DNA of 64,000 bases from Meiothermus sp. (GTDB taxonomy: Bacteria > Deinococcota > Deinococci > Deinococcales > Thermaceae), in NCBI RefSeq assembly GCF_026004115.1, contig NZ_BPIM01000001.1, forward strand, positions 558,001 through 622,000. Direction: 5' to 3'. The position numbers and the translations under genes are program-made. The notes beneath the pieces were generated by a model, which was not told where the DNA came from, searched no databases, and saw nothing but the letters and a program-made list of their open reading frames with translations. Below are positions 1 through 64,000 of the stretch, one piece after another. Numbering within the stretch: the first letter of the stretch is position 1; every line of letters starts with the position of its first letter.

Positions 1-548
1 CGGTCATCAACGCTGGGGATGGCTGGCGAGCCCACCCCACCCAGGCCCTGCTGGACGCTTTTACTCTGCGGGAGAAGCTGGGCGACCTCGAGGGCAAAAA
101 AATCGCCATTGTGGGCGATATTCTGCACTCCCGCGTAGCCCGCTCCAACGCCGAACTGCTGCCCATGCTAGGGGCCAAGGTGGTGGCCTGTGGCCCGGCC
201 ACCTTGCTCCCCGGCAGCTTGACCGGAACCACCCTCACCACCAACCTGAAGGAGGCCCTGGCCGAGGCTGATGCGGTAATGGCCCTGCGGCTGCAGAAAG
301 AGCGCATGGACAAGGGGCTGCTGCCCTCGCTACCGGAGTACATTGCAGGCTATCAGATTACCGAGGAACGCTTGGGCTGGGCAAGGCCGCAGGCCCCCCT
401 GCTCCACCCCGGCCCCATGAACCGCGATGTGGAGCTCGAGGGCACCCTGGCCGACTCCCCCCGCAGCCTGGTGGAACGGCAGGTAGCCAACGGCCAGGCT
501 GTGCGAATGGCCGTGCTGTACCACGTGCTGGTAGGCAAGAAAAGCTGA
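1..548 (+). CDS. pyrB: Aspartate carbamoyltransferase, C-terminal part (5' end outside window)
   Basis: Catalytic chain of aspartate transcarbamylase, which condenses carbamoyl phosphate with L-aspartate in de novo pyrimidine synthesis (cytosol). The open frame enters at base 3 and reads through the HPTQALLDAF motif of the family, followed by GKKIAIVGD and HSRVARSN, which belong to the aspartate-binding domain. The protein ends VLYHVLVGKKS. The beginning, including the carbamoyl-phosphate site, is missing because the window starts inside the gene. pyrC follows after 66 nt on the same strand, as in the pyr operons of Thermus. The family call is secure. Confidence 0.95.
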   Translation, partial: VINAGDGWRAHPTQALLDAFTLREKLGDLEGKKIAIVGDILHSRVARSNAELLPMLGAKVVACGPATLLPGSLTGTTLTTNLKEALAEADAVMALRLQKERMDKGLLPSLPEYIAGYQITEERLGWARPQAPLLHPGPMNRDVELEGTLADSPRSLVERQVANGQAVRMAVLYHVLVGKKS

Positions 549-614
549 CAGCGCAGAGCACCCTTTGCAATTAACCATTTGCTATCGACTATCAGCACGA
601 CCCAAAGGAGCCAC

Positions 615-1931
615 ATGAAGGGTGAAATCCTGATCAAAAACGCAAAACTGGCGGACGGGCGCGGTGAGCACGGCAGCGCCGACGTCCTGATTGGGGAAGG
701 GCGCATTCTGTCGCTAGCGGGCGGCGATGCCTCAACGGTACTGGACGCAACCGGAAAGGTCTTGTCGCCGGGATTTTTCGACCCCCATGCACACCTGCGC
801 GAGCCAGGACAGGAAGTGAAAGAAGACCTGCAAAGCGGCCTCACGGCGGCAGCCAAGGGAGGCTATACCGATGTGGTCTCGATGCCCAACACCTCGCCCG
901 TGGTAGACAGTGCCGAGATTGTGCGGGCCCTCAAGGAAAAAGCTGCCCAGATTGGACGTGCCCGGCTCCACCCCGCTGCCGCCCTAACCCAGGGGCAGGA
1001 GGGTAAAATTCTGAGCGAGGCCCGGCTTTTGCGCGAGGCGGGGGCGGTTATGCTTACCGACGACGGGCGCACCAACGAAGACGCTGGGGTGCTGGCCCAG
1101 GGCCTCCAGTACGCCGCTTCGTGGGGGCTTCTGGTCTCGGTGCATGCCGAGGATGCCGGCCTGCGACGCGGCGGGGTCATGCACGAAGGGAAGGTTTCGT
1201 TTCGGCTGGGGCTACCGGGCAACCCGGCCTATGCCGAGAGCGCCCGTATTGCCCGCGACCTGGAGGTGGTGCGCTACGTGATACAGGGGCCGGGGATGGA
1301 GGCCCTGAGGTCGGAAAAAAGCCTGCTGCACATTCAGCACCTGAGCACCCGGCGCGGCCTCGAGCTGATTCGCCAGGGCAAGCAAGACGGCCTGCCCATC
1401 AGCACGGAGGTCGGGCCACATCACCTGACGCTAACCGATGAACATCTGGAAAGCCTCAACCCCATCTACAAAGTAGCCCCACCTTTGCGCACCCAGGCCG
1501 ATCTGGAGGCCCTGGTGGAAGGGCTTCTGGACGGCAGCATTGACTGCGTCGGCACCGACCACGCCCCCCACACACAAGACGAAAAAGAGCTGGATCTGCT
1601 GCGGGCCCCTTTTGGCATTCCCAACCTCGAGGTAGCCTGGCCGCTTCTGTACACCGAGCTGGTGCTCAAGCGCGGGTTTCCGCTGCCCATCTTGATAGAA
1701 CGCTTTACCGACGGCCCCAGGCGGGTACTGGGGTTTTCCCCCATTCACCTGACCGAGGGGGCCGAGGCCAGCCTGGTGCTGTGGCAGCCCAACAACCCAC
1801 GCCCGGTGGAGCCTTCTGCCTTTGCCTCTAAGGCCAAATATAGTCCATGGGAGGGCTGGACGTTGCAGGGCTGGCCGGTGCTTACCCTGGTCGAGGGCCG
1901 AAGGGTGTTTGCTTCAGAGCTGCCCCTCTAA
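615..1931 (+). CDS. pyrC: Dihydroorotase
   Basis: Zinc amidohydrolase that interconverts carbamoyl aspartate and dihydroorotate, the step after PyrB. The 438-residue length fits class I dihydroorotases. Visible motifs are the metal-binding [10 protein letters not shown] near the N-terminus, SVHAEDAG in the middle, LLHIQHLST, and the catalytic [12 protein letters not shown] segment. An in-frame upstream ATG-less extension to 579 exists, but the ATG at 615 is preceded by AAAGGAG at a good distance and the protein then begins [12 protein letters not shown], the usual start of the family. It lies just downstream of pyrB and is probably co-transcribed with it. Confidence 0.94.
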
Positions 1932-1966
1932 TGTAATTCTCCAGGCAAGGCTTAAACTCGACAAGT

Positions 1967-2443
1967 ATGCGTCCTGTTGTCATCCTACTTGCGGTCGGCT
2001 TGCTGTTGGGCTGTTCGAAGGCCCCACTAAGCGTTCCCCTGCGCGATTTTGATATAGATGTTGCAGCCATCCAATCGGGCAAAATTGCCTTTGTGAAGCA
2101 AGGCTTTGAAAAACCCCCGGTAGGACTAACCAGGGCCAGCCTGGAGGGCAGCCTGACCTACAAAACGGGTGTTTCCTTTACTTTCTACGCTGCCGATACC
2201 GAGCCCTGCACAACCCAAATCAACGGTCTATATCTTTGCGACCAAAACCCTGCCATTGAGGAAATCGGCATGGCCAACTTCACCTCGAGTCCAACCCAGC
2301 CCCTACTGCTTTCTGGGAACAAGCTCACCAACGGGATCAACACCGGCGATCTCTGGATAGGCATCAAGCTGGAAAGCGGCCTTTTTACCGCTGGAACTCT
2401 TCAGTTTCGCAACATGGTAGCCAAGATAGCTGTTTTACCTTGA
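1967..2443 (+). CDS. Small predicted lipoprotein of unknown function
   Basis: A 158-residue protein with a lipoprotein signal: a hydrophobic N-terminus ending in a lipobox LLLGC, so the mature protein should start at Cys16 and be lipid-anchored. The remainder is rich in beta-prone segments and short polar turns; no family is recognised. A TAAACT box (1953-1958) sits 8 nt before the ATG and no Shine-Dalgarno sequence is present, which suggests a leaderless transcript. It is followed by the response regulator at 2510. Function unknown. Confidence 0.72.
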   Translation: MRPVVILLAVGLLLGCSKAPLSVPLRDFDIDVAAIQSGKIAFVKQGFEKPPVGLTRASLEGSLTYKTGVSFTFYAADTEPCTTQINGLYLCDQNPAIEEIGMANFTSSPTQPLLLSGNKLTNGINTGDLWIGIKLESGLFTAGTLQFRNMVAKIAVLP

Positions 2444-2509
2444 AATCAGTCCAAGTCTTAATAACAAACCAAAACAGCGAATTTAACTCGGTATACTCTG
2501 CTGCGGTAT

Positions 2510-3190
2510 ATGGAACGTATATTGGTCGTGGAAGACGATCCCCAATTGGCGCGTCTGGTCACATCGACCCTCGAGCGCGAGGGCTTCTCCACTTTGCTGG
2601 CCATCAACGGCCTGGATGCTGTGCAGATGGCACCGCAAGCCGACCTGATGGTACTCGACCTGGGTCTACCGGGACTGGGGGGCCTCGAGGTAATACGCGA
2701 GTTGCGTGCGGCCGACTGGAGCCTGCCCATCCTGGTAGCCAGCGCCCAGGGTTCGGAAGACTTGCGCGTGCGGGCCTTGGAGCTCGGCGCCGACGATTAC
2801 CTCACCAAGCCCATGAGCCTGCGGGAGATGGTCGCGCGGGTACGGGCCTTGTTGAGACGCGCGCGACCAGAAGAGGAAGTTTGCGTCGGCGATCTGCGCA
2901 TTGTGCTCAAGCGACGCCAGGCCTACAGGGCCAACCAACTGCTGGATTTATCCCCCACCGAACTCGATTTGCTGCTAACGCTAGCCCAGAACCCCGGCGA
3001 GGTCTGGAGCCGGGAGCGCTTGTTGCAGCGGGTCTGGGGCGCCGAGCGTGGCAGCGCGGTAGATGAGCGGGTCGTGGATAGCTATGTGGCCCTGCTGCGG
3101 CGCAAGCTGGGCGACGACCCCAAAGCCCCGCGCTATGTCGAAACCGTTTTTGGCCAGGGGTACCGGCTGGTGGATAGACCCAAAGGATAG
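2510..3190 (+). CDS. OmpR/PhoB-family response regulator (orphan)
   Basis: A 226-residue two-component response regulator. The receiver domain (about 1-115) has the acidic pair Asp9/Asp10, the phosphoacceptor Asp50 in VLDLGLPG and the conserved Lys100 in YLTKP. The C-terminal winged-helix domain (about 128-222) shows LSPTELDLLLTLAQNPG, the recognition region VDERVVDSYVALLRRKL and the terminal FGQGYRL typical of OmpR/PhoB proteins. No histidine kinase gene is adjacent, so the partner is unknown. A TATACT box at 2492-2497 gives a very short leader. It lies directly upstream of the DUF11 cluster and could regulate it, but that is inference. Confidence 0.9.
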   Translation: MERILVVEDDPQLARLVTSTLEREGFSTLLAINGLDAVQMAPQADLMVLDLGLPGLGGLEVIRELRAADWSLPILVASAQGSEDLRVRALELGADDYLTKPMSLREMVARVRALLRRARPEEEVCVGDLRIVLKRRQAYRANQLLDLSPTELDLLLTLAQNPGEVWSRERLLQRVWGAERGSAVDERVVDSYVALLRRKLGDDPKAPRYVETVFGQGYRLVDRPKG

Positions 3191-3205
3191 ATTTATTTCA
3201 AAAAA

Positions 3206-3355
3206 GCGTTACGTTTGTTTTTGCTTTTCCAAACAAACTTTTGGCCAGTTTTGAAAGGGTTGTGTAAATACCCCCCTGGCGGTATTGTTCATTTGACCGG
3301 GTTCCGGTGGGTTTCTCATCTAAACTTTCTCCTTAGTGGCGTTACGTCTGTTTTT
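3206..3355 (+). promoter_or_regulatory. Intergenic region with a 17-bp direct repeat and an AT-rich hairpin
   Basis: The motif GCGTTACGT(T/C)TGTTTTT occurs at 3206-3222 and again at 3339-3355, 133 bp apart with one mismatch, just before the first DUF11-cluster gene. Between them an 8-bp inverted repeat (GTTTGTTT 3213-3220, AAACAAAC 3231-3238) followed by TTTT could be a weak terminator for the response regulator gene. The repeats look like paired protein-binding sites; the protein is unknown. Confidence 0.4.
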
Positions 3356-3383
3356 AACAGCCGGGACGCCCATTGGAGGAATC

Positions 3384-3896
3384 ATGAGGGTGAAGCAATG
3401 GTGGACGGTGGCTTTAGGGTTGTTGCTGACTTTTGCTCTGGCCCAGACCCGGGGCGATATTCGGCTCGACTTGAAGGCCTACAGGGTTTTGAGCGTGCAA
3501 GAGCAAGGGCGCACGGTGGAGAGACTCGAGGCCGCCCTGGACGCCAAGCCCGGCCAGATCATCGAGTACCAACTCACTGCCCAGAACACCACCGACAACC
3601 CCCTCCGCCTGGTAGCGCTCGTCGTGCCCATTCCTGCCAGCACCGCCTACCAGGCCATGAGCGCCGAGCCTTTCCGGCTGGGCGAAACCTTAGTTATTCC
3701 AGAGTTCAGCTTCGACGGGGGGCGCACCTACGGTAAACCCCCGCTCAAGCGCAAGGTTCGTGTTACAGAAAACGGCAAGGAGGTCGAGAAGGAAGTCGAA
3801 GTGAAACCCGAAGAATACACCCATGCCCGCTGGGTACTCCCCGAGCTGGGCGCAAAGCAGTCCGTCTTGCTCAAACTTCGTACCGTCGTGCGGTAA
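3384..3896 (+). CDS. Exported small protein, first gene of the DUF11 cluster
   Basis: A 170-residue exported protein. The ATG at 3384 is chosen over an upstream in-frame start at 3336 because GGAGG lies 5-9 nt before it and the product then starts with a clean signal peptide ending LAQ. The mature part has the DUF11-like phrase PGQIIEYQLTAQNTTDNPL followed by VPIPAST, as in domains that build stacked beta-sandwiches in surface proteins. Only one domain is present, with a charged segment (KRKVRVTENGKEVEKE) after it. It precedes the 899-residue DUF11 protein by 36 nt, so the two are probably co-transcribed. Likely an envelope component; exact role unknown. Confidence 0.78.
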   Translation: MRVKQWWTVALGLLLTFALAQTRGDIRLDLKAYRVLSVQEQGRTVERLEAALDAKPGQIIEYQLTAQNTTDNPLRLVALVVPIPASTAYQAMSAEPFRLGETLVIPEFSFDGGRTYGKPPLKRKVRVTENGKEVEKEVEVKPEEYTHARWVLPELGAKQSVLLKLRTVVR

Positions 3897-3932
3897 TGCG
3901 CCGCAGCGTAGTGCACAAGGAGGAATCCAGGA

Positions 3933-6632
3933 ATGAACAAACTCTTCGCCCTGTTGGTTGCAGCGCTGGTGCTGTTTGGGGCTGTAATGGCCCAGCAGAC
4001 CCCGGCTGGAACCAACATCTCCAACCAGGCCTCGGCCAGCTATATTGACTCGGCCGGTCAGGCCCGCACCACCACCTCGAACCAGGTCATCACCGTGGTG
4101 CAGCAGGTCTATAGCTTCAGCATCACCCCGGACGGCACCCAGGCCGCCCCAGGCCAGACCCGCAACGCCCTCCCAGGCGCACCCGTCTATTTCAGCTACA
4201 CGGTCAACAATACCGGTAACGGCTCTGATACCATCAACCTGACCACCGTGCAAGATACCGGGGATAACTTCGACCTGGGCAGCACGACCATCTACCTCGA
4301 TGCTAATTGCAACGGCACCATTGACCCCGGCGAGAACACCCCCATCACCAGTGTGAACCTGACCCGCCAGGGAACCCCAGGGGCCAGCGCATGTGTGATT
4401 GTGGCCGGAACCATCCCGGCCTCGGCCACCAACGGCCAGTTTGGCAATCTCAACCTGAGCGGCACCTCGGCCGGCAGCCCCAGCGTGACCGACACCAACA
4501 ACTGGGCCCGGGCTACCGCCACCACCGCCGCCGCCCTCACCGCCACCAAGTCGGCCAGCCCTGCCGGTAGTGTGAGCCCCGGCAGCAGCATCACCTACAC
4601 CATCAGCGGTTCGAATGTGGGCGGTAGTGCGGCCAGCGGCGTGAGCGTGAGCGGTCTTACTGGCACCGGTATTCTTGTTGCAGATGCCATCCCCAACGGC
4701 CTGACCGTATCCACCGCACCCACCGGCAGTGCAGGCGCTGGCACGGTGCAGATCGTCTACTCTACCAACGGAGGCGCGACCTGGAGCACCACCTCGCCGC
4801 TGCCCCTGACCGGCGACACCACCGGAACCAACCGGGTAGGCATGTTCATCAGCGGCAGCGGGGCCTTCTTCCCCCAGACCGCCTCCTACACCTTTAGCTT
4901 CCAGGCCACCGTACCGACTGCCTCGCCCGCCGGAACCGCCTACACAAACAGCGCAACTGTGCAATACAGCAACGGCACGGCCAACCAGACCACCACCTCC
5001 AACACCACTACCAGCACCACCGCCAGCCGCTTTAGCGTGGCCATTGGCGGCACCGGCGCTACAGCGGTGGATGGGGCCGATACCCAGACCCTGGCCTCGG
5101 CCTTCTCGGGTAGCACCATCAGCTTTAGCTCCACTTTGCAAAACACCGGCAATGCCTCGGATAGCTTTACCCTGAGCCTGGGCCCCAGCACCATTGGGGT
5201 CTGCACCCTGTTCCAGTCCGACGGCGTAACACCGCTTTCGGGCCCGGTAGGCCCCCTGGCCGCAAATGCAACCTACCCGGTGGTGGTACGCTGCGCCATC
5301 CCGGCCAGCCAGACTACCGGCGGCAGCGTGACCCTGACCGCCACCTCGGTCAATAACCCCAGCGGTAACGTGGCGACACTCCTGGACGGCGTGGATGCAA
5401 CTACGCTGGCCGTTACCTCGGTGGTCTCGGGCTACGCTGTGGACGCCGCCCACAACACCAACGGCGCCGCGGGCGGCGAAGCCGGCGACCCCACCAACGA
5501 TAGCCGCCCAGGCTACAACCCGGCCGTGAACCCTGGTGGCAGCGCCCTCTTCCCCTTCGAGGTGAGCAACACTGGCCAGAACCCTGATACCTACACCTTC
5601 TCGGCCTCGCTGCCCATGGGCTGGACGGCGGTCTTCTACCCCGATAGCGACTGCAACGGCAGCATGGACACCCCCACCCCCACCCCGGTGAGCGGCACAG
5701 GCCTCCTGAACAATGGCAGCACCACCTGTTACATTGCTGCGGTACAGGTACCTGCCGGTACAGCCCCCGTAGACGCCACCCCTGGCACCAGCGACAACGT
5801 GCAGTTCACCATCACCAGCACCACCCTGGGCAGCGTAAGCGATACCCTCCGCGGTGCGGTAGATGTGAACCTGGTGGCCCAGGTCACCCTGAGCCCCGAC
5901 CGCACCGGAACCCTCACCACCCCCGGTACTCTCACCTATACCCACACCTTGATCAACAACTCCAACCAGAGCGGGGTGTGCAGCATCACAGGGGACGGCG
6001 GCAGCTTTGGCTGGACCTACCAGTACTCGCTGGATGGCAGCACCTGGGCGGCCAGCCTGAGCGGAGTCTCGGTAGCGGCCAACGGCGGCAGCCAGACCTT
6101 GTACGTGCGGGTACTCACCCCCGCCGGACAGCCCATCGGGCGTACCGACGTCAATACCGCGACCGCAACCTGCACGGTAGGCAGCGCCACAGCCAGCGAT
6201 AGTGCCAGCGAGACCACCACCGTGGTTGGCGGCGACCTGCGCCTGACCAAGAGCGGCGTGAGCTATGTGGGCAACACCTCCACTGTGCGCGACCCCAATG
6301 CCGCCACGGCCTTGCCCGGCGACGTGATTGAGTACACCGTGGTGGCTACCAATATCGGGACGGGCAATCTCCAGCAGGTGGTGATTACCGACCCGCTGCC
6401 GTCGTATACCAACTTCGTCAGCGTGAGCGCCACCATCGGCGGCTTCAGCGGCGGTACGGTGCTTTACTCCACCAACGGCACCACCTGGAGTGCTACCGCC
6501 CCGACCACCCTTAGCGCGGGCAGCTCGATCTACGTGGCGGTGGACACCAACGGCGACAACAACATTACTAGCACCGACCTAATGCCGCCTGCGGCCACCA
6601 TCACCCTCTCCTTCCGGGTGCAGGTGCAGTAA
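3933..6632 (+). CDS. Large exported DUF11-repeat surface protein
   Basis: An 899-residue secreted or surface protein. Residues 1-20 form a signal peptide ending VMA; the mature start QQTPAGTNISNQASASY is shared in pattern with the next gene (TPAGTVIRNQALAIV). The rest is a series of beta-sandwich units with the DUF11 theme (YTVNNTGNGSD, YTISGSNVGGSA, DVIEYTVVATNIG), very rich in Thr, Ser, Gly and Asn and poor in Lys. Phrases such as YLDANCNGTIDPGE and DTNGDNNITSTD look like calcium-binding turns. It ends SFRVQVQ, close to the VYRVQIQ end of the broken gene at 18687. A GGAGG box precedes the ATG. Structural envelope role inferred. Confidence 0.85.
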   Translation: MNKLFALLVAALVLFGAVMAQQTPAGTNISNQASASYIDSAGQARTTTSNQVITVVQQVYSFSITPDGTQAAPGQTRNALPGAPVYFSYTVNNTGNGSDTINLTTVQDTGDNFDLGSTTIYLDANCNGTIDPGENTPITSVNLTRQGTPGASACVIVAGTIPASATNGQFGNLNLSGTSAGSPSVTDTNNWARATATTAAALTATKSASPAGSVSPGSSITYTISGSNVGGSAASGVSVSGLTGTGILVADAIPNGLTVSTAPTGSAGAGTVQIVYSTNGGATWSTTSPLPLTGDTTGTNRVGMFISGSGAFFPQTASYTFSFQATVPTASPAGTAYTNSATVQYSNGTANQTTTSNTTTSTTASRFSVAIGGTGATAVDGADTQTLASAFSGSTISFSSTLQNTGNASDSFTLSLGPSTIGVCTLFQSDGVTPLSGPVGPLAANATYPVVVRCAIPASQTTGGSVTLTATSVNNPSGNVATLLDGVDATTLAVTSVVSGYAVDAAHNTNGAAGGEAGDPTNDSRPGYNPAVNPGGSALFPFEVSNTGQNPDTYTFSASLPMGWTAVFYPDSDCNGSMDTPTPTPVSGTGLLNNGSTTCYIAAVQVPAGTAPVDATPGTSDNVQFTITSTTLGSVSDTLRGAVDVNLVAQVTLSPDRTGTLTTPGTLTYTHTLINNSNQSGVCSITGDGGSFGWTYQYSLDGSTWAASLSGVSVAANGGSQTLYVRVLTPAGQPIGRTDVNTATATCTVGSATASDSASETTTVVGGDLRLTKSGVSYVGNTSTVRDPNAATALPGDVIEYTVVATNIGTGNLQQVVITDPLPSYTNFVSVSATIGGFSGGTVLYSTNGTTWSATAPTTLSAGSSIYVAVDTNGDNNITSTDLMPPAATITLSFRVQVQ

Positions 6633-6640
6633 GTCTAGGG

Positions 6641-6664
6641 CCCACTCCCCGGTTGGGGGGTGGG
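6641..6664 (+). other. Strong intercistronic hairpin
   Basis: CCCACTCCCC (6641-6650) pairs with GGGGGGTGGG (6655-6664) around a GGTT loop, 8 nt after the stop codon of the 899-residue protein. No T-run follows, so it is more likely an RNA-stability or partial termination element inside the operon than a full terminator. Confidence 0.5.
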
Positions 6665-6763
6665 CAACCCGTCCATCCACATGTGCGAGAGTTTATGAAC
6701 CCCCATAAAGCTGGCCATGAGCTCTCGCACGACCTTTTCAAAAACATTCAATTGCGCAACTTC

Positions 6764-9739
6764 ATGAAGAAGTTTTCGGCTTTCACACGGGTTCAACCCA
6801 GCCCGATCCAGCACTTCTCTGGGGGACTGCTGCTGGTTTTATGGTTGAGCCTGGCCTGGGCCACCCCTGCCGGTACCGTCATTCGCAACCAGGCCTTGGC
6901 TATTGTGAACGGACAAACCTATCTGTCCAACGAAATTGAGACCATTATACAGGCCGTGTGTGTACCCTCCCTAACTCCAAACGGAACCTCAGGGGCCCCC
7001 GCCCAGTCTGCGGTGGTGTCGGCCGGGGGATGGGTGTACTTTGCATATCTGCTGCGCAACAGCGGCAACCAGTCGTTTACCTTTGACCTCGGCTGGGCAC
7101 AAGACAGCGCCCCCTGGTCGCCTGTTGGAGTAAAGTTGTATCACGATGCCAACGGCAACGCCCAACTGGATGCCGGGGAAATGGAGCTGAGCCAGGCTAC
7201 CCTGGCCCCCGCCCAGGAAATTCGACTGCTTTTGGGACTACAAACCCCTTTGACGGCTGCGGGCAACCTGCATATTGGCCCGGTCGCAACCTGCCCCGAT
7301 GGTACGCGCGATAGCGACAACTTGAGCCGGGTGGGCATTGGCAGCGGAGCTGCCCTGAACGTGATCAAGTCGGTAGACGCCACCCAGGCCCAAGAAGGAC
7401 AGGTAGTGGGCTTTCGCATTCGGGTTTGGAACCTGGGCAACGCCCGGACCGAGGGGCCCATTTACGTGAGCGATTGGCTAGACAAGCCGGAACTGCGCAA
7501 CCTGACCTACGTGATGGGTTCGGGCAGCGCTGCCAAGGGGCGCCTCGAGTACAGCGACGGCAGCACCTGGAGTACCCTCGAAACCCAGGTGCGGGGTATT
7601 CGCCTGGTGCTGGAGGGCCTCGAGGCCGGCGAGGAAGCGTTCTTTAGCTTCCAGATGCAGGTGGAGGCCGGGGCCACCCCAGGCGATCGGCTTAACCTTG
7701 TGACGCTCGAGTCGGCCAGCAGCCGCGCTCAGGCTACCGCAGGGCTGCAGATTATGCCCCGCTACGCCCACGCTTTGGGGCCCCTGGACAACCCCGAGGC
7801 CATGGGCGCTGCCGACGAACAGTCGGCCAGGGTGCTTGCCGGACAGCCTTATTGCTTCCGACACACCCTGCTCAACAACAGCAACGCCGACGACCTGTAT
7901 AGCCTGGAAGCGGTGGGCTTACCGGGCGGGGTGGGCCTCAGCTTCCGCACGCTGGCGGGCGGCAGCCTGCCCCAGCCCATTGTGCTGCCAGCCGGGTCCC
8001 GCCAGAGTTTTGCCGCCTGCCTGACGGGACTGCCCGCCAGCACCGCGCCCTTTGCCTTCACTTTGCTGGCCCGTTCGGCAGCCACGGGTCAGACCGACCC
8101 CACCCTCAACCGAGTTTTGCAGGTGCTGGATCCTTCGCTGATTACCTTGCGCAAGAGCACCCGCACCGGCCCCACCGTGACCCCCGGCGAGCGGGTGGTT
8201 TATACGCTGGAAATTGAGAACCCCTTGCCTATAGCCCTCGAGAATGTCCTTGTGGAAGACGTGCTGGATGCGGGCCTCGAGTTCGTCTCGGCTTCGGAAG
8301 GCGGTACCTACACCTCCACAAGCCGCACAGTGCGCTGGAACCTGACCCTGGCGGCAGGCAGCACCCGCACCCTGAATCTCGAGGCCCGGGTAGCCAGTAG
8401 CGCTCCCAACGGCGCAGTCATTCCCAACCGCTTTAGCCTGCGGGCCGATGCCATCAGCAACCCGCTGCTCTCCAACACGGTTAGCCTGAACGTGCTGGCC
8501 TCGGTGCTCTTGCTGGAAAAGCAGGTACAGCCCAACCGGGCCAGCGTGGGCGACCTGCTGACCTATGCCGTGACGGTGGTAAACGTGGGCCCGGTGGCGC
8601 TTACGGTGCGCCTCGAGGACACCCCGGAGGCTGGCCTGCTTTACCTGCCCGGGAGCGCCACCCCCGGCGAGCCCCTCCTGCAAGGAAACCGGCTTATCTG
8701 GGACAACCTGACCTTAGCCCCCGGCGCCCGCATGGTAGTGAGCTACAAAATGCGTGTCGGAGCCGGAGTCGGCCCTTCGCTTCGGAACACCGTGCAGGCC
8801 ATCGGCAGCGCTGGTAGCAACGCGGCGGTAGCCAGCGCGGTGGCTTCGGCGGTGGTGCAGCTCCAGCAAGGGGTGTTCACTCCGCCCCACAGCTTGCTGG
8901 GACGGGTCTTCCTGGACACCGACCGCGACGGCCGGTTCACAACGGGCCTGGACGTGCCGCTGCCGGGCGCACGGGTGCTCCTGAGCAACGGGCTACAAAC
9001 CCTGACCGATAGCGAGGGCCGCTACAGTTTCCGCAACCTGCCGGGAGGGCTCTTTGAGGTGATGCTCGAGCCCGCCTCGGCCCCCTTCCAACCCCTCCCC
9101 CACCCGGAAGCCCTGGGACGATCCCCTTCGGGACAGACGGCTGACGCCGCTGTTCACCCGGGGGGACGATCCCCTTCGGGACAGACGGCTGACGCCGCTG
9201 TTCACCCGGGGGGACGATCCCCTTCGGGACAGACGGCTGACGCCGCTGTTCACCCGGGGGGACGATCCCCTTCGGGACAGACGGCTGACGCCGCTGTTCA
9301 CCCGGGGGGACGATCCCCTTCGGGACAGACGGCTGACGCCGCTGTTCACCCGGGGGGACGATCCCCTTCGGGACAGACGGCTGACGCCGCTGTTCACCCG
9401 GGCGACGGCTACCGCCACCGGGTGCGGGTGGAGGGCCTGACCGTGAGCGACTTCCCGCTCGAGCGCCCCACCGGTCTGGCCCGGGCCATGCGCGAAACCA
9501 CCCTGGAGTTTGGGCCGCTGAGGGTGGAAAAGAAACTGCTGCCGCTCCCGAGCGGCATCCGGGTGGTGCTGGTTCTGAACGCCGCCGAAACCCTCACCGA
9601 CCTGACCCTTACTGACCCCCTGCCCGGCGGCGGCGAACGGGTGTTCCGGTTTGCGCAGTTCCAGGGCACCCAGACCCTCACCTACGACCTGCCGGGTGGC
9701 TTTTTGACCGATCCTCAGGCCCGCTGGAGGTATCCGTGA
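6764..9739 (+). CDS. Exported DUF11 protein with Cna-B-like domain and 48-bp minisatellite
   Basis: A 991-residue protein from the ATG at 6764 (MKKFSAFTR, then a hydrophobic stretch ending LAWA). In-frame starts at 6695 and 6653 are possible but would place about 25-40 residues before the signal peptide; no start has a good ribosome-binding site. After the signal come DUF11 units (SVDATQAQEGQVVGFRIRVWN, TRTGPTVTPGERVVYTLEIEN, QVQPNRASVGDLLTYAVTVVN), then a Cna-B/SdrD-type domain (LLGRVFLDTDRDGRF ... TDSEGRYSFRNLPGG). Directly after it sit six copies of a 16-residue repeat, GRSPSGQTADAAVHPG, then about 110 more residues. The stop overlaps the start of the next gene by 4 nt (GTGA), indicating translational coupling. 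Role in the envelope inferred. Confidence 0.82.
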   Translation: MKKFSAFTRVQPSPIQHFSGGLLLVLWLSLAWATPAGTVIRNQALAIVNGQTYLSNEIETIIQAVCVPSLTPNGTSGAPAQSAVVSAGGWVYFAYLLRNSGNQSFTFDLGWAQDSAPWSPVGVKLYHDANGNAQLDAGEMELSQATLAPAQEIRLLLGLQTPLTAAGNLHIGPVATCPDGTRDSDNLSRVGIGSGAALNVIKSVDATQAQEGQVVGFRIRVWNLGNARTEGPIYVSDWLDKPELRNLTYVMGSGSAAKGRLEYSDGSTWSTLETQVRGIRLVLEGLEAGEEAFFSFQMQVEAGATPGDRLNLVTLESASSRAQATAGLQIMPRYAHALGPLDNPEAMGAADEQSARVLAGQPYCFRHTLLNNSNADDLYSLEAVGLPGGVGLSFRTLAGGSLPQPIVLPAGSRQSFAACLTGLPASTAPFAFTLLARSAATGQTDPTLNRVLQVLDPSLITLRKSTRTGPTVTPGERVVYTLEIENPLPIALENVLVEDVLDAGLEFVSASEGGTYTSTSRTVRWNLTLAAGSTRTLNLEARVASSAPNGAVIPNRFSLRADAISNPLLSNTVSLNVLASVLLLEKQVQPNRASVGDLLTYAVTVVNVGPVALTVRLEDTPEAGLLYLPGSATPGEPLLQGNRLIWDNLTLAPGARMVVSYKMRVGAGVGPSLRNTVQAIGSAGSNAAVASAVASAVVQLQQGVFTPPHSLLGRVFLDTDRDGRFTTGLDVPLPGARVLLSNGLQTLTDSEGRYSFRNLPGGLFEVMLEPASAPFQPLPHPEALGRSPSGQTADAAVHPGGRSPSGQTADAAVHPGGRSPSGQTADAAVHPGGRSPSGQTADAAVHPGGRSPSGQTADAAVHPGGRSPSGQTADAAVHPGDGYRHRVRVEGLTVSDFPLERPTGLARAMRETTLEFGPLRVEKKLLPLPSGIRVVLVLNAAETLTDLTLTDPLPGGGERVFRFAQFQGTQTLTYDLPGGFLTDPQARWRYP
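9116..9403 (+). repeat. 48-bp tandem repeat, six copies, inside a coding region
   Basis: Six consecutive 48-bp units starting GGACGATCCCCTTCGGG and ending in CACCCGGGG; by eye they are identical except for the last base of the last unit. Because 48 is a multiple of three, the repeat stays in frame and encodes 16 residues per unit. Identity at the DNA level indicates recent expansion and a copy number that may vary between strains. Confidence 0.95.
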
Positions 9740-12700
9740 AGAGGACAGGGCTCAGAGCACAGAGCATCCTGCACCCTGGGGTGTTGCTGGCCTTGAGCTT
9801 CTGGCTCCTGGCTTTCGGCGGCATAGCGCTGGCCCAGGCCCGCACCGACCTACGGGGCATCGTACCGGGGAATCGGCTGGGCTGGGAGATTCAGGAGCTG
9901 CGGGCCAGCGTGGTGGTGAGCAAACCCACCCTTCTGAACCTGCAAATTTATTCGCCCGGCTTCGACCCGAACGATTACCGCCGTGCCCTGCAGGGCCAGG
10001 AAGAGCTGGGCGACGAACGCTACGACAAAGGCCAGGGCAAAATGGTGGCGCAGTTTGTGCTTTCGCACGACGGGCAGATTCTGGCCCAGCAGACCTACCA
10101 GGTGGAGCCCCACCGCTGGGTGCTGTTCTTCCGGGGCCCGGTTGAGCCCGGGGTATACCAGCTTTCCAGCCGCCTCTTAGGCCTGGGCAAGAACGCCTTC
10201 CGCTACCGCATCCAGACCAGTGTGCCCGGGGCCGCCGAGCTGCTGGTTGATCCCACCCTGCAACTCTACGATGTGCGCCAGTTCCAGGTCGGCAACCCCC
10301 TCTCGGTCGCCACCATCAAGGGACAAGGCTGGCTCGAGCCCTTCGTGCTGAACGTGAGCCCCGGGGTACTGCCCCTGCGCGTGGGCTTCTACGACGAGGA
10401 CGGCGCCAAGGAGATGGAAGGCCGGGTACGGCTGCCGGACGGGCGCATAGAGCCGCGCGAGGTTTCCGGCGACCGGAACTGGGCCTATTACGAGATCCGC
10501 CAGCCGGGGGTGATTACCTTTGGCTTTCGCCAGCCCAAAACCGCCACCCAGTACTCCAACACCATCGGCTTCCGGGTAGATGCCTGCATGGAGGTCGAGC
10601 AGAACGCCTTCCGGGTGGTGGCTCCGCGGCCCGTAACCGCCAGCGCGGTGGACAGCGAAGGCCGCCCCCTGAACGTACCCATTGCCACCGAGGGCGACAA
10701 AATCCGAACCCTTACCCTCTCCACCCTGCCGGAAGGCTACCGCCTGGTGCGGGTGGAGGTACAGGGCGGCGAACGCCTGGGCAACCAGAGTGTGCGCTTT
10801 GGCTGTGCGGGGGGCCAGGCCCGCTTTGTGCTGGAAAAAATCGCCCCCCCTGAACCGGCCCCAACCCCCCTGACCACGCTGGAAGTTGAGGCGGTGCTGG
10901 TGCTGCCAGATGGCGAACAACCCCTGGACCTGAAGGTGCAGGTAGGCGAACAGGAGATAACCTTGAACCAGGGAAGGGCAAGCCTGCAGCTACCGCCGGG
11001 CGGCTTCAAGCTCACCCCCCAACTGAGCGGCGCCCGCATGGTGGGGCCCGCGTCGGTAGCGCTCGAGGGCGGCCAGACCCAGCGGGTGCGCTTTCTGGTT
11101 TACCCGAAAGTAGAGCTTAGCCTGGAAGCCGCCCCGACCACGCTGCGGGTGGGCGAACAGACTACCCTAACGGCCCGTGTCAGCACGGCTTTCCCCCGCC
11201 TGCTGCCCGCCGATCTGGAGCTTCTGCTACCCCCCTGCCTGGAGGCCCTGGGCGCCACCCGCCTGACCGCCCCCGTGGCCCAGGGCCGCAACGCGGTTTT
11301 GCAGATACAGGCCCGGGCCACCTGCAAGGCCGAACCTGTGGTCAAGGCCGCGCTTTCTCCCTGGCAACAAGAAGCCTCCGCCGGCTTGCGTATCCTTCAG
11401 CCCGCTACCTTTACCCTGCGCAAGGAAGCGCTCACCCCCAGTGTGGTAGCAGGCGGTGAAGCCACCTGGCGCCTGCGGGTACAGAACACCGGCGACGAAG
11501 CGGGCCGGGTACGCTTGCAAGACAACCTGGCCGCAGGGCTGCAGGGCTCGCCGCTCGACCAGACCCTAAAGCTTCAGGCCGGTGAAGAACGGGTGCTCGA
11601 GGTACGCGCCCGGGTAGCCCCGGACGCACCCGCCACCCTTACGAACACCGCCCGCCTGCTCAACGAGCAAAACCAACCCCTGGCCCAAGCCCGCGCCGAG
11701 GTACAGGTGCTGCGCCCGGTGGCCGAACTTTCGCGCACGCTCGACAAGCGCATGGTGGTACCGGGGGAGGTGGTGGAGGTGCAGCTGAAAGTACACAACA
11801 GCGGCCAGGCCCCCCTGACCTACACCCTGCACGACACCTACCCCGAGTGGCTCGAGGTGGCCCAAAGCCCAGCGTTCAGCGGTATGCTCGCGCCCGGGGC
11901 CAGCACGACCCACGCCTACCGGGCCCAGGTGCGCTTTGGGGCCCCGGCGGAGGGGAGCTTCCTGGCCCGGCTCTCCTCCAACGGCGGTGATAAAACCGCC
12001 CCCGATTACCTCCAGCGCACCCTGTTGCGGCTGGAAAAAACCGTCGAGCTAGCGCGGGTGCTGGTGGGGAGCCCGGTAACTTTCTCCCTGCGCGTGGGCA
12101 ACCCCACCGACCACCCGGTAACCCTCGAGCTGCAAGAGTCGCCCGACGAAGGCCTCAAGATGCAGCTACCCAACAGCCTGCGCTTCACCTTAGGGGCTGG
12201 GGAAGTGCGCGAACTGCGGCTCGAGGCCGAGGCGGGCCGGGTGGGCCTGTTGGAAAACCAGGCCACGACCCTGGTAAACGGGGTTCCGGCCTCCTTCCCG
12301 GCCAAAGCCATCCTGACCGCGCTGCCCCTTATGGAGCCTTTGCGCCTTTCCACAATCTACCTGGAGTTCAACGTCCAGAGCACTATCACCGGGGAGCGCC
12401 TGCTGCTCACCCACCTGCCCCCCGACCCAGCCGCTTACGAGCCCGGCTCAGCCCGGCTCGACGGCAAGCCCATCCCCGACCCCCGGATAGACGAGGCAGG
12501 CCGGTTGTTCTTCGAACTGCCCTACCAGACCCAGGGGGTCTTTTCCTACCAACTGCGCCACCGCGAGGGCCTGGGGCCCATTGCCGAACCCACCCTGACG
12601 CTGCGCCTTGCCGACCGCGAGGTGTACCTGCAAGGCCAGCAGAGCTACGCCAGCTTCGAGAAAGCCCGACCGCTACAGGCCCAGTCCCGCGAGGGTTTCA

Positions 12701-15306
12701 TTCAAGAACCTCTGCCCGGCACCCTCTTCCGAGTGGACAAGGCCCGGGTGGTGCTGCAAACCCCCTACGGCCTCGAGACCCGCCTGAGCCTCAACGGACA
12801 GCCGGTAGACAGCAAAAACCTGGGCCAGGCCACCTACGATACCGGCAAAGGTCTGCAGCGCCTGGAATACTACGGCCTGCCGTTGCAACCGGGCCGGAAC
12901 CTAATAGAGGTGCAAACTGTGGCCGGCTCCGACCGGGTGGAGGTCTTTTTAACGGGTAACCCCACCCGGCTGGAGGTACGCCCTCTGCGCTTGCTGGCCG
13001 ATGGCCGGACGCCGATTGAGCTAGAGATACGGGCCCTGGATGCCCTGGGCCTGCCGGCGGGCTTTGGCGCCGTGACGGTGGAGACCTCCATCGAGCCCAC
13101 CGATCCCGACGCCTTCCCACTTTTGTCGGGTTATCAGTTGCTGCTCAAGGACGGACAGGCCCTCCTGCGGCTCAAGCCCACCCCCACCCCCACCTCGTTG
13201 CGCCTGCGGCTGGCCTTTGACGAACTCGAGGGCCAGGCCGAGTTCTTTGTGCTGGGGCGCCAGAACCGGCTGTGGCAGTTCCAGGGCAGCGTGGGGATGC
13301 GCTTGGGCGAGAGCATTCAGGTGTTTGGCCTGGGGCGTGGCTACCTGGAAAGCCCCTTGGCCGCCGGCACGCTGCGGGCCGCCCTGGATGGCTCGCTGCG
13401 CTTTAACCAGGGCCAGCCCCAGGTGGAAAGCGGCCTGCGCGATTTACCCGACCCCAACGGGCGCTTCCCCCTGACGGGTACGGGCAACGAGGCCCAGTGG
13501 CCCCTGCGCTCGGACGACCCGGTGGCCCTGCGCTACGACCAGGCGGGCTTTAGCCTGGGCTATTATGCCGACCAGTTGAGCGTCTTCGGGCTCAGTGGGC
13601 TGCCCCAGGGCACCGCCCTGCGCATCGAAACCCGCGACGATCTGGCCCTGCAGGGCTTTGCTGGCTGGCTCCCTGTGAACAGTAAAACCGACCTGATCGT
13701 ACCCGACGGCACCCGCTTCTACCGGCTCAGTGGCCCTGCCGAGCCCGGCAGCGAGCGGGCGGTGCTCCTGGTGGGGGCCAGCGAAAGGCCCCTCGAGCGC
13801 CTTAAGGATTATGTACTAGACGCCGCCAGCGGCACCCTGACCCTCGCAGAGCCGTTGTGGCCCAGCGCCCCCGACTTCCAGCCGGTGCGCCTTAGGGTGG
13901 TGTATGCCCCGCTGGGCAGCGCCCGCGAACTCGGCTACGGGGCTGGGGCCCGCTGGAAGCTGGGCGATTTCAGCATTGGCGCGGGGGCGGCGTACCTGCC
14001 CGGCAGCGGCTGGCGCTACGGGGCCGAGGCCGCCTACCAGCTTCCTGGCTTTGGCCTGCGGGCTACCTACAGCCAGGGGATCGTCCACGGGCGGCTGGGC
14101 CTCGAGCTCTCTGGCAAGAACGGTTCCCTCGAGTCCAGCGCCAACCTGGCCTACGAGGGCAGGCTCCAGGGCCAGGCCCAGGTGGCCTACAGCCTGAGTG
14201 AGGCCGACCGGGTCTTGCTGGAGCACCAGACCGCCGAGGCCAACCGCACCGGCCTGCTCTACACCCGCCGTCTCACGCCCGCCTTCTCGGTGGGGGGCGG
14301 GCTGGGCTACACCTGGGAAAGCGGCACCACCCTGGCCCTGGGCCGGCTGGGCCTGGAAAGCGGGGCTTTGAGAAGCGAGCTCACCCACGCCCAGCCTTTT
14401 AGCCTGACCGAGAGCGCCTTCACCCGCCTGCGCAGCACCCTTGCCCTGGATGCCAACCTGAGCGCCGAGGCCGACCTGACCCAGACCTGGGGCCTGGGCC
14501 TATCGGGCAGCCTGGGGCTGAAGCAAAAACTGGGGGGCGCCAATCTTTCCCTCGCCTACCAGCTCCCGGGGGCCTCGGGCGAGGGTAACCGGGCCCGTTT
14601 TGGCCTGGAGGCCCCCTTCCCCCTTTCTGATAGCTGGAGCCTGAACGCCAGCGCTGGCTATGAGCGCAGCTTCTCCAGCGGTAACGACCAAATGGCCTTT
14701 GGCCTGGCCCTGCGCTACCAGGCCGAGAACTTCGCCGCCACCCTGGGCGGCGAGACCGCCTGGGCCGCCGGTCAGCCCAAGGTGGTGCTGCGGGCCGGAG
14801 CCACCGGGCAGCTCGACGCCCAGCAGTCGCTCTCGCTGGACGCCAACTACCAGCTGGTGCCCACACTGGAGGGCCGCTTTACGCTGGCCTATGCCCTGCG
14901 CGGGCGCGAGGCCTCGCTGCTCACCTACCACCGCCTTAGCAGTGGAACTGAGCGTGTTCTCGAGGGGGCCCTGGCCGCCAGCTATCAGCCGGATCTGGCT
15001 TTCCAGCTCCGCCCCAGCCTGGCCTACCGCCTCAAGCTGGACGACCCCGCCGGCCACACCTACCAGCTGGGCCTGGGCGGCAACTACTACTTCACCGACT
15101 GGCTGGGCCTGGGAGCCGCCGCCTACTACCAGCTCCAGCCCGGCACCCAGAGCAGCGCCACGGCGTTTTCGCTCGAGGCCAGCTTCCGGGTGGTAGAAGG
15201 CCTGTGGTTCAACGCCGGCTACACCTTTGGCGGCTTTGTGGGCCCGACCCCCGACACCGCGCCGGGTTTTTACCTTCGCCTCGATATTCTGGGAGGTGGC
15301 CGATGA
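9736..15306 (+). CDS. Giant DUF11/Ig-like protein with C-terminal outer-membrane beta-barrel
   Basis: An 1856-residue exported protein, GTG start overlapping the previous stop. Residues 1-33 are a signal peptide (LLALSFWLLAFGGIALAQ). Residues of roughly 40-560 are beta-rich; 560-860 hold DUF11 units (TFTLRKEALTPSVVAGGEATWRL is one, with later copies); about 1075-1170 resembles an invasin-type Ig-like domain (TRLEVRPLRLLADGRTPIEL). From about residue 1395 the sequence becomes regular amphipathic strands with alternating small and aromatic residues (GYGAGARWKLGDFSIGAGAAY ... YLRLDILGGGR), about 460 residues, which predicts a beta-barrel of 20 or more strands in the outer membrane. This would anchor the protein and perhaps its partners. 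The next gene overlaps by 4 nt. No enzymatic motif seen. Confidence 0.83.
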   Translation: MKRTGLRAQSILHPGVLLALSFWLLAFGGIALAQARTDLRGIVPGNRLGWEIQELRASVVVSKPTLLNLQIYSPGFDPNDYRRALQGQEELGDERYDKGQGKMVAQFVLSHDGQILAQQTYQVEPHRWVLFFRGPVEPGVYQLSSRLLGLGKNAFRYRIQTSVPGAAELLVDPTLQLYDVRQFQVGNPLSVATIKGQGWLEPFVLNVSPGVLPLRVGFYDEDGAKEMEGRVRLPDGRIEPREVSGDRNWAYYEIRQPGVITFGFRQPKTATQYSNTIGFRVDACMEVEQNAFRVVAPRPVTASAVDSEGRPLNVPIATEGDKIRTLTLSTLPEGYRLVRVEVQGGERLGNQSVRFGCAGGQARFVLEKIAPPEPAPTPLTTLEVEAVLVLPDGEQPLDLKVQVGEQEITLNQGRASLQLPPGGFKLTPQLSGARMVGPASVALEGGQTQRVRFLVYPKVELSLEAAPTTLRVGEQTTLTARVSTAFPRLLPADLELLLPPCLEALGATRLTAPVAQGRNAVLQIQARATCKAEPVVKAALSPWQQEASAGLRILQPATFTLRKEALTPSVVAGGEATWRLRVQNTGDEAGRVRLQDNLAAGLQGSPLDQTLKLQAGEERVLEVRARVAPDAPATLTNTARLLNEQNQPLAQARAEVQVLRPVAELSRTLDKRMVVPGEVVEVQLKVHNSGQAPLTYTLHDTYPEWLEVAQSPAFSGMLAPGASTTHAYRAQVRFGAPAEGSFLARLSSNGGDKTAPDYLQRTLLRLEKTVELARVLVGSPVTFSLRVGNPTDHPVTLELQESPDEGLKMQLPNSLRFTLGAGEVRELRLEAEAGRVGLLENQATTLVNGVPASFPAKAILTALPLMEPLRLSTIYLEFNVQSTITGERLLLTHLPPDPAAYEPGSARLDGKPIPDPRIDEAGRLFFELPYQTQGVFSYQLRHREGLGPIAEPTLTLRLADREVYLQGQQSYASFEKARPLQAQSREGFIQEPLPGTLFRVDKARVVLQTPYGLETRLSLNGQPVDSKNLGQATYDTGKGLQRLEYYGLPLQPGRNLIEVQTVAGSDRVEVFLTGNPTRLEVRPLRLLADGRTPIELEIRALDALGLPAGFGAVTVETSIEPTDPDAFPLLSGYQLLLKDGQALLRLKPTPTPTSLRLRLAFDELEGQAEFFVLGRQNRLWQFQGSVGMRLGESIQVFGLGRGYLESPLAAGTLRAALDGSLRFNQGQPQVESGLRDLPDPNGRFPLTGTGNEAQWPLRSDDPVALRYDQAGFSLGYYADQLSVFGLSGLPQGTALRIETRDDLALQGFAGWLPVNSKTDLIVPDGTRFYRLSGPAEPGSERAVLLVGASERPLERLKDYVLDAASGTLTLAEPLWPSAPDFQPVRLRVVYAPLGSARELGYGAGARWKLGDFSIGAGAAYLPGSGWRYGAEAAYQLPGFGLRATYSQGIVHGRLGLELSGKNGSLESSANLAYEGRLQGQAQVAYSLSEADRVLLEHQTAEANRTGLLYTRRLTPAFSVGGGLGYTWESGTTLALGRLGLESGALRSELTHAQPFSLTESAFTRLRSTLALDANLSAEADLTQTWGLGLSGSLGLKQKLGGANLSLAYQLPGASGEGNRARFGLEAPFPLSDSWSLNASAGYERSFSSGNDQMAFGLALRYQAENFAATLGGETAWAAGQPKVVLRAGATGQLDAQQSLSLDANYQLVPTLEGRFTLAYALRGREASLLTYHRLSSGTERVLEGALAASYQPDLAFQLRPSLAYRLKLDDPAGHTYQLGLGGNYYFTDWLGLGAAAYYQLQPGTQSSATAFSLEASFRVVEGLWFNAGYTFGGFVGPTPDTAPGFYLRLDILGGGR

Positions 15307-18300
15307 AGAGGTCTTTGATCGTACTGCTCCTGCTGACCCTGAGCCTGGCCCAGGCCCAGGTCATCCGCAACTTCACCTCCCGCTATAGCACCAATACCAC
15401 AGGCGACATTGTACTCATCGGCAACACCCTCATGACCTGCTCCCCAACCGGTACAAACGGCGGCCAGTGCGCCAGCGCCAGGAACGGTACAACAAGCGGA
15501 AGACTTGGCCAACAACAACTCCTACACCATGATTTACGTGGACACAGACGGAGATAGCACCACCTTCAACTCCTCCTCGGCCAGCCTCAACCTGCCTGCT
15601 GGCGCCACCGTGCTCTGGGCCGGGCTCTACTGGGGTGCCGAAGCACCCAGCCTGCCCAGCCCCAGCCGGTTCGATTCCGCACCCCCGCCAGTGGGGGCTA
15701 CACCACCCTGACCGCCACCCAGACCGACTTACTCACCGCTATCAGGCCGAAGTCTCTACCATAGCTTCGTTGAGGTCACCAGCTTGGTTCAGGCAGGCGG
15801 TAATGGAAACTACTGGGCCGCCAATGTTCAGGGTAGCCCCAATAACAGCAACCGCTACGCAGGGTGGAGCCTGGTGGTGGTTTATCAGCACTCCAGTCAA
15901 CCATTGCGTCACCTGAACGTCTTTGACGGGTACGCGCAGGTTGGTGGTACAACCACGGTCAACACCACCATCAGCGGCTTCCTAACCCCGGCCACCGGCC
16001 CGGTCACCTTGCGGTTGGGCACAGTGGCCTACGAGGGCGACCGGGGAATAACGGGCGACCGTCTGCGGGTTAACGGCACGGATGTTTCCAACGCCACCAA
16101 CCCTGCAACCAACTACTTCAACTCCACCATCAGCGACCTGGGGTCGCACGTTTCCAGCAAGAACCCGAATTACATTGACCAACTTGGCTTCGACATCGAT
16201 CGCCTGGAAAACACAGGTCTGCTGGGCAACAATCAGTCCTCGACCAGCGTAGCTTTTGTCTCTACCGGCGATGCCTACTATCCGGGTATCCTCACCTTTG
16301 CCGTCAACATTTACGCCCCCGACCTCACCTCCACCTTCGCCAAGAGCGTAGCCGACCTCAACGGGGGCAACGTGCTAGTAGGCGACATCCTGGAGTACAC
16401 CATCAGCTTCACCAACACCGGCCAGGATGGGGCTACCAAAGTGGTGGTGCGCGACCCCATCCCGGCGGGCACCCAGTATGTGCCGGGCAGCTTGCAGGTC
16501 GTCAGCAACGCTACCGGAGCCCCCACCGGCAGCTTTACCGACGCCAGCGGAGACGACATCGCCGAGTACAGCCCCGCCTGCAGCGAACTTTCCGGTAGCC
16601 CCCCTTGTGTGCGCTTCCGCCTAGGCACCGGGGCCAATGCCAGCCAGGGCGGGCTGATTCCGCCTACTCAGGGGGCCAGCCTGCGCTTCCGGGTTCAGGT
16701 ACTCCCCAGCGCCGCCGGCCAGACCATTACCAACATCGCCCAGGTAAGCTACAACGCCCAGACCCTGGGCACCGCCTTCAGCCAGACCGCCAGCGCTAAC
16801 GCAAATAGCACCGTGCCCACCTCCCCCAGCCTCAGCAAGGCCTTCAGCCCCAGCAGTATCCCCATCGGCGGCACCAGCACCCTCACCATCACCCTGAGCA
16901 ACCCCAACGCCACTGTCGCCACGCTGACCGCTACCCTGGTGGACAACCTACCGGCTGGCCTGGTGGTGGCCAGTCCCCCTGCGGCCAGCACCACCTGCCC
17001 GGGCGGTTCGGTAACGGCCGCCGCGGGTAGTTCCACGGTAACCCTAAGCGGAGGACAGATCCCCGCCAACGGCGCCTGTACGGTTACCGTCAACGTTACC
17101 GGCAGCAGCCCAGGCAGCTACACCAACACCCTGGCCGCCGGAGCCCTGCAGACCAACCAGGGCAACAACACGGCCCCCGCCAGCGCCAGCCTTACCCTCC
17201 AGGGGGCCAGTCTCTCGGGCCGCATCTACGCCGATCTACAGCCCAACGGGGTGCGCGAGCCGGGGGAAGACTGGAGCAGCGGGGCCCCCGTCTATGTGAA
17301 CCTGGTGCAAGGCAGCAGTGTGGTGCAGTCGGTAGCGGTGAACCCTGGTAGCGGGGTTTACACCTTCAGCACGGTAGCTCCAGGCAGCTACACCCTCGTG
17401 GTGACCAACAGCCCCACCAACACCACCCCCACCGCGCCCTCCGGCTGGCTCTTCATCAACCCCAGCGGCAGCCGTACCGTCGGCATGGGCAGCAGCAATA
17501 TCGCTGACCAGGACTTCGGTTTATTCAACGGTTCGCGCATCCGGGGCACGGTATTCCGCGACGATGGGCTGGGCGGGGGCACTGCCAACGACGCCTGGCA
17601 AAACGCGGGTGAACCAGGTATTCCCAACGCGCTGGTGAGTGCATCGGACGGAACCAATGTGCGCAGCACCACCACCGATGCCAGCGGGCTTTACACGCTC
17701 TTTATCCCGGCTAGCTTTGGTTCTAGCCTGACCCTCTCCCACCCCCTGCAGCCCGCCACGGGCAGCAACGTGAACGGAAGCAGCGTTAGCCTGGCCTCCG
17801 GCTACGGCAGCGCTGCCGCGGCCAGCCGAACCATCGGTGGCTTTGCCCCTGGGCAGTACTACGAGGGCTACAACTTTGGGGTGGTGCGCGAAAGCCGCTT
17901 CTCCCCCGATCAGTCGAGGCAGTCGCCCAGCCCGGCTACGATTACCTATAGCCACCTGTACCGCCCGGGCACCCTGGGCACGGTAAACCTTGTCCAGAGT
18001 GGGGGCAGCTACACCTACGCCCTGCGCCGCGATGTGAACTGCGACGGCGATTTTGCCGATGCGGGCGAGAGCTTCCAGCCTTTGCCACAGAGCTTTACGG
18101 TGGGCGCCTCCTGGCCGCGTGAAAGCGACGGCAGCTTGCGAGCCTGCGCCCTGGAGTTGCAGGTCGTGGTGCCGGCAGGCTTGCCGGCGGGGCGGGTGGA
18201 CATGGCCCAGCTCCAGGCCGCCCTGGGATGGGCCAACAACCCGACCCTTACCGACACCCGACAGGTCTTCGACACCACCACCGTGATTACGGCGGGAACC

Positions 18301-18687
18301 TTGCAACTCCTGAAGGAAGTGCGTAACGTGAGCACCGGGAGCCCCTTCGCCGCCAACGTGCTGGGGCGGCCCGGGGAGGTGCTCGAGTACCGCATCGCCT
18401 ATCAGAACATCGGCAGCCAGCCCATCTTCAATGTGGTGTTGAGCGATCCCATTCCCTTTTTCACTACCCTGGTGCAAAACGCCTATGGCGGCACGGGGGA
18501 GCTCGAGCTGGCCTGCCCAAACAGCACCCTGGTACGCCCCGATCTGGGCAGTGTGGGCGGCATCAACCTAAATCTAGCCTCGCTGTGCAGCCTCAGCACC
18601 GCCCCCAACCCCAGCGGCAGCGGCACCCTACCGGCGCTATTGCCGGGTGAGGGCGGGTATTTCGTGTACCGGGTGCAGATACAGTAA
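15303..18687 (+). pseudogene. DUF11/Cna-B surface protein gene broken by three frameshifts near its 5' end
   Basis: The gene starts at ATG 15303 (MKRSLIVLLLLTLSLAQAQ, a signal peptide), overlapping the previous stop. Frame is lost near 15480-15500 (CASARNGT then continues in another frame as [20 protein letters not shown]), again near 15640-15665 (to [22 protein letters not shown]) and again near 15750 (to LYHSFVEVTSLVQAGGNGNYW). From there a single frame runs to 18687 with 967 residues from an internal GTG at 15784: DUF11 units (LVGDILEYTISFTNTGQDG, AFSPSSIPIGGTSTLTITLSN), Cna-B-like domains (IYADLQPNGVREPGEDW, VFRDDGLGGGTANDAWQNAGEPG) and the end VYRVQIQ. Reassembled, it would encode about 1127 residues. 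Sequencing error is an alternative to real decay. Confidence 0.8.
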
Positions 18688-18806
18688 AGCGGCCCCGTAG
18701 CAGTTCCAGAGCACACCGTTCTATCCTGCACTTTTGTAGCCCCGGCCAAGGCTGACATGGTGAGGTTGTGGGGGTTTTGATTGCAAGAAAGCTTTACACT
18801 AAAAGC

Positions 18807-19787
18807 ATGTCGTTGCAGGCATTGCACGAGGCGCATGGGGTGACCTGGCGTACCCAGGGTGAGCAAGTGATTCCGTGGAACTACGGCGACGTCGAGGCCG
18901 AACTCGAGGCCCTCCGGTATGGCGCAGCCCTGCTCGATTTCGCCGAATATGGGCTGGTGGAGCTAAAAGGTGCCGACCGGCACGATTTTTTGCACAACCA
19001 GTGCACCTCCGACATCCGCCGGATGCCCGAAGGGAGCTGGCTCGAGACGGTTTTCCTGAACGCCAGGGGCCAGATTGAGCATATAGGTCTGGTGCTGCAT
19101 CTGGGTGAGTCCTTCTGGATTAGCTCCCCCAGCGCCAAAGCCCTCGCCAACCGTTTTCGCAAATACATCGTGTTCGATCAGGTGGAGGTGAACGAGCTCC
19201 AGGGCTGGCTCACCCTGCGCCTGCAGGGCTCCAAAGTCGAGCAGGTCGCAAAGCGCTTAGGGCCGCTGCCGCCGCGTTGGGGGCTCCAAAAAGGCGAGGG
19301 CCTGGTCATGACCCGTGATGAGCTGGGCCTATGGCTTTTTGCAAGCGCCGCGCAGGCACCGCTGTTTACCAAAATGCTGTTGGAGAATGGAGCTACGCCG
19401 GTAGGCCGCGAAGCCTGGCAGATCTGGCGGGTCGAGCGCGGTCAGGCCGATCTGCCCGAGGCCCTGGGCGAGCTGCCCCAGGAGGTCGGCTGGGAGGGCC
19501 GGGTGAGCTACAAGAAAGGCTGCTACCTGGGGCAGGAGATTATGGCCAGGCTCGAGGCCCGGGGTAACACCCGCTACCAACTGATGGGCCTGCTGGGCCA
19601 GAAGGAAATCCCCGCCGGGGCCGAGGTTTTCCGCGAGGGCAAGCGAGTAGGCCGGGTGGGCACCGCAGTGGAGTCGCCCCATCTGGGCGCGGTCGCCCTG
19701 GCACTGTTGCGCAAGGAGCTGGCCCCCGGCGACCAGGTGCAGATTGAGGGCTGGTCGGCCACCGTGTCGGCATTGCCCATGCAATAA
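18807..19787 (+). CDS. ygfZ: tRNA-modifying protein YgfZ (folate-binding, GcvT-like)
   Basis: A 326-residue member of the YgfZ/GcvT family, which binds folate and supports iron-sulfur enzymes such as the tRNA methylthiotransferase MiaB. The signature KGCYLGQE (about residues 236-243), with the conserved cysteine, is present, followed by LEARGNTRYQLMGL. The N-terminal LLDFAEYGLVELKGADRHDFLHNQCTSDI is typical of the aminomethyltransferase-like fold. The ATG at 18807 is preferred to an upstream in-frame GTG at 18768 because a TACACT box lies 8 nt before it, as in leaderless genes. It stands alone, followed by cinA after 88 nt. Confidence 0.9.
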   Translation: MSLQALHEAHGVTWRTQGEQVIPWNYGDVEAELEALRYGAALLDFAEYGLVELKGADRHDFLHNQCTSDIRRMPEGSWLETVFLNARGQIEHIGLVLHLGESFWISSPSAKALANRFRKYIVFDQVEVNELQGWLTLRLQGSKVEQVAKRLGPLPPRWGLQKGEGLVMTRDELGLWLFASAAQAPLFTKMLLENGATPVGREAWQIWRVERGQADLPEALGELPQEVGWEGRVSYKKGCYLGQEIMARLEARGNTRYQLMGLLGQKEIPAGAEVFREGKRVGRVGTAVESPHLGAVALALLRKELAPGDQVQIEGWSATVSALPMQ

Positions 19788-19875
19788 AACATGCCTCCTC
19801 GCCACTGCCGGTTCGTATGATGGGGGGCAGGCCTTTGACGTTTTTCAAAAATCGCTGTAATCTATAGGAGTTATT

Positions 19876-21078
19876 ATGTTTTTAGCAGAAATAATTGGCG
19901 TGGGGGATGAGCTCTTATACGGCGAAACCGTGGATACCAACACGGCTGAGATTGCCGTCAGCCTTCAGCCCTACGCCGTAGCGGTGCGCCGGACGCTTCG
20001 GGTCGCCGACGACCTGGAAACCCTGGCCCAGGAGGTACGTCAGGCCTGGCAAAAGGCCCGGCTGGTGGTGCTTTCGGGCGGGCTGGGCCCCACCCCCGAC
20101 GATATCACCCGCGAGGCCATCGCGGCCGCCCTGGACGAGGATTTGCAGCTTGACCCGGCAGTGCTGGAGTGGCTTCAGAAGCTCTTCGCGGAGAGGGGCT
20201 GGAAGATGCCCGAGACCAACCGCAAACAGGCCCAAAAAATCCCCTCGGCCCGCTGGATCGAGAACCCCAGGGGCACCGCGCCGGGTTGGTGGGTGCACCA
20301 GGAAGACAAAGACCTGGTGTGCCTGCCCGGCCCTCCGGCCGAGTGGCGCCCAATGTGGGCCGAGATCCTGCCCCAGCTGCATCTGCCACAAAAGCCCTAC
20401 AAGCAGGTGACCTTCAAGACCTTTGGCCTGGGGGAGTCGCGCATTGTGGAGTTGCTGGGCGAGCTGTTTAAGCGCAACGGGCAGGTCGAGGTGGGCACCT
20501 ACGCTAAAATGGATGGGGTGGCGGTGGTGGTGCGCGGCGAACCAAGCCTGGTAGACCGCCTTGCGGCTCAGATCCGCCCCCTCCTGGACGAAGCGGTTTG
20601 GGGCCAGGATGCCGACACTTTACCTGTGCTGGTGCTCAAAAGGCTGGAAGTCCAACAGGCCACCCTGGCCACCCTCGAGTCCATGACCGGGGGGGTGCTG
20701 GGGGCCCTCCTGACTGGGGTCGCGGGCGCTTCCAAAAGTTACCTGGGCGGGCTGGTTCCCTACCACCCTTCGGCCAAGTCCCAACTCCCCATTGACCCAG
20801 GTGTAGCCACTCAACATGGTGTGGTTTCTGCTGCCTTCGCCGAGGCCATGGCTTCCGCTGCTCGCCACATGCTGAACTCAACCTACGCCCTCTCCACTAC
20901 CGGGGTGGCCGGGCCCGAAGCCCTGGAAGGTCAGCCGGTAGGTACGCTCTTTGTGGGACTGGCCGGTCCGGGCGGCGTCAAGTCCAGGCACTTTCGCCTG
21001 CCCGGCGCCAACCGCGAAATGCTGCGCCAGCGGGCAGCCCATGCCGCCCTGGCCTTTTTGCTGGGTGAGCTGCAATGA
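19876..21078 (+). CDS. cinA: CinA (competence/damage-inducible protein; NMN amidohydrolase family)
   Basis: A 400-residue two-domain protein. Residues 1-165 form the MoaB/MogA-like domain (EIIGVGDELLYGETVDTN, LSGGLGPTPDDITREA, CLPGPPAEWRPMW); the C-terminal 160 residues form the CinA amidase domain (SMTGGVLGALLTGVAGASKSYLGG, TGVAGPEALEGQPVGTLFVGLA). Family members deamidate nicotinamide mononucleotide or hydrolyse ADP-ribose and are linked to competence. The gene shares an ATGA overlap with thpR, which is followed by recA, the arrangement known in Deinococcus and Thermus. In this group the operon supplies RecA during transformation and DNA damage. Confidence 0.94.
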   Translation: MFLAEIIGVGDELLYGETVDTNTAEIAVSLQPYAVAVRRTLRVADDLETLAQEVRQAWQKARLVVLSGGLGPTPDDITREAIAAALDEDLQLDPAVLEWLQKLFAERGWKMPETNRKQAQKIPSARWIENPRGTAPGWWVHQEDKDLVCLPGPPAEWRPMWAEILPQLHLPQKPYKQVTFKTFGLGESRIVELLGELFKRNGQVEVGTYAKMDGVAVVVRGEPSLVDRLAAQIRPLLDEAVWGQDADTLPVLVLKRLEVQQATLATLESMTGGVLGALLTGVAGASKSYLGGLVPYHPSAKSQLPIDPGVATQHGVVSAAFAEAMASAARHMLNSTYALSTTGVAGPEALEGQPVGTLFVGLAGPGGVKSRHFRLPGANREMLRQRAAHAALAFLLGELQ

Positions 21079-21599
21079 GGCTCTTCTATGCCATCTTCCC
21101 CCCGCGCGCGGTGCAAGAAGCCCTGGGCGAAGCCCAGGAAAAAGTGCGGGGTTTCAAGGGCTGGAAGCTGAGCCCACCCCCCCAACTCCACATCACCCTG
21201 CTCTTTTTAGGACCACAACCCGAGGAGCGCCTGCCGGAGTTCCGCCGAATCGGACGGGAAGTAGCCGCCACAGTGCCAGAGTTTAAGGTAGAGCTGGCTG
21301 GAACCGGGTACTTCCCCCCCACGGGCTCACCCCGGGTCTGGTTTGTCAAGGCCAGCGGGGTGGGCCTGGAACCCCTGGCCCAAAGACTGCAGCGAGCGCT
21401 TCCAGAGATAAAAACCGCAGCGTTCCACCCCCACCTGACCCTGGCCCGCAAAAAAGGCCCAGCCCCTCGCATTGGGCCGCTGGTACTGAATCTACAGTTC
21501 CAGGCCAGAGCAGTATGCTTGGTGGAGTCTAAGCTGGAGCGTTCGGGTTCACAGTATCGCGTTATAGAGCAGTTCCCGCTTGTCAGTATCGCGTTATAG
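21075..21599 (+). CDS. thpR: RNA 2',3'-cyclic phosphodiesterase (LigT/ThpR)
   Basis: A 174-residue 2H-phosphoesterase that opens 2',3'-cyclic phosphates on RNA ends. The two catalytic HxTx motifs are HITL (near residue 40) and HLTL (near residue 118). It is translationally coupled to cinA (ATGA) and followed by recA. The 3' end is altered: a 32-bp tandem duplication (21552-21583 and 21584-21615) makes the protein end PLVSIAL instead of PLG, the end that would be read if one copy were present. The catalytic domain is unaffected, so the enzyme is probably functional. Confidence 0.92.
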   Translation: MRLFYAIFPPRAVQEALGEAQEKVRGFKGWKLSPPPQLHITLLFLGPQPEERLPEFRRIGREVAATVPEFKVELAGTGYFPPTGSPRVWFVKASGVGLEPLAQRLQRALPEIKTAAFHPHLTLARKKGPAPRIGPLVLNLQFQARAVCLVESKLERSGSQYRVIEQFPLVSIAL

Positions 21600-21615
21600 A
21601 GCAGTTTCCGCTTGG
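21552..21615 (+). repeat. 32-bp tandem duplication at the 3' end of thpR
   Basis: Two adjacent 32-bp copies starting CAGTATCGCGTTATAGAGC, with two base differences by eye (TTCCC/TTTCC and the last base). The second copy runs into GGTTGA, which would be the original stop in frame with the first copy. The duplication therefore replaces the last residue and shifts the stop codon. Confidence 0.9.
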
Positions 21616-21652
21616 TTGAGTCGCATCCCCGGCAGTTTGAACAGGAGTGTAT

Positions 21653-22702
21653 ATGGATAAGGAGAAACAAAAAGCGTTGGAAGGAGCCCTAAAGTCCATC
21701 GAGAAGCAGTTTGGTAAAGGGGCCGTGATGCGCCTGGGCGAGGCCCCCCGGCAGCAGGTGGATGTGATTTCCACAGGCAGCTTAGGTCTGGATATGGCCC
21801 TGGGCATCGGCGGCATTCCCAAGGGGCGGATCATCGAGATTTACGGCCCCGAGTCGGGCGGCAAGACCACCCTGGCCCTCTCCATCATTGCGCAGGCCCA
21901 GCAGGCCGGTGGGGTAGCCGCCTTCGTAGACGCCGAGCATGCCCTGGATCCCATTTACGCCAAAAGCCTGGGGGTCAACATCGACGACCTGCTGGTCTCC
22001 CAGCCCGACACCGGCGAACAGGCCCTGGAAATTGTGGAACTCCTGACCCGTTCGGGCGCCATCGACGTGATTGTGATTGACTCGGTGGCCGCCCTGGTGC
22101 CCCAGGCCGAAATCGAAGGGCAGATGGGCGATGCTTTTGTAGGCATCCAGGCCCGCTTGATGAGCCAGGCCCTGCGAAAGCTCACCGCAGCCCTCTCCAA
22201 GAGCAACACCGCGGCCATATTTATTAATCAAATCCGTGAAAAGGTGGGCACCATGTACGGCAACCCCGAGACCACCCCCGGCGGGCGGGCGCTCAAGTTT
22301 TATGCCTCGGTGCGGCTGGACGTACGCAAACAGGGCCAGCCCATCAAGGTAGGCAACGATGCGGTAGGCAACCGGGTACGGGTCAAGGTGACCAAGAACA
22401 AGCTGGCCCCCCCCTTCCGCGAGCACGAGATCGAGCTGTACTTCGGCAAGGGCATTGACCCCCTGGCCGACCTGGTAACAGTAGCGATTGCCACAGAAGT
22501 GGTGGACAAATCGGGCTCCTGGCTTTCCTACGGCGATACCCGGCTGGGCCAGGGCAAAGAGAAGGCTGCCGAGTTCCTCAAGGGCGAACCCCGGATGGCC
22601 CAGGAGATCCGCGAGAAAGTTTTGGCCCAAGCTGGTAAGCTATCGGTATTGGCGACCCCAGGAGAGGACGAGGAGTCTTCTGCCGTGGTTGCCGAAGCTT
22701 AA
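21653..22702 (+). CDS. recA: Recombinase RecA
   Basis: A 349-residue RecA, the ATP-dependent strand-exchange protein for homologous repair and transformation. Walker A is GPESGGKT at residues 65-72; [10 protein letters not shown] is Walker B; the L2-region signature [27 protein letters not shown] is intact. The ATG at 21653 is chosen because AGGAG lies 7 nt before it; a GTG 6 nt upstream is in frame but would sit on that site. It is the third gene of the cinA-thpR-recA unit. The acidic tail ([10 protein letters not shown]) is normal for the family. No intein is present. Confidence 0.97.
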
Positions 22703-23038
22703 ACTGCTTGCTAGGTGGGGTTCTCCCAGTATGAAGGACCAGGAAGCCATTGTTCTCAAAATCTGCCCGCTGGTATGCAATTGGGCCAAAGGGCGGCTTG
22801 GTGCAGAGCTTGGAAGCGGTCTACCTCTGGTGTGGCGTTTGGCTCGAGCAAACCCAATGGTGGTTCCGACCCGTACTCCGCAGGTGCGGGGTGATTTACC
22901 CCAAGCACAGCGAATTGTTCGGGGTATGCGCGAACCATGCTATATAAGGATTTGCTCATAGCAGGAGATTTATTTAGCAACTAAACGCCCGCCAGACCCG
23001 AAACTGTGAGAACCTCCTTGCAAACCCTGGAGGTACCG
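22703..23038. other. 336-bp stretch after recA with no convincing gene
   Basis: Short open frames exist in two frames (for example from the ATG at 22731), but they resemble no family and lack ribosome-binding sites. Small hairpins are visible (GGGGTGATTTACCCC around 22890-22905). A TATATA box near 22940 and GGAGG just before 23039 probably serve the RNase Y gene. A small RNA cannot be excluded. Confidence 0.4.
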
Positions 23039-24814
23039 ATGGCCTTTACTCCCCTGGATCTTATACTCACGCTTATCGTGATCGTGCTGGCGGTGGTTGT
23101 GGTGCTGCTATTGCAGCGCAGCAATCGCCAGAGCGAGGTTAATAAAAGCGAACTCGAGGCCGCCCGCCGCGAGGCCCAGCAAACCCTGGAAGCGGCCCGA
23201 CGCCAGGCCCAGACCGCTTTAGAGCAGGCCCAGGCCCAGGCCAAGACCCAGCTCGAGGCCGCCCGCAGCGAGGCCCAGAGCCTGCGGCAAAGCGCCCAGG
23301 CCGAGGTGCAAAGCCTGCGTCAGAGCGTACAGGCCGAGCTTGAGCGCCTGCGCACGCAGGGCGAGGAGCGCCTGCGCCAGCAGCTCCGCGAAGAGCGCGA
23401 ACGCCTGCAAGCCAGCCTGCAAGCCGAGCGCGAAGCCCTGGTTAGCGAACGTGCCTCCATCCAGGCCGAGCGTGAGCGGCTACAAGCCGACCTACAGGCC
23501 AGCCGGGCCGAGCGCGAGGAGCTCAAACGCGAGACCGAACGGCTGGCCCGGCGCGGGGAACAACTCGATGCCCGCGCGGCCAAGCTCGATGAGCAGGAAG
23601 AAAAGCTCGATGCCCTGGAGAAGGCCCTCGAGGCCCGCCAGGCCGAGCTGGCCCAGCGCGAGCGCCAGATCGACCTGAAGCTCCAGGAGGTAGCCGGGAT
23701 GAGCGCGGAGGAGGCTCGCAACCTGCTTCTGTCGCGGCTGGACGCTGAGCTGGAAGAAGAAAAGGCCCTGCGGGTCAAGGCCAACCTTGAAAGAATCCGG
23801 CTCGAGGTCAAGCGCGAGTCGCAAAAGCTCCTGGCCCAGGCTGCCCAGCGCCAGGCCTCCGAGACCGCGGCGGCCCTGGCGGTTTCGGTGGTGCCCATTC
23901 CCTCCGATGCCATGAAGGGCCGCATCATCGGGCGTGAAGGCCGCAACATCCGTACCTTCGAGGCCCTTACGGGCGTAGACCTGATCATTGATGACACCCC
24001 CGAGGCCGTACTGCTTTCTAGCTTCAACCCCATGCGCCGGGAAATCGCCAAGATGGCCCTCGAGCAGCTGGTCGCCGATGGCCGTATCCACCCCAGCCGC
24101 ATCGAGGAGGTGGTGGAAAAGGCCAAAAATGAGATGAAGACCTTCATCTACGAGCGTGGCGAGGAGGCTGCCCTGGAAGCCGGGGTGGTGGGCCTCAAGC
24201 CTGGCCTGGTACAGCTTCTAGGCCGCCTGCACTTCCGCTCGTCGTATGGCCAGAACGTGCTCAAGCACTCGGTGCAGGTCGCCCACCTCACCGGCATTAT
24301 GGCCGCCGAACTGGGCCTGGATGCCGCCCTGGGCCGCCGGGCCGGACTGCTGCACGACCTGGGCAAGTCGGTAGACCGCGAGATCGAGGGCACCCACGTG
24401 GAGATTGGCATAACCCTGGCCTCGCGCTTTGGCGAGCCCAAGGAGGTCATTGACGCCATCGCCCACCACCACGACCCCGAGAATGGCGAGACCCTTTACT
24501 CGGTGCTGGCTGCCGCCGCCGACGCCATCAGCGCGGCCCGGCCCGGTGCGCGGCGCGAGAGCCTGGAAGAGTACATCCAGCGCCTGGAGCAGCTCGAGCG
24601 CATCGCCCTCAGCTTCCCTGGCGTGGACAACGCCTTCGCGGTGCAGGCTGGGCGCGAGGTGCGTGTGATCGTCAAGCCCGACCGCATCAGCGACGCCAAA
24701 GCCACCCTGCTGGCCCGCGAGATCGCCGGGCGCATCGAGCGCGACATGAACTACCCCGGCCAGGTGCAGGTGACGGTGGTGCGGGAGAGCCGGGCTGTGG
24801 AGTACGCTAAATAA
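23039..24814 (+). CDS. rny: Ribonuclease Y
   Basis: A 591-residue membrane-anchored endoribonuclease that starts mRNA decay. Order of parts: an N-terminal transmembrane helix (LILTLIVIVLAVVVVLLL, about 7-25); a long charged coiled coil to about residue 265; a KH domain (MKGRIIGREGRNIRTFEALTGVDLIIDD); an HD domain with HSVQVAHLTG and LLHDLGKSVDREIEG (about residues 410-445) and IAHHHDPENGE. The ATG at 23039 follows GGAGGT; an upstream in-frame start at 23006 lacks such a site. The gene stands downstream of recA on the same strand, 336 nt away. Confidence 0.96.
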   Translation: MAFTPLDLILTLIVIVLAVVVVLLLQRSNRQSEVNKSELEAARREAQQTLEAARRQAQTALEQAQAQAKTQLEAARSEAQSLRQSAQAEVQSLRQSVQAELERLRTQGEERLRQQLREERERLQASLQAEREALVSERASIQAERERLQADLQASRAEREELKRETERLARRGEQLDARAAKLDEQEEKLDALEKALEARQAELAQRERQIDLKLQEVAGMSAEEARNLLLSRLDAELEEEKALRVKANLERIRLEVKRESQKLLAQAAQRQASETAAALAVSVVPIPSDAMKGRIIGREGRNIRTFEALTGVDLIIDDTPEAVLLSSFNPMRREIAKMALEQLVADGRIHPSRIEEVVEKAKNEMKTFIYERGEEAALEAGVVGLKPGLVQLLGRLHFRSSYGQNVLKHSVQVAHLTGIMAAELGLDAALGRRAGLLHDLGKSVDREIEGTHVEIGITLASRFGEPKEVIDAIAHHHDPENGETLYSVLAAAADAISAARPGARRESLEEYIQRLEQLERIALSFPGVDNAFAVQAGREVRVIVKPDRISDAKATLLAREIAGRIERDMNYPGQVQVTVVRESRAVEYAK

Positions 24815-24857
24815 TCCCGCTCATCCCTGCCACGCTGAAATCCTGTGGCTAGAAGCC

Positions 24858-24874
24858 TGTACCCAACCGGTACA
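24858..24874 (+). promoter_or_regulatory. Inverted repeat between rny and mmsA
   Basis: TGTACC and GGTACA flank CAACC, and the next base on each side also pairs (CTGTACC/GGTACAG). No T-run follows, so it looks more like an operator for the downstream dehydrogenase gene than a terminator. The binding protein is unknown. Confidence 0.35.
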
Positions 24875-24987
24875 GCAGGAAGGGTATTTAGACAAACTGT
24901 CCATTGCAACAGATGGAACATTGCGCCTACCATAGGTTTATCTGGGCCAAGTCTTCTAGCTATTTCTAGCCCGTAAGGAGGCAGCAT

Positions 24988-26508
24988 ATGGCAGTCAAAG
25001 AACCCAAAATCACCCTCAAGCGCGTTTCGCACTGGATCGGCGGCAGGCTAGTCGAAGGCAATTCGGGCCGCAGCGGCATCGTCTGGAACCCCGCCACCGG
25101 ACAGCAGCAAGCTACTGTGGATTTCGCCTCGGTAGAGGAGCTCGATGCCGCGATTGCTGTTGCCAAAGAAGCCTTCAAGACCTGGCGGCAGACCCCCCTC
25201 TCCCGCCGGGCCGAGATCATGTTCAAGTTCCGCGACCTGGTAGACCAAAACCGTCGCAAAATTGCCGAGCTGATTACCCTCGAGCACGGCAAAACCCTTG
25301 CCGACGCCCTGGGCGAAGTGGCGCGGGGCCTGGAGAACGTTGAGTTTGCCACCGGCATCCCCCACCTTCTTAAGGGAGGCTTTTCCGAGCAGGCCAGCCG
25401 GGGGGTGGACGTATACCAGATCCGTCAGCCGCTGGGGGTGGTAGCGGGCATTACCCCCTTCAACTTCCCCGCCATGGTGCCCATGTGGATGTTCGCCAAC
25501 GCCATCGCCTGCGGGAACACCTTTGTCCTGAAGCCCTCGGAGAAAGACCCCTCGCCCAGCCTTTTCCTGGCCGAACTTTTGCAGCAGGCGGGGCTGCCGG
25601 ACGGTGTATTCAACGTAGTACACGGCGACAAGGTGGCCGTAGATCGCATTCTGGAGCACCCCGACATCAAGGCCGTAAGCTTTGTGGGCTCTACCCCCAT
25701 CGCCCGCTACATCTACGAAACCGGCACCAAGAACGGCAAGCGGGTACAGGCCCTGGGTGGGGCCAAGAACCACATGATTGTGCTGCCCGATGCCGACATC
25801 GGCATGGCCGCCGATGCCGCCGTGAGCGCTGCCTATGGTTCGGCAGGCGAACGCTGCATGGCCATTTCGCAAGTGGTTGTGGTGGGTGACCAGACCGCCG
25901 ACGAGTTAATAGCTGCCATCCGCGAACGGATGTCCAGGATTAAGGTGGGGCCGGGCATGGAAGAAGGCGTGGAGATGGGGCCGCTGATCACCCGCGAGCA
26001 CCGCGACAAGGTAGCCTCCTACATAGAGAACGCCCCCAAGGAAGGAGCCACCGTGGTGGTGGATGGTCGGCAAGACCCCATTGCCCAGTCTGAGGGCTTT
26101 TTCCTGGGCACCAGTCTACTGGATCATGTAAAGCCCGGCATGAAGTGCTATGACGACGAAATCTTTGGGCCAGTGCTGGGGGTGGCCCGCGTCAAGACCT
26201 ACGAGGAGGCCGTGCGGATGGTCAATGAGCACCCTTACGGCAACGGCACGGCCATCTTCACCCGCGATGGGGGCGCCGCGCGGCAGTTCCAGTTCGAGGT
26301 AGAAGCAGGCATGGTGGGCATCAACGTGCCCATCCCGGTTCCGGTGGCCTACTACAGCTTTGGCGGCTGGAAGGCCAGTCTGTTCGGCGACCTGCACATG
26401 TACGGCCCCGAAGGGGTGCAGTTCTATACCCGGGCCAAGGTTGTAACCAGCCGCTGGCCCGACCCCAGCACCTCCAAGGTAGACCTGGGCTTCCCGCAGG
26501 TGCGTTAG
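24988..26508 (+). CDS. mmsA: CoA-acylating methylmalonate-semialdehyde dehydrogenase
   Basis: A 506-residue aldehyde dehydrogenase of the MmsA/IolA family, which converts methylmalonate semialdehyde or malonate semialdehyde with CoA and NAD to propionyl-CoA or acetyl-CoA (valine, beta-alanine and inositol breakdown). The family marker is the cysteine neighbourhood GSAGERCMAIS (about residue 290) instead of the GQxC of ordinary aldehyde dehydrogenases; also ITPFNFPAMVPMWMF, FVGSTPIARYIYETG and NVPIPVPVAYYSFGGWK. The ATG follows AAGGAGG. No other genes of the pathway are next to it. A terminator hairpin follows the stop codon. Confidence 0.94.
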   Translation: MAVKEPKITLKRVSHWIGGRLVEGNSGRSGIVWNPATGQQQATVDFASVEELDAAIAVAKEAFKTWRQTPLSRRAEIMFKFRDLVDQNRRKIAELITLEHGKTLADALGEVARGLENVEFATGIPHLLKGGFSEQASRGVDVYQIRQPLGVVAGITPFNFPAMVPMWMFANAIACGNTFVLKPSEKDPSPSLFLAELLQQAGLPDGVFNVVHGDKVAVDRILEHPDIKAVSFVGSTPIARYIYETGTKNGKRVQALGGAKNHMIVLPDADIGMAADAAVSAAYGSAGERCMAISQVVVVGDQTADELIAAIRERMSRIKVGPGMEEGVEMGPLITREHRDKVASYIENAPKEGATVVVDGRQDPIAQSEGFFLGTSLLDHVKPGMKCYDDEIFGPVLGVARVKTYEEAVRMVNEHPYGNGTAIFTRDGGAARQFQFEVEAGMVGINVPIPVPVAYYSFGGWKASLFGDLHMYGPEGVQFYTRAKVVTSRWPDPSTSKVDLGFPQVR

Positions 26509-26531
26509 GAGAAGTCGTCGCAGCCTCCAGG

Positions 26532-26564
26532 CCCCCACTGTTTTTGGGTGGGGGTTCTATTTTT
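26532..26564 (+). terminator. Intrinsic terminator of mmsA
   Basis: CCCCCAC (26532-26538) pairs with GTGGGGG (26548-26554) across a T-rich loop, followed by TTCTATTTTT. It lies 24 nt after the mmsA stop and before the 3' end of the convergent dnaJ gene. Confidence 0.85.
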
Positions 26565-26573
26565 GGCCCGGAG

Positions 26574-27656
26574 CTACCCCCTGAATACCCGCTTCACCTT
26601 GTCCCAGAAGCCCTCGGGGGCAACCTCCTCGCCGACCTCCTGGGCGTACTGGCGCAACAGTTCGCGGGCTTTTTTGGAAAGGTGCTGGGGCACGGCAATT
26701 TGCGTTACCACCTGTAGCTTGCCCCGGCTGCGGCTGCCGGGGTGGGGCAAACCCTGGCCCTCGAGCTCGAATACCTCGCCGTCGTGGGTGCCGGGCGGCA
26801 CGGAGAGCTCGAGGTCTTGCTCCAAGCCAGGGATAAGCACCCTGGCCCCCAAAGCAGCCTGGGCTAACCCTAGCTCGAGCTCATAAACCAGGTTGGTACC
26901 TTCGCGCTTTAGGTGCGGGTGGGGCTTGATGTGTGGCCGTACAAACAAATCGCCCGGCCCCCCAGGCCCCAAGTTGCCCATGCCTGAAACTCTTAGAAGC
27001 TGGTTCTCGTCTATGCCCGCCGGCATGTTGACCTTTATTTTCTCCTTGCGCCGTACCCGTCCCTGGCCCTTGCAGGTTTGGCAGGTCTCGGAAAGGGTAT
27101 AGCCCCGACCCCTACAGGCCGTGCAGGGTACCTGGGCCACCATATTGCCAAAAAAGGTGCGCTGAACCTGCTCGAGCATGCCCCGCCCCCCGCACGAACG
27201 GCAGGTCTGGCGCTTGCCGCCCTGCCCATTGCAGGTTTCGCAGGTTACCAGGCGGTCGTACTCGATCTCTTTCTCGACACCGTGCAGCACATCCACCAGC
27301 TCCATCTCGATGGCAGCTTCCAAGTCCTCGCCCCGCGGTGCGCGGCCTCCCCCGCCGCCGGGCGAGCGAAAGCCAAAGACCTGCTCAAACAGGTCGAAAA
27401 TATCACCAAAATTGCCACCGCCCGCCCCGCCAAACCCACCGGGTGTCGCGGTGCCGTAGCGGTCGTAGTTGGCGCGCTTTTCGGGGTCTGAGAGCACCGC
27501 GTAGGCTTCGTTGATTTCCTTGAACTTCTCCTCGGCGGCCTTGTCGCCGGGGTTTTTATCGGGGTGGTACTGGAGCGCCAGTTTTCGATAGGCCTTCTTG
27601 ATTTCGTCGGCGCTTGCATTCCGGTCTACGCCGAGGGTTGCGTAGTAGTCGTTCAT
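26574..27656 (-). CDS. dnaJ: Chaperone DnaJ (with zinc-finger domain)
   Basis: A 360-residue type I Hsp40 that delivers unfolded proteins to DnaK and stimulates its ATPase. The J domain (1-70) carries HPD at 31-33; a Gly/Phe-rich linker follows ([24 protein letters not shown]). The zinc-binding region has four CxxCxGxG repeats: [24 protein letters not shown] and CQTCKGQG. Repeats 1 and 2 are separated by only five residues (GKRQT), shorter than the usual spacing. The C-terminal substrate domain is complete. On the minus strand a TAGACT box lies 8 nt before the ATG, so the transcript may be leaderless. It is not next to dnaK, and a second DnaJ elsewhere is likely. Confidence 0.95.
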
Positions 27657-27856
27657 CGAAGTTTAGTCTATCAGGCTGAGGTATTTTTCTTGTGGGATTG
27701 GACACACGCAAATCGGGTGGGCCAAGCAGCGCCAGGTTGTGCTCGTTGAGGCCTCGAGGTCGATATGTTGGCTGCACGGTCAGGGGCTCAAGCAGGTGAT
27801 GAGCAATTTGCGGGGCCCAGTATGCCCCTAAGTGCGCCTTGGACGCAGGGTGTATT

Positions 27857-27885
27857 TTGACAAACCGCATACACCCCTGTATATT
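27857..27885 (+). promoter_or_regulatory. Consensus sigma-70 type promoter upstream of the class V aminotransferase
   Basis: A perfect TTGACA (27857-27862) and TATATT (27880-27885) are separated by exactly 17 bp. Transcription would start near 27892, giving a leader of about 170 nt before the ATG at 28064. It is the best promoter match seen in the window. Confidence 0.8.
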
Positions 27886-27891
27886 CAGACC

Positions 27892-28063
27892 AGATGCGAT
27901 TCTCCGCTCGAGACCGCAGGTGCGAGCCCGGCAAAAAGCGCAGAATGCAGTCAAAGCGATGAAACCCCTTCACCCTGCTCGAGCTACCCTCTAACGGTGC
28001 TCTTCCTTTGGAAGAGGCCGTGCGGGTGTGCCCAGCGGGGAATCTTTTTGTTTGGAGGAATGC
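27892..28063 (+). other. Long 5' leader of the aminotransferase gene
   Basis: About 170 nt between the predicted transcription start and the ribosome-binding site (TTTGGAGGA). It can form short stems (for example CTCG/CGAG near 27910-27935) but matches no riboswitch class that I recognise. The 407-bp gap from the dnaJ start (27656) to 28064 holds no convincing gene. Confidence 0.35.
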
Positions 28064-29179
28064 ATGGTTCTGTTGACCCCCGGCCCCACCCCCATTCACC
28101 CCAGGGTGCAGACTGCCCTGGCCAAGGAGATGCGCGGGCATCTCGACCCTGAGGTGCTGGCCACCAACCGCCGTATTCGGGAACATCTGAATGTTCTGTT
28201 CGATCCGGGCGAGGGCGCTTTGCTGGCCGCCATGCCGGGGTCGGGCAGCCTGGGGATGGAAGCGGGCCTCACCAACCTGGCCGACGAAGGGGATGCGGTC
28301 TTGCTGCTGGTGAGCGGCACCTTTGGTGAACGCATGGTGGAGATTGCCCACGCCTACCAGTTCGACTACAAGGTGCTGCGCTCCGAGCCCGGCCAGCCCA
28401 TTGACCCCCAGGCGGTGTCGGAGGAACTGAACCACCGCCCTTACAAGCTGGTAGCCCTGGTGCACGGCGAAACCAGCACCGGCGTGCTCAACCCGGTAGA
28501 GGAAATTGCCGCCCTGGTACAGGCCCACGGGGCGCTGTTTATGCTGGACGCCGTTACCACCGCGGGCATGATGCCGCTCTCCATGCAAAAACTGGGCATA
28601 GACTACGCCTTCACGGGTAGCCAGAAATGCCTCTCGGCCCCGCCCGGACTGGCCCCCTTTGCCCTTTCGCTGCGGGGACGTGAGTGCCTGGGGCAGGTAC
28701 GGGGCTGGTACTCCGACCTCTCGAGGGTCGCGGTGTACTGGGAGCAGGAAGGTTACTTCTGCACCTCGCCGGTGCTGCTGCACTACGCGCTGGAAGAGGC
28801 CCTCAAGCTGGCCCTGGAAGAGGGCCTGGAAAAGCGCCAGCAACGCGCCGAGAGCCTGTACGCTGCGGTGCTCTCGCTCCTGGAAGAGCTGGGCTTCAGC
28901 GCTTATGCTGCCGAAGGCGCCCGCCTGCCCACCGTGCTGGTGGTGCGCCCCCCCCAGGGGCTGCACGAGTCGGAGATCCGCAAAGCACTCTATGCCAAAG
29001 GGGTCTCGGTGGCCGGGGGCATCGGCCCCACGGCCGGCAAGGTGCTGCGGCTGGGCCTGATGGGCGAGAGTGCCCGGCCCGAGCACTACCGGCTTTTCTT
29101 CAAGGCGCTGGGAGAGGTGCTGGGCAAGAGCGGCCTCGAGCGGGCCTTCGAGGAACGGGTGGGGCTGATAGCAGTCTAG
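28064..29179 (+). CDS. Class V aminotransferase (serine/alanine-glyoxylate type)
   Basis: A 371-residue PLP enzyme of the serine-glyoxylate/alanine-glyoxylate aminotransferase family. It begins LLTPGPTPIHPRVQ, as these enzymes do. The cofactor-binding lysine is in GSQKCLSAPPGLAP (about residue 188), and LVALVHGETSTGVLNPVEEI and FMLDAVTTAGMMPL are typical cofactor contacts. The ATG at 28064 follows TTTGGAGGA; an upstream frame extension has no site. Likely role is transfer of an amino group to glyoxylate or from serine in glycine/serine metabolism; the exact substrates cannot be fixed from sequence. Transcribed from the strong promoter at 27857. Confidence 0.87.
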   Translation: MVLLTPGPTPIHPRVQTALAKEMRGHLDPEVLATNRRIREHLNVLFDPGEGALLAAMPGSGSLGMEAGLTNLADEGDAVLLLVSGTFGERMVEIAHAYQFDYKVLRSEPGQPIDPQAVSEELNHRPYKLVALVHGETSTGVLNPVEEIAALVQAHGALFMLDAVTTAGMMPLSMQKLGIDYAFTGSQKCLSAPPGLAPFALSLRGRECLGQVRGWYSDLSRVAVYWEQEGYFCTSPVLLHYALEEALKLALEEGLEKRQQRAESLYAAVLSLLEELGFSAYAAEGARLPTVLVVRPPQGLHESEIRKALYAKGVSVAGGIGPTAGKVLRLGLMGESARPEHYRLFFKALGEVLGKSGLERAFEERVGLIAV

Positions 29180-29267
29180 GTGGCCAAAGTCTCCAGGCAA
29201 ATCGCAAAACAGGCAAGCATTATCGGCCATCAGCTATCGACTATTGACTAAAGACCTTCTGACCCGC

Positions 29268-30011
29268 TCAATGCTGTGTCAGGTAGTAGTGCTCGAGTTC
29301 CCCCTCGAGCTGCGCCAGGGCTTGCTGGATGCTCATGCCTTGCAAGGGCAGTACCCCATAGGCCCGGATGACCAGGTTTTGCCGGATACGGCGAAACACA
29401 ATCTGGGCGCCCTCGAGGTTGCTGCCTTGAAGAGCAATCAAAAACTGGCCCGGCTTGAGCCGAAAGACCATATCGGGCTGGCGCAGGTACTGCAATAGCT
29501 CGGCCCCAGGCTGGTCGGAGGGGGTATGCAGCAACAAAAGCGTGACAGGCCGCACCGCCGAGAGGGTCTCGAGGCTCGGGGCCAAAGCTTGCAGGGCCGC
29601 ATAGGGCAGAATGCCCTCCTGGGCACGCAGGCCCATCTGGGTGGGGGTGGGCAAACCGGGCACCTCGCGCCGGAGCAGGAAAAAGAGCCCCACCAAAAAC
29701 ACCAGTCCCCCCAGCAAGCTCGTCACCGCCGCCATAACCGCTACATCTGCAGGCACCTCGGCCAGGTCGCGGCTGGCGGCCACCGCCACCACGCTGCTCA
29801 TGAGCCCCAGACCCAGCACCCAGAAAAAGCGCACCTGCGGGCCCAGCGGCACCCTGGCATACAAGCTAGCGGCTGCAGCCAGAATCAGGGCGGCCACCAA
29901 AAACACCACCCCGGGATAGATGCTCTCCTGCCGGGGGAATAGCCACAAGGGCGACAGGCCCAGCAGAACAAACCCCCAGGGCAATAAGGATAACCACATA
30001 GGCCACAGCAT
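29268..30011 (-). CDS. Membrane protein with degenerate GGDEF-like C-terminal domain
   Basis: A 247-residue protein. Residues 1-118 contain four hydrophobic helices (WLSLLPWGFVLLGLSPLWLF, VVFLVAALILAAAASLY, FFWVLGLGLMSSVVAVAA, AAVTSLLGGLVFLVGLFFLL). The cytosolic part contains VFRLKPGQFLIALQGSNLEGAQIVFRRIRQNL, which follows the diguanylate cyclase pattern R-x-GGDEF-x-x-x-L but with KPGQF in place of GGDEF. That change should abolish cyclic di-GMP synthesis, so the domain would be a sensor or scaffold, if the relationship holds. The homology is inferred by eye. It is convergent with the aminotransferase gene. Confidence 0.65.
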   Translation of the reverse strand: MLWPMWLSLLPWGFVLLGLSPLWLFPRQESIYPGVVFLVAALILAAAASLYARVPLGPQVRFFWVLGLGLMSSVVAVAASRDLAEVPADVAVMAAVTSLLGGLVFLVGLFFLLRREVPGLPTPTQMGLRAQEGILPYAALQALAPSLETLSAVRPVTLLLLHTPSDQPGAELLQYLRQPDMVFRLKPGQFLIALQGSNLEGAQIVFRRIRQNLVIRAYGVLPLQGMSIQQALAQLEGELEHYYLTQH

Positions 30012-30197
30012 AAGATTGAAGTTTGGATTGCCCTGCCAAGAATGACCATGATGGAGAGGCCAATGGTCTATGGCTCAAAGCAAAAGCAGGCGTTGCAACC
30101 TTTGCTAACCAACAGATCGTACACGCTAGATAATTGTTGCAGTGCTCTGAAACGAGGAGCGCCATAGACTGCGCCGCGCCTCTGCTACAATTACGTT

Positions 30198-31460
30198 GTG
30201 AACATAGCCCCTCTGGCCGAACGGGTACGCCCCAAAACCCTGAGCGAAGTGGTGGGGCAGGAGCATCTGACCGGGCCTGGAAAACCATTGAGGCGGATGC
30301 TCGAGACCCGCCGACTCTCCTCTTTTATCCTGTGGGGGCCGCCTGGAAGCGGCAAAACCACCCTGGCCCGCCTGATGGCCCAGGGAGTAGGGCAGGCAAT
30401 GGTGGCCCTCTCGGCGGTGAATGCCGGGGTCAAGGATATCAAGGAAGTTGTCGTGCAGGCACAGCAAAAAGGCAGCCTGGTGCTCTTTCTGGATGAAATC
30501 CACCGCTTCAACAAGTCGCAGCAGGACGCACTCTTACCGCACCTAGAATCGGGCCTCCTGACTTTAATTGGAGCGACCACCGAAAATCCTTCCTTCGAGG
30601 TGAACCCGGCCCTGCGCTCCCGAGCCCGGGTGTATGTGCTCAACCCGCTCGACGAGGAGGCTACCTTAAGGCTCCTGGAGCGGGCCCTCGCCCACCCCCA
30701 AGGGCTACAGGCCCAGGCCGAGCCCAAAGCGTTGGAGCTCATTGCTCAGGCCGCCATGGGCGACGCAAGGCGAGCCTTGTCGGCGCTGGAACTCGCCGCC
30801 AGCCTGGGCGAGGGCCAGATCAGCGAAGCCGCCGCCCGGGAAGCCCTGGGCAGCGGCACGCTCAACTTCGACAAAGGGGGCGAGCACTTCTACGACCTGA
30901 TCTCGGCGCTGCACAAGAGCGTGCGCGGCAACCACGTCGACGCCGCGCTGTACTACCTGGCCCGCATGATTGAGGGCGGGGCCGACCCGTTGTACCTGGC
31001 CCGCCGCTTAGCCCGCATGGCCGTGGAGGATGTGGGCCTGGCCGACCCCAATGCGCTGCGCCTGGCCATGGCCGCCAAGGATGCCTACGACTTTCTGGGC
31101 AGCCCCGAAGGCGAGCTGGCCCTGGCCGAACTGGTCATCTACCTGGCCCTGGCGCCCAAATCCAACAGCAGCTATGTGGCCTGGAAAAACGCCCAGAATG
31201 CGGCCCGCGCACACCCCGACGCAGCCATCCCCCTCCCCCTCCGCAACGCACCCACCGCCTTGATGCAGCGGCTCGGCTACGGCCGGGGTTATGCCTACTA
31301 CCACGACGACCCCGAGGGCAGCTTTGCCCAGCAGTACCTGCCGGATGGTCTGGAAAGCCTGACCCTTTATCAGGCCACCGGGGAAGGCTGGGAGGAACGG
31401 GTGCGCGAACGATTAAAGGCCCTGCGGGCACGTTTTGCCAGCAAAACGAAGCGGACGTAA
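30198..31460 (+). CDS. rarA: Replication-associated recombination protein RarA (MgsA)
   Basis: A 420-residue AAA+ ATPase related to clamp loaders, active at stalled replication forks. Walker A is GPPGSGKT (47-54), Walker B is [11 protein letters not shown], and the family phrase [29 protein letters not shown] is complete. The C-terminal tetramerisation region is recognisable from [29 protein letters not shown] and the terminal YQATGEG. The GTG start lies 8 nt after a TACAAT box (30185-30190) without a Shine-Dalgarno sequence, consistent with a leaderless transcript. Confidence 0.94.
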
Positions 31461-31533
31461 TATGCAACCCCCAGTGGAAATGTGCGTTCTGGAGCTTGTG
31501 CTGCGCATGGTGTAATCGGTACGAACTTATTTC

Positions 31534-31610
31534 TGGCGGGCCGTGAAGGATTCGAACCTCCGACTTTTCGTTTTGGAGACGAACGCTCTACCGGACTGAG
31601 CTAACGGCCC
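31534..31610 (-). tRNA. tRNA-Trp (anticodon CCA)
   Basis: Reading the minus strand from 31610, the acceptor GGGCCGT pairs with ACGGCCC, the D arm is AGCTCAGTCCGGTAGAGC, and the anticodon stem TTCGT/ACGAA encloses loop CTCCAAA with anticodon CCA (plus-strand 31574-31576). The T arm contains GGTTCGAATCC. The discriminator is G and the CCA end is encoded (31534-31536). All four arms fold. It stands alone between rarA and the PfkB kinase. Confidence 0.96.
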
Positions 31611-31713
31611 AAACTGTTCCAGCCTCTCGCTGGCGCATCGGATTTTAGCACAGGGACGAAGAACCGGCAACCGGGCGGCGAGCTATACAGCGAGCTGGGG
31701 TAGAATCGGCCCA

Positions 31714-32670
31714 ATGGCAGACCCCAAACCCCTCGTTGCCCTGGGCGACCTCACCTGGGATGTACTGGCCAAACCCAATACCCTGCTCCTGCCTGGCGGT
31801 GACACCACCGGAAGGGTCTTGCTCATGGGGGGTGGGAGCGCGGCCAATGTGGCGGTCTGGGCGGCGCGGGTGGGCTTCCCGGCAAGCTTCATTGGGGAAG
31901 TAGGGCGCGACCGCTTCGGTGAGTTTGCCGTACAGGAGCTGGCGGCTGAAGGTGTGGAGCCACACATCATCTGGAACAGCAGCAACCCCACCGGGGTGAT
32001 ACTGGTCTTGATTGATGCGGCGGGGCAACGCTCCATGCTCACCTCGCAGGGGGCCGACTTCGATCTGCGCCCCGAGGAAGTACCGGTAGAGGTCATCCAG
32101 CAGGCAGGGCACCTGCACGTGACAGCCTGGTCGCTCTTTACCGACCCTCCGCGCCAGGCAGCACTCAAAGCTGTGCATGTGGCACGCGACGCCGGTCTCA
32201 CCATCTCCTTCGACCCGGCCTCCTTTCAGATGATTCGGGAGATTGGGCGCGAGGAGTTCCGCCGCATGACCCGCGACCTTTCGCTGGATTTTGTATTTCC
32301 CAACCTGGACGAAGGCCAGGCCCTGACCGGCGCCAAAGAGCCCAGGGATGTCCTCGAGGTGCTGCAAAAGCTCTACCCAGAAGCCATGATTTTGCTCAAG
32401 CTGGCCGCCGATGGGGCCCTGATTCTGGACCGGGGAAATCTAATCGAACTCCAGGCCACCCGCGACCGGCCCGTAGATGCCACCGGCGCGGGCGATTCGT
32501 TTGGGGGTGCTTTTCTGGGGCACTACCTGCGCTCCAGGGATGCCCTGGCAGCAGGCCAGTTGGCCGTTCAGGTAGCAGGCTGGGTCATCGGGCGGTTCGG
32601 GGCCCGCCCCCCCATGGATACCGAGATTCGGCAGCGCCTGGAGCACTTTGGCTATGCGCAGCTAAAGTAA
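31714..32670 (+). CDS. PfkB-family sugar kinase
   Basis: A 318-residue ribokinase-fold kinase. The N-terminal substrate region is LLMGGGSAANVAVWAARVG (PfkB signature 1) and the catalytic motif is DATGAGDSFGGAFLGHYL (about 254-271, signature 2, with the catalytic Asp of GAGD). The family phosphorylates sugars or nucleosides with ATP; the substrate cannot be read from the sequence, although it resembles 2-keto-3-deoxygluconate and ribokinase types. A TAGAAT box lies 8-9 nt before the ATG. No sugar transporter is adjacent. Confidence 0.87.
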   Translation: MADPKPLVALGDLTWDVLAKPNTLLLPGGDTTGRVLLMGGGSAANVAVWAARVGFPASFIGEVGRDRFGEFAVQELAAEGVEPHIIWNSSNPTGVILVLIDAAGQRSMLTSQGADFDLRPEEVPVEVIQQAGHLHVTAWSLFTDPPRQAALKAVHVARDAGLTISFDPASFQMIREIGREEFRRMTRDLSLDFVFPNLDEGQALTGAKEPRDVLEVLQKLYPEAMILLKLAADGALILDRGNLIELQATRDRPVDATGAGDSFGGAFLGHYLRSRDALAAGQLAVQVAGWVIGRFGARPPMDTEIRQRLEHFGYAQLK

Positions 32671-32820
32671 ACCGGGATGAGGCAGGCCCTTGCTGGCAAG
32701 CTAGGGCAGGGTCGGTGCGTAAACCCCGCAAACCTTAGCTAAGTGCGCTTTAGACAGCCGGTGTTGCAAAAAATTGCTTGCAAGCAGGCAACCTGGCCGG
32801 GTATTAGGCCCCCACCTGAC

Positions 32821-32839
32821 CTCCCCCGTTGGGGGAGGA
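32821..32839. repeat. Short perfect intergenic palindrome
   Basis: CCTCCCCC and GGGGGAGG around a GTT loop between the convergent PfkB-kinase and methyltransferase genes. No adjacent T-run, so its role as a terminator is uncertain. Nothing else is evident in 32671-32874. Confidence 0.4.
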
Positions 32840-32874
32840 AGGAGAGGTTTTACTATAAGCACCGGCCCTGCAAG

Positions 32875-33669
32875 CTAGGGCATCCGCGTGCTACGAACTA
32901 CAAATTTCCAGTGAATGGGATACTCTACATCGGGGTCGGGGTAGGTTGCCGCCACCCACTGGCTGAGTTCGGCCACCGAAGGCCTGAAAACCTCCTCTGG
33001 GACTTCCCAGGTAAAGGAGTAGATGCGCTCTAAAAGCATTTCCAGGCTGGTACGAGGGCTGCGCATCTCCACCCAGTCGGCCACTGTTTTGGCTTTGGGC
33101 TCGAGGCCAAGCCGGATCAATGCTTTTTCCACCTCGGCCAGGCGGGCCTGGTGACGACCCCGCACCAGGGTATAACCCAGACCGGCCAGGATTTCTTTCC
33201 ACTTTTGCTGGATGCGCCAGTCTTCGCTTTCGTCGTCGGATTGATCCCAGCCCTCAAACAAAAAACCACCCGGACGCAGCACCCGCAAGCTCTCCTGCAG
33301 GGCTTGCTGCCAGTTGTCGAGCAGGTGCCAGAAGTGCACCGCCACAACCGCATGAAGACTATCTCGCTCAAAAGGTAGCTCGCGGGCGTCGGCTTCGATT
33401 AAGCGGGCCTTGCGGGCCACGCCGGCCACTTTTTGCCGCAGGACCTCGAGCATGGCTGGGTTGTCATCCAGGGCGATGTAGCGATACCCCCGGGCAATGA
33501 TGGGCACCGCAATACGACCTGTGCCGGCCCCAATTTCCAAAAACAAGGGGTCTCGGAATAACTTCTCTACGGGAGCCGTGAGCGCCGTAGCGATGCGCCC
33601 GGAGACCTCGGGCGGATGATACCGCGTCCGGTCGTAGGTAAAGGCTACCCGACTAAAATGAGAAGTCAT
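32875..33669 (-). CDS. SAM-dependent methyltransferase (class I)
   Basis: A 264-residue methyltransferase with motif I FLEIGAGTGRIAVP (43-56), the acidic residue of motif II in YIALDDNPAMLEVL, motif III region EADARELPFERDSLHAVVAVHFWHLL, and LRVLRPGGFLFEGW. This is the UbiE/methyltransferase-11 type. The C-terminal 120 residues probably determine the substrate and are not recognised. Divergent from the PASTA gene at 33976. The substrate is unknown. Confidence 0.84.
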   Translation of the reverse strand: MTSHFSRVAFTYDRTRYHPPEVSGRIATALTAPVEKLFRDPLFLEIGAGTGRIAVPIIARGYRYIALDDNPAMLEVLRQKVAGVARKARLIEADARELPFERDSLHAVVAVHFWHLLDNWQQALQESLRVLRPGGFLFEGWDQSDDESEDWRIQQKWKEILAGLGYTLVRGRHQARLAEVEKALIRLGLEPKAKTVADWVEMRSPRTSLEMLLERIYSFTWEVPEEVFRPSVAELSQWVAATYPDPDVEYPIHWKFVVRSTRMP

Positions 33670-33975
33670 GCTCGGTTTTATGATAGCAACGGCAGGTCAA
33701 ATTGCAAATAATACCGCGAAGTTGTCGATCAAAGTGTGAAGTCGGGGCTTAGCTTTTCCAGGAAAGCTTTATCGCAAGCCAAAAATACTTTATTAATGTG
33801 CAGCACAGCAAAAGTTGGCTTTGGAGATTGCTGCAGGCAAAGCCGTAACGCGCTGGATTGGGTATCGAAGCCTAAAATACCAAAGTATCTGAGGCAAAAA
33901 GGCACAAAGCAAGCCTTCAAAATTTCTCTACTTCCTCCATTCACAAAGCCCTTCCTGCGATCTGTATAATCGCTT
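33670..33975. other. 306-bp AT-richer spacer with a promoter for the PASTA gene
   Basis: The region is visibly richer in A and T than its surroundings. A plus-strand open frame of 77 codons (33736-33969) has no ribosome-binding site and no recognisable family, so it is not called as a gene. A TATAAT box at 33965-33970 with TTCACA near 33940 should drive the PASTA gene, whose GTG codons at 33976 and 33979 lie right at the predicted transcription start. Confidence 0.5.
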
Positions 33976-35343
33976 GTGGTGTCGCTACTGGACGATAAGT
34001 TCACCATTCTGAGCGAAGAGCTCCCGCAGGGCTTTTTGCGCCCCTATCAGGTGCAGACCCCGGAGGGGCTCAGGGGACAGTTGTATTGGTTTGAAGTGCA
34101 TACCCCCGAGGCCCGCACAGCCTTCCACCGCTACAAGAACGCCATTCGGAGGCTCGAGGCCCAGGGCTATTTGCCTAAAGGGGTGTTGGTTTCGGCCAAT
34201 CCGGGGCGCTACTATGTGTTCTGGCCCGAGCAGCCCCGCGCAACCCCCAAGGCCCGGCGGCTCAAGCCCCTTTTGGAAGTCCTCGAGCCTTTTGGCTACC
34301 AGGAAGCCGACCTCGAGGCCACCGAGGAAAGCGGGCGGCCCCTGGTCGGGAAGCTACGCCCCCAGGTTGCCCCGACCCCCAGGGGTTCGAGTCGCCCCGA
34401 CCTGAACCCTGCGCTTCCAGCTCTCCCTGCCGAACCCCTCCCCACCCCACCCCCTGCGCCCCACGAACCCCCCACCAAGGCCGAGATGCCCCCCAAACCC
34501 AGCCCCACCCCCCATACCCCCAAAGAAGCCAGGCCCCGACGGTCGCAGCGCACCTATCGCTGGAACTGGCCCGGCTGGCTGCCAGGTCTCTTGATGCTGG
34601 CCCTGGGCGGCGTAGCGCTCTGGCAAGCGGCCAACAGCTACCTGAACCCACCCGCGTACGTGTTGCCCGATCTGGTAGGCAAAACCCCCCGACAGGCCCT
34701 CGAGGCCGTGCGCACCTATGGCCTCAAGGTGGAGTTTGCCGAGGGGAGCGATGTCTCGCTGCCCAAAGACCAGATTCTTGAACAGACCCCCGACCCCGGC
34801 ACCCGCGTGAAGCCCGGGCGCAGGCTCGAGTTGGTCATCAACAAACCCCGCTTTGGCAACGTCCCCACCGTGAGTGGACGCTCCCTGGAGGATGCCCGCC
34901 AGGCCCTCGAGGCCTCCGGCTACCGGGTGGCGGGCATCACCCGCATCGCCTCCGGCGACACCGCCGACACCGTTCTCTCCAGCATTCCCCGCGAGGGCCA
35001 GCCCCTTCGCCCCGGCCAGGGGGTGCGCTTGCTGGTCTCCACCGGAACCCGCCCTTCGGTGCGCGAGACCCTGCTGCCCGACCTGAGTGGTCTGACCGAG
35101 GAGGAGGCCCGCTACATCCTGACGGTGGCCGAACTCCAGGCCCAGGTGGTGCGGGTGGCCTCCGGGGCACCCGAGGGGCTGGTAATTGGCCAGGAGCCCG
35201 GCCCCGGCGTGGTGCTACCCCGCGAGACCGTGGTACGGGTGTTGGTGGCCGCCCAACCTGTGGCTACCCTGCCCAAAGCCTCCCCCTTTGCGCCACCCCG
35301 CCTGGCCGCCCCCCCCGCCCCCCGAACCCACCCCCACCCCTGA
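33976..35343 (+). CDS. Membrane protein with PASTA repeats (reading frame cut short by a C-tract shift)
   Basis: A 455-residue protein in its present frame. The N-terminal 110 residues are a cytosolic domain of unknown fold, followed by a Pro-rich linker (PTPPPAPHEPPTKAEMPP), one transmembrane helix (WLPGLLMLALGGVALW, about residue 198) and three PASTA-type repeats (VLPDLVGKTPRQALEAVRTYGL, NVPTVSGRSLEDARQALEASGY, LLPDLSGLTEEEARYILTVAEL). PASTA domains bind peptidoglycan fragments, but no kinase domain is present. The frame ends at 35343 just after a run of eight and a run of six C residues; the missing C-terminus lies in the next frame (see the next entry). TATAAT and the GTG start suggest a leaderless transcript. 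Confidence 0.85.
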   Translation: MVSLLDDKFTILSEELPQGFLRPYQVQTPEGLRGQLYWFEVHTPEARTAFHRYKNAIRRLEAQGYLPKGVLVSANPGRYYVFWPEQPRATPKARRLKPLLEVLEPFGYQEADLEATEESGRPLVGKLRPQVAPTPRGSSRPDLNPALPALPAEPLPTPPPAPHEPPTKAEMPPKPSPTPHTPKEARPRRSQRTYRWNWPGWLPGLLMLALGGVALWQAANSYLNPPAYVLPDLVGKTPRQALEAVRTYGLKVEFAEGSDVSLPKDQILEQTPDPGTRVKPGRRLELVINKPRFGNVPTVSGRSLEDARQALEASGYRVAGITRIASGDTADTVLSSIPREGQPLRPGQGVRLLVSTGTRPSVRETLLPDLSGLTEEEARYILTVAELQAQVVRVASGAPEGLVIGQEPGPGVVLPRETVVRVLVAAQPVATLPKASPFAPPRLAAPPAPRTHPHP

Positions 35344-35641
35344 GCCCATCCCCTCCCCTGAGCCCACCCCCGAGCCCACCAACCCCGACGTAAACCAACC
35401 CACCCCACCCCCCGTACCCGCCGGGCCGCAAGAACGCCGGGTCAATGTGAGCTACACCTTGCCGGAAAACATCCCCAGTGCGGTGGTGGTGATTACGGTG
35501 CAGGACGAGGTGCTGGTCAATACGGTGTTTGAAGGGCCGGTGCAGCAGCCCTGGAGCTTTAGCCAGGAGATCGTGGTGCGGGGAACGGCGGTGCTGCGGG
35601 TGGTGGTCAACGGAGAGCAGGTGCTGGAAAGCCCGCTATGA
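35320..35641 (+). pseudogene. Displaced C-terminal part of the PASTA protein
   Basis: In the +1 frame relative to the upstream part, the sequence continues PPEPTPTPEPIPSPEPTPEPTN, a Pro-Glu linker, then a beta-rich domain (RRVNVSYTLPENIPSAVVVITV ... GEQVLESPL). It has no start codon of its own. The join lies in the C8/C6 runs at about 35310-35327; removing one C restores a single protein of about 555 residues. It overlaps the following gene's ATG by 4 nt, as expected for the intact gene. Confidence 0.75.
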
Positions 35642-35967
35642 AAGGGGCCTGGGCCGAAGCGCTGGCCCGCAAGCATCTGCTGGCCAGGGGGTATGTCCTG
35701 CTGGGGCAAAATAAGCGCACCCCCTTTGGTGAAATTGACCTCTGGATGCAGGATGGCCCCACCTATGTGGCCATCGAGGTCAAGCAGCGCCGCAACAGTG
35801 CCTTTGGGACGCCCCTCGAGGCCCTCACCCCCTCCAAGTACGAGCGCATCTACAAATCTGTACTTTACCTACTGGGCCGCGACGATGTGCCGGTACGGCT
35901 GGAAGCAGTCTTGGTCTACGGAACACCCCGGCAGTTTCGCCTCGAGCACCTGTCTTTAGAACCTTGA
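35638..35967 (+). CDS. YraN-family (UPF0102) nuclease-fold protein
   Basis: A 109-residue protein of the UPF0102/YraN family, whose fold resembles Holliday-junction and restriction endonucleases. The N-terminal GAWAEALARKHLLARGYVLLGQN and the catalytic-type pattern GEIDLW ... YVAIEVKQRRN (E-x-D ... E-x-K) are present. Starts at the ATG that overlaps the end of the PASTA reading frame (ATGA), so it is translationally coupled to that gene. The cellular role is poorly defined in all bacteria. Confidence 0.88.
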   Translation: MKGAWAEALARKHLLARGYVLLGQNKRTPFGEIDLWMQDGPTYVAIEVKQRRNSAFGTPLEALTPSKYERIYKSVLYLLGRDDVPVRLEAVLVYGTPRQFRLEHLSLEP

Positions 35968-36025
35968 GCCGCAGTTGAAAGCTGCTTCCATATTGCCCCT
36001 GTGCGCATCGGCTATCCTGAAATGG

Positions 36026-37849
36026 ATGTACAAGAACCTTCAGGCATTCATCCAAGACCTAGATCGCCAGGGCGAACTCCTACGCATCCAGGAGCCAGTT
36101 TCCTGCGAACTGGAAATCACCGAAATCGCCGACCGCATGGTCAAATCCGGCGGGCCGGCTTTGCTCTTCGAAAACGTACAAGGCCGCGATTTTCCGGTCT
36201 TTATCGGGGGTTTTGGTACGGCGGAGCGCACCGCGCGGGCCATGGGGGTAAAGCGCCTGGACGACCTGGCCGAGCGGGTCGCCCGCTTGATGAACCTGAA
36301 CCCCGGCAAGGGCGGCCTCAAGGCGGCTTTTGCCCTGCTGCCCAAGCTGCGTGAGCTGAAGGGCTTTTTCCCCAAAAAAGTGCGCGGCGGCCCGGTGCAG
36401 GAGGTAGTCTGGCAGGGCGAACAGGTAGACCTGTCCAGAATTCCCATCCTCAAGTGCTGGCCCCTGGACGGCGGCCCCTACATCACCTTGCCGCTGGTGA
36501 TTAGCAAAGACCCCGAAACGGGCGAGTTGAACCTGGGCATGTACCGCATGCAGGTGCTGGACAAACAAAGCACCGCCATGCACTGGCAACTGCATAAGGT
36601 GGGGCGGCGGCACTACGACAAGGCCAAAAAGCTGGGGAAGCGGCTCGAGGTCGCCGTTGCCCTGGGGGGCGACCCCATCCTGACCTACGCCGCCACTGCC
36701 CCGGTGCCGCCCATTCCGGGCGTGAACGAGTTCAACCTGGCCGGGTTTTTGCGTGGGCAGCCGGTGGAGCTCACCCGTGGCATCACGGTAGACCTGCCCG
36801 TGCCCGCCGAGGCCGAGTTTGTGCTCGAGGGCTACATAGACCCCGCTGAAGACCTGGTCGTCGAGGGGCCTTTTGGCGACCACACCGGCTTTTACACCCT
36901 GGAAGACTTCTACCCCCGCTTTCACCTGACCGCCATCACCCACCGCAAGAAAGCCATCTACCCCGCAACCATCGTGGGCCGCCCCCCCATGGAAGATGCC
37001 TATCTGATCGAGGCTTCCGAGCGGCTCTTCCTGCCCGCCGCCCAGCTCATCCTGCCGGAAATTGCCGACTACCACATGCCCCCCGCCGGGGTGGCCCACA
37101 ACTGGGTCAACGTGAGCATCGAAAAACGCTACCCCGGCCAGGGCTACAAGGTGGCCAACGGCCTCTTTGGGCTGGGCCAGATGATGTTTGCCAAGGTGAT
37201 GGTGGTGCTGGACGCAGGCGCCCCGCTCAAAGGCCCCGAGGCCCTGCAGCACGCCCTGCAGCACGCCGTGCCGGGCCGCGATACCCTGGTCTCGAGGGGC
37301 CCCATCGATGTGCTCGACCACTCTTCGCGGGCTATGGGCTATGGGGGCAAGCTGATTATCGACGGCACGGCCAAGCTGGAAGAAGAAGGCGGCCCCCTCC
37401 CCTTCACTCCCAGGGCCCACCCCAGCCTGCCGGGCATTCCGGGGGTGCGCCAGAAGCAACTGCCCGGTATCTGGATGGCTACGCTGGAGAAAACCCGTCC
37501 CTACCAGGCCCGGGAAATCGCCGAGCATCTGCTGGTTGCCCCTCAGAGCGCGGGCATCCGCCTGGTGCTCATCACCGATAGCGACACCCAGCTGGACTTC
37601 GACGAGGTGATGTGGGCGGTTCTCAACAACATTGACCCCGAGCGCGACGCCTGGGTGATGTCCGGGGTGGAGGGGCCGGTGCTGGTGCTGGATGGCACCC
37701 GCAAGCTGGCCGAGGAGGGCTTTACCCGCCGCTGGCCGCCCAAAATCGCGATGTCACCCGAAATTGTGCGGCGCGTGGATGAGCGCTGGAAGGCGCTGGG
37801 GCTACCGGCCCTGCCACCCAAAGACACCGGCGTAGTTACCAGGTTCTGA
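36026..37849 (+). CDS. UbiD-family decarboxylase (candidate for late menaquinone synthesis)
   Basis: A 607-residue UbiD-type decarboxylase, an enzyme class that uses prenylated FMN. Family phrases include LPLVISKDPETGELNLGMYRMQVLD, VAVALGGDPILTYAATAPVPP, EGPFGDHTGFYTLEDFYPRFHL and KAIYPATIVGRPPMEDAYLIEA. The ATG at 36026 lies 7 nt after a TATCCT box, which fits a leaderless transcript; an upstream in-frame start at 35975 lacks support. Because mqnE and mqnA of the futalosine pathway are in the same window, the likely role is decarboxylation of the prenylated naphthoate intermediate; this is inference. The small exported protein follows after 105 nt. Confidence 0.88.
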   Translation: MYKNLQAFIQDLDRQGELLRIQEPVSCELEITEIADRMVKSGGPALLFENVQGRDFPVFIGGFGTAERTARAMGVKRLDDLAERVARLMNLNPGKGGLKAAFALLPKLRELKGFFPKKVRGGPVQEVVWQGEQVDLSRIPILKCWPLDGGPYITLPLVISKDPETGELNLGMYRMQVLDKQSTAMHWQLHKVGRRHYDKAKKLGKRLEVAVALGGDPILTYAATAPVPPIPGVNEFNLAGFLRGQPVELTRGITVDLPVPAEAEFVLEGYIDPAEDLVVEGPFGDHTGFYTLEDFYPRFHLTAITHRKKAIYPATIVGRPPMEDAYLIEASERLFLPAAQLILPEIADYHMPPAGVAHNWVNVSIEKRYPGQGYKVANGLFGLGQMMFAKVMVVLDAGAPLKGPEALQHALQHAVPGRDTLVSRGPIDVLDHSSRAMGYGGKLIIDGTAKLEEEGGPLPFTPRAHPSLPGIPGVRQKQLPGIWMATLEKTRPYQAREIAEHLLVAPQSAGIRLVLITDSDTQLDFDEVMWAVLNNIDPERDAWVMSGVEGPVLVLDGTRKLAEEGFTRRWPPKIAMSPEIVRRVDERWKALGLPALPPKDTGVVTRF

Positions 37850-37954
37850 TGCCAGTCTCTGGTAGATGCAACTTTGCTCAGGGCAAAAAAAATAAAGCGT
37901 TGCCAGCATGTCAAATAACCCGGATTCCCGCCAGCGAGAGGCTAACCTCGTTGT

Positions 37955-38383
37955 ATGAGAGTACTTCTCCTTTCCTGGTTGCTTCTGCTGGGGGCCCCCG
38001 CCCTGGCCCAAACCTTGGTCGAGGTCACCACCGTTGCTGCCACTGCCTCCACCCTCGATGCCAATGTGCGGTTTCCTTCCGGTTCCTTCCGGGCCGGGCG
38101 CGGCAGCGAGGCCATTGTGGCCCGGATTCCCGATGCCGGGCGCTTCAACCTGGAGGTCTATGCGGCCCGGGGCCTGGCGGCTCGCCTGCAGGCCGGTTTT
38201 GTGCAGCAGATTCTGACCGGCTTCGCGGTGGCGGGTTATTTTATGGAGAACCAGCAGGAAACCCAGGTCGCGGGCGAAATTCGCACCCGCTACGACCTTA
38301 AGGACAGCGCAGGCATGGCAGCCATTCTGTTTGTGGTGCGAAAAGGCGACGAGCTGGCGTATGCCTTTGGCAAAGCTCGCTAA
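37955..38383 (+). CDS. Small exported protein of unknown function
   Basis: A 142-residue protein with a clear signal peptide (VLLLSWLLLLGAPALA, cleavage near residue 18). The mature part is beta-prone (NVRFPSGSFRAGRGSEAIVARIP, ATTGxxx-like turns absent) and ends AYAFGKAR. No family is recognised. A TAACCT box lies 7 nt upstream of the ATG. It sits between the UbiD-type gene and a short gene at 38442. Probably periplasmic. Confidence 0.7.
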   Translation: MRVLLLSWLLLLGAPALAQTLVEVTTVAATASTLDANVRFPSGSFRAGRGSEAIVARIPDAGRFNLEVYAARGLAARLQAGFVQQILTGFAVAGYFMENQQETQVAGEIRTRYDLKDSAGMAAILFVVRKGDELAYAFGKAR

Positions 38384-38441
38384 AGCTCAGGGCCGAAGCG
38401 GACAACAAGGGGGTTGGAGGGTGGGATAAACTGTAGGGAGC

Positions 38442-38687
38442 ATGAGTGCGCCCTTGCGCTGGTCGGCACTCGAGGCCCGGCTGCCCCTGCACGAGCTGCC
38501 GGCTTTTCACCGGGCTTTCTTGCGCCAACACCGCCCGGAACTGAACCCCGATACCCTGCCGCTGCGGCGGGTGCAGCAGTACGTGAGCCAGACGCTGCAT
38601 GCGCTGGCGAAGGAAGGGAAAGCCCGGCGGGTAGGCGACGACTTCGAACTCGAGGCCGAGCTTATCCCTCCTCCCTACCGAGAGTAG
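38442..38687 (+). CDS. Small hypothetical protein
   Basis: An 81-residue basic, soluble protein (LHELPAFHRAFLRQHRPELN ... RRVQQYVSQTLHALAKEGKARRVG) that looks all-alpha and ends with an acidic, proline-rich tail (ELEAELIPPPYRE). TAGGGAG lies 5 nt before the ATG. The helical layout resembles a small winged-helix or adaptor domain, but no family is recognised. It precedes hemC by 74 nt. Confidence 0.6.
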   Translation: MSAPLRWSALEARLPLHELPAFHRAFLRQHRPELNPDTLPLRRVQQYVSQTLHALAKEGKARRVGDDFELEAELIPPPYRE

Positions 38688-38724
38688 GGCCCACACCTGG
38701 ACTGATCGAGCAAGCGCCTCGCAC

Positions 38725-38752
38725 TTCACAATCGGTCATTTCCGGCTAATAT
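38725..38752 (+). promoter_or_regulatory. Promoter of the hemC-like gene
   Basis: TTCACA (38725-38730) and TAATAT (38747-38752) with a 16-bp spacer, 9 nt before the ATG at 38762. No Shine-Dalgarno sequence is present, so the transcript is leaderless or nearly so. Confidence 0.6.
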
Positions 38753-38761
38753 ATTGGCGTT

Positions 38762-39655
38762 ATGCGCGTTATCGTAATCGGGGCCAGGGCTAGCCTGTTG
38801 GCCCAAGCCCAGACCCGCTGGGTGATGGAACGCCTGAAGGAAAACTGGCCCGAGACCGAGTTCAAAATACGCACCGTGCAGTCCAAAAACGCCTCCGAGA
38901 GCAGCGCAGCGGAGGCTCTGCGGCAGGCTTTGGGGAAGAGGGAAGTAGACATTGCGGTGTACTCGCTCAAACATCTGCCCACCCAGGAAGTGCCCGGAAT
39001 TCATCTGGTAGCGGTAACCAAGCGGGTAGAGCCCCGCGAGGCCTTGGTAGGACGCAGCGCCAAGCGGCTGGAGGAACTGCCCAAAGGAGCGGTGGTGGGG
39101 GTTAATAGCCTGCGGCGTAAAGCCCAGCTGCTGGCCTTTCGCTCCGACCTGAGTATCCGCGACCTCGAGGGCGACGTGGACGACCGCCTGAGCGCACTGG
39201 GAACCGGCGAGTACGACGCCGTAATTATCGGCGCAGCCAGCCTGCTGCGACTGGATTTGCGTAACCGCATTGACCAGCTCATAGACCCCGAGATTCTGCT
39301 GCCTGCGCCCGGGCAGGGGGCTTTGGGCCTCGAGGTGCGCTTGGGCGACGACTGGGCCGAGGAGCTGGCCTACAGCCTGAACCACCGGGCCTCCTATGCA
39401 CGGGTCAGCGCTGAGCGAGCCTTCCTGCGGGCCCTGGGCGCGGGCGACGAGTGCGCCGCGGGGGCGCTGGCAACCCTGGAAGCCGACGATACCCTGGTCT
39501 TGCAGGGGGTGGTGGCTTCGCCCGATGGCCGCGAACTCATCCGGGCCGAAATCGAGGGCGATGCCGAGGAGGCTGCCGAGTTGGGCCGCGACCTGGCCCA
39601 GGACTTGCTGGCCGAGGGCGGGCGGGAGCTGTTGGGTGCGGTACAGGCCCGCTGA
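38762..39655 (+). CDS. hemC: Hydroxymethylbilane synthase-like protein with altered active-site residues
   Basis: A 297-residue protein alignable over its length with HemC, which joins four porphobilinogens into hydroxymethylbilane for heme synthesis. [36 protein letters not shown] and a cysteine (C231) at the place of the dipyrromethane-cofactor cysteine are kept. However, the essential Asp of the HSxKDxP motif (D84 in E. coli) is His71 here (YSLKHLP), the RGNV arginine (R149 in E. coli) is Glu136 (EGDV), and the GGKG loop is missing between residues 41 and 58. Either the enzyme has diverged or this is a paralog with another role. A Fur-family regulator gene follows after 108 nt. Confidence 0.72.
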
Positions 39656-39713
39656 ACCCGGTGTGATTTGCCCACCACCCTACTTTCTGGTAGCGGTTTT
39701 GCGATAAACTTGA

Positions 39714-39732
39714 GATAATCAGTCGGGATTAT
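39714..39732 (+). promoter_or_regulatory. Candidate Fur-family operator
   Basis: ATAATC (39715-39720) and GATTAT (39727-39732) form an inverted repeat with a 6-bp spacer, 31 bp upstream of the Fur/PerR regulator ATG. The hexamers resemble the half-sites of Fur and PerR boxes, so the gene may be autoregulated. Confidence 0.5.
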
Positions 39733-39763
39733 TTATTCCGGCTTACTACCCTTTAGGGCGACC

Positions 39764-40156
39764 ATGAGCATGAAACGTCTGACCAAGCAGCGCAGGGCCG
39801 TACTCGAGGTGGTTCGCAGTGCCAAGGGCCACCACCCCGATGCTGCTTGGGTATATGCAGAAGTCCGTAAGCTGGTGCCTAGCATTAGCCTGGGCACGGT
39901 GTACCGCACCCTGGATACGCTTATCGAAGAAGGTTACCTCGTGCCCCTATCCCGCCCGGGGGAGGCCCTGCGCTACGAGGCCAACCCGGACGGCCACCTG
40001 CACATGGTCTGCCGCAAGTGCAACCGGTTCTTTGACATCGTGCAGCCCCTGCCCGACCTGCTGAGCGAGGTCAAGGCCCGGTATCCAGGCTACGAGATTG
40101 AGGACGTGCAGGTCGAGTACCACGGCATCTGCCCCGAGTGCCGGGCCCAGGGGTAG
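39764..40156 (+). CDS. Fur/PerR-family metalloregulator
   Basis: A 130-residue regulator of the Fur superfamily. The winged helix spans about 5-80 (HHPDAAWVYAEVRKLVPSISLGTVYRTLDTLIEEGYL); the metal-binding half has HLHMVCRKCNRFFDIV and a C-terminal CPEC, giving two CxxC pairs for a structural zinc. The regulatory site includes the HLH histidines. The set resembles PerR and Fur; which metal or peroxide signal is sensed cannot be decided. Possible targets are itself and the neighbouring hemC-like gene. Its 3' end nearly touches the convergent hydrolase gene. Confidence 0.9.
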   Translation: MSMKRLTKQRRAVLEVVRSAKGHHPDAAWVYAEVRKLVPSISLGTVYRTLDTLIEEGYLVPLSRPGEALRYEANPDGHLHMVCRKCNRFFDIVQPLPDLLSEVKARYPGYEIEDVQVEYHGICPECRAQG

Positions 40157-40158
40157 TT

Positions 40159-41028
40159 CTACTGCAAAATCAAGCGCACGAGCTCCAAAGGTTTTTCCTG
40201 TTGTGGCAGGTGCCCGCAACCCGGAATGACGTGCAGTTCGGCGCCGGGAATCCAGCTTGCCAGGGTTCGGCCCGCCTCAACAGGTATTACAAAGTCCCGC
40301 TCACCCCACACAATCAGGGTGGGGGTGGTGAGCTGGCCCAGCTTGGCCGGGCGGGGGTGGCCCAGCAGCCCCTCCACAGCCATCCAGCGAAAAGTCGAGA
40401 AATAGGCCCGCCGCTGATCATCGCTCCAGACCCGATCCCACACCCGTTCCCGCAAAAACTGGCGGTCTTCGGGGGGCAGGGCATCCAGATCGCCGTAATA
40501 GGGCCGCAGGCTTTCATAGGCAGCATCCTGTGAAGCCCGGAAGCTGTTGTAGATTTTTTCACCCTGGCCCGGAATCAAAAACATCACCTGAACCTTACCC
40601 AGTTTGCTTCGCACCGGGGGGCCATCCACCAGCACCAGCCGGGCCGCCAGGTCGGGGCGGCGCATAGCCACCCGCAGGGCCACAGCAGCCCCCATCGAGT
40701 TCCCCACCAGCACCGCTTGGGGAATTTTCAGGTGCTCCAGAAGCGTCGCCACCGTATCGGCAAAAAAGTTGAGCGTATAGGCTCGTTTGGGGTGGTCGGA
40801 ACGGCCAAAGCCCGGCAGGTCGAGGGCCACCACCCGACCCTGCCCCGCAAGAAGCGGAAAAACCTTTTGCCAGCTATCGGCTTCGTCGCCCAGGCCGTGA
40901 ATGAGCAGGAAGGTGGGCCCCTGAGACGACGCAACCCCCGAATCGTAGAGGTGCAAGCCGACCCCATGGGCCGCCACTTTGCGCTGGTAGGGTTTCAGAT
41001 GGTCGGGAACGGCAAATTTGGGTTTCAT
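40159..41028 (-). CDS. Alpha/beta hydrolase
   Basis: A 289-residue alpha/beta-hydrolase. Oxyanion-hole motif LLIHGLGDEADSW, nucleophile elbow GNSMGA (catalytic Ser), acid in VWGERDFVIP and His in PGCGHLPQQE make a complete triad. The ATG at 41028 is chosen because AGGAG lies 6 nt upstream on the minus strand; an extension to 41079 lacks such a site. Resembles carbon-carbon hydrolases and esterases of aromatic degradation, but the substrate is unknown. It follows the GlcE-like gene on the same strand. Confidence 0.87.
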   Translation of the reverse strand: MKPKFAVPDHLKPYQRKVAAHGVGLHLYDSGVASSQGPTFLLIHGLGDEADSWQKVFPLLAGQGRVVALDLPGFGRSDHPKRAYTLNFFADTVATLLEHLKIPQAVLVGNSMGAAVALRVAMRRPDLAARLVLVDGPPVRSKLGKVQVMFLIPGQGEKIYNSFRASQDAAYESLRPYYGDLDALPPEDRQFLRERVWDRVWSDDQRRAYFSTFRWMAVEGLLGHPRPAKLGQLTTPTLIVWGERDFVIPVEAGRTLASWIPGAELHVIPGCGHLPQQEKPLELVRLILQ

Positions 41029-41162
41029 AAACTCCTGATGGTGGGTTTGTGGGCCCTTTGGTTTCCCTGCAACCGTCACAGGTCGCAGGCCAAAAAGTTG
41101 TCGAGGGTCGAGGGTTTCATGGTTCGTAAGCCATCCACACGCTCAAGTTTTGATTCCCCTGC

Positions 41163-41813
41163 TCAAATGGCTTCTACCAGGCGCTTATAGGCTTCGGGCA
41201 TGGGGGGCCTGGTGCCTCCATCGGCCCAGCTAAAGCGCAGGTCTATCAGGTGGCCGGGGCCCACACCTATCCCGTTGGGAAACAGAGGGGTGTAATCCAG
41301 CGTGCCCCGGACTTCCTCGCCGCCAAAGGTTTGCGCGAGGCGCTCGACCTCGAGCGGATACCCAAAATGGTAGGCGCAGGTATGAGCCAGCGCCTGCCAC
41401 AAAAAGCGCGGCTTGTGGGGGGGTTCGGCCAGTTCCCCCTTGCGGCGCAAGAGCACCGAAGCCCGGCCCGGACGCAGCCGTAGGGTGGCTTCCAACACAT
41501 CGCCCAGCACCCCAAAGCTCCCCACAAAGGGCCGCACCAGGTCGTAGCCTTGCACGTTCTTCACCGTGAGACCTCCGGCCTGGATGGTATGGCCCCTGGG
41601 CGACCTGAACTTGAGCCCCAGCACCTCGCTCCCCACAAAAAAAGTCTGGGCGAAGCCGCCTCGTTTGAGCAGGCCATCCAACCCCCCCGGTAGCTCCACC
41701 GGGGGGAACGGCGGGAAAAGCCCCTCGGGCAGGGCCTCCCAGACTTCCAAAAGCCGGGTGTCGCCCGTGGCGACGAGGTACTGGTCGGCAGCAGAGACCT
41801 TCAGAACCGGCAT
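41163..41813 (-). CDS. GlcE-like FAD-binding protein (short form)
   Basis: A 216-residue protein that matches the GlcE subunit of glycolate oxidase and related FAD-linked oxidases through [36 protein letters not shown], the flavin-binding signature. GlcE proteins usually have about 350 residues; here the N-terminal glycine-rich ADP-binding part is reduced or absent. It may act with a separate catalytic subunit not seen in the window. It starts 24 nt after the carboxylesterase gene, so the two are probably one operon. Confidence 0.75.
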
Positions 41814-41836
41814 GTCTTTATGCTATTCGCCCCGGC

Positions 41837-43363
41837 CTAGCGGAACAACCCACAGCGCAGGGGGTAAGGGTCGGGAATCAGGCCAGGCTGGTCGGCAAAG
41901 CCCATCGCATAACCACTTTTGGTCTCGGGCCAGCCCTGCAAATAAGGCTCACCGGTGCGGGCAAAGTGCAGCCACTGGGTCTGGAGCGCCCGGGCCAGGG
42001 GCCGGGAACTGTCCAGCGCCTCTGCGGTCAGGAACAAGGCCAGCGAGGGCCAGCTGGTCTCGGTGCCAAAGAGCAAGGGCAGCTCGATGCCATGAAAACT
42101 CCCCAAGAAATCCAGCACCGGCGACGTCCAGGTCACCAAATAGCTATAGACGGGGGCGTGGCGGGCCTGGGCGGCCCCGGCGGCCAGCGTGGGGCAAAGC
42201 AGGATGCGGTCGGTCTGGAAGTAGGCCCAGGCCTCGGCAGGAGAAGCGTAGCGGTTCTGGTAGAGCTGCCGCGCTGGTATGCCCTGTCCTGGCAGCTTGG
42301 CCTCGACCCGCTCGGCAAACCCGGCCCAGTCGGAGGGGCCTGCCAGGCGCTCCCCCCAGGTCTCCTGCGCGGTGGCCCCCACAATGAGGGGTATGCCCTC
42401 GGCCACGCCCTCGCGTAACGCCTGGAGGGGTATCTTGTTCAGCCAAACCCCGTCCAGATGGGGCTTCCAGGGCACCTCGGCGAACTCCCCGGCCTCGACC
42501 CGCTGCAACAGCGTCCCAATGCTGCGGTCTTCGGGGGGAAAGAGGCGCTCGAGCGGAATCCGGCGCAGACAGGCCAGGTCGTTCGCACTGCACCCCCCCT
42601 GGGCGGCCCACCGAGCGCCCCAAGCAAAGCCCTGCTCGAGGGTTCGCACATACGCACACCCACCCGACTGAATAATGGCCTTGTGAAAAAGCCCCCTGGC
42701 GCTGGGGGTTGCCATCAGCGTGCAAACCGCCATCCCCCCCGCCGACTGCCCAAAGAGGGTCACGTTGTGGGGGTTACCCCCAAAAGCGGCGATATTCCGC
42801 TGAACCCAGCGCAGGGCCTCGAGCATATCCAAAAGCCCATAGTTACCGGTGGAGCCGCGGGGGTCTTCAGCTTGCAGCGCAGGCAAGGCCAGCCAGCCCA
42901 GCGAGCCCAGCCGGTAGTTGAAACCCACCACCACCGCCCCCTGTGCGGCCAGAGCGGTGCCGTCGTAGAGCGGTTCTGCCCAGCTTCCGCCGGTGTAGCT
43001 CCCCCCATGCACCCAGACCATCACCGGATAGCCCTCCGGTGGGGGCGGCGCCAGGGGCGTCCAGACCCCCAGGTTCAGGCAGTCTTCGCTTTGTGGAGGG
43101 ATATAGCCGCCCAGCCGGGTGGTAAAAACCCCACGCTGCGGACAGGCCGGGCCCGGCGCATTAGCATTGAAGACCCCCTCCAGGCGCAGTACCGGCTCCG
43201 GGGCCTTCCAGCGCTCGGCCTGCGCGTAAGGAATACCGAGGAAATAGGCCACCTGGGCTTTGGGGTTGAGGCCCCCCTGCAAACGCCCCTGCGGCGTGAG
43301 CACCCACACCGGGTGCCCATACGCCACGCCCAGCACAACCACTAGTGCCCAGATGCCGCGCAT
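41837..43363 (-). CDS. Secreted type B carboxylesterase
   Basis: A 508-residue carboxylesterase of the para-nitrobenzyl esterase/cholinesterase family. The ATG at 43363 ([16 protein letters not shown], signal peptide) is preferred to an in-frame ATG six codons earlier. Family marks are [26 protein letters not shown] (oxyanion hole), [10 protein letters not shown] with the catalytic Ser, and [11 protein letters not shown] with the catalytic His. Substrates are likely small esters; the location is periplasmic or extracellular. It is the first gene of a short minus-strand unit with the GlcE-like gene. Confidence 0.9.
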
Positions 43364-43486
43364 GGGGGTATTGTGCCGCAAGGTTAGATTTTGAGCTATA
43401 AGCGAAAGCTCAAAAAGGCCAGGGTGTGGCTCGTAGCTCTTTGGATATTGGCTATCGATGATGGGCTGTTAACCATCGCCCAGGAC

Positions 43487-44002
43487 TTACCACAGGTAAA
43501 GCAGCGCAATTTTGAAAGGATAGCGGTCGGAGATGCCCACCTCGAGGGCCACCGGGTCGAGGTAGAGCCGCCCCCCCAGGCCATAGGCCAGGTTGAAGCC
43601 CCCCTCGAGGCCCAGCCCCACATAGCCCGAGATGGCCCCACCGGGAATCTCGAGGCTGGCCACCGGCCCCAGATGGAAGCCAAACAGGCTGCCCGCGGTG
43701 TTGAAGCTCAGGTCAACGCCCAGGCCCGCCGAGAGCGAGAGATCGGCCACCGTCAGGGCCGGTAGCAGGTTGGCCTTGAACAGGGCCCAGACCTCCACAT
43801 TGTCGAAGCTGGTGGGTACGATGACCTCCACATCCAGCCCGGTGTCGATGCCCAGCGGGCTGAAGGGCAGGCCCAGGCTCCCCTGCACCATCAGTCCGCG
43901 CCCCACCCCAAACCCCACCCCCACGGTGTTTTCAGGGTAGGCCGGGGCCTGGGCAAGGGCGAAACCAACCACCAAGGTCAGCAAGGCGAAGAGTCGCTTC
44001 AT
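43487..44002 (-). CDS. Small predicted outer-membrane beta-barrel protein
   Basis: A 171-residue exported protein with a signal peptide ([16 protein letters not shown]) and alternating beta-strand pattern ([44 protein letters not shown]). It ends in an aromatic residue (ALLYLW), as many outer-membrane barrels do; the length suggests about eight strands. GGAGGAACC precedes the ATG. No specific family is recognised. Confidence 0.75.
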
Positions 44003-44391
44003 GGTTCCTCCAAAATCTGCCTCATCATAACAGGCCCTCGTCAGAGAACCAGTGCCCAGCGCTACGGGGTGTGGTGGCCCGTTCTGTTTCGGCTTTCCGC
44101 CTGCTCAGCGCGTACAGGGCCTGGCCGCATGGTGCTGTCAGGTACGGCTCGAGGTTGCTTTGCGCGCCTACAAAGCTCAGGGTCAGGTTCTCGCCCAGAA
44201 TGCAGTTGTGGTTGACGGGGCAAAATCTGCATGTTGGCGAGACTGCTTCGACTGGCTATCTACACTTGTGTGTAATATTTTTTGGGTGTACTGATATAAC
44301 CAGTACACGATTTTGCGGGTGTCGCTTATCAAGATATACACACATCGAAATTCTGCTGTCCAAGCCATACTCAAAAAAAGGAGGAACTGCC
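44003..44391. other. 389-bp divergent regulatory region between the barrel protein and aceA
   Basis: Contains no convincing gene. The 3' half holds several short GTGTA/TACAC repeats (see the operator entry) and is AT-rich. The 5' half (44040-44220) shows no feature I can name. Confidence 0.5.
44261..44308 (+). promoter_or_regulatory. Candidate operator pair upstream of isocitrate lyase
   Basis: A perfect 8-bp inverted repeat GTGTACTG (44286-44293) and CAGTACAC (44301-44308) surrounds a 7-bp spacer ATATAAC. A second, weaker palindrome TACAC-TTGT-GTGTA lies 12 bp upstream (44261-44274). Both share the GTGTA/TACAC half-site. They sit 84-131 bp before aceA and probably bind a repressor or activator of the glyoxylate bypass. 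Confidence 0.65.
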
Positions 44392-45702
44392 ATGTCCAAA
44401 CTGACCCCTGAGATGAAACTGGAAGCCGAGAAGCTCCGTCGTGAGTGGGAAACCAGCCCCCGCTGGAAAGGCATAAAGCGCGACTATACCGCCGAGGATG
44501 TGGTGCGCCTGCGCCCCAGCATTCTGCCCGAGCAGACCTTAGCCAAGGTGGGGGCCGAGCGGCTGTGGGAGCTTTTGCACACCCGCCCCTACGTGAACAC
44601 CTTTGGAGCCTACACCGGCGCCCAGGCCGTGCAGATGGTGAAGGCCGGCCTCGAGGCCATCTACCTTTCGGGCTGGCAGGTGGCCGCCGACGCCAACCTG
44701 GGGGCCCAGACCTACCCCGACCAGTCGCTCTACCCGGCCAACTCGGTTCCGGCGGTGGTCAAGCGCATCAACAATGCCCTGCAACGGGCCGACCAGATTG
44801 AGCGCTCCGAGGGCGCGCCCCCGCCAGGCGCGGGCGGGCGCTACTGGTACGCCCCCATCGTGGCCGATGCCGAGGCCGGGTTTGGTGGCCCCCTCAACGC
44901 CTTCGAGCTGATGAAGGGCATGATCGAAGCCGGCGCTGCCGGGGTGCACTGGGAAGACCAGCTCAGTAGCGAGAAGAAGTGTGGCCACCTGGGGGGCAAG
45001 GTGCTCATTCCCACCTCGCAGCACATCCGCACCCTCAACGCCGCCCGGCTGGCCGCCGATGTCGCAGGCGTACCCAGCGTAATCATCTGCCGCACCGACG
45101 CCGAAGCCGCTACCCTCTTAACCAGTGACATTGACGAGCGTGACAGACCCTTTGTGAAAGAGGGCGAGCGCACCCCCGAGGGCTTTTACCGGATTCGCAA
45201 CGGCCTCGAGGCCTGCATCACCCGCAGTCTGGCCTACGCCCCCTATGCCGACCTCCTCTGGATGGAGACCAGCACCCCCGACCTGGAAGTAGCCCGCAAG
45301 TTTGCCGAGGCCATACACCGCGAGTTCCCCGACAAGATGCTGGCCTACAACTGCTCGCCCAGCTTCAACTGGAAGAAAAACCTCGACGACGAGACCATCG
45401 CCAAGTTCCAGCGTGAGCTAGGGGCCATGGGCTACAAGTTCCAGTTCATCACCCTGGCCGGCTGGCACAACCTCAACTACCGCACTTTCGAGCTGGCCAA
45501 GGGCTACAAGGAACGCGGCATGAGCGCTTTTGTGGAGCTGCAGCAGCTCGAGTTCGCCGCCGAAAAAGACGGCTTCACCGCCGTCAAGCACCAGCGCGAG
45601 GTGGGGGCGGGCTACTTCGACGAGGTGCTGATGGCCATCACCGCCGGACAGGCCTCTACTGCGGCCCTGGTGGGCTCGACCGAGGAAGCACAGTTCCATT
45701 GA
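44392..45702 (+). CDS. aceA: Isocitrate lyase
   Basis: A 436-residue isocitrate lyase, which splits isocitrate to succinate and glyoxylate (glyoxylate bypass). The catalytic signature [15 protein letters not shown] with the essential Cys (about residue 196) is intact, as are [40 protein letters not shown] and [17 protein letters not shown]. The ATG follows AAAGGAGGA. No malate synthase gene is next to it. A terminator follows. Expression is likely controlled through the palindromes at 44261-44308. Confidence 0.96.
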
Positions 45703-45736
45703 TCGCTGATTAGCAAATTGCCCATACCTGTAATCA

Positions 45737-45769
45737 ACACTCGCCGTTGCTGGCGGGTGTTTTTACTTT
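45737..45769 (+). terminator. Intrinsic terminator of aceA
   Basis: ACACTCGCC (45737-45745) pairs with GGCGGGTGT (45752-45760), followed by TTTTACTTTT, 35 nt after the aceA stop. Confidence 0.9.
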
Positions 45770-45825
45770 TGTGGGTACCGTCTACCCATAGCATTTCCGA
45801 TCTTTAAGGGCGGTTTCAGGAAATA

Positions 45826-45997
45826 ATACCAACTTTACTTGGACAGTTAGCTTTGAGGGTCGTCCCAAGCCCCCTCATCCGGCGACACCCCAGGTTCAGT
45901 CAAGCGTGTTCCTATTGCTGTTTGTAAATAGCGCTGTCGGGGTGTCGCCACCTTCTCCCTCCGGGGAGAAGGCAAGGGGTTCATGTGGATTTGGTAT
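45826..45997. mobile_element. Palindromic intergenic element (second repeat type)
   Basis: ATACCAA at 45826-45832 and TTGGTAT at 45991-45997 bound a 172-bp stretch without coding potential. Inside, GGCGACACCCC (45881-45891) and GGGGTGTCGCC (45939-45949) form a perfect 11-bp inverted repeat, and CCTTCTCCCTCCGGGGAGAAGG is another hairpin. It directly abuts the MITE-like copy that follows. A MITE or REP-type element is the best description. Confidence 0.5.
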
Positions 45998-46243
45998 AAG
46001 ACCGGATTCAAAAAGATAATCATCCAAACCAAAGATCCCCAGAGGCTATCTTTTTGAATCCTAGAGCACTAGAGCACACCCCTCCCGAACGGTCGGCAAA
46101 GAAAGCGTCCCCCTTCCAAGGGGCAGTATCGCCCTCCGCTACGCGGATAACTTCCAAGGGGCGGTATCGCCCTCCGCTACGCGGATAACTTCGGTCGGGT
46201 TGACTCGCTGCCGAACGCTTAACGAATCAACCGAATCTGGTAT
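45995..46243. mobile_element. MITE-like element, copy 1
   Basis: A non-coding repeat matching 61604-61840. It starts near ATAAGACCGGATTC and ends GAATCTGGTAT. The left end folds as a 14-bp hairpin (GATTCAAAAAGATA/TATCTTTTTGAATC), the middle has two tandem 38-bp units (46116-46153, 46154-46191), and the right end folds as GGTTGACTCG/CGAATCAACC with one mismatch. It carries no transposase, so movement would need an enzyme supplied in trans. The left terminus is changed compared with copy 2, perhaps by the adjacent element. Confidence 0.75.
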
Positions 46244-46326
46244 CACTTTGCAGTAAAGCGGGCGGTAACACCATCACTCGGGAGGCAGTTTACCTCCTCA
46301 TCACCCTTGGAAGAACCAGGGGCAGC

Positions 46327-48120
46327 CTATAAGGTTTGCAGCCGAAATCGCGCCGCCAAAGCCTGCTGGGCCTGGCGGATACGCCAGAAGACCTGCCGCA
46401 GCATCTGCTGCTCGCGGGGGCTAAGGGCTTCCTGGGCCACGCGGTTGGCGGGGAGCTGACCCCGTCCTAAAGCAGCGAGCTGATGCTTCAGGCGCAGGTG
46501 GGCAAGGAACAAAAAGGCCTCGCTCAGGTCTTCGGCTTCTTCCCTAGGAAGCAGCCGGGCCTCGGCGGCGGCCCGCAGGCGCTCCGGGGTGGGGCGGGCC
46601 AAAGAGCCGGCCTCGAGGCCATACACCCGGGCCAGTGCCACGATGGCCGCCAGGCCCCCTTTCTTCAGGTTGATCTGCCCCGCTTCCCAGTGGATGCGGC
46701 CTAAGAAGCCCAAGGGCGGAGCAAAGGCCAGGGCCGAGCGGGCCAGGGCGGTGAGGAAAGCGCGGTTTTTGCCGGCCTGGCGCAGGTAACCGTGCAAAGG
46801 CTCCGGCGAAAGCCCCCCGGCAATCGAGCGGAAATCGAGAAACACCTGGGCCTCCAGGAGGCCCTCGCCTTCAGGGTTTTCCAACCACAGCCGGAAGCGG
46901 GCCGCCCACTCGGGCAGGGCGTAGCACCACCGATCGGCCATGAAGCCCCCTGGGCAGGGGGGGAACCCAGCCTCCAAAAGCCCCTCGAGCACGGCCTGGG
47001 CCAGGGCCTGGAAGTAGGGCCGGGCCGAGGGGTTTTGGAAGAGCAGGGCGTTGTCCTGATCTGTGAGCAGGGCCTGCTCGGTGCGGCCCTCTGAGCCCAG
47101 GGCCAGCCAGGCGTAGGGGCCGGGGGGCGGGCCCTGGCGGGCCTCGGCCCTTTGGAGCAAGCTGCGGGTCAGGGCATCGTTCAACAGGCTCACCTGGCGG
47201 GTGATGGCCGGCACCGCGAAGCCCGCAGCGAACATCTGTCGCACGATGGCCTCGAGCTGCCTCCGGTAGTCCTGGAGCAGGCCTAGGTCGTCTTCGTGGG
47301 CCAGCCGCCGCAGCAGGGCCAGGGGGGTCTGGAGCCAGCGGCGCAGGAAGGCCCGGTCGGTTAGGAGGCCTACGACCTGGCTTCCCTCGAGGAGGGGCAG
47401 GTGGTGGATGCCCTGCTGCTCCATAAAGGCCAGGGCTTCGTAGAGGGGGGTGCTTTGGGGCAGGGTTTTGGCCGGGGCGCTGGCCACCCGCAGGGCCGGG
47501 GTGGAGGGGGGGAGCTCCTCGGCCAGCACCCGGTTGCGCAGGTCGCGGTCGGTGAGAATGGCCAGGCCCTCTGGGGTCTGTAGGAGCAAGGCGCTCACCC
47601 CGCGCTCGCGCAAGCGCCGGGCGGCCTGGGCCACGCTGGCCCCCTCCTCGAGCCACACCGCCGCCTCCGCCGCCTCGCCTGCCGGTTGCCCCAGGTCGGG
47701 CAGGCTCAAAGCGGAGGGCTGGAATAGCCTGAGCCGCTCGGCTAGCCGGGCGCTAAAGAAGAGGGCAAAGGAAGGCCTTTCCAGGAGGCGGTGGAAGGCT
47801 TCCTTAGCGAGGAGCAAGCACGCCGCCTGGCCCTCAGCCCGCACGGTAAGGCTGGGGGGCTGCTGGCCCAGAAGGGAGGGGTAGCCGAAGGCCTCGCCGG
47901 GCTCGAGCCAGGCCACGGTCTGTCCATCCTGTTCCAGGCGCACCTCGCCCCGAAAGACCACATAAAGCCCTTCGGCCTCGGGCTGGGCAGGGGAAAGGAT
48001 CACTGCGCCCGGCTCAAAGTGCAGGAGACGCAAGGCCCCCTCGAGACCCGCCCAGTCGGCCTCGCTTAAGGCATCGAAGGGGGGGTACTGCTTCAGGAAG
48101 CGAGAAAATTCCGAATCCAG
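46327..48120 (-). CDS. cNMP-binding/CBS/DUF294 nucleotidyltransferase, probable CTG start
   Basis: A signalling protein of about 597 residues: an N-terminal cyclic-nucleotide-binding fold (FLKQYPPFDALSEADWAGL ... LHFEPGAVIL, YVVFRGEVRLEQDGQ), two CBS motifs (ASVAQAARRLRERGVSALLL, LTDRDLRNRVL, QGIHHLPLLEGSQVVGLLTD), then a GlnD-like nucleotidyltransferase (DUF294) with LGSEGRTEQALLTDQDNALLF and its C-terminal helical domain. The first ATG/GTG/TTG is a TTG at 48033, but that removes the first conserved 29 residues. A CTG at 48120 preceded by GGGAGGTGG restores them. It overlaps the amidotransferase gene and ends the minus-strand operon. It could modify or sense the state of the glutamine-synthetase-like enzyme. 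Confidence 0.82.
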   Translation of the reverse strand: MDSEFSRFLKQYPPFDALSEADWAGLEGALRLLHFEPGAVILSPAQPEAEGLYVVFRGEVRLEQDGQTVAWLEPGEAFGYPSLLGQQPPSLTVRAEGQAACLLLAKEAFHRLLERPSFALFFSARLAERLRLFQPSALSLPDLGQPAGEAAEAAVWLEEGASVAQAARRLRERGVSALLLQTPEGLAILTDRDLRNRVLAEELPPSTPALRVASAPAKTLPQSTPLYEALAFMEQQGIHHLPLLEGSQVVGLLTDRAFLRRWLQTPLALLRRLAHEDDLGLLQDYRRQLEAIVRQMFAAGFAVPAITRQVSLLNDALTRSLLQRAEARQGPPPGPYAWLALGSEGRTEQALLTDQDNALLFQNPSARPYFQALAQAVLEGLLEAGFPPCPGGFMADRWCYALPEWAARFRLWLENPEGEGLLEAQVFLDFRSIAGGLSPEPLHGYLRQAGKNRAFLTALARSALAFAPPLGFLGRIHWEAGQINLKKGGLAAIVALARVYGLEAGSLARPTPERLRAAAEARLLPREEAEDLSEAFLFLAHLRLKHQLAALGRGQLPANRVAQEALSPREQQMLRQVFWRIRQAQQALAARFRLQTL

Positions 48121-48779
48121 CCCGCCACCTCCCTCGCGGTGGGCTCCAGGGCAAAGCTGGCCCTGGCCTCGGTGTAGCGGGCCTCGCCCACCCGCTCGCG
48201 CCGCTGTTCCAAAAGGGCCTGGGCAAACGCAACGGGAAACTCGGGGTGGGGCTGCATCCCCAGCACGTTCTCCCCTACTTGAATAATAGCGTGGGGGCTG
48301 AATTCGCTTCCCCCCAGCACCAAAGCTCCCGGCGGAAGCACGGTGATCTGATCCTGGCAGGAGAGAATGAGCCGGAGTTCCTTGAGCGCAGGCTCCATCC
48401 AGGGGGCCTGCCGGTAGATTGCGAACCGATGCACCCCCACCCCCCAGCCCAGGGGCCAGCGCTCTACCTTGCCCCCCAGGGCCTGGCCGATCATCTGGTG
48501 ACCAAAGCAGACCCCCACCAGCCGGCTGGACGAGGCCGCCACCGCCCGCACGAAGTCCTCCAAGGGGGGGATCCAGGGCAGAGGGTCGTAGACCGAGGCT
48601 CGAGAGCCTGTAATCAGGTAGCCCTCAAAGTCTTCGATCTGGGCCGGATACTGCCCCGTTCGCACGTCGAAAGGGGTGAGGGGCAGGCCCAAAAGCCGCT
48701 CGAACATGGCGGGGTAGTCACCCGCCATGCCCTCCAGGCCTGGCGGAGGGTCGTCGCAGACCAGCACAGCCAGCGTCAT
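48093..48779 (-). CDS. Class I glutamine amidotransferase (candidate gamma-glutamyl hydrolase)
   Basis: A 228-residue class I amidotransferase-fold enzyme with the nucleophile in GVCFGHQMIGQALGG and the His/Glu pair in MQPHPEFP. No synthetase partner domain is attached, so it is likely to be a free hydrolase; PuuD, which cleaves gamma-glutamyl-GABA, has this fold. In this operon it would release glutamate from a gamma-glutamylated product. It overlaps the aldehyde dehydrogenase stop by 4 nt and the DUF294 gene by 28 nt. Confidence 0.84.
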   Translation of the reverse strand: MTLAVLVCDDPPPGLEGMAGDYPAMFERLLGLPLTPFDVRTGQYPAQIEDFEGYLITGSRASVYDPLPWIPPLEDFVRAVAASSSRLVGVCFGHQMIGQALGGKVERWPLGWGVGVHRFAIYRQAPWMEPALKELRLILSCQDQITVLPPGALVLGGSEFSPHAIIQVGENVLGMQPHPEFPVAFAQALLEQRRERVGEARYTEARASFALEPTAREVAGWIRNFLAS

Positions 48780-50170
48780 AGCCTACGCAGATGATACGAC
48801 TTGGGCCGGGTGAGCTGCTCGTAGCCCAGCACGGAGAGCGAGCAGCCCCGCCCGGACTCCTTGACCCCCGTCCAGGCCAGGGCGGGATCCAGGTAGTCGC
48901 AGCGGTTGAGGAAGACGGTACCGGTCTCTATGGCCTCTCCAAGTGCCAGCGCGGCCCCTTCGTCCTGGCTCCAGATCGAGGCGGTGAGGCCGTAGGGGGA
49001 GTCGTTCATAAGCGCCAGGGCTTCCGCATCGCTTTTTACCGGCATTATGCCCACCACCGGGCCAAAACTCTCTTCCCGCATCACTCGCATCCCGTGGTGC
49101 ACGTTCACCAGCACCTGGGGGGCCAGGTAGGGCGTGCCCGGCGCGTCGGCGGGAAAGTGACGGGGGTCTATGAGGGCTTTAGCCCCCTGGGCTACTGCCT
49201 CGGCTATCTGGCCCCGCACGAACTCGGCGGCCTCGGTGCGCACCATGGGGCCCAGGGTGGTCTCGGGGTCTAAGGGGTTGCCCAGCCTGAGCTTCAGGGT
49301 CTCGGCCACAAAGGCCTCCACGAAAGGCTCGTAGAGGCTCTCATGCACGTAGATGCGCTCCACCCCGCAGCAGGACTGGCCCGAGTTGAACATGGCCCCG
49401 TCCACCAGGTTCACCGCGCTATACTCGAGGTCGGCATCTGAGCGCACATAGGCCGGGTCCTTTCCCCCCAGCTCCAGGGCCACCCCCTTGAAGTGCCCCG
49501 CTGCGGCCCGCTCTACCGCCCGCCCCCCAGCCACCGAGCCGGTAAAGGCCACGAAGGCCACCCGTGGGTCGGCAATGGCCTGGGCCACCAGGTCGTGACC
49601 CATATGCAGGTACTGGAAGACCCCCCCAGGTAAGCCGGCCTCCTGCAAGGCCCAGGCGTAGCGCTCAGCCACCAGGGGGGTCTGGGCCGAGTGCTTGAGC
49701 ACCACCGCGTTTCCGGCCAGGAGGGCGGGCACGATGGTGTTGACCGAGGTCAGGTAGGGGTAGTTCCAGGGGGCCAGCACCAGCACCAACCCCAAAGGCT
49801 CCCGCCGGATGAAGCGCGTAAAGCCCGGCAGTTCCTCCACCGGAACGTCCTTCAGGGCTGCCGGGGCGATGCGGGTCATGTAGCGGGCCCGCTCGGCAAA
49901 GCCCCCGGTGATCTCCTTGGGACTATAGCGGATGGGGCGGCCCATCTGCCAGGTAAGCTCTTGGGCCACCTCCTCCACCGCCCCAAGCATCACCTCCACC
50001 ATTCGGGCTACGATGCGCATTCGTTCTTCCAGGGAGGTTTTGGCCCAGGCTTTCTGGGCCTGGGCGGCACGGGCCAGGGCGGCCTCGAGCTCATCTGGCC
50101 CGGCCAGATCCCGCTCGGCATAGACCCGCCCATCCACCGGGCTGATGGTTTTTTGAATGGTCTTGGTCAC
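48776..50170 (-). CDS. NAD(P)-dependent aldehyde dehydrogenase
   Basis: A 464-residue aldehyde dehydrogenase with WNYPYLTSVNTIVPALLAGNAVVLKHS, FTGSVAGGRAVERAAA, catalytic Glu in ALELGGKDP and catalytic Cys in FNSGQSCCGVERI. The GTG at 50170 is chosen since AGGAG lies 7 nt before it; an ATG at 50197 is in frame but overlaps the previous gene. Operon context with a glutamine-synthetase-like ligase and an amidotransferase suggests a gamma-glutamylated aldehyde as substrate, comparable to PuuC. Inferred role, certain family. Confidence 0.9.
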   Translation of the reverse strand: MTKTIQKTISPVDGRVYAERDLAGPDELEAALARAAQAQKAWAKTSLEERMRIVARMVEVMLGAVEEVAQELTWQMGRPIRYSPKEITGGFAERARYMTRIAPAALKDVPVEELPGFTRFIRREPLGLVLVLAPWNYPYLTSVNTIVPALLAGNAVVLKHSAQTPLVAERYAWALQEAGLPGGVFQYLHMGHDLVAQAIADPRVAFVAFTGSVAGGRAVERAAAGHFKGVALELGGKDPAYVRSDADLEYSAVNLVDGAMFNSGQSCCGVERIYVHESLYEPFVEAFVAETLKLRLGNPLDPETTLGPMVRTEAAEFVRGQIAEAVAQGAKALIDPRHFPADAPGTPYLAPQVLVNVHHGMRVMREESFGPVVGIMPVKSDAEALALMNDSPYGLTASIWSQDEGAALALGEAIETGTVFLNRCDYLDPALAWTGVKESGRGCSLSVLGYEQLTRPKSYHLRRL

Positions 50171-50180
50171 TTCTGCACTC

Positions 50181-50951
50181 CTACTCCGGTGTGACATAGG
50201 CCGCAGTAATACCCCCATCCACCAGCAAGGCTGCCCCGGTCATGAAGGAAGAAGACGGGCTGGCCAAAAACAAGGCGGCCTGGGCGATTTCGGTGGCCTG
50301 GCCGAAACGGCCCATGGGGATGTGCACCAGGCGGCGCTGGCGCTTTTCCGGGGTGTCCAGGTACTTCATCAAGAGCTCGGTCTGCAGGGGCCCTGGGCAC
50401 AGCGCATTGACCCTTATGTTCTCCCGGGCGTGAATCACCGCCAGCTCGCGGGTCATGGAGAGCACCGCCCCCTTGCTCGCGGTGTAGGCCAGTTGGGGGG
50501 TGGCAGCCCCCAGGAAGGCCACAAAGGAGGCGGTGTTGATGACCACGCCCCCCCCGGCGCGGCGCAAGGCGGGGATGCCGTACTTGCAGCCCAAAAAGAC
50601 CCCCTTCACGTTCACGGCAAAGGTCACATCCCATACGGCCTCGCTGGTGTGGATGGCATCGTCGTCCTCGGCGTGGGAGATGCCGGCGTTGTTGAAGAGG
50701 ATGTCGAGTTGCCCAAAAGCATGCTCGGCTTCCTGTACCATGCGCTCAGCATCGGCGGTCTTGGAGACATCGGCCTGCACGAAGTGGGCCTCGCCTCCGG
50801 CGCTCCGAATGGCTTGGACGGTTCCCCGGCCCTTCTCGGAAACGTCTACCGCCACCACCTTGGCCCCCTCGCGGGCAAAGAGCAGGGCCGCCTCGAGGCC
50901 AATCCCGCTGGCGGCGCCGGTAATCAGGGCCACCTTGTTCGCAAGTTGCAT
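50181..50951 (-). CDS. Short-chain dehydrogenase/reductase
   Basis: A 256-residue SDR with the cofactor motif TGAASGIG (11-18), NNAG (88-91 region) and the catalytic Ser and YTASK. An acidic residue at the end of the second strand (VVAVDVSEKG) favours NAD. In the operon it sits between ligase and aldehyde dehydrogenase, the place expected for an alcohol dehydrogenase acting on a glutamylated amino-alcohol. GGGAGGTATAGC precedes the ATG. Confidence 0.9.
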   Translation of the reverse strand: MQLANKVALITGAASGIGLEAALLFAREGAKVVAVDVSEKGRGTVQAIRSAGGEAHFVQADVSKTADAERMVQEAEHAFGQLDILFNNAGISHAEDDDAIHTSEAVWDVTFAVNVKGVFLGCKYGIPALRRAGGGVVINTASFVAFLGAATPQLAYTASKGAVLSMTRELAVIHARENIRVNALCPGPLQTELLMKYLDTPEKRQRRLVHIPMGRFGQATEIAQAALFLASPSSSFMTGAALLVDGGITAAYVTPE

Positions 50952-50963
50952 GCTATACCTCCC

Positions 50964-52340
50964 TCAAATGCGCTCGAAGTACCGCTTGCGCTCCCAGTCG
51001 GTCACGGCCCGGTTAAAGGCCTGCCACTCGGTGCGGAAGAAGTGGGTGTAGTGCTCGTGGACGGCCTCGCCCAGTACCCCTTTGGCAAAGGCACTATGGG
51101 CAAAACCCTCCACCGCCTCGCCCAGGGTGTGGGGCACCCGCGGCAGGTGGCGGGCCTGGTAGATGTCGCCCTGGAAGATGGCGGGTGGGGTTAGGTTTTG
51201 CTCGAGGCCCGCGAGCCCCGAGGCCAGGGCTGCGGCCAGGGCCAGGTAGGGGTTCAAATCGGCCCCGCCGATGCGGCACTCGATGCGCAGCGAACTACCG
51301 TGCCCTACCACGCGGAACCCGGCGGTACGGTTATCGTAGCTCCAGGCCAGCCGGGTGGGGGCCCAGGAGCCGTCCTCGTAGCGCTTGTAAGCGTTCACCG
51401 TTGGAGCGTAGAAAGGCATCAGGTCGGGTACGTGGGCAATCCAGCCCGCCAGGAACTGCCCGAAAACTGTAGACCCCTGAACCGGCCCGTAGCTTTCCTC
51501 TCCCGCAAAGGCGTTCTGCCCGTCCTTCCACAGCGAAAGGTGGATGTGGCAGGAAGACCCCGCCTGGCCGTGGTGGGGCTTGGCCATGAAGGTTACCGAG
51601 AGACCCATGCTGTCGGCAATTTCCTTGAGGCACTGTTTGAACAGAACGTGCCGGTCGGCCATTTCCAGGGCCTCGGCGTAGCGCACATTTACCTCGTGCT
51701 GCCCCAGGCCCCACTCCCCCTTAGAGTTCTCCACCGGGATCCCCGAGGCTTTGAGATGGCGCCGCGCCGCTGCGGTGAAGGGCTCCTCCCGGGTGCCCTG
51801 CAGCAGGTGGTAGTCCTCCAGGTAGTAGCCGGCGGGCTCGAGCCCCGCGTAGCCCTGCCGGTGGGCCGCAGCGTAAGCGACCCGGTACAAGTAGTACTCC
51901 AGCTCCGAAGCCGCCATCACCGTGTAACCGAGGGCTTTGGCCCGCTTTAGCTGCCGCCTCAGGAGGGTGCGGGGGGCTACCTCCACGAGCCGGTGGGTGC
52001 GCTCGTCTTCCAAGTCGCAGAGGACGATGGCGCTTTTCTCGAGCCAGCTTGCAGGCCGCAGGGTAGAGAGGTCGGGCACCAGGTGAAAGTCGCCATAGCC
52101 CAGCTCCCAGTTGGCAAAGCGGTAGCCCTGCACCGGCTCCATCTCCATGTCGGTAGTAAGCAGGTAGTCGCAGCCGTGGGTGCCGTGCAGGGCTACCTGC
52201 TCCACAAAGAACTCGGCCTCGAAACGCTTGCCCATGAGCCGCCCGTAGTGGTCGGGAAAGGCCACCAGCACGGTCTCGATCTCGCCCGCATTTACCTTTT
52301 GCGCCAGCCAGTTGAGTTTTTCTTCGGCGCTATGCGCCAT
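50964..52340 (-). CDS. Glutamine-synthetase-like gamma-glutamyl amine ligase
   Basis: A 458-residue type I/III glutamine synthetase homolog. Present are the beta-grasp start (LVAFPDHYGRLMGKRFEAEFF), ASELEYYLYR, the metal/ATP segment VENSKGEWGLGQHEVNVRYAEAL, KPHHGQAGSSCHIHLSLW and the late FRVVGHGSSLRIECRIGGADLNPYLALAAALASG. It lacks the adenylylation Tyr context of biosynthetic GlnA and matches the PuuA/GlnA3/GlnA4 type, which glutamylate putrescine, polyamines or ethanolamine. GGAGG precedes the ATG. The permease upstream supports an amine substrate. Confidence 0.88.
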   Translation of the reverse strand: MAHSAEEKLNWLAQKVNAGEIETVLVAFPDHYGRLMGKRFEAEFFVEQVALHGTHGCDYLLTTDMEMEPVQGYRFANWELGYGDFHLVPDLSTLRPASWLEKSAIVLCDLEDERTHRLVEVAPRTLLRRQLKRAKALGYTVMAASELEYYLYRVAYAAAHRQGYAGLEPAGYYLEDYHLLQGTREEPFTAAARRHLKASGIPVENSKGEWGLGQHEVNVRYAEALEMADRHVLFKQCLKEIADSMGLSVTFMAKPHHGQAGSSCHIHLSLWKDGQNAFAGEESYGPVQGSTVFGQFLAGWIAHVPDLMPFYAPTVNAYKRYEDGSWAPTRLAWSYDNRTAGFRVVGHGSSLRIECRIGGADLNPYLALAAALASGLAGLEQNLTPPAIFQGDIYQARHLPRVPHTLGEAVEGFAHSAFAKGVLGEAVHEHYTHFFRTEWQAFNRAVTDWERKRYFERI

Positions 52341-52437
52341 TCATAACCTCCTTGCGTTCCCAGTCCTGCACCAAAGCCACATCGGCAGCGGGTGGGCTTC
52401 TTCGCAGTACAAAGCGTGCGCGTCTGCTATCGGGGCC

Positions 52438-52511
52438 CCCACGGTAAGCGACAACGCTTACAAGGGCTCATCGCTTAACGGGGCGTTGTCGCCCGACAAA
52501 CTTACCGTGGG
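52438..52511. repeat. Compact multi-palindrome between permease and ligase genes
   Basis: CCCACGGTAAG (52438-52448) mirrors CTTACCGTGGG (52501-52511) and CGACAACGC (52449-52457) mirrors GCGTTGTCG (52483-52491), with an unmatched 9-nt insert on the right arm. Two alternative local hairpins exist: GTAAGCG-ACAA-CGCTTAC and TTGTCG-CC-CGACAA. It starts 6 nt after the permease stop in the transcription direction. It may regulate expression of the downstream genes or be a mobile relic. Confidence 0.7.
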
Positions 52512-52517
52512 ATGAGC

Positions 52518-53975
52518 CTAGCGAATCTCCCGCTGTGCCTCGGCAATGAGGGCGGCCTCCTCCTCGGGGGCCTGGGCCACCAGGCGGAAGCGGCTGTAGA
52601 ACCAGTAGTAGGCCATCATCAGCACCACAAAGACGGCAGTACCCACCACGCCGGGGCGGTAGCTCTCCACCGCGAAGGTAGCCGCCAAGCAGACCAGGGC
52701 CAGAATGGCCCCCACCCAGGCCCCCGCCACACCCAAGGGGCTCTTGTAGGGCCTGGGCAGGTCGGGGCGGGCGCGGGCCAGGCGAATGTAAGCAAACATC
52801 ACCATGGCATAAGAGATCACCGCACCAAAAACGGCCATGTTCAAAAGCGCGGCCCCCACGCTATCGGAGAAAGTGCTGATGAGCACGCACATCAAGAAGC
52901 CCACCACCGCGCCCAGCACCAGGGCGTAGTGCGGGGTGTGGTAGCGGCTCACAATAGAAAGCCCGGTAGGCAGGTAGCCGGCCCGTGAAAGGGCAAAGAT
53001 GAGCCGCCCATAGGCGTAGATGATGGCGTGGAAGCTGGCCACCAGGCCGGTGATGGCAATAAGTGTCAGGAAGGTGCTGGTCGCCGCATCGCCAAACACC
53101 GCCTTGAAGCCCAGCTCCAAAGGTGCGCCGGACTCCCCGACCTCCTTGGCGCCGGCGACCCCAGTGTTGAGGATGAGGGTGAGCACCGAGAGCACCAGCA
53201 GGGTAATGATGCCCAGGATGAGCGCCCGGGGCATGTCGCGCACCACATCGTGCGACTCCTCGGCAGCCAGAGGAAGCTGCTCGATGGCCAGATAGAACCA
53301 GATGGCAAAGGGTAGGGCTGCAAAAACCCCGTACCAGCCAAAGGGGAGGAAGCTCGAGCCCCCCTCCGCAGGGGCAATGTTGAAGACCTTATCCCAGCTA
53401 AACGCCCCGGAGAGACCCGCAGCTACGTAGAAAAAGACCAGCACTGCGAGCGCCAGCAAAGTCACGATCAGCGAGATCCGGAGGGTGAGGGCCGTACCCC
53501 GAATGTTGATGCCCACGAACAGGGCATAAAAGGCCGCCCACCAGATCCAGGCCGGCACCCCAGGAATAAGGGCGTTCATGTACCCCGCAATGCCCACCAC
53601 AATCACGGCCGGGGTAATCACATACTCGATGAGATCGGTGACCCCGTTCAGGTAGGCCCAGTTGGGCCCAAAGGCGTTGCGGGTAAAGGAGTAAAAGCCC
53701 CCGGCGTGGGGCAGCGCGGTGGAGAGTTCGGCGATGGAGAGCACCATGGTCACGTACATCACTGCCACCACGAGGGTGGCCAGCAAAAGCCCCCCAAAGC
53801 CGCCTGCGGCCAGCCCGAAGTTCCAGCCGAAGAAGTCGCCCGAGATAACCGCCCCCACCCCCAGGCCCCATAAAAGCACCCAGCCCGCGCTCTTGCGCAA
53901 GCGCCGCTTTTCCAGATAGGTGTTGTCTACATCCACGTAGTGCGCCCCGCGCACCTCTTTGGGTTTGTTTTCCAT
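52518..53975 (-). CDS. APC-family permease, ethanolamine-transporter type
   Basis: A 485-residue membrane transporter with about 12 hydrophobic helices. The first (WVLLWGLGVGAVISGDFFGWNFGLAAGGFGGLLLATLVVAVMY is the start region) follows the pattern of ethanolamine permeases within the APC superfamily; later HAGGFYSFTRNAFGP and the glutamate in WFYLAIEQLPLAAEESHD are family positions. The ATG at 53975 follows GGGAGGTAG. It lies 24 nt after the MocR gene and upstream of the ligase, so it is likely to import the amine handled by this operon. Substrate assignment is inferred. Confidence 0.87.
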   Translation of the reverse strand: MENKPKEVRGAHYVDVDNTYLEKRRLRKSAGWVLLWGLGVGAVISGDFFGWNFGLAAGGFGGLLLATLVVAVMYVTMVLSIAELSTALPHAGGFYSFTRNAFGPNWAYLNGVTDLIEYVITPAVIVVGIAGYMNALIPGVPAWIWWAAFYALFVGINIRGTALTLRISLIVTLLALAVLVFFYVAAGLSGAFSWDKVFNIAPAEGGSSFLPFGWYGVFAALPFAIWFYLAIEQLPLAAEESHDVVRDMPRALILGIITLLVLSVLTLILNTGVAGAKEVGESGAPLELGFKAVFGDAATSTFLTLIAITGLVASFHAIIYAYGRLIFALSRAGYLPTGLSIVSRYHTPHYALVLGAVVGFLMCVLISTFSDSVGAALLNMAVFGAVISYAMVMFAYIRLARARPDLPRPYKSPLGVAGAWVGAILALVCLAATFAVESYRPGVVGTAVFVVLMMAYYWFYSRFRLVAQAPEEEAALIAEAQREIR

Positions 53976-53999
53976 TGAGCTACCTCCCACCAGCTCGCT

Positions 54000-55454
54000 T
54001 CATGTCTGTGTGTGTGTAACCCGCGCACGGATCAGTTTTGCCAGTTCTTTCACCCCCTCTTCCAGGCCCTCTGCGGCCTGGGCCCCAAAGCACAGCCGCA
54101 CGTGCATGGTTTCGTCGGCCTGTACCAAAAAAGCCTCGCCGGGGGTGATGGCCACCCCCTGGGCTAAGGCCTGGTGGTGCAGCTCGAGGTTGGAAAAAAG
54201 CCGGGGCAGGTTCACCCAGCAGGAGAACCCCCCCTCGGGACGGCTCCAGTGCACCCCTGGGGGCATATAGCGGCTTAGAGCCTGCAAAAGCACATCCCGG
54301 CGCTTTTGATAGATGGGGAGCACCTGCTTGAGGTGCTGCTTCAGGCCTCCCTGCCGTATGAACTGGGCTGTAGCCCGCTGCAAGAGAGGCGGAGGGCCGG
54401 TGATGTCGGAGACGTTGTGCAAAGAGGTAAAGCGCTCGAGCAAGGGCGGTGGAGCCACCAGATAACCAATGCGCAGACCCGGCATCAGCACCTTGGAGAG
54501 GCTGGCCAGGTGCACCACCTGGGCCTTCAGGCCGGTTCGCTGGGCCAGGGCATAGAGGGGGATGGGGGGGGTTTTCTCATAGCTCAAGAAGCCCAGGGTA
54601 TCGTCTTCTACCAGGGTGAAGCCGTAGGTTTGGGAAAGCTCGAGCATCCGCTGCAGTTTCGACTCGCCGAAGCGCAGCCCGGTGGGGTTATGGTAGCTGG
54701 GAATGGTGTAGTAAAAGCGCGGGCGGTGGCGCTTCAGCAGGGCCTCGAGCACCTCCAGCCGGGGGCCTTCGGGGTCGAGCGGTACCGGCAGGGGTTTGAG
54801 GCGAAACTGCTTGAGGATGCCCAGGAGGCCCAAATAGGTGGGTTCCTCCAGGAGCACCTCCTCACCCGGTTCGGCCAGGGCCCGGCAGACCAGGGCCAGC
54901 CCTTGCAGCCCCCCCACAGTAACCAGCACCTCGCTGGGGTCGGCCCCGATACCCCGCTGCTCGAGCAGCTCGCCGAGGGCCACCCTAAGCTCGGGCTCAC
55001 CCATCACCGAGCCGTAGCCAAAAACCTCCCGGGCCAAAGGCTTCAGGCTCTCCAGACAGGCCCAAAAAGACAGGTAGGGAAACAAAGTGGGGTCGGCAGT
55101 GGCCAGGGCCAGGTTGTGCAGGACTTTGGCCTGTTGCAAGCGGTGCAGGTCGGAGAGCACCGAGTCGGGCTCGAGCCGCTCGCTGAAGCTGGGCTGAGCG
55201 GTGGGCTGGGCCTGTGGGCTCACAAACGTACCCCGTCCCACCACCGACTCGATAAGCCCATCGGCCTGAAGCTCGCGGTAAGCGTTGTGGATGGTGAGGC
55301 GGGTGGTGCCTACTTCGCGGGCCAGGGCCCGTACTGTGGGCAGGCGGGTACCGGGGGGCAGCTCGCCCTTGGCAATGCGGGTGCGAAACTCCTCGGCAAT
55401 GTGGCGGTATAAAGCTATATGTTTGTCATACCGCAGCTTGACCCGCACCCCCAT
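54000..55454 (-). CDS. MocR-type regulator (GntR helix-turn-helix fused to aminotransferase)
   Basis: A 484-residue MocR/PdxR-family regulator. Residues 10-80 are a GntR winged helix (ALYRHIAEEFRTRIAKGELPPGTRLPTVRALAREVGTTRLTIHNAYRELQADGLIE contains it); the rest is an aminotransferase fold with the PLP lysine in LASLSKVLMPGLRIGYL. GabR of this class senses GABA through PLP. It is the first gene of the seven-gene minus-strand operon and faces its own operator (55459-55506), so it probably controls the pathway in response to the amine or a product. Confidence 0.92.
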   Translation of the reverse strand: MGVRVKLRYDKHIALYRHIAEEFRTRIAKGELPPGTRLPTVRALAREVGTTRLTIHNAYRELQADGLIESVVGRGTFVSPQAQPTAQPSFSERLEPDSVLSDLHRLQQAKVLHNLALATADPTLFPYLSFWACLESLKPLAREVFGYGSVMGEPELRVALGELLEQRGIGADPSEVLVTVGGLQGLALVCRALAEPGEEVLLEEPTYLGLLGILKQFRLKPLPVPLDPEGPRLEVLEALLKRHRPRFYYTIPSYHNPTGLRFGESKLQRMLELSQTYGFTLVEDDTLGFLSYEKTPPIPLYALAQRTGLKAQVVHLASLSKVLMPGLRIGYLVAPPPLLERFTSLHNVSDITGPPPLLQRATAQFIRQGGLKQHLKQVLPIYQKRRDVLLQALSRYMPPGVHWSRPEGGFSCWVNLPRLFSNLELHHQALAQGVAITPGEAFLVQADETMHVRLCFGAQAAEGLEEGVKELAKLIRARVTHTQT

Positions 55455-55458
55455 GCGT

Positions 55459-55506
55459 CCTCCATTTGGATGGAGGGCATTATATGCACAAGGCTTGGAT
55501 GGGAGG
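55459..55506 (-). promoter_or_regulatory. Promoter and operator of the MocR operon
   Basis: On the minus strand a TATAAT box (plus positions 55479-55484) is followed by the palindrome CCTCCAT-CCAA-ATGGAGG (55459-55476), which covers the transcription start and leads into the ribosome-binding site. A related sequence, CTTGGATGGGAGG at 55494-55506, repeats one arm upstream of the -10 box in the same orientation. A direct repeat plus inverted repeat is the site layout known for MocR proteins. Confidence 0.65.
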
Positions 55507-55590
55507 AAGGTACAAGTTGATGGATTGTGCTAGGACAATCGGAAAGTTCCCATAACTTGTAACAGGTGGTTCTGGCCGCCGCTAAAGCCC

Positions 55591-57480
55591 TCAGAACGAA
55601 CCTTCAAGCTGCTCAACCACCTCGGCCCAGCGGGCAAAGGCTTGCTCAAGCGCTTCCTCCAACTTGGCTTGTGTTTCGGCAATTTGGGCGTACTCGCTGT
55701 GGTGCAGGCTGGGCTGGTTGGCCCTGGAAAGCTCAGCCTGGATTTGTGCCTCGAGTTCAGCAATTTGGGCTTCCAGGCGTTCTTTTTCGCGCTCCAGGTG
55801 CCAGCGTCCCCTGGCCCTGGGGGGCTTCGGATGCTGCGCTTCAACCCTGGAAGTCGGCCGCTCGAGTTTCCTGGGCACCACCTCCGTCTTGCGACGCTCC
55901 AGGTATTCGCTGGGCGGGGCCGGGTAGTCAGCGAACTGGCCCTCAAAAACGTGCCAGGTGCGCGTAGCCAGCCGATCGAGGAAGGCCAGGTCGTGTGAGA
56001 CCAGCAAGAGGGTGCCGGGATAATCCAGCAGGGCCTGCTCGAGGGCCTCCACCGTCTCGAGGTCGAGGTGGTTGGTCGGCTCGTCCAGCACCAGCAGGCT
56101 GGCTTGTTGCAACGAGAGCGAGAGCAGGGCCAGCCGGGCCCGCTCCCCCCCCGAAAGGCTCTTCACCTGCTTGAACTGGGCCTCGTAGGGAAACATCCAG
56201 GCTCCCAAAGCGGCATGGGCCCTCTCGCCCAGCATGCGGTAGAGCGTCTCGAACAGGGTGAGTTCGGGGTCGAAGCCCGAGAGTCTTTGGTCATAGTAGC
56301 CAATCCGCACCCCCGGCCCGGTTTTGACCCGCCCCGCCGGGTGGTCGGAGGGCAGCAGCCCCAGGAGCACCTTGAGCAGGGTGGTCTTGCCCGCCCCGTT
56401 GGGGCCGATAACGGCAATGCGCTCGCCATTCCGAACCAGCAGGCCAGGAATATGGAAGAGTTCGCGTCCTCCGAAGTTCTTTTGTAAATTCCACCCTTCC
56501 AAAACCCGCTCAGCAGTGACCTTCTTCTCCACCGGAAAGCGGATCCGCACCGCAGGGTCGTCCACATCAGGAGCCTGGACGGTTTCTTCTAAGAACTGCT
56601 CCATGCGGGCTTCCAGGCTGTGCAGCCGCTTGGCGTGTTTGGCGCTGCTGTGGGCCCAGCGCTGGGCCTGCTCCAGAATCTCCTCGCGCCGCTCTTTCTC
56701 TTTGAGCCAGTTGGCGTATTCGCGGGCTTCCTGTTCTTCTTGTAGGGCCCGCTCACGGCGGAAAGCCGTGAAGTTGCCTTCATAAAGCCTGAGGCTGCCC
56801 TTGCGCAGCCAGGCCACGCGCTCTGTGACCTGGTCAAGAAACTGCCGGTCGTGCGAGACCGTGACGGTAGCCCCCCCGAACGATCGCAAAAAATTGACCA
56901 GCCAGGCCACCATCTCTAAGTCGAGGTGGTTGGTAGGCTCGTCCAACAGCAGGGCATCCGACCCCGATAAGAGCAGCGCCCCCAGCGCCAGCCGCCGGGT
57001 CTCGCCCCCGGAGAGCACACTGGCTTTTTCCTGTTGTCGCCCCTCGAAGCGAAGCCCCTTCAGCACGGCCTCGTAGCGGGCGCGCTGCTGATAGCCCCCA
57101 ATGGCCTCGAAGCGCTCGTGCAGCTTTTCCCAGCGATGGTAAACCTCGGGATCGGCCAGGCTGGTTTCCAAGCGGGCCAGTTCGGCTTCCATGGCCTGTA
57201 CCCGGGCGAACCCCCGCTTGAGCACCGTTTCCACGGTGTCGCTGGGGCTGTACTGGGGGTCCTGGGGCAAAAGCTCCAGGTGCACCCCCTCGGTGCGGTG
57301 AACACGCCCGGAGCTCGGCTGGAGTTCCCCCATCAAGAGGCGCATCAGGGTGGTCTTGCCCGAGCCATTGGCCCCCACCAGGGCCAGACGGTCGCCGTGG
57401 CGCAGTTCCAGGCTCACCCCGTTCAGCAAGTCGCGTGCGCCCAGGGTATATTCAATATTCTCAGCAAAAACAATCCGCAC
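55591..57480 (-). CDS. ABC-F family ATPase (Uup-like)
   Basis: A 629-residue soluble protein with two ABC domains and no membrane helices. Domain 1: Walker A GANGSGKTT (36-44), LSGGETRRLALGALLL, LLLDEPTNHLD. Domain 2: GPNGAGKTT, LSGGERARLALLSL, LVLDEPTNHLD. A coiled-coil C-terminus (LEREKERLEAQIAELEAQIQAEL) is typical of Uup. ABC-F proteins act on the ribosome or on DNA repair intermediates. GTG start with a TAAACT box 9 nt upstream. Confidence 0.92.
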   Translation of the reverse strand: MRIVFAENIEYTLGARDLLNGVSLELRHGDRLALVGANGSGKTTLMRLLMGELQPSSGRVHRTEGVHLELLPQDPQYSPSDTVETVLKRGFARVQAMEAELARLETSLADPEVYHRWEKLHERFEAIGGYQQRARYEAVLKGLRFEGRQQEKASVLSGGETRRLALGALLLSGSDALLLDEPTNHLDLEMVAWLVNFLRSFGGATVTVSHDRQFLDQVTERVAWLRKGSLRLYEGNFTAFRRERALQEEQEAREYANWLKEKERREEILEQAQRWAHSSAKHAKRLHSLEARMEQFLEETVQAPDVDDPAVRIRFPVEKKVTAERVLEGWNLQKNFGGRELFHIPGLLVRNGERIAVIGPNGAGKTTLLKVLLGLLPSDHPAGRVKTGPGVRIGYYDQRLSGFDPELTLFETLYRMLGERAHAALGAWMFPYEAQFKQVKSLSGGERARLALLSLSLQQASLLVLDEPTNHLDLETVEALEQALLDYPGTLLLVSHDLAFLDRLATRTWHVFEGQFADYPAPPSEYLERRKTEVVPRKLERPTSRVEAQHPKPPRARGRWHLEREKERLEAQIAELEAQIQAELSRANQPSLHHSEYAQIAETQAKLEEALEQAFARWAEVVEQLEGSF

Positions 57481-57550
57481 AACCGCCAGTTTAGCAAGCG
57501 AGGCACTTTCGAAAACTCACCAGGGTTGCTCAAACCCTAGCCCGAACCGC

Positions 57551-58120
57551 TCATTGGTCCTTCCGGATCATCCTGAGACCGCGTAAAGCTACCACCAGGC
57601 TCACCAACAGAAAAGCCCAGAACCCTTTTCCAGTGGGCCAGAAGGCAATCAGGGCATAGATATACCCCACCAGGGCCCCTACCGGAATGGGATACCAACC
57701 ACCCCGATGGTTTTTCCAGTACAACTGCCAGTACAGGCCCGCCACGGCCAAACCAATCCCAACCGCCACCAGCGTGATGGTGGGATACAAAAAGCCAAAA
57801 AACCCCAAAGTGGGGGCAATACCACCCCCACCCCGAAAGCCGAAATAGAGCGGCCAGTTATGGCCCGCCACCACCGCCACCCCCATCAGGGGCATGGCCC
57901 AGGGCGCCTGGGCCCACTGGCTCAGGTAGGCCGCCAGAACCCCCTTGAGCACATCGGCCAGCGCCACCGCAAGGCCCCACTTGGGCCCCAGTTGACGAAA
58001 AGTCCCGCTGGCGCCGGGGGTGTCCCGTTCGGCCAGGTTGAAACCCCGGATAACACCGGCAATGCGCCCAAAGCTGAGCGAACCCACCAGATAGGCCAGC
58101 ACCACCCACACCAGGTCCAT
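57551..58120 (-). CDS. plsY: PlsY-like acyltransferase with altered motifs
   Basis: A 189-residue membrane protein with the helix layout of PlsY, which acylates glycerol-3-phosphate with acyl-phosphate. The normal motif 1 GSGNxGATNxxR is TPGASGTFRQLG here, and motif 2 FKGGKGxAT reads FRGGGGIAPTLG, with the lysine lost. Motif region GHNWPLYF is kept. The altered residues suggest a paralog with changed or lost activity. Divergent from the structured RNA candidate. Family call fairly safe, activity open. Confidence 0.78.
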   Translation of the reverse strand: MDLVWVVLAYLVGSLSFGRIAGVIRGFNLAERDTPGASGTFRQLGPKWGLAVALADVLKGVLAAYLSQWAQAPWAMPLMGVAVVAGHNWPLYFGFRGGGGIAPTLGFFGFLYPTITLVAVGIGLAVAGLYWQLYWKNHRGGWYPIPVGALVGYIYALIAFWPTGKGFWAFLLVSLVVALRGLRMIRKDQ

Positions 58121-58140
58121 AGCAACCGCTTTCTATGCTA

Positions 58141-58310
58141 AACGGTTTGGGTGACAACCGTTGAGCTGCCCAAGACCGGAAGCAAGCCCGAGAAAAGGTT
58201 GATTCAAGGCCCAGACCAGCAACCTTCTATTACGTTGATGCAGCAAGTTCTGTACCCTGGGCAGCAGCATGGCGCCATCGTCAAGTAAAGGGGCCCCTGG
58301 GGCCTTTTTT
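58141..58310 (+). ncRNA. Candidate structured small RNA ending in an intrinsic terminator
   Basis: The plus strand can form AACGGTT/AACCGTT (58141-58147, 58156-58162), a long-range stem GCTGCCCA/TGGGCAGC (58165-58172, 58258-58265) that encloses AAGGTTG/CAACCTT (58195-58201, 58220-58226), and a terminator hairpin ending TTTTTT. No open frame of note lies inside. It lies between plsY and the LacI gene. It matches no RNA family that I know; a leader or a free small RNA are both possible. Confidence 0.45.
58287..58310 (+). terminator. Intrinsic terminator before the LacI gene
   Basis: GGCCCC and GGGGCC pair, with AAAGG facing the T-run to extend the stem, followed by TTTTTT. It lies upstream of the promoter region of the LacI gene and downstream of no coding gene on this strand. 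Confidence 0.8.
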
Positions 58311-58392
58311 GTGTTCTCGCAGTCCAGATTGTGTGATAAACTAATTTTAGATTTCGCAGGAAAGCGTTTCCACCCCGAAAGAGGAGCCAAAT

Positions 58393-59421
58393 TTGGCCAA
58401 GCGTAAACCCACCATCCACGAAGTCGCCCACCTTGCCAAAGTGGGGATTGGTACAGTCAGCCGGGTTCTGAACAACCACCCCTCGGTACGGACCGAGACC
58501 CGCGAGCGGGTACTGGCGGCTATGTCCAGCCTTGGTTACAGCCCCAACCCCCACGCCAGGCGGGTGGCCGGGGGGCGCAGTTACACCATCTCGCTCATCC
58601 TGCCGGTTATCTCAACCGAATTTTACAACCGGCTCCTCGAGGGTATCGAGCAGGTCTTGAGCGAGGAGCGCTACGAAATTGCACTCTTTCCCATCTTCTC
58701 CCCCCTGCGGCTGCAACGCTACCTGGAGAGCCGCTCTTTGGCCTACCAAACCGATGGCTTGCTGGTAGCCTCCCAGGGCCTGGCTCATCTGCTGCCCAAC
58801 CAGCGGTTTCCCACCGAGCGCCCAGTGGTTCTGGTAGACGCCCACAGCCCCCGCTACGACTCTGCCTTCGTAGACAACTACCTGGGTGGGCAGATGGCCG
58901 CCCAGCACCTTGCAGCCTTTCCTGGAGAGCTGTTCGCCATCCAGATGCAAGAAGAACTCGACGAGGTTATGCGCAATACCGTAGGGCAGGAACGGGTCGC
59001 GGGGTTTCGCGATGGGCTAGCCCGCGTAGGCCGCTCGCTGCCGGACGCTCACGTCTTCGTCTCGCGCTTCTCTGCCGAGGGCGGGCGGCTGGCCCTGCAG
59101 CACTTTATGCGGCTGTCCAGGCCTCCCTACAACATTTTTGCCGGAGCCGACCTCCTGGCCCTGGGGGTGCTCGAGGAAGCCGAACGACAGGGTCTGAAGA
59201 TAGCTGAGCAGGTACGCTTGCTGGGCTTCGACGGCCACGCCTGGACCGAGGCCCGGGGCCTGTCCACCCTGTCGCAGCCCATCGAGGAGATGGGGGCCGA
59301 GGCCGCCCGCATGCTTTTGGAGCGCATTCGGGGCTACAAGGGCAGCCCCCGGGCCCGGCGTTTCGAGCCCACCCTGGTCGTCCGAAGCTCCACCCAGAAC
59401 CACACCGTGTATGCGGACTGA
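58393..59421 (+). CDS. LacI-family transcriptional regulator
   Basis: A 342-residue LacI/GalR regulator. The DNA-binding part has TIHEVAHLAKVGIGTVSRVLNNHPSVRTETRERV and the hinge helix PNPHARRVAGGRSYTI; the periplasmic-binding-protein-like sensor follows (LPVISTEFYNRLLEGIEQVL). TTG start preceded by GAGGAG. The sugar effector and the target genes are not evident, since no sugar transport or catabolic genes are adjacent. Confidence 0.9.
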   Translation: MAKRKPTIHEVAHLAKVGIGTVSRVLNNHPSVRTETRERVLAAMSSLGYSPNPHARRVAGGRSYTISLILPVISTEFYNRLLEGIEQVLSEERYEIALFPIFSPLRLQRYLESRSLAYQTDGLLVASQGLAHLLPNQRFPTERPVVLVDAHSPRYDSAFVDNYLGGQMAAQHLAAFPGELFAIQMQEELDEVMRNTVGQERVAGFRDGLARVGRSLPDAHVFVSRFSAEGGRLALQHFMRLSRPPYNIFAGADLLALGVLEEAERQGLKIAEQVRLLGFDGHAWTEARGLSTLSQPIEEMGAEAARMLLERIRGYKGSPRARRFEPTLVVRSSTQNHTVYAD

Positions 59422-59482
59422 CCGCTCCAATCGTTAGCCAGGTATCAGGTTTCACAACCGGGCAGTGCTAGGATTGTCTCTG

Positions 59483-60676
59483 ATGAATGTGGCTTCCTCT
59501 TCCGTAGGCGCTTTGCGGTACATCCCTGTGGTGCGTGACCCCAAACTCCTTCCCATCGTGGAGAAAGTAGAGGCCGGGGAGCGCCTGACCTTCGACGAAG
59601 GAATGACGCTCTACCACACCCCCGACTACAACGCCCTGATGTGGCTGGCCAACCGGGTGCGCGAGCGCAAGCACGGCGATAAAACCTACTTTGTACACTC
59701 CATGCGGCTCGAGTTCACCAACATCTGCTACGTGGGCTGTACGTTCTGTGCGTTTGCAGCTAAGAAAGACGAGGCGCGGGCCTGGGATTATAGCGTGGAA
59801 GACGTGGTGGCCAAAGTGCGCGAAAAGTGGGAGCCGGGCCTGACCGAACTGCACATGTCCAGCGGCCATCACCCCAACCGCCCCTGGAGCTACTACCCCG
59901 AGATGGTGCGGGCCTTGAACGAAAACTTCCCCGGCATCCAGGTAAAGGCTTTCACGGCAGCGGAGATCGAGCACCTCTCCAAAATCAGCAAGAAGCCCAC
60001 CCTCGAGGTCTTGCGCGAACTCAAAGCCGCCGGCCTGGTAGCCCTCCCCGGCGGCGGGGCGGAAATCTTTGCCGAGCGGGTACGTCGTCAGATCGCCAAG
60101 AATAAGGTCAAGGCCGAGAAGTGGCTGCAAATCCACCGCGAGGCCCACAGCCTGGGAATCCGCACCAACGCTACCATGCTCTACGGGCACATCGAGACCC
60201 TGGAAGAACGCCTCGACCATATGGATCGGCTACGCCGGCTGCAGGACGAAACCGGAGGTTTTTATAGCTTTATTCCCTTGGCCTTCCAGCCCGACGCCAA
60301 CGCGCTGGCGTTCAACCTAGGCAAGACCGAGTTCACCACCGGCTTAGACGACCTGAGGAACCTGGCGGTTGCGAGGCTGTACTTGGACAACTTTGACCAC
60401 ATCAAGGGCTACTGGGTGATGATCTCCTCCGACCTGGTTCAGGTCTCGCTCGACTGGGGGGTCTCGGACATCGACGGCACCATCATCGAGGAGCACATCG
60501 CGCATGCCGCCGGGGCTACCTCGCCGCTGGGCCTCTCCCGCCAGAAGATGGTGCAGCTCATCCAGGCCGCCGGACGCGTGCCGGTAGAGCGGGATGCGCT
60601 GTACAACGAGCTACGCATCTACGACAACCCGCCAAGAGCCGAAGGGCCAAAGCCCAGGGCCATCTCTACTAGCTAG
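59483..60676 (+). CDS. mqnE: Aminofutalosine synthase (radical SAM)
   Basis: A 397-residue radical SAM enzyme of the futalosine route to menaquinone. The cluster motif CYVGCTFC has Cys82, Cys86 and Cys89. Family phrases include HMSSGHHPNRPWSYYPEMVRAL, LPGGGAEIFAERVR, NATMLYGHIETLEERLDHM and GFYSFIPLAFQPDANAL. MqnE joins 3-carboxyvinyloxybenzoate to SAM; the sister enzyme MqnC is similar, so MqnE is the preferred but not certain choice. A TAGGAT box lies 8 nt before the ATG at 59483. mqnA follows after 24 nt. Confidence 0.87.
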   Translation: MNVASSSVGALRYIPVVRDPKLLPIVEKVEAGERLTFDEGMTLYHTPDYNALMWLANRVRERKHGDKTYFVHSMRLEFTNICYVGCTFCAFAAKKDEARAWDYSVEDVVAKVREKWEPGLTELHMSSGHHPNRPWSYYPEMVRALNENFPGIQVKAFTAAEIEHLSKISKKPTLEVLRELKAAGLVALPGGGAEIFAERVRRQIAKNKVKAEKWLQIHREAHSLGIRTNATMLYGHIETLEERLDHMDRLRRLQDETGGFYSFIPLAFQPDANALAFNLGKTEFTTGLDDLRNLAVARLYLDNFDHIKGYWVMISSDLVQVSLDWGVSDIDGTIIEEHIAHAAGATSPLGLSRQKMVQLIQAAGRVPVERDALYNELRIYDNPPRAEGPKPRAISTS

Positions 60677-60700
60677 CTTTCGGCTTTTAGCCTCTTGCTT

Positions 60701-61588
60701 ATGTATATTCTGGGTGTCCCCCGCTACGCCAACACCGCGCCGCTCTACCACTTTCTGGAGGAAGGGGACGGAGTAGCCTTTCGCTACGGCGTGCCCACTG
60801 AACTCAACCGGTGGCTGCTGGAGGGCTCGGTAGACCTGAGCCTGGTTTCCTCCTACTTCTACCTGGAAAACGCCGACAAGCTAAGACCCCTGCCCGACTT
60901 CAGCGTGGCCGACCTGGGGCCGGTGTATTCGGTCAACTTGTTTCACCGCAAGCCCTGGAACGAGCTCCGGCGCATTGCTCTGACCACCGAAAGCGCCACC
61001 TCGGTACGGCTTTTGCAGTACCTGCTAGAAGCCGATGGCATAGAGGCCCAGTACACCCCCGAGCAGGGCGGCCTCGAGCGAAAGACGAGGCCCTCGCAAA
61101 GCACCCAGGACGGCCCACCCCCATCCAGCAAGCTCGCGCCTATCGGCCTCGAGCTCCTCGAGCGCTACGACGCAGTTCTCCTGATCGGCGACCGGGCCAT
61201 CAGCACCTACTTTGGCCTGCTCTCCATCATCCCCGAGTCGGTGCACCAGGTGCCCACCCAGGTTGAAGGCATTCGCATTACCGACCTCTCGATGAAGTGG
61301 TTCGAGCAAACCCGGCTGCCCTTTGTTTTTGCGGTCTGGGCCACCCGCAAAAACGCGCCACCGCCCCCTGAAATTGTCCGGCGCCTGCGGGCCGCCCGTT
61401 CGCTAGGGCTGGGCAACCTGGCCGCCGTGGCCGGCACCGAGGCCCAGCGCCTGAACGTACCCGAGCGCCTGATGCAGCACTACCTGTGGAACTTCCGCTA
61501 CCACCTGGAAGCCCCCGACCGGCTGGGCCTGCAAGCCTTCGCCCAGGCTGTGGGGCTGCCCTATCCCGACGACTACTGGGATGTGTAG
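60701..61588 (+). CDS. mqnA: Chorismate dehydratase (futalosine pathway)
   Basis: A 295-residue MqnA, which dehydrates chorismate in the first step of the futalosine pathway. It begins YILGVPRYANTAPLYHFLEEG and contains VDLSLVSSYFYLEN, ATSVRLLQYLLEADG and DAVLLIGDRAIS, all family positions. Between about residues 121 and 145 there is an extra low-complexity segment (ERKTRPSQSTQDGPPPSSK) not expected in the family. Co-transcribed with mqnE. Confidence 0.9.
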   Translation: MYILGVPRYANTAPLYHFLEEGDGVAFRYGVPTELNRWLLEGSVDLSLVSSYFYLENADKLRPLPDFSVADLGPVYSVNLFHRKPWNELRRIALTTESATSVRLLQYLLEADGIEAQYTPEQGGLERKTRPSQSTQDGPPPSSKLAPIGLELLERYDAVLLIGDRAISTYFGLLSIIPESVHQVPTQVEGIRITDLSMKWFEQTRLPFVFAVWATRKNAPPPPEIVRRLRAARSLGLGNLAAVAGTEAQRLNVPERLMQHYLWNFRYHLEAPDRLGLQAFAQAVGLPYPDDYWDV

Positions 61589-61603
61589 GTAAGAAGTCAG
61601 CTT

Positions 61604-61840
61604 ATACCGGATTCAAAAAGATAATCATCCAAACCAAAGATCCCTCAGAGGTTATCTTTTTGAATCCTAGAGCACTCCCCTCCCGAACGGTCGGCGAATA
61701 AAGCGTCTCCTTTCCAAGGGGCGGTATCGCCCTCCGCTACGCGGATAACTTCCAAGGGGCGGTATCGCCCTCCGCTACGCGGATAACTTCGGCCCGGTTA
61801 GTTCGCCGCCATCCGACGCCGAACTAACCGAATCTGGTAT
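61604..61840. mobile_element. MITE-like element, copy 2
   Basis: A 237-bp element bounded by ATACCGGATTC (61604-61614) and GAATCTGGTAT (61830-61840), an 11-bp terminal inverted repeat with one mismatch. Inside are a 14-bp left hairpin, two tandem 38-bp units (61714-61751, 61752-61789) and a perfect 11-bp right hairpin (61795-61805 with 61820-61830). It has no coding capacity and matches 45995-46243. It fills most of the gap between mqnA and the next gene. Confidence 0.85.
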
Positions 61841-61909
61841 TACGCGCCGGCCATGGCGTGGTCAAAAATAATCTTCTCGTCGGTCTAGTTCTGCTATGGT
61901 GGGAGTGTT

Positions 61910-64000
61910 GTGGGCACACGGGTTCGGCTCCTGGGTTCGCCGCGCCTCGAGCGGAAGGAGGCAGTCGCGCCGCTACCCAAGGAGCGCCCCTTGTGGCTGC
62001 TGAGCTACCTGGGAGCCCAGGAGGACTGGGTCAGCCGTGCAGAACTGCTGGAGCTGTTCTGGCCGGAGGTGGAGCCTGCCTCCGCCCGCAACAACCTGCG
62101 CCAGTTGTTGCACCGGGTTCGCCAGATGGAGGGGGTGGAGGGTCTCGAGGCCGATGCGAGCGGCGTGCGCTGGCAGGCCGAGGTCGATGTGCGGCTCTTT
62201 CGGCAGGCTCTGGCCCGGGGGCAGTGGGAACAGGCGGTGGAGCTTTACGGTGGACCTTTCCTCGAGGGCGTGCGGATCTATGGGCTGCCCGGGCTCGAGG
62301 ACTGGCTCGAGGCCGAGCGCGCCGACCTCCAGACCGCCTGGGGCGATGCGCTGCTGAGATGGGCGGCCGAATCCAAGCCCTCGCAGGAGTTGCTGGAATG
62401 CCTTGAGCGTCTGCTGGAGCGTGACCCCTTCAACGAGCGGGCTCTGCAGGCCATCCTCCAGCACGCTGCGGCACTGGGAGAGGCCGGGCGGGCCCGCGAG
62501 ATCTACGCCGCTTTTGCAGGGCGGCTGGCGGGGGAGATGGGCCTCGAGCCCGATCCCGCCACCCGGCGGCTGCTCGAGGAACTTGGCCGCTCTGCCCTGC
62601 CCCCGCAGACCCCAGCGCACCCCGTGCTGCACAACCTGCCGACCCGCCTGACCACCTTCATCGGGCGGGAGGAGGAGCTAGGCCTGGTCAACCGGCGGCT
62701 CGAGGCCGGCGAGCGCCTGATCACCCTGGCCGGGCCGGGGGGCATGGGCAAGACCCGCCTGGCCCTCAGCGTGGCCGAGAGCCAGCTCGGCGCGTTCGCC
62801 GACGGGGTGTGGTTCGTGGCGCTGGCTCCCCTCGCCCGCAGCGCCCTCATCATCCCGGCCATCGCGGAGGCCCTTGGCCTCAACCTGACCCGCGCCACCG
62901 ACCCCAAAGCCAGGCTGCTCGAGCACCTGCGCGGGCGGGAGATGCTACTGGTGCTCGACAACTTCGAACACCTGGTGGAGGGGGCCGAACTGGTGCTGGA
63001 ACTGCTCAACGAGGCCCCCCAGCTCCGGATGCTGGTCACCTCGCGCGAGCGGTTGCGCTTGCAGGCGGAGTGGACGCTCGACCTCCAGGGCCTGAGCTAC
63101 CCGCCGGGGTACGGGCTGGAGGCGGTGCGGCGCTCGAGTGCGGTGCGGCTGTTCGTGGAGCGGGCCAACCGGGTGTGGCCGCAGTTCGCCCTCACGCCCC
63201 AGGTAGCCCCGGCGGTGTTGCGGATTTGCCAGCTGGTGCAGGGGATGCCGCTGGGCCTGGAGCTCGCCGCTGCCTGGGTCTCGGCCTTCACCCCCCAGGA
63301 CATCGCCGATGAGCTCGAGCGCAGCCTGGGCTTCCTCGAGTCGCCCGGGCTCGACTTGCCCGAGCGCCACCGCTCCCTGCGGGCCGTCTTCGAGCACTCC
63401 TGGCAGCGCCTCACTCCCGAGCAACAGCAGTCCCTGGCCCGTCTCACCGTATTCCGGGGTGGCTTCGACCGGCAGGCCGCGCTCAAGGTCGCGGGTGTCG
63501 GCCCCGCCGCCCTGCTGACCCTGGCCGACAAGTCGCTGCTGCGCCGCACCCCGAGCGGGCGCTTCGAGTTACACGAGGTAATTCGCCAGCAGGCTCAGGA
63601 GCGGGCCGAAGCGGGCGGGGTTCTGGCAGCCATCCGCCAGGCCCACGCCGAGCGCTATCTGGCCCTGGCCGAGGAGGCGGGCAGCTATCTGCGCGGTCCC
63701 GAGGAGGCCCGGTGGCTGGAGCGTTTGGCCCTCGAGCACGACAACCTACGAACCGCGCTGGAGTGGGCGCTGAGCCAGCAAGATGCCCCCCTGGCGCTGC
63801 GGCTGGCGACGGCCATCCACCACTTCTGGTACGTACGCGGGCACCACCGCGAGGGCAGGGTCTGGCTCGAACGCGCCCTCGGCCTGCCCTTAGAGGGCAT
63901 TCCCCCGCGCCTGCACGCCAGAGCCCTGAACGCCCTGGCCGAGCGGACCAAAGATCAGGGTGAATACGCGCAGGCCCTGCGGGTTCAGCAGGAAGCATTG
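61910..64000 (+). CDS. BTAD/NB-ARC transcriptional regulator (3' end outside window)
   Basis: At least 697 codons from the GTG at 61910, open to the window end. Residues of about 1-240 form an AfsR/SARP-like winged helix and BTAD domain (LELFWPEVEPASARNNLRQLLHRVR, GPFLEGVRIYGLPGLEDWLEAER, LLERDPFNERALQAIL). An NB-ARC type ATPase follows with Walker A GPGGMGKT (275-282) and Walker B LLVLDNFEHL, then GMPLGLELAAAW, and the end (ARALNALAERTKDQGEYAQAL) begins a TPR region. Such proteins are large activators whose signal is unknown. Target genes are unknown. Confidence 0.87.
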   Translation, partial: MGTRVRLLGSPRLERKEAVAPLPKERPLWLLSYLGAQEDWVSRAELLELFWPEVEPASARNNLRQLLHRVRQMEGVEGLEADASGVRWQAEVDVRLFRQALARGQWEQAVELYGGPFLEGVRIYGLPGLEDWLEAERADLQTAWGDALLRWAAESKPSQELLECLERLLERDPFNERALQAILQHAAALGEAGRAREIYAAFAGRLAGEMGLEPDPATRRLLEELGRSALPPQTPAHPVLHNLPTRLTTFIGREEELGLVNRRLEAGERLITLAGPGGMGKTRLALSVAESQLGAFADGVWFVALAPLARSALIIPAIAEALGLNLTRATDPKARLLEHLRGREMLLVLDNFEHLVEGAELVLELLNEAPQLRMLVTSRERLRLQAEWTLDLQGLSYPPGYGLEAVRRSSAVRLFVERANRVWPQFALTPQVAPAVLRICQLVQGMPLGLELAAAWVSAFTPQDIADELERSLGFLESPGLDLPERHRSLRAVFEHSWQRLTPEQQQSLARLTVFRGGFDRQAALKVAGVGPAALLTLADKSLLRRTPSGRFELHEVIRQQAQERAEAGGVLAAIRQAHAERYLALAEEAGSYLRGPEEARWLERLALEHDNLRTALEWALSQQDAPLALRLATAIHHFWYVRGHHREGRVWLERALGLPLEGIPPRLHARALNALAERTKDQGEYAQALRVQQEAL

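Follow-up and report, generated by a model that had tools for sequence, protein, structure and literature searches.

The hemC-like gene analyzed here encodes a protein that has lost the active site of hydroxymethylbilane synthase (HMBS, HemC) while its fold is predicted to be kept whole, and judging from its sequence it is very unlikely to work as an HMBS. The gene lies in a 64,000-nt stretch of a Meiothermus genome (G000:C1:558001-622000), which we call the window. With moderate confidence, we read it as a pseudoenzyme that has been maintained for a non-catalytic role older than the loss of catalysis, a reading drawn from its retention; the dead protein probably has an unrecognized second job. 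At least two losses of the active site left the fold in place, and one genus dropped HemB, HemD and canonical HemC yet kept the dead protein, which makes for a natural experiment on hidden function in one of the most conserved tetrapyrrole enzymes. In the open-access literature in PMC, we found no report of a catalytically dead HMBS kept by selection. Our survey covers 111 genomes of the phylum, among which Deinococcaceae did not appear. Genera and families are given as g and f numbers: g1 is Meiothermus, g2 a sister genus that we take to be Allomeiothermus, g3 Calidithermus, g4 presumably Thermus (in the same family as the window) and f5 presumably Trueperaceae.

Fold and active site of the window protein

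The window protein matches both Pfam families PF01379 and PF03900 and scores 248 bits against TIGR00212, the HemC equivalog model, for which the cut-off is 164; its closest solved relatives are porphobilinogen deaminases. AlphaFold2 models of this protein and of the dead copy from a closed g22 genome (in the Trueperaceae-like f5) each have a pLDDT of 94. In Foldseek searches, the best solved match of the window protein is E. coli HMBS (1ah5, TM 0.95), and the very divergent g22 copy also matches HMBS structures best (TM 0.92). Given that both models match HMBS best, the whole fold is predicted to survive even where most catalytic residues are gone. The equivalog score is no guide to activity: dead HemC proteins from f1, f3 and f5 (L001, L019, L021, L063 and L072) exceed the cut-off, and another, L089, scores under it. 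By this curated model, several dead HemC proteins are labeled active, and reconstructions of the pathway are misled as a result.

Table 1 Features of the pseudo-hemC locus, in window coordinates.
Feature	Coordinates	Strand	Basis
Pseudo-HemC (HMBS fold, active site lost), 297 aa	38762..39655	+	Profiles, alignment, structure model
YSLKHLP, once HSxKDxP, residues 67-73; Asp84 to His71, His80 to Tyr67	38960..38980	+	Alignment to E. coli and Thermus-type HemC
N115-S116-L117-R118-R119, once SSLRR; Ser128 to Asn115; E. coli R131/R132 kept	39104..39118	+	Alignment
Glu136 codon in place of Arg149 of RGNV	39167..39169	+	Alignment
Asp229 codon where E. coli has the cofactor cysteine, Cys242	39446..39448	+	Alignment
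Cys231 codon	39452..39454	+	Two residues downstream of the cofactor-cysteine column
Fur-family regulator, ancestral neighbor of A-type hemC	39764..40156	+	PF01475; shared gene order
81-aa conserved protein upstream of pseudo-hemC	38442..38687	+	No Pfam match
142-aa conserved protein, signal-peptide-like start	37955..38383	+	No Pfam match; upstream of canonical hemC in f4 too
UbiD-family decarboxylase, upstream in shared gene order	36026..37849	+	Profile match, gene order
Promoter-like TTCACA-16-TAATAT; -10 ends 9 nt before ATG	38725..38752	+	Motif search; -10 conserved upstream of orthologs

Most of what a first-pass annotation had claimed about the active site, from the sequence alone, holds up in the alignments. 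His71 does stand in place of the catalytic Asp84 of E. coli (HSMKDVP to YSLKHLP), Glu136 does replace the arginine of RGNV (which becomes EGDV), and the SLRR arginines are retained as Arg118-Arg119. Alignment to E. coli and Thermaceae orthologs confirms that the GGKG loop is deleted; it is part of an active-site loop that is gone, including the equivalents of K55 and K59. The annotation erred in stating that the cofactor cysteine remains. A stretch of gap-free alignment between the window protein and Thermus-type HemC, GLGAGCMAPVGAL, places Asp229 at the cysteine column, and the Cys231 that had been taken for the cofactor residue is two residues off register. Further pocket changes are Thr127 to Val114, Ser128 to Asn115, Asn151 to Asp138, Ala170 to Gly157 and Gly173 to Ser160.

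That the aspartate is needed for catalysis in E. coli, as the annotation stated, is documented: the D84A and D84N variants have no activity, R149H shows impaired function, activity is affected in K55Q and K59Q, and Cys242 carries the cofactor through a thioether (PMC3945110). We infer that the window protein, given its sequence, cannot attach the dipyrromethane cofactor or polymerize porphobilinogen.

These changes recur among orthologs. In all 17 copies from the genus, the cysteine column is Asp229 and the catalytic-Asp column is His or Tyr; Cys231 is present in 16 of the 17, being absent from M. granaticius (L018), and is also missing from both sister genera. Because the active site is lost in all 21 orthologs from three genera (g1, g2 and g3), its loss is not due to chance.

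Part of the ligand-binding cleft survives. The window protein retains equivalents of E. coli R131, R132, R155, R176 and R232, and R9, R118, R119, R142, R219 and Q185 are invariant in the 17 genus copies (R163 and K70 in 16). Former pocket sites in these copies have an identity of 0.944 versus 0.847 elsewhere, a value reached in 17 of 5000 random draws. This excess is not significant across the three genera (804 of 5000 draws) and is not seen in the f5 copies, which lack the equivalents of K83, R132 and R176 and nearly always that of R155. The SLRR motif is likewise not kept in other dead copies, reading TLCR in g3 and R-D in f5.

Distribution, selection and gene neighborhood

As the first-pass annotation had proposed, we searched the genome for a second, canonical hemC and found one at C1:189 kb. 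Its product is 37% identical to the window protein over residues 5-238 and has intact HSYKDLP, RGNV and GGCQ motifs. The gene is flanked by a hemA-like and a hemD-like gene (HEM4 family) in a hemA-C-D-B cluster, with hemB following at 190.9 kb and ferrochelatase nearby at 195.6 kb. Given this canonical copy, we reject the possibility that the genome has no HemC besides the window gene; since the copy sits in a hemA-C-D-B cluster, the window gene is not needed for heme there. With Arg149, the active-site loop and both the catalytic Asp and the cofactor Cys lost, the presence of a canonical HemC elsewhere strongly supports the annotation's suggestion of a pseudoenzyme.

In a phylogenetic tree, the window gene falls in one clade, A, and the canonical copy in a separate one, B. 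B may go back to the common ancestor or have spread later. A is the sole HemC in genera g4 and g5 and in families f4 and f2, where 24 of 24 copies examined are canonical; none of the canonical A copies that we examined shares its genome with another HemC. By contrast, 21/21 A copies examined in g1, g2 and g3 have a broken active site, and g1 and g2 also carry canonical B. A is dead as well in f3 (2 copies) and in f5 (11 copies examined), with those of f5 being far more divergent. The two dead A groups lie apart in the tree of 34 proteins, and a tree that forces all dead A together as a single clade is worse by 32.6 log-likelihood units (p-AU 0.0039). Because a single dead clade is rejected, the active site was lost on at least two occasions; the AU test and the positions of the live copies also lead us to reject one shared loss of activity for all dead A copies.

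Some observations on other HemC genes came out of the survey. In Calidithermus, the canonical HemC is of a third type, C, which is unlike B and lies near hemB (L050 in G003, L051 in G004); it was apparently a separate acquisition or replacement. Two Thermus-type genomes have their sole HemC broken into two frames near residue 44 (G029:C1:1923118-1924013 and G038:C1:120431-121329), which may be a sequencing error or a real frameshift. One candidate pseudo-HemC from another phylum, L123 of Hydrogenedentota, proved canonical and was rejected.

The dead copy is kept by purifying selection. Among the Meiothermus dead copies, the median dN/dS is 0.107 (135 usable pairs). The corresponding value is 0.188 for the canonical B of this genus and 0.123 for A of the Thermus type. 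The reading frame of the dead copy is open in 17 of the 18 genus genomes. These values and the intact frames reject a decaying pseudogene. In f5 the ratio is 0.395, a weak value because synonymous sites are near saturation. The dead copy is dispensable in places, being missing from G008, G055 and several f5 genomes. At the corresponding locus of G008, which is from the same genus (G008:C194:7208-10591, L125), fur and the downstream genes are kept, and hemC-A and its upstream neighbors are gone.

Upstream of the window gene, TTCACA and TAATAT pair at a spacing of 16 nt (1 site found, 0.3 expected). Nearly all Meiothermus copies have the TAATAT hexamer, which ends some 9 nt ahead of the start codon, and most A genes, live or dead, have a similar near-start -10-like box. 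The position of these motifs suggests a leaderless promoter.

The Fur/PerR regulator that the first-pass annotation placed beside the gene is indeed a Fur-family gene (Table 1), starting 108 nt downstream. The order hemC-fur, in many cases with a folC-like ligase gene after it, is common to genomes with live A (Thermus-type and f4) and to those with dead copies; it is broken in some Meiothermus (L102, L107, G015). Since fur also lies beside canonical A genes, it is an inherited, ancestral neighbor, and we reject its presence as a sign of a heme-sensing role. In f5, the dead hemC (L072-L091) follows metK, the gene for S-adenosylmethionine synthetase, on the same strand at 11 of 11 loci, 29-383 nt apart. 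A strict operon with metK is made less plausible by the near-start -10-like box that most f5 copies have of their own and by other f5 genomes in which metK occurs and the dead copy does not. The gene neighborhoods of the two dead lineages differ, which makes a single shared role uncertain.

The dead copy also persists where the heme pathway does not. Genus g22 of f5 is represented by six genomes (G089-G094) that are 91-98% complete, one of them closed. HemB, HemD and canonical HemC were not found in any of the six, all of which keep dead A; ferrochelatase was not found in three of the six, including the closed one. G057, of f3, likewise keeps dead A without HemB, HemD or canonical HemC. Heme-copper oxidase genes are present in all six g22 genomes, several in each, and in G057. 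From their gene content, g22 and G057 are apparent heme auxotrophs, and given the oxidase genes in all six g22 genomes, heme is presumably imported there. With no HemB, HemD or canonical HemC in g22, the dead protein cannot rely in that genus on an active HemC partner or on porphobilinogen of the cell's own making; it might handle imported heme.

Possible roles of the dead protein

The strong selection, the repeated retention after independent losses of catalysis and the persistence without the upstream pathway together argue for a non-catalytic, ancestral role. We propose that the gene would be the old Thermaceae hemC, A, inherited vertically, and that porphobilinogen deaminase activity would have been lost before Meiothermus, Calidithermus and a sister genus diverged, with a second, canonical hemC doing the chemistry in those genera. 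The active ancestor would already have moonlighted in the non-catalytic role, which could explain why the dead copy was kept twice. As a bolder extension, A-type HemC might be bifunctional, with a second, pathway-independent function since the common ancestor that keeps dead copies in both lineages; we offer this only tentatively and would lean against it. If true, the sole HemC of Thermus would be a moonlighting enzyme.

The likely mode of action would be the binding of a partner protein through R19, W29, D197, Y204, R214 and D281, on helices of domains 1 and 3. R19, W29, L143, Y204, R214 and D281 are invariant in all 29 sampled A proteins, live and dead, and rare in 12 outgroup HemCs. Most A-specific residues lie on or just after helices 12-28, 197-204, 209-225 and 268-295 in the secondary structure of the model (domains 1 and 3); they may form a binding surface or merely reflect clade-specific structural packing. 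In Meiothermus, the surviving cleft arginines might also hold a carboxylated ligand non-covalently.

That possibility leads to the main competing explanation for Meiothermus, in which part of the anion-binding cleft is preserved: a sensor or carrier of tetrapyrroles or porphobilinogen, with a pyrrole or porphyrin carboxylate ligand held non-covalently in the old cleft. Such a protein would report on, buffer or channel heme intermediates, possibly with the neighboring Fur regulator. We judge this rather unlikely. The five arginines R9, R118, R119, R142 and R219, invariant in the genus, the greater conservation of the pocket there and the fur gene downstream are what one would look for in a sensor, but the pocket conservation does not reach significance when all three genera are taken together, the f5 copies lack the equivalents of K83, R132 and R176 and nearly always that of R155, g22 makes no porphobilinogen, and the fur neighbor is ancestral and separable. 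Of the heme-pathway sensor suggested by the first-pass annotation, what stands is that most carboxylate-binding arginines remain in Meiothermus; adjacency to fur, which it shares with canonical A, lends no support. The annotation's other suggestion, new chemistry, would make Cys231 or the set of His71, Glu136 and Asp229 the catalytic groups of the old cleft, and we consider it improbable. The replacement residues are indeed fixed or nearly so within the genus (Asp229, Asn115, Asp138, Gly157 and Ser160 in 17/17, Glu136 and Cys231 in 16/17), but the set is not found in the sister genera, where Glu136 is Ser or Lys and Cys231 is missing, and the Trueperaceae-like copies have unrelated pocket residues; the suggestion thus finds little support.

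HMBS enzymes are generally regarded as monomeric, which weighs against a third alternative, that the dead paralog forms heteromers as a prozyme-like regulatory subunit of canonical HemC or another heme enzyme. The dead copy is mostly found where a canonical HemC is also present, as this idea would have it, but all six g22 genomes and G057 keep it without canonical HemC, HemB or HemD, and the dead copy is missing from G008 and several f5 genomes that do carry a canonical HemC. A universal activator of canonical HemC is rejected by g22 and G057, and for the clade as a whole, Meiothermus itself apart, there is no prozyme-type dependence on an active paralog. Dead paralogs do activate partners elsewhere, such as the trypanosome AdoMetDC prozyme (PMC5201418); we nonetheless find a regulatory subunit unlikely here. 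Least credible of all, and in our view highly improbable, is residual or altered HMBS activity with the cofactor on Cys231. The SLRR arginines are kept and Cys231 is two positions away from the canonical site on the cofactor-bearing turn, yet D84A and D84N are inactive in E. coli (PMC3945110), Arg149 and the loop lysines are lost too, M. granaticius and both sister genera lack Cys231, and the window genome has a canonical enzyme.

Comparison with known systems

The window protein resembles E. coli HMBS/HemC (1PDA/1AH5) in its whole-length homology, its three-domain fold and the arginines noted above, and differs in lacking Asp84, Arg149, Cys242 and the active-site loop and in having a canonical enzyme encoded in the same genome. 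Another counterpart is the Thermus-type HemC of clade A (L023-L031), an ortholog of about 61% identity with the same fur neighbor and the same A-specific residues; in contrast to the window protein, it keeps HSLKDLP, RGNV and GAGC and is the sole HemC of its genome.

As a dead paralog of a metabolic enzyme beside an active copy, the window protein recalls the regulatory pseudoenzymes AdoMetDC prozyme (PMC5201418) and plant PDX1.2 (PMC6829848). The difference is that dead HemC is also kept in genomes that have lost the active enzyme and its pathway, which rules out activation of its own active paralog as a general role. A precedent for non-catalytic HemC roles is offered by plant plastid HEMC and rice SPL42, which moonlight in RNA editing: plant porphobilinogen deaminase binds RNA-editing factors, a protein-binding role beside catalysis (PMC9866984). 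The plant proteins are active enzymes, and none of the sequence features examined here ties them to the window protein.
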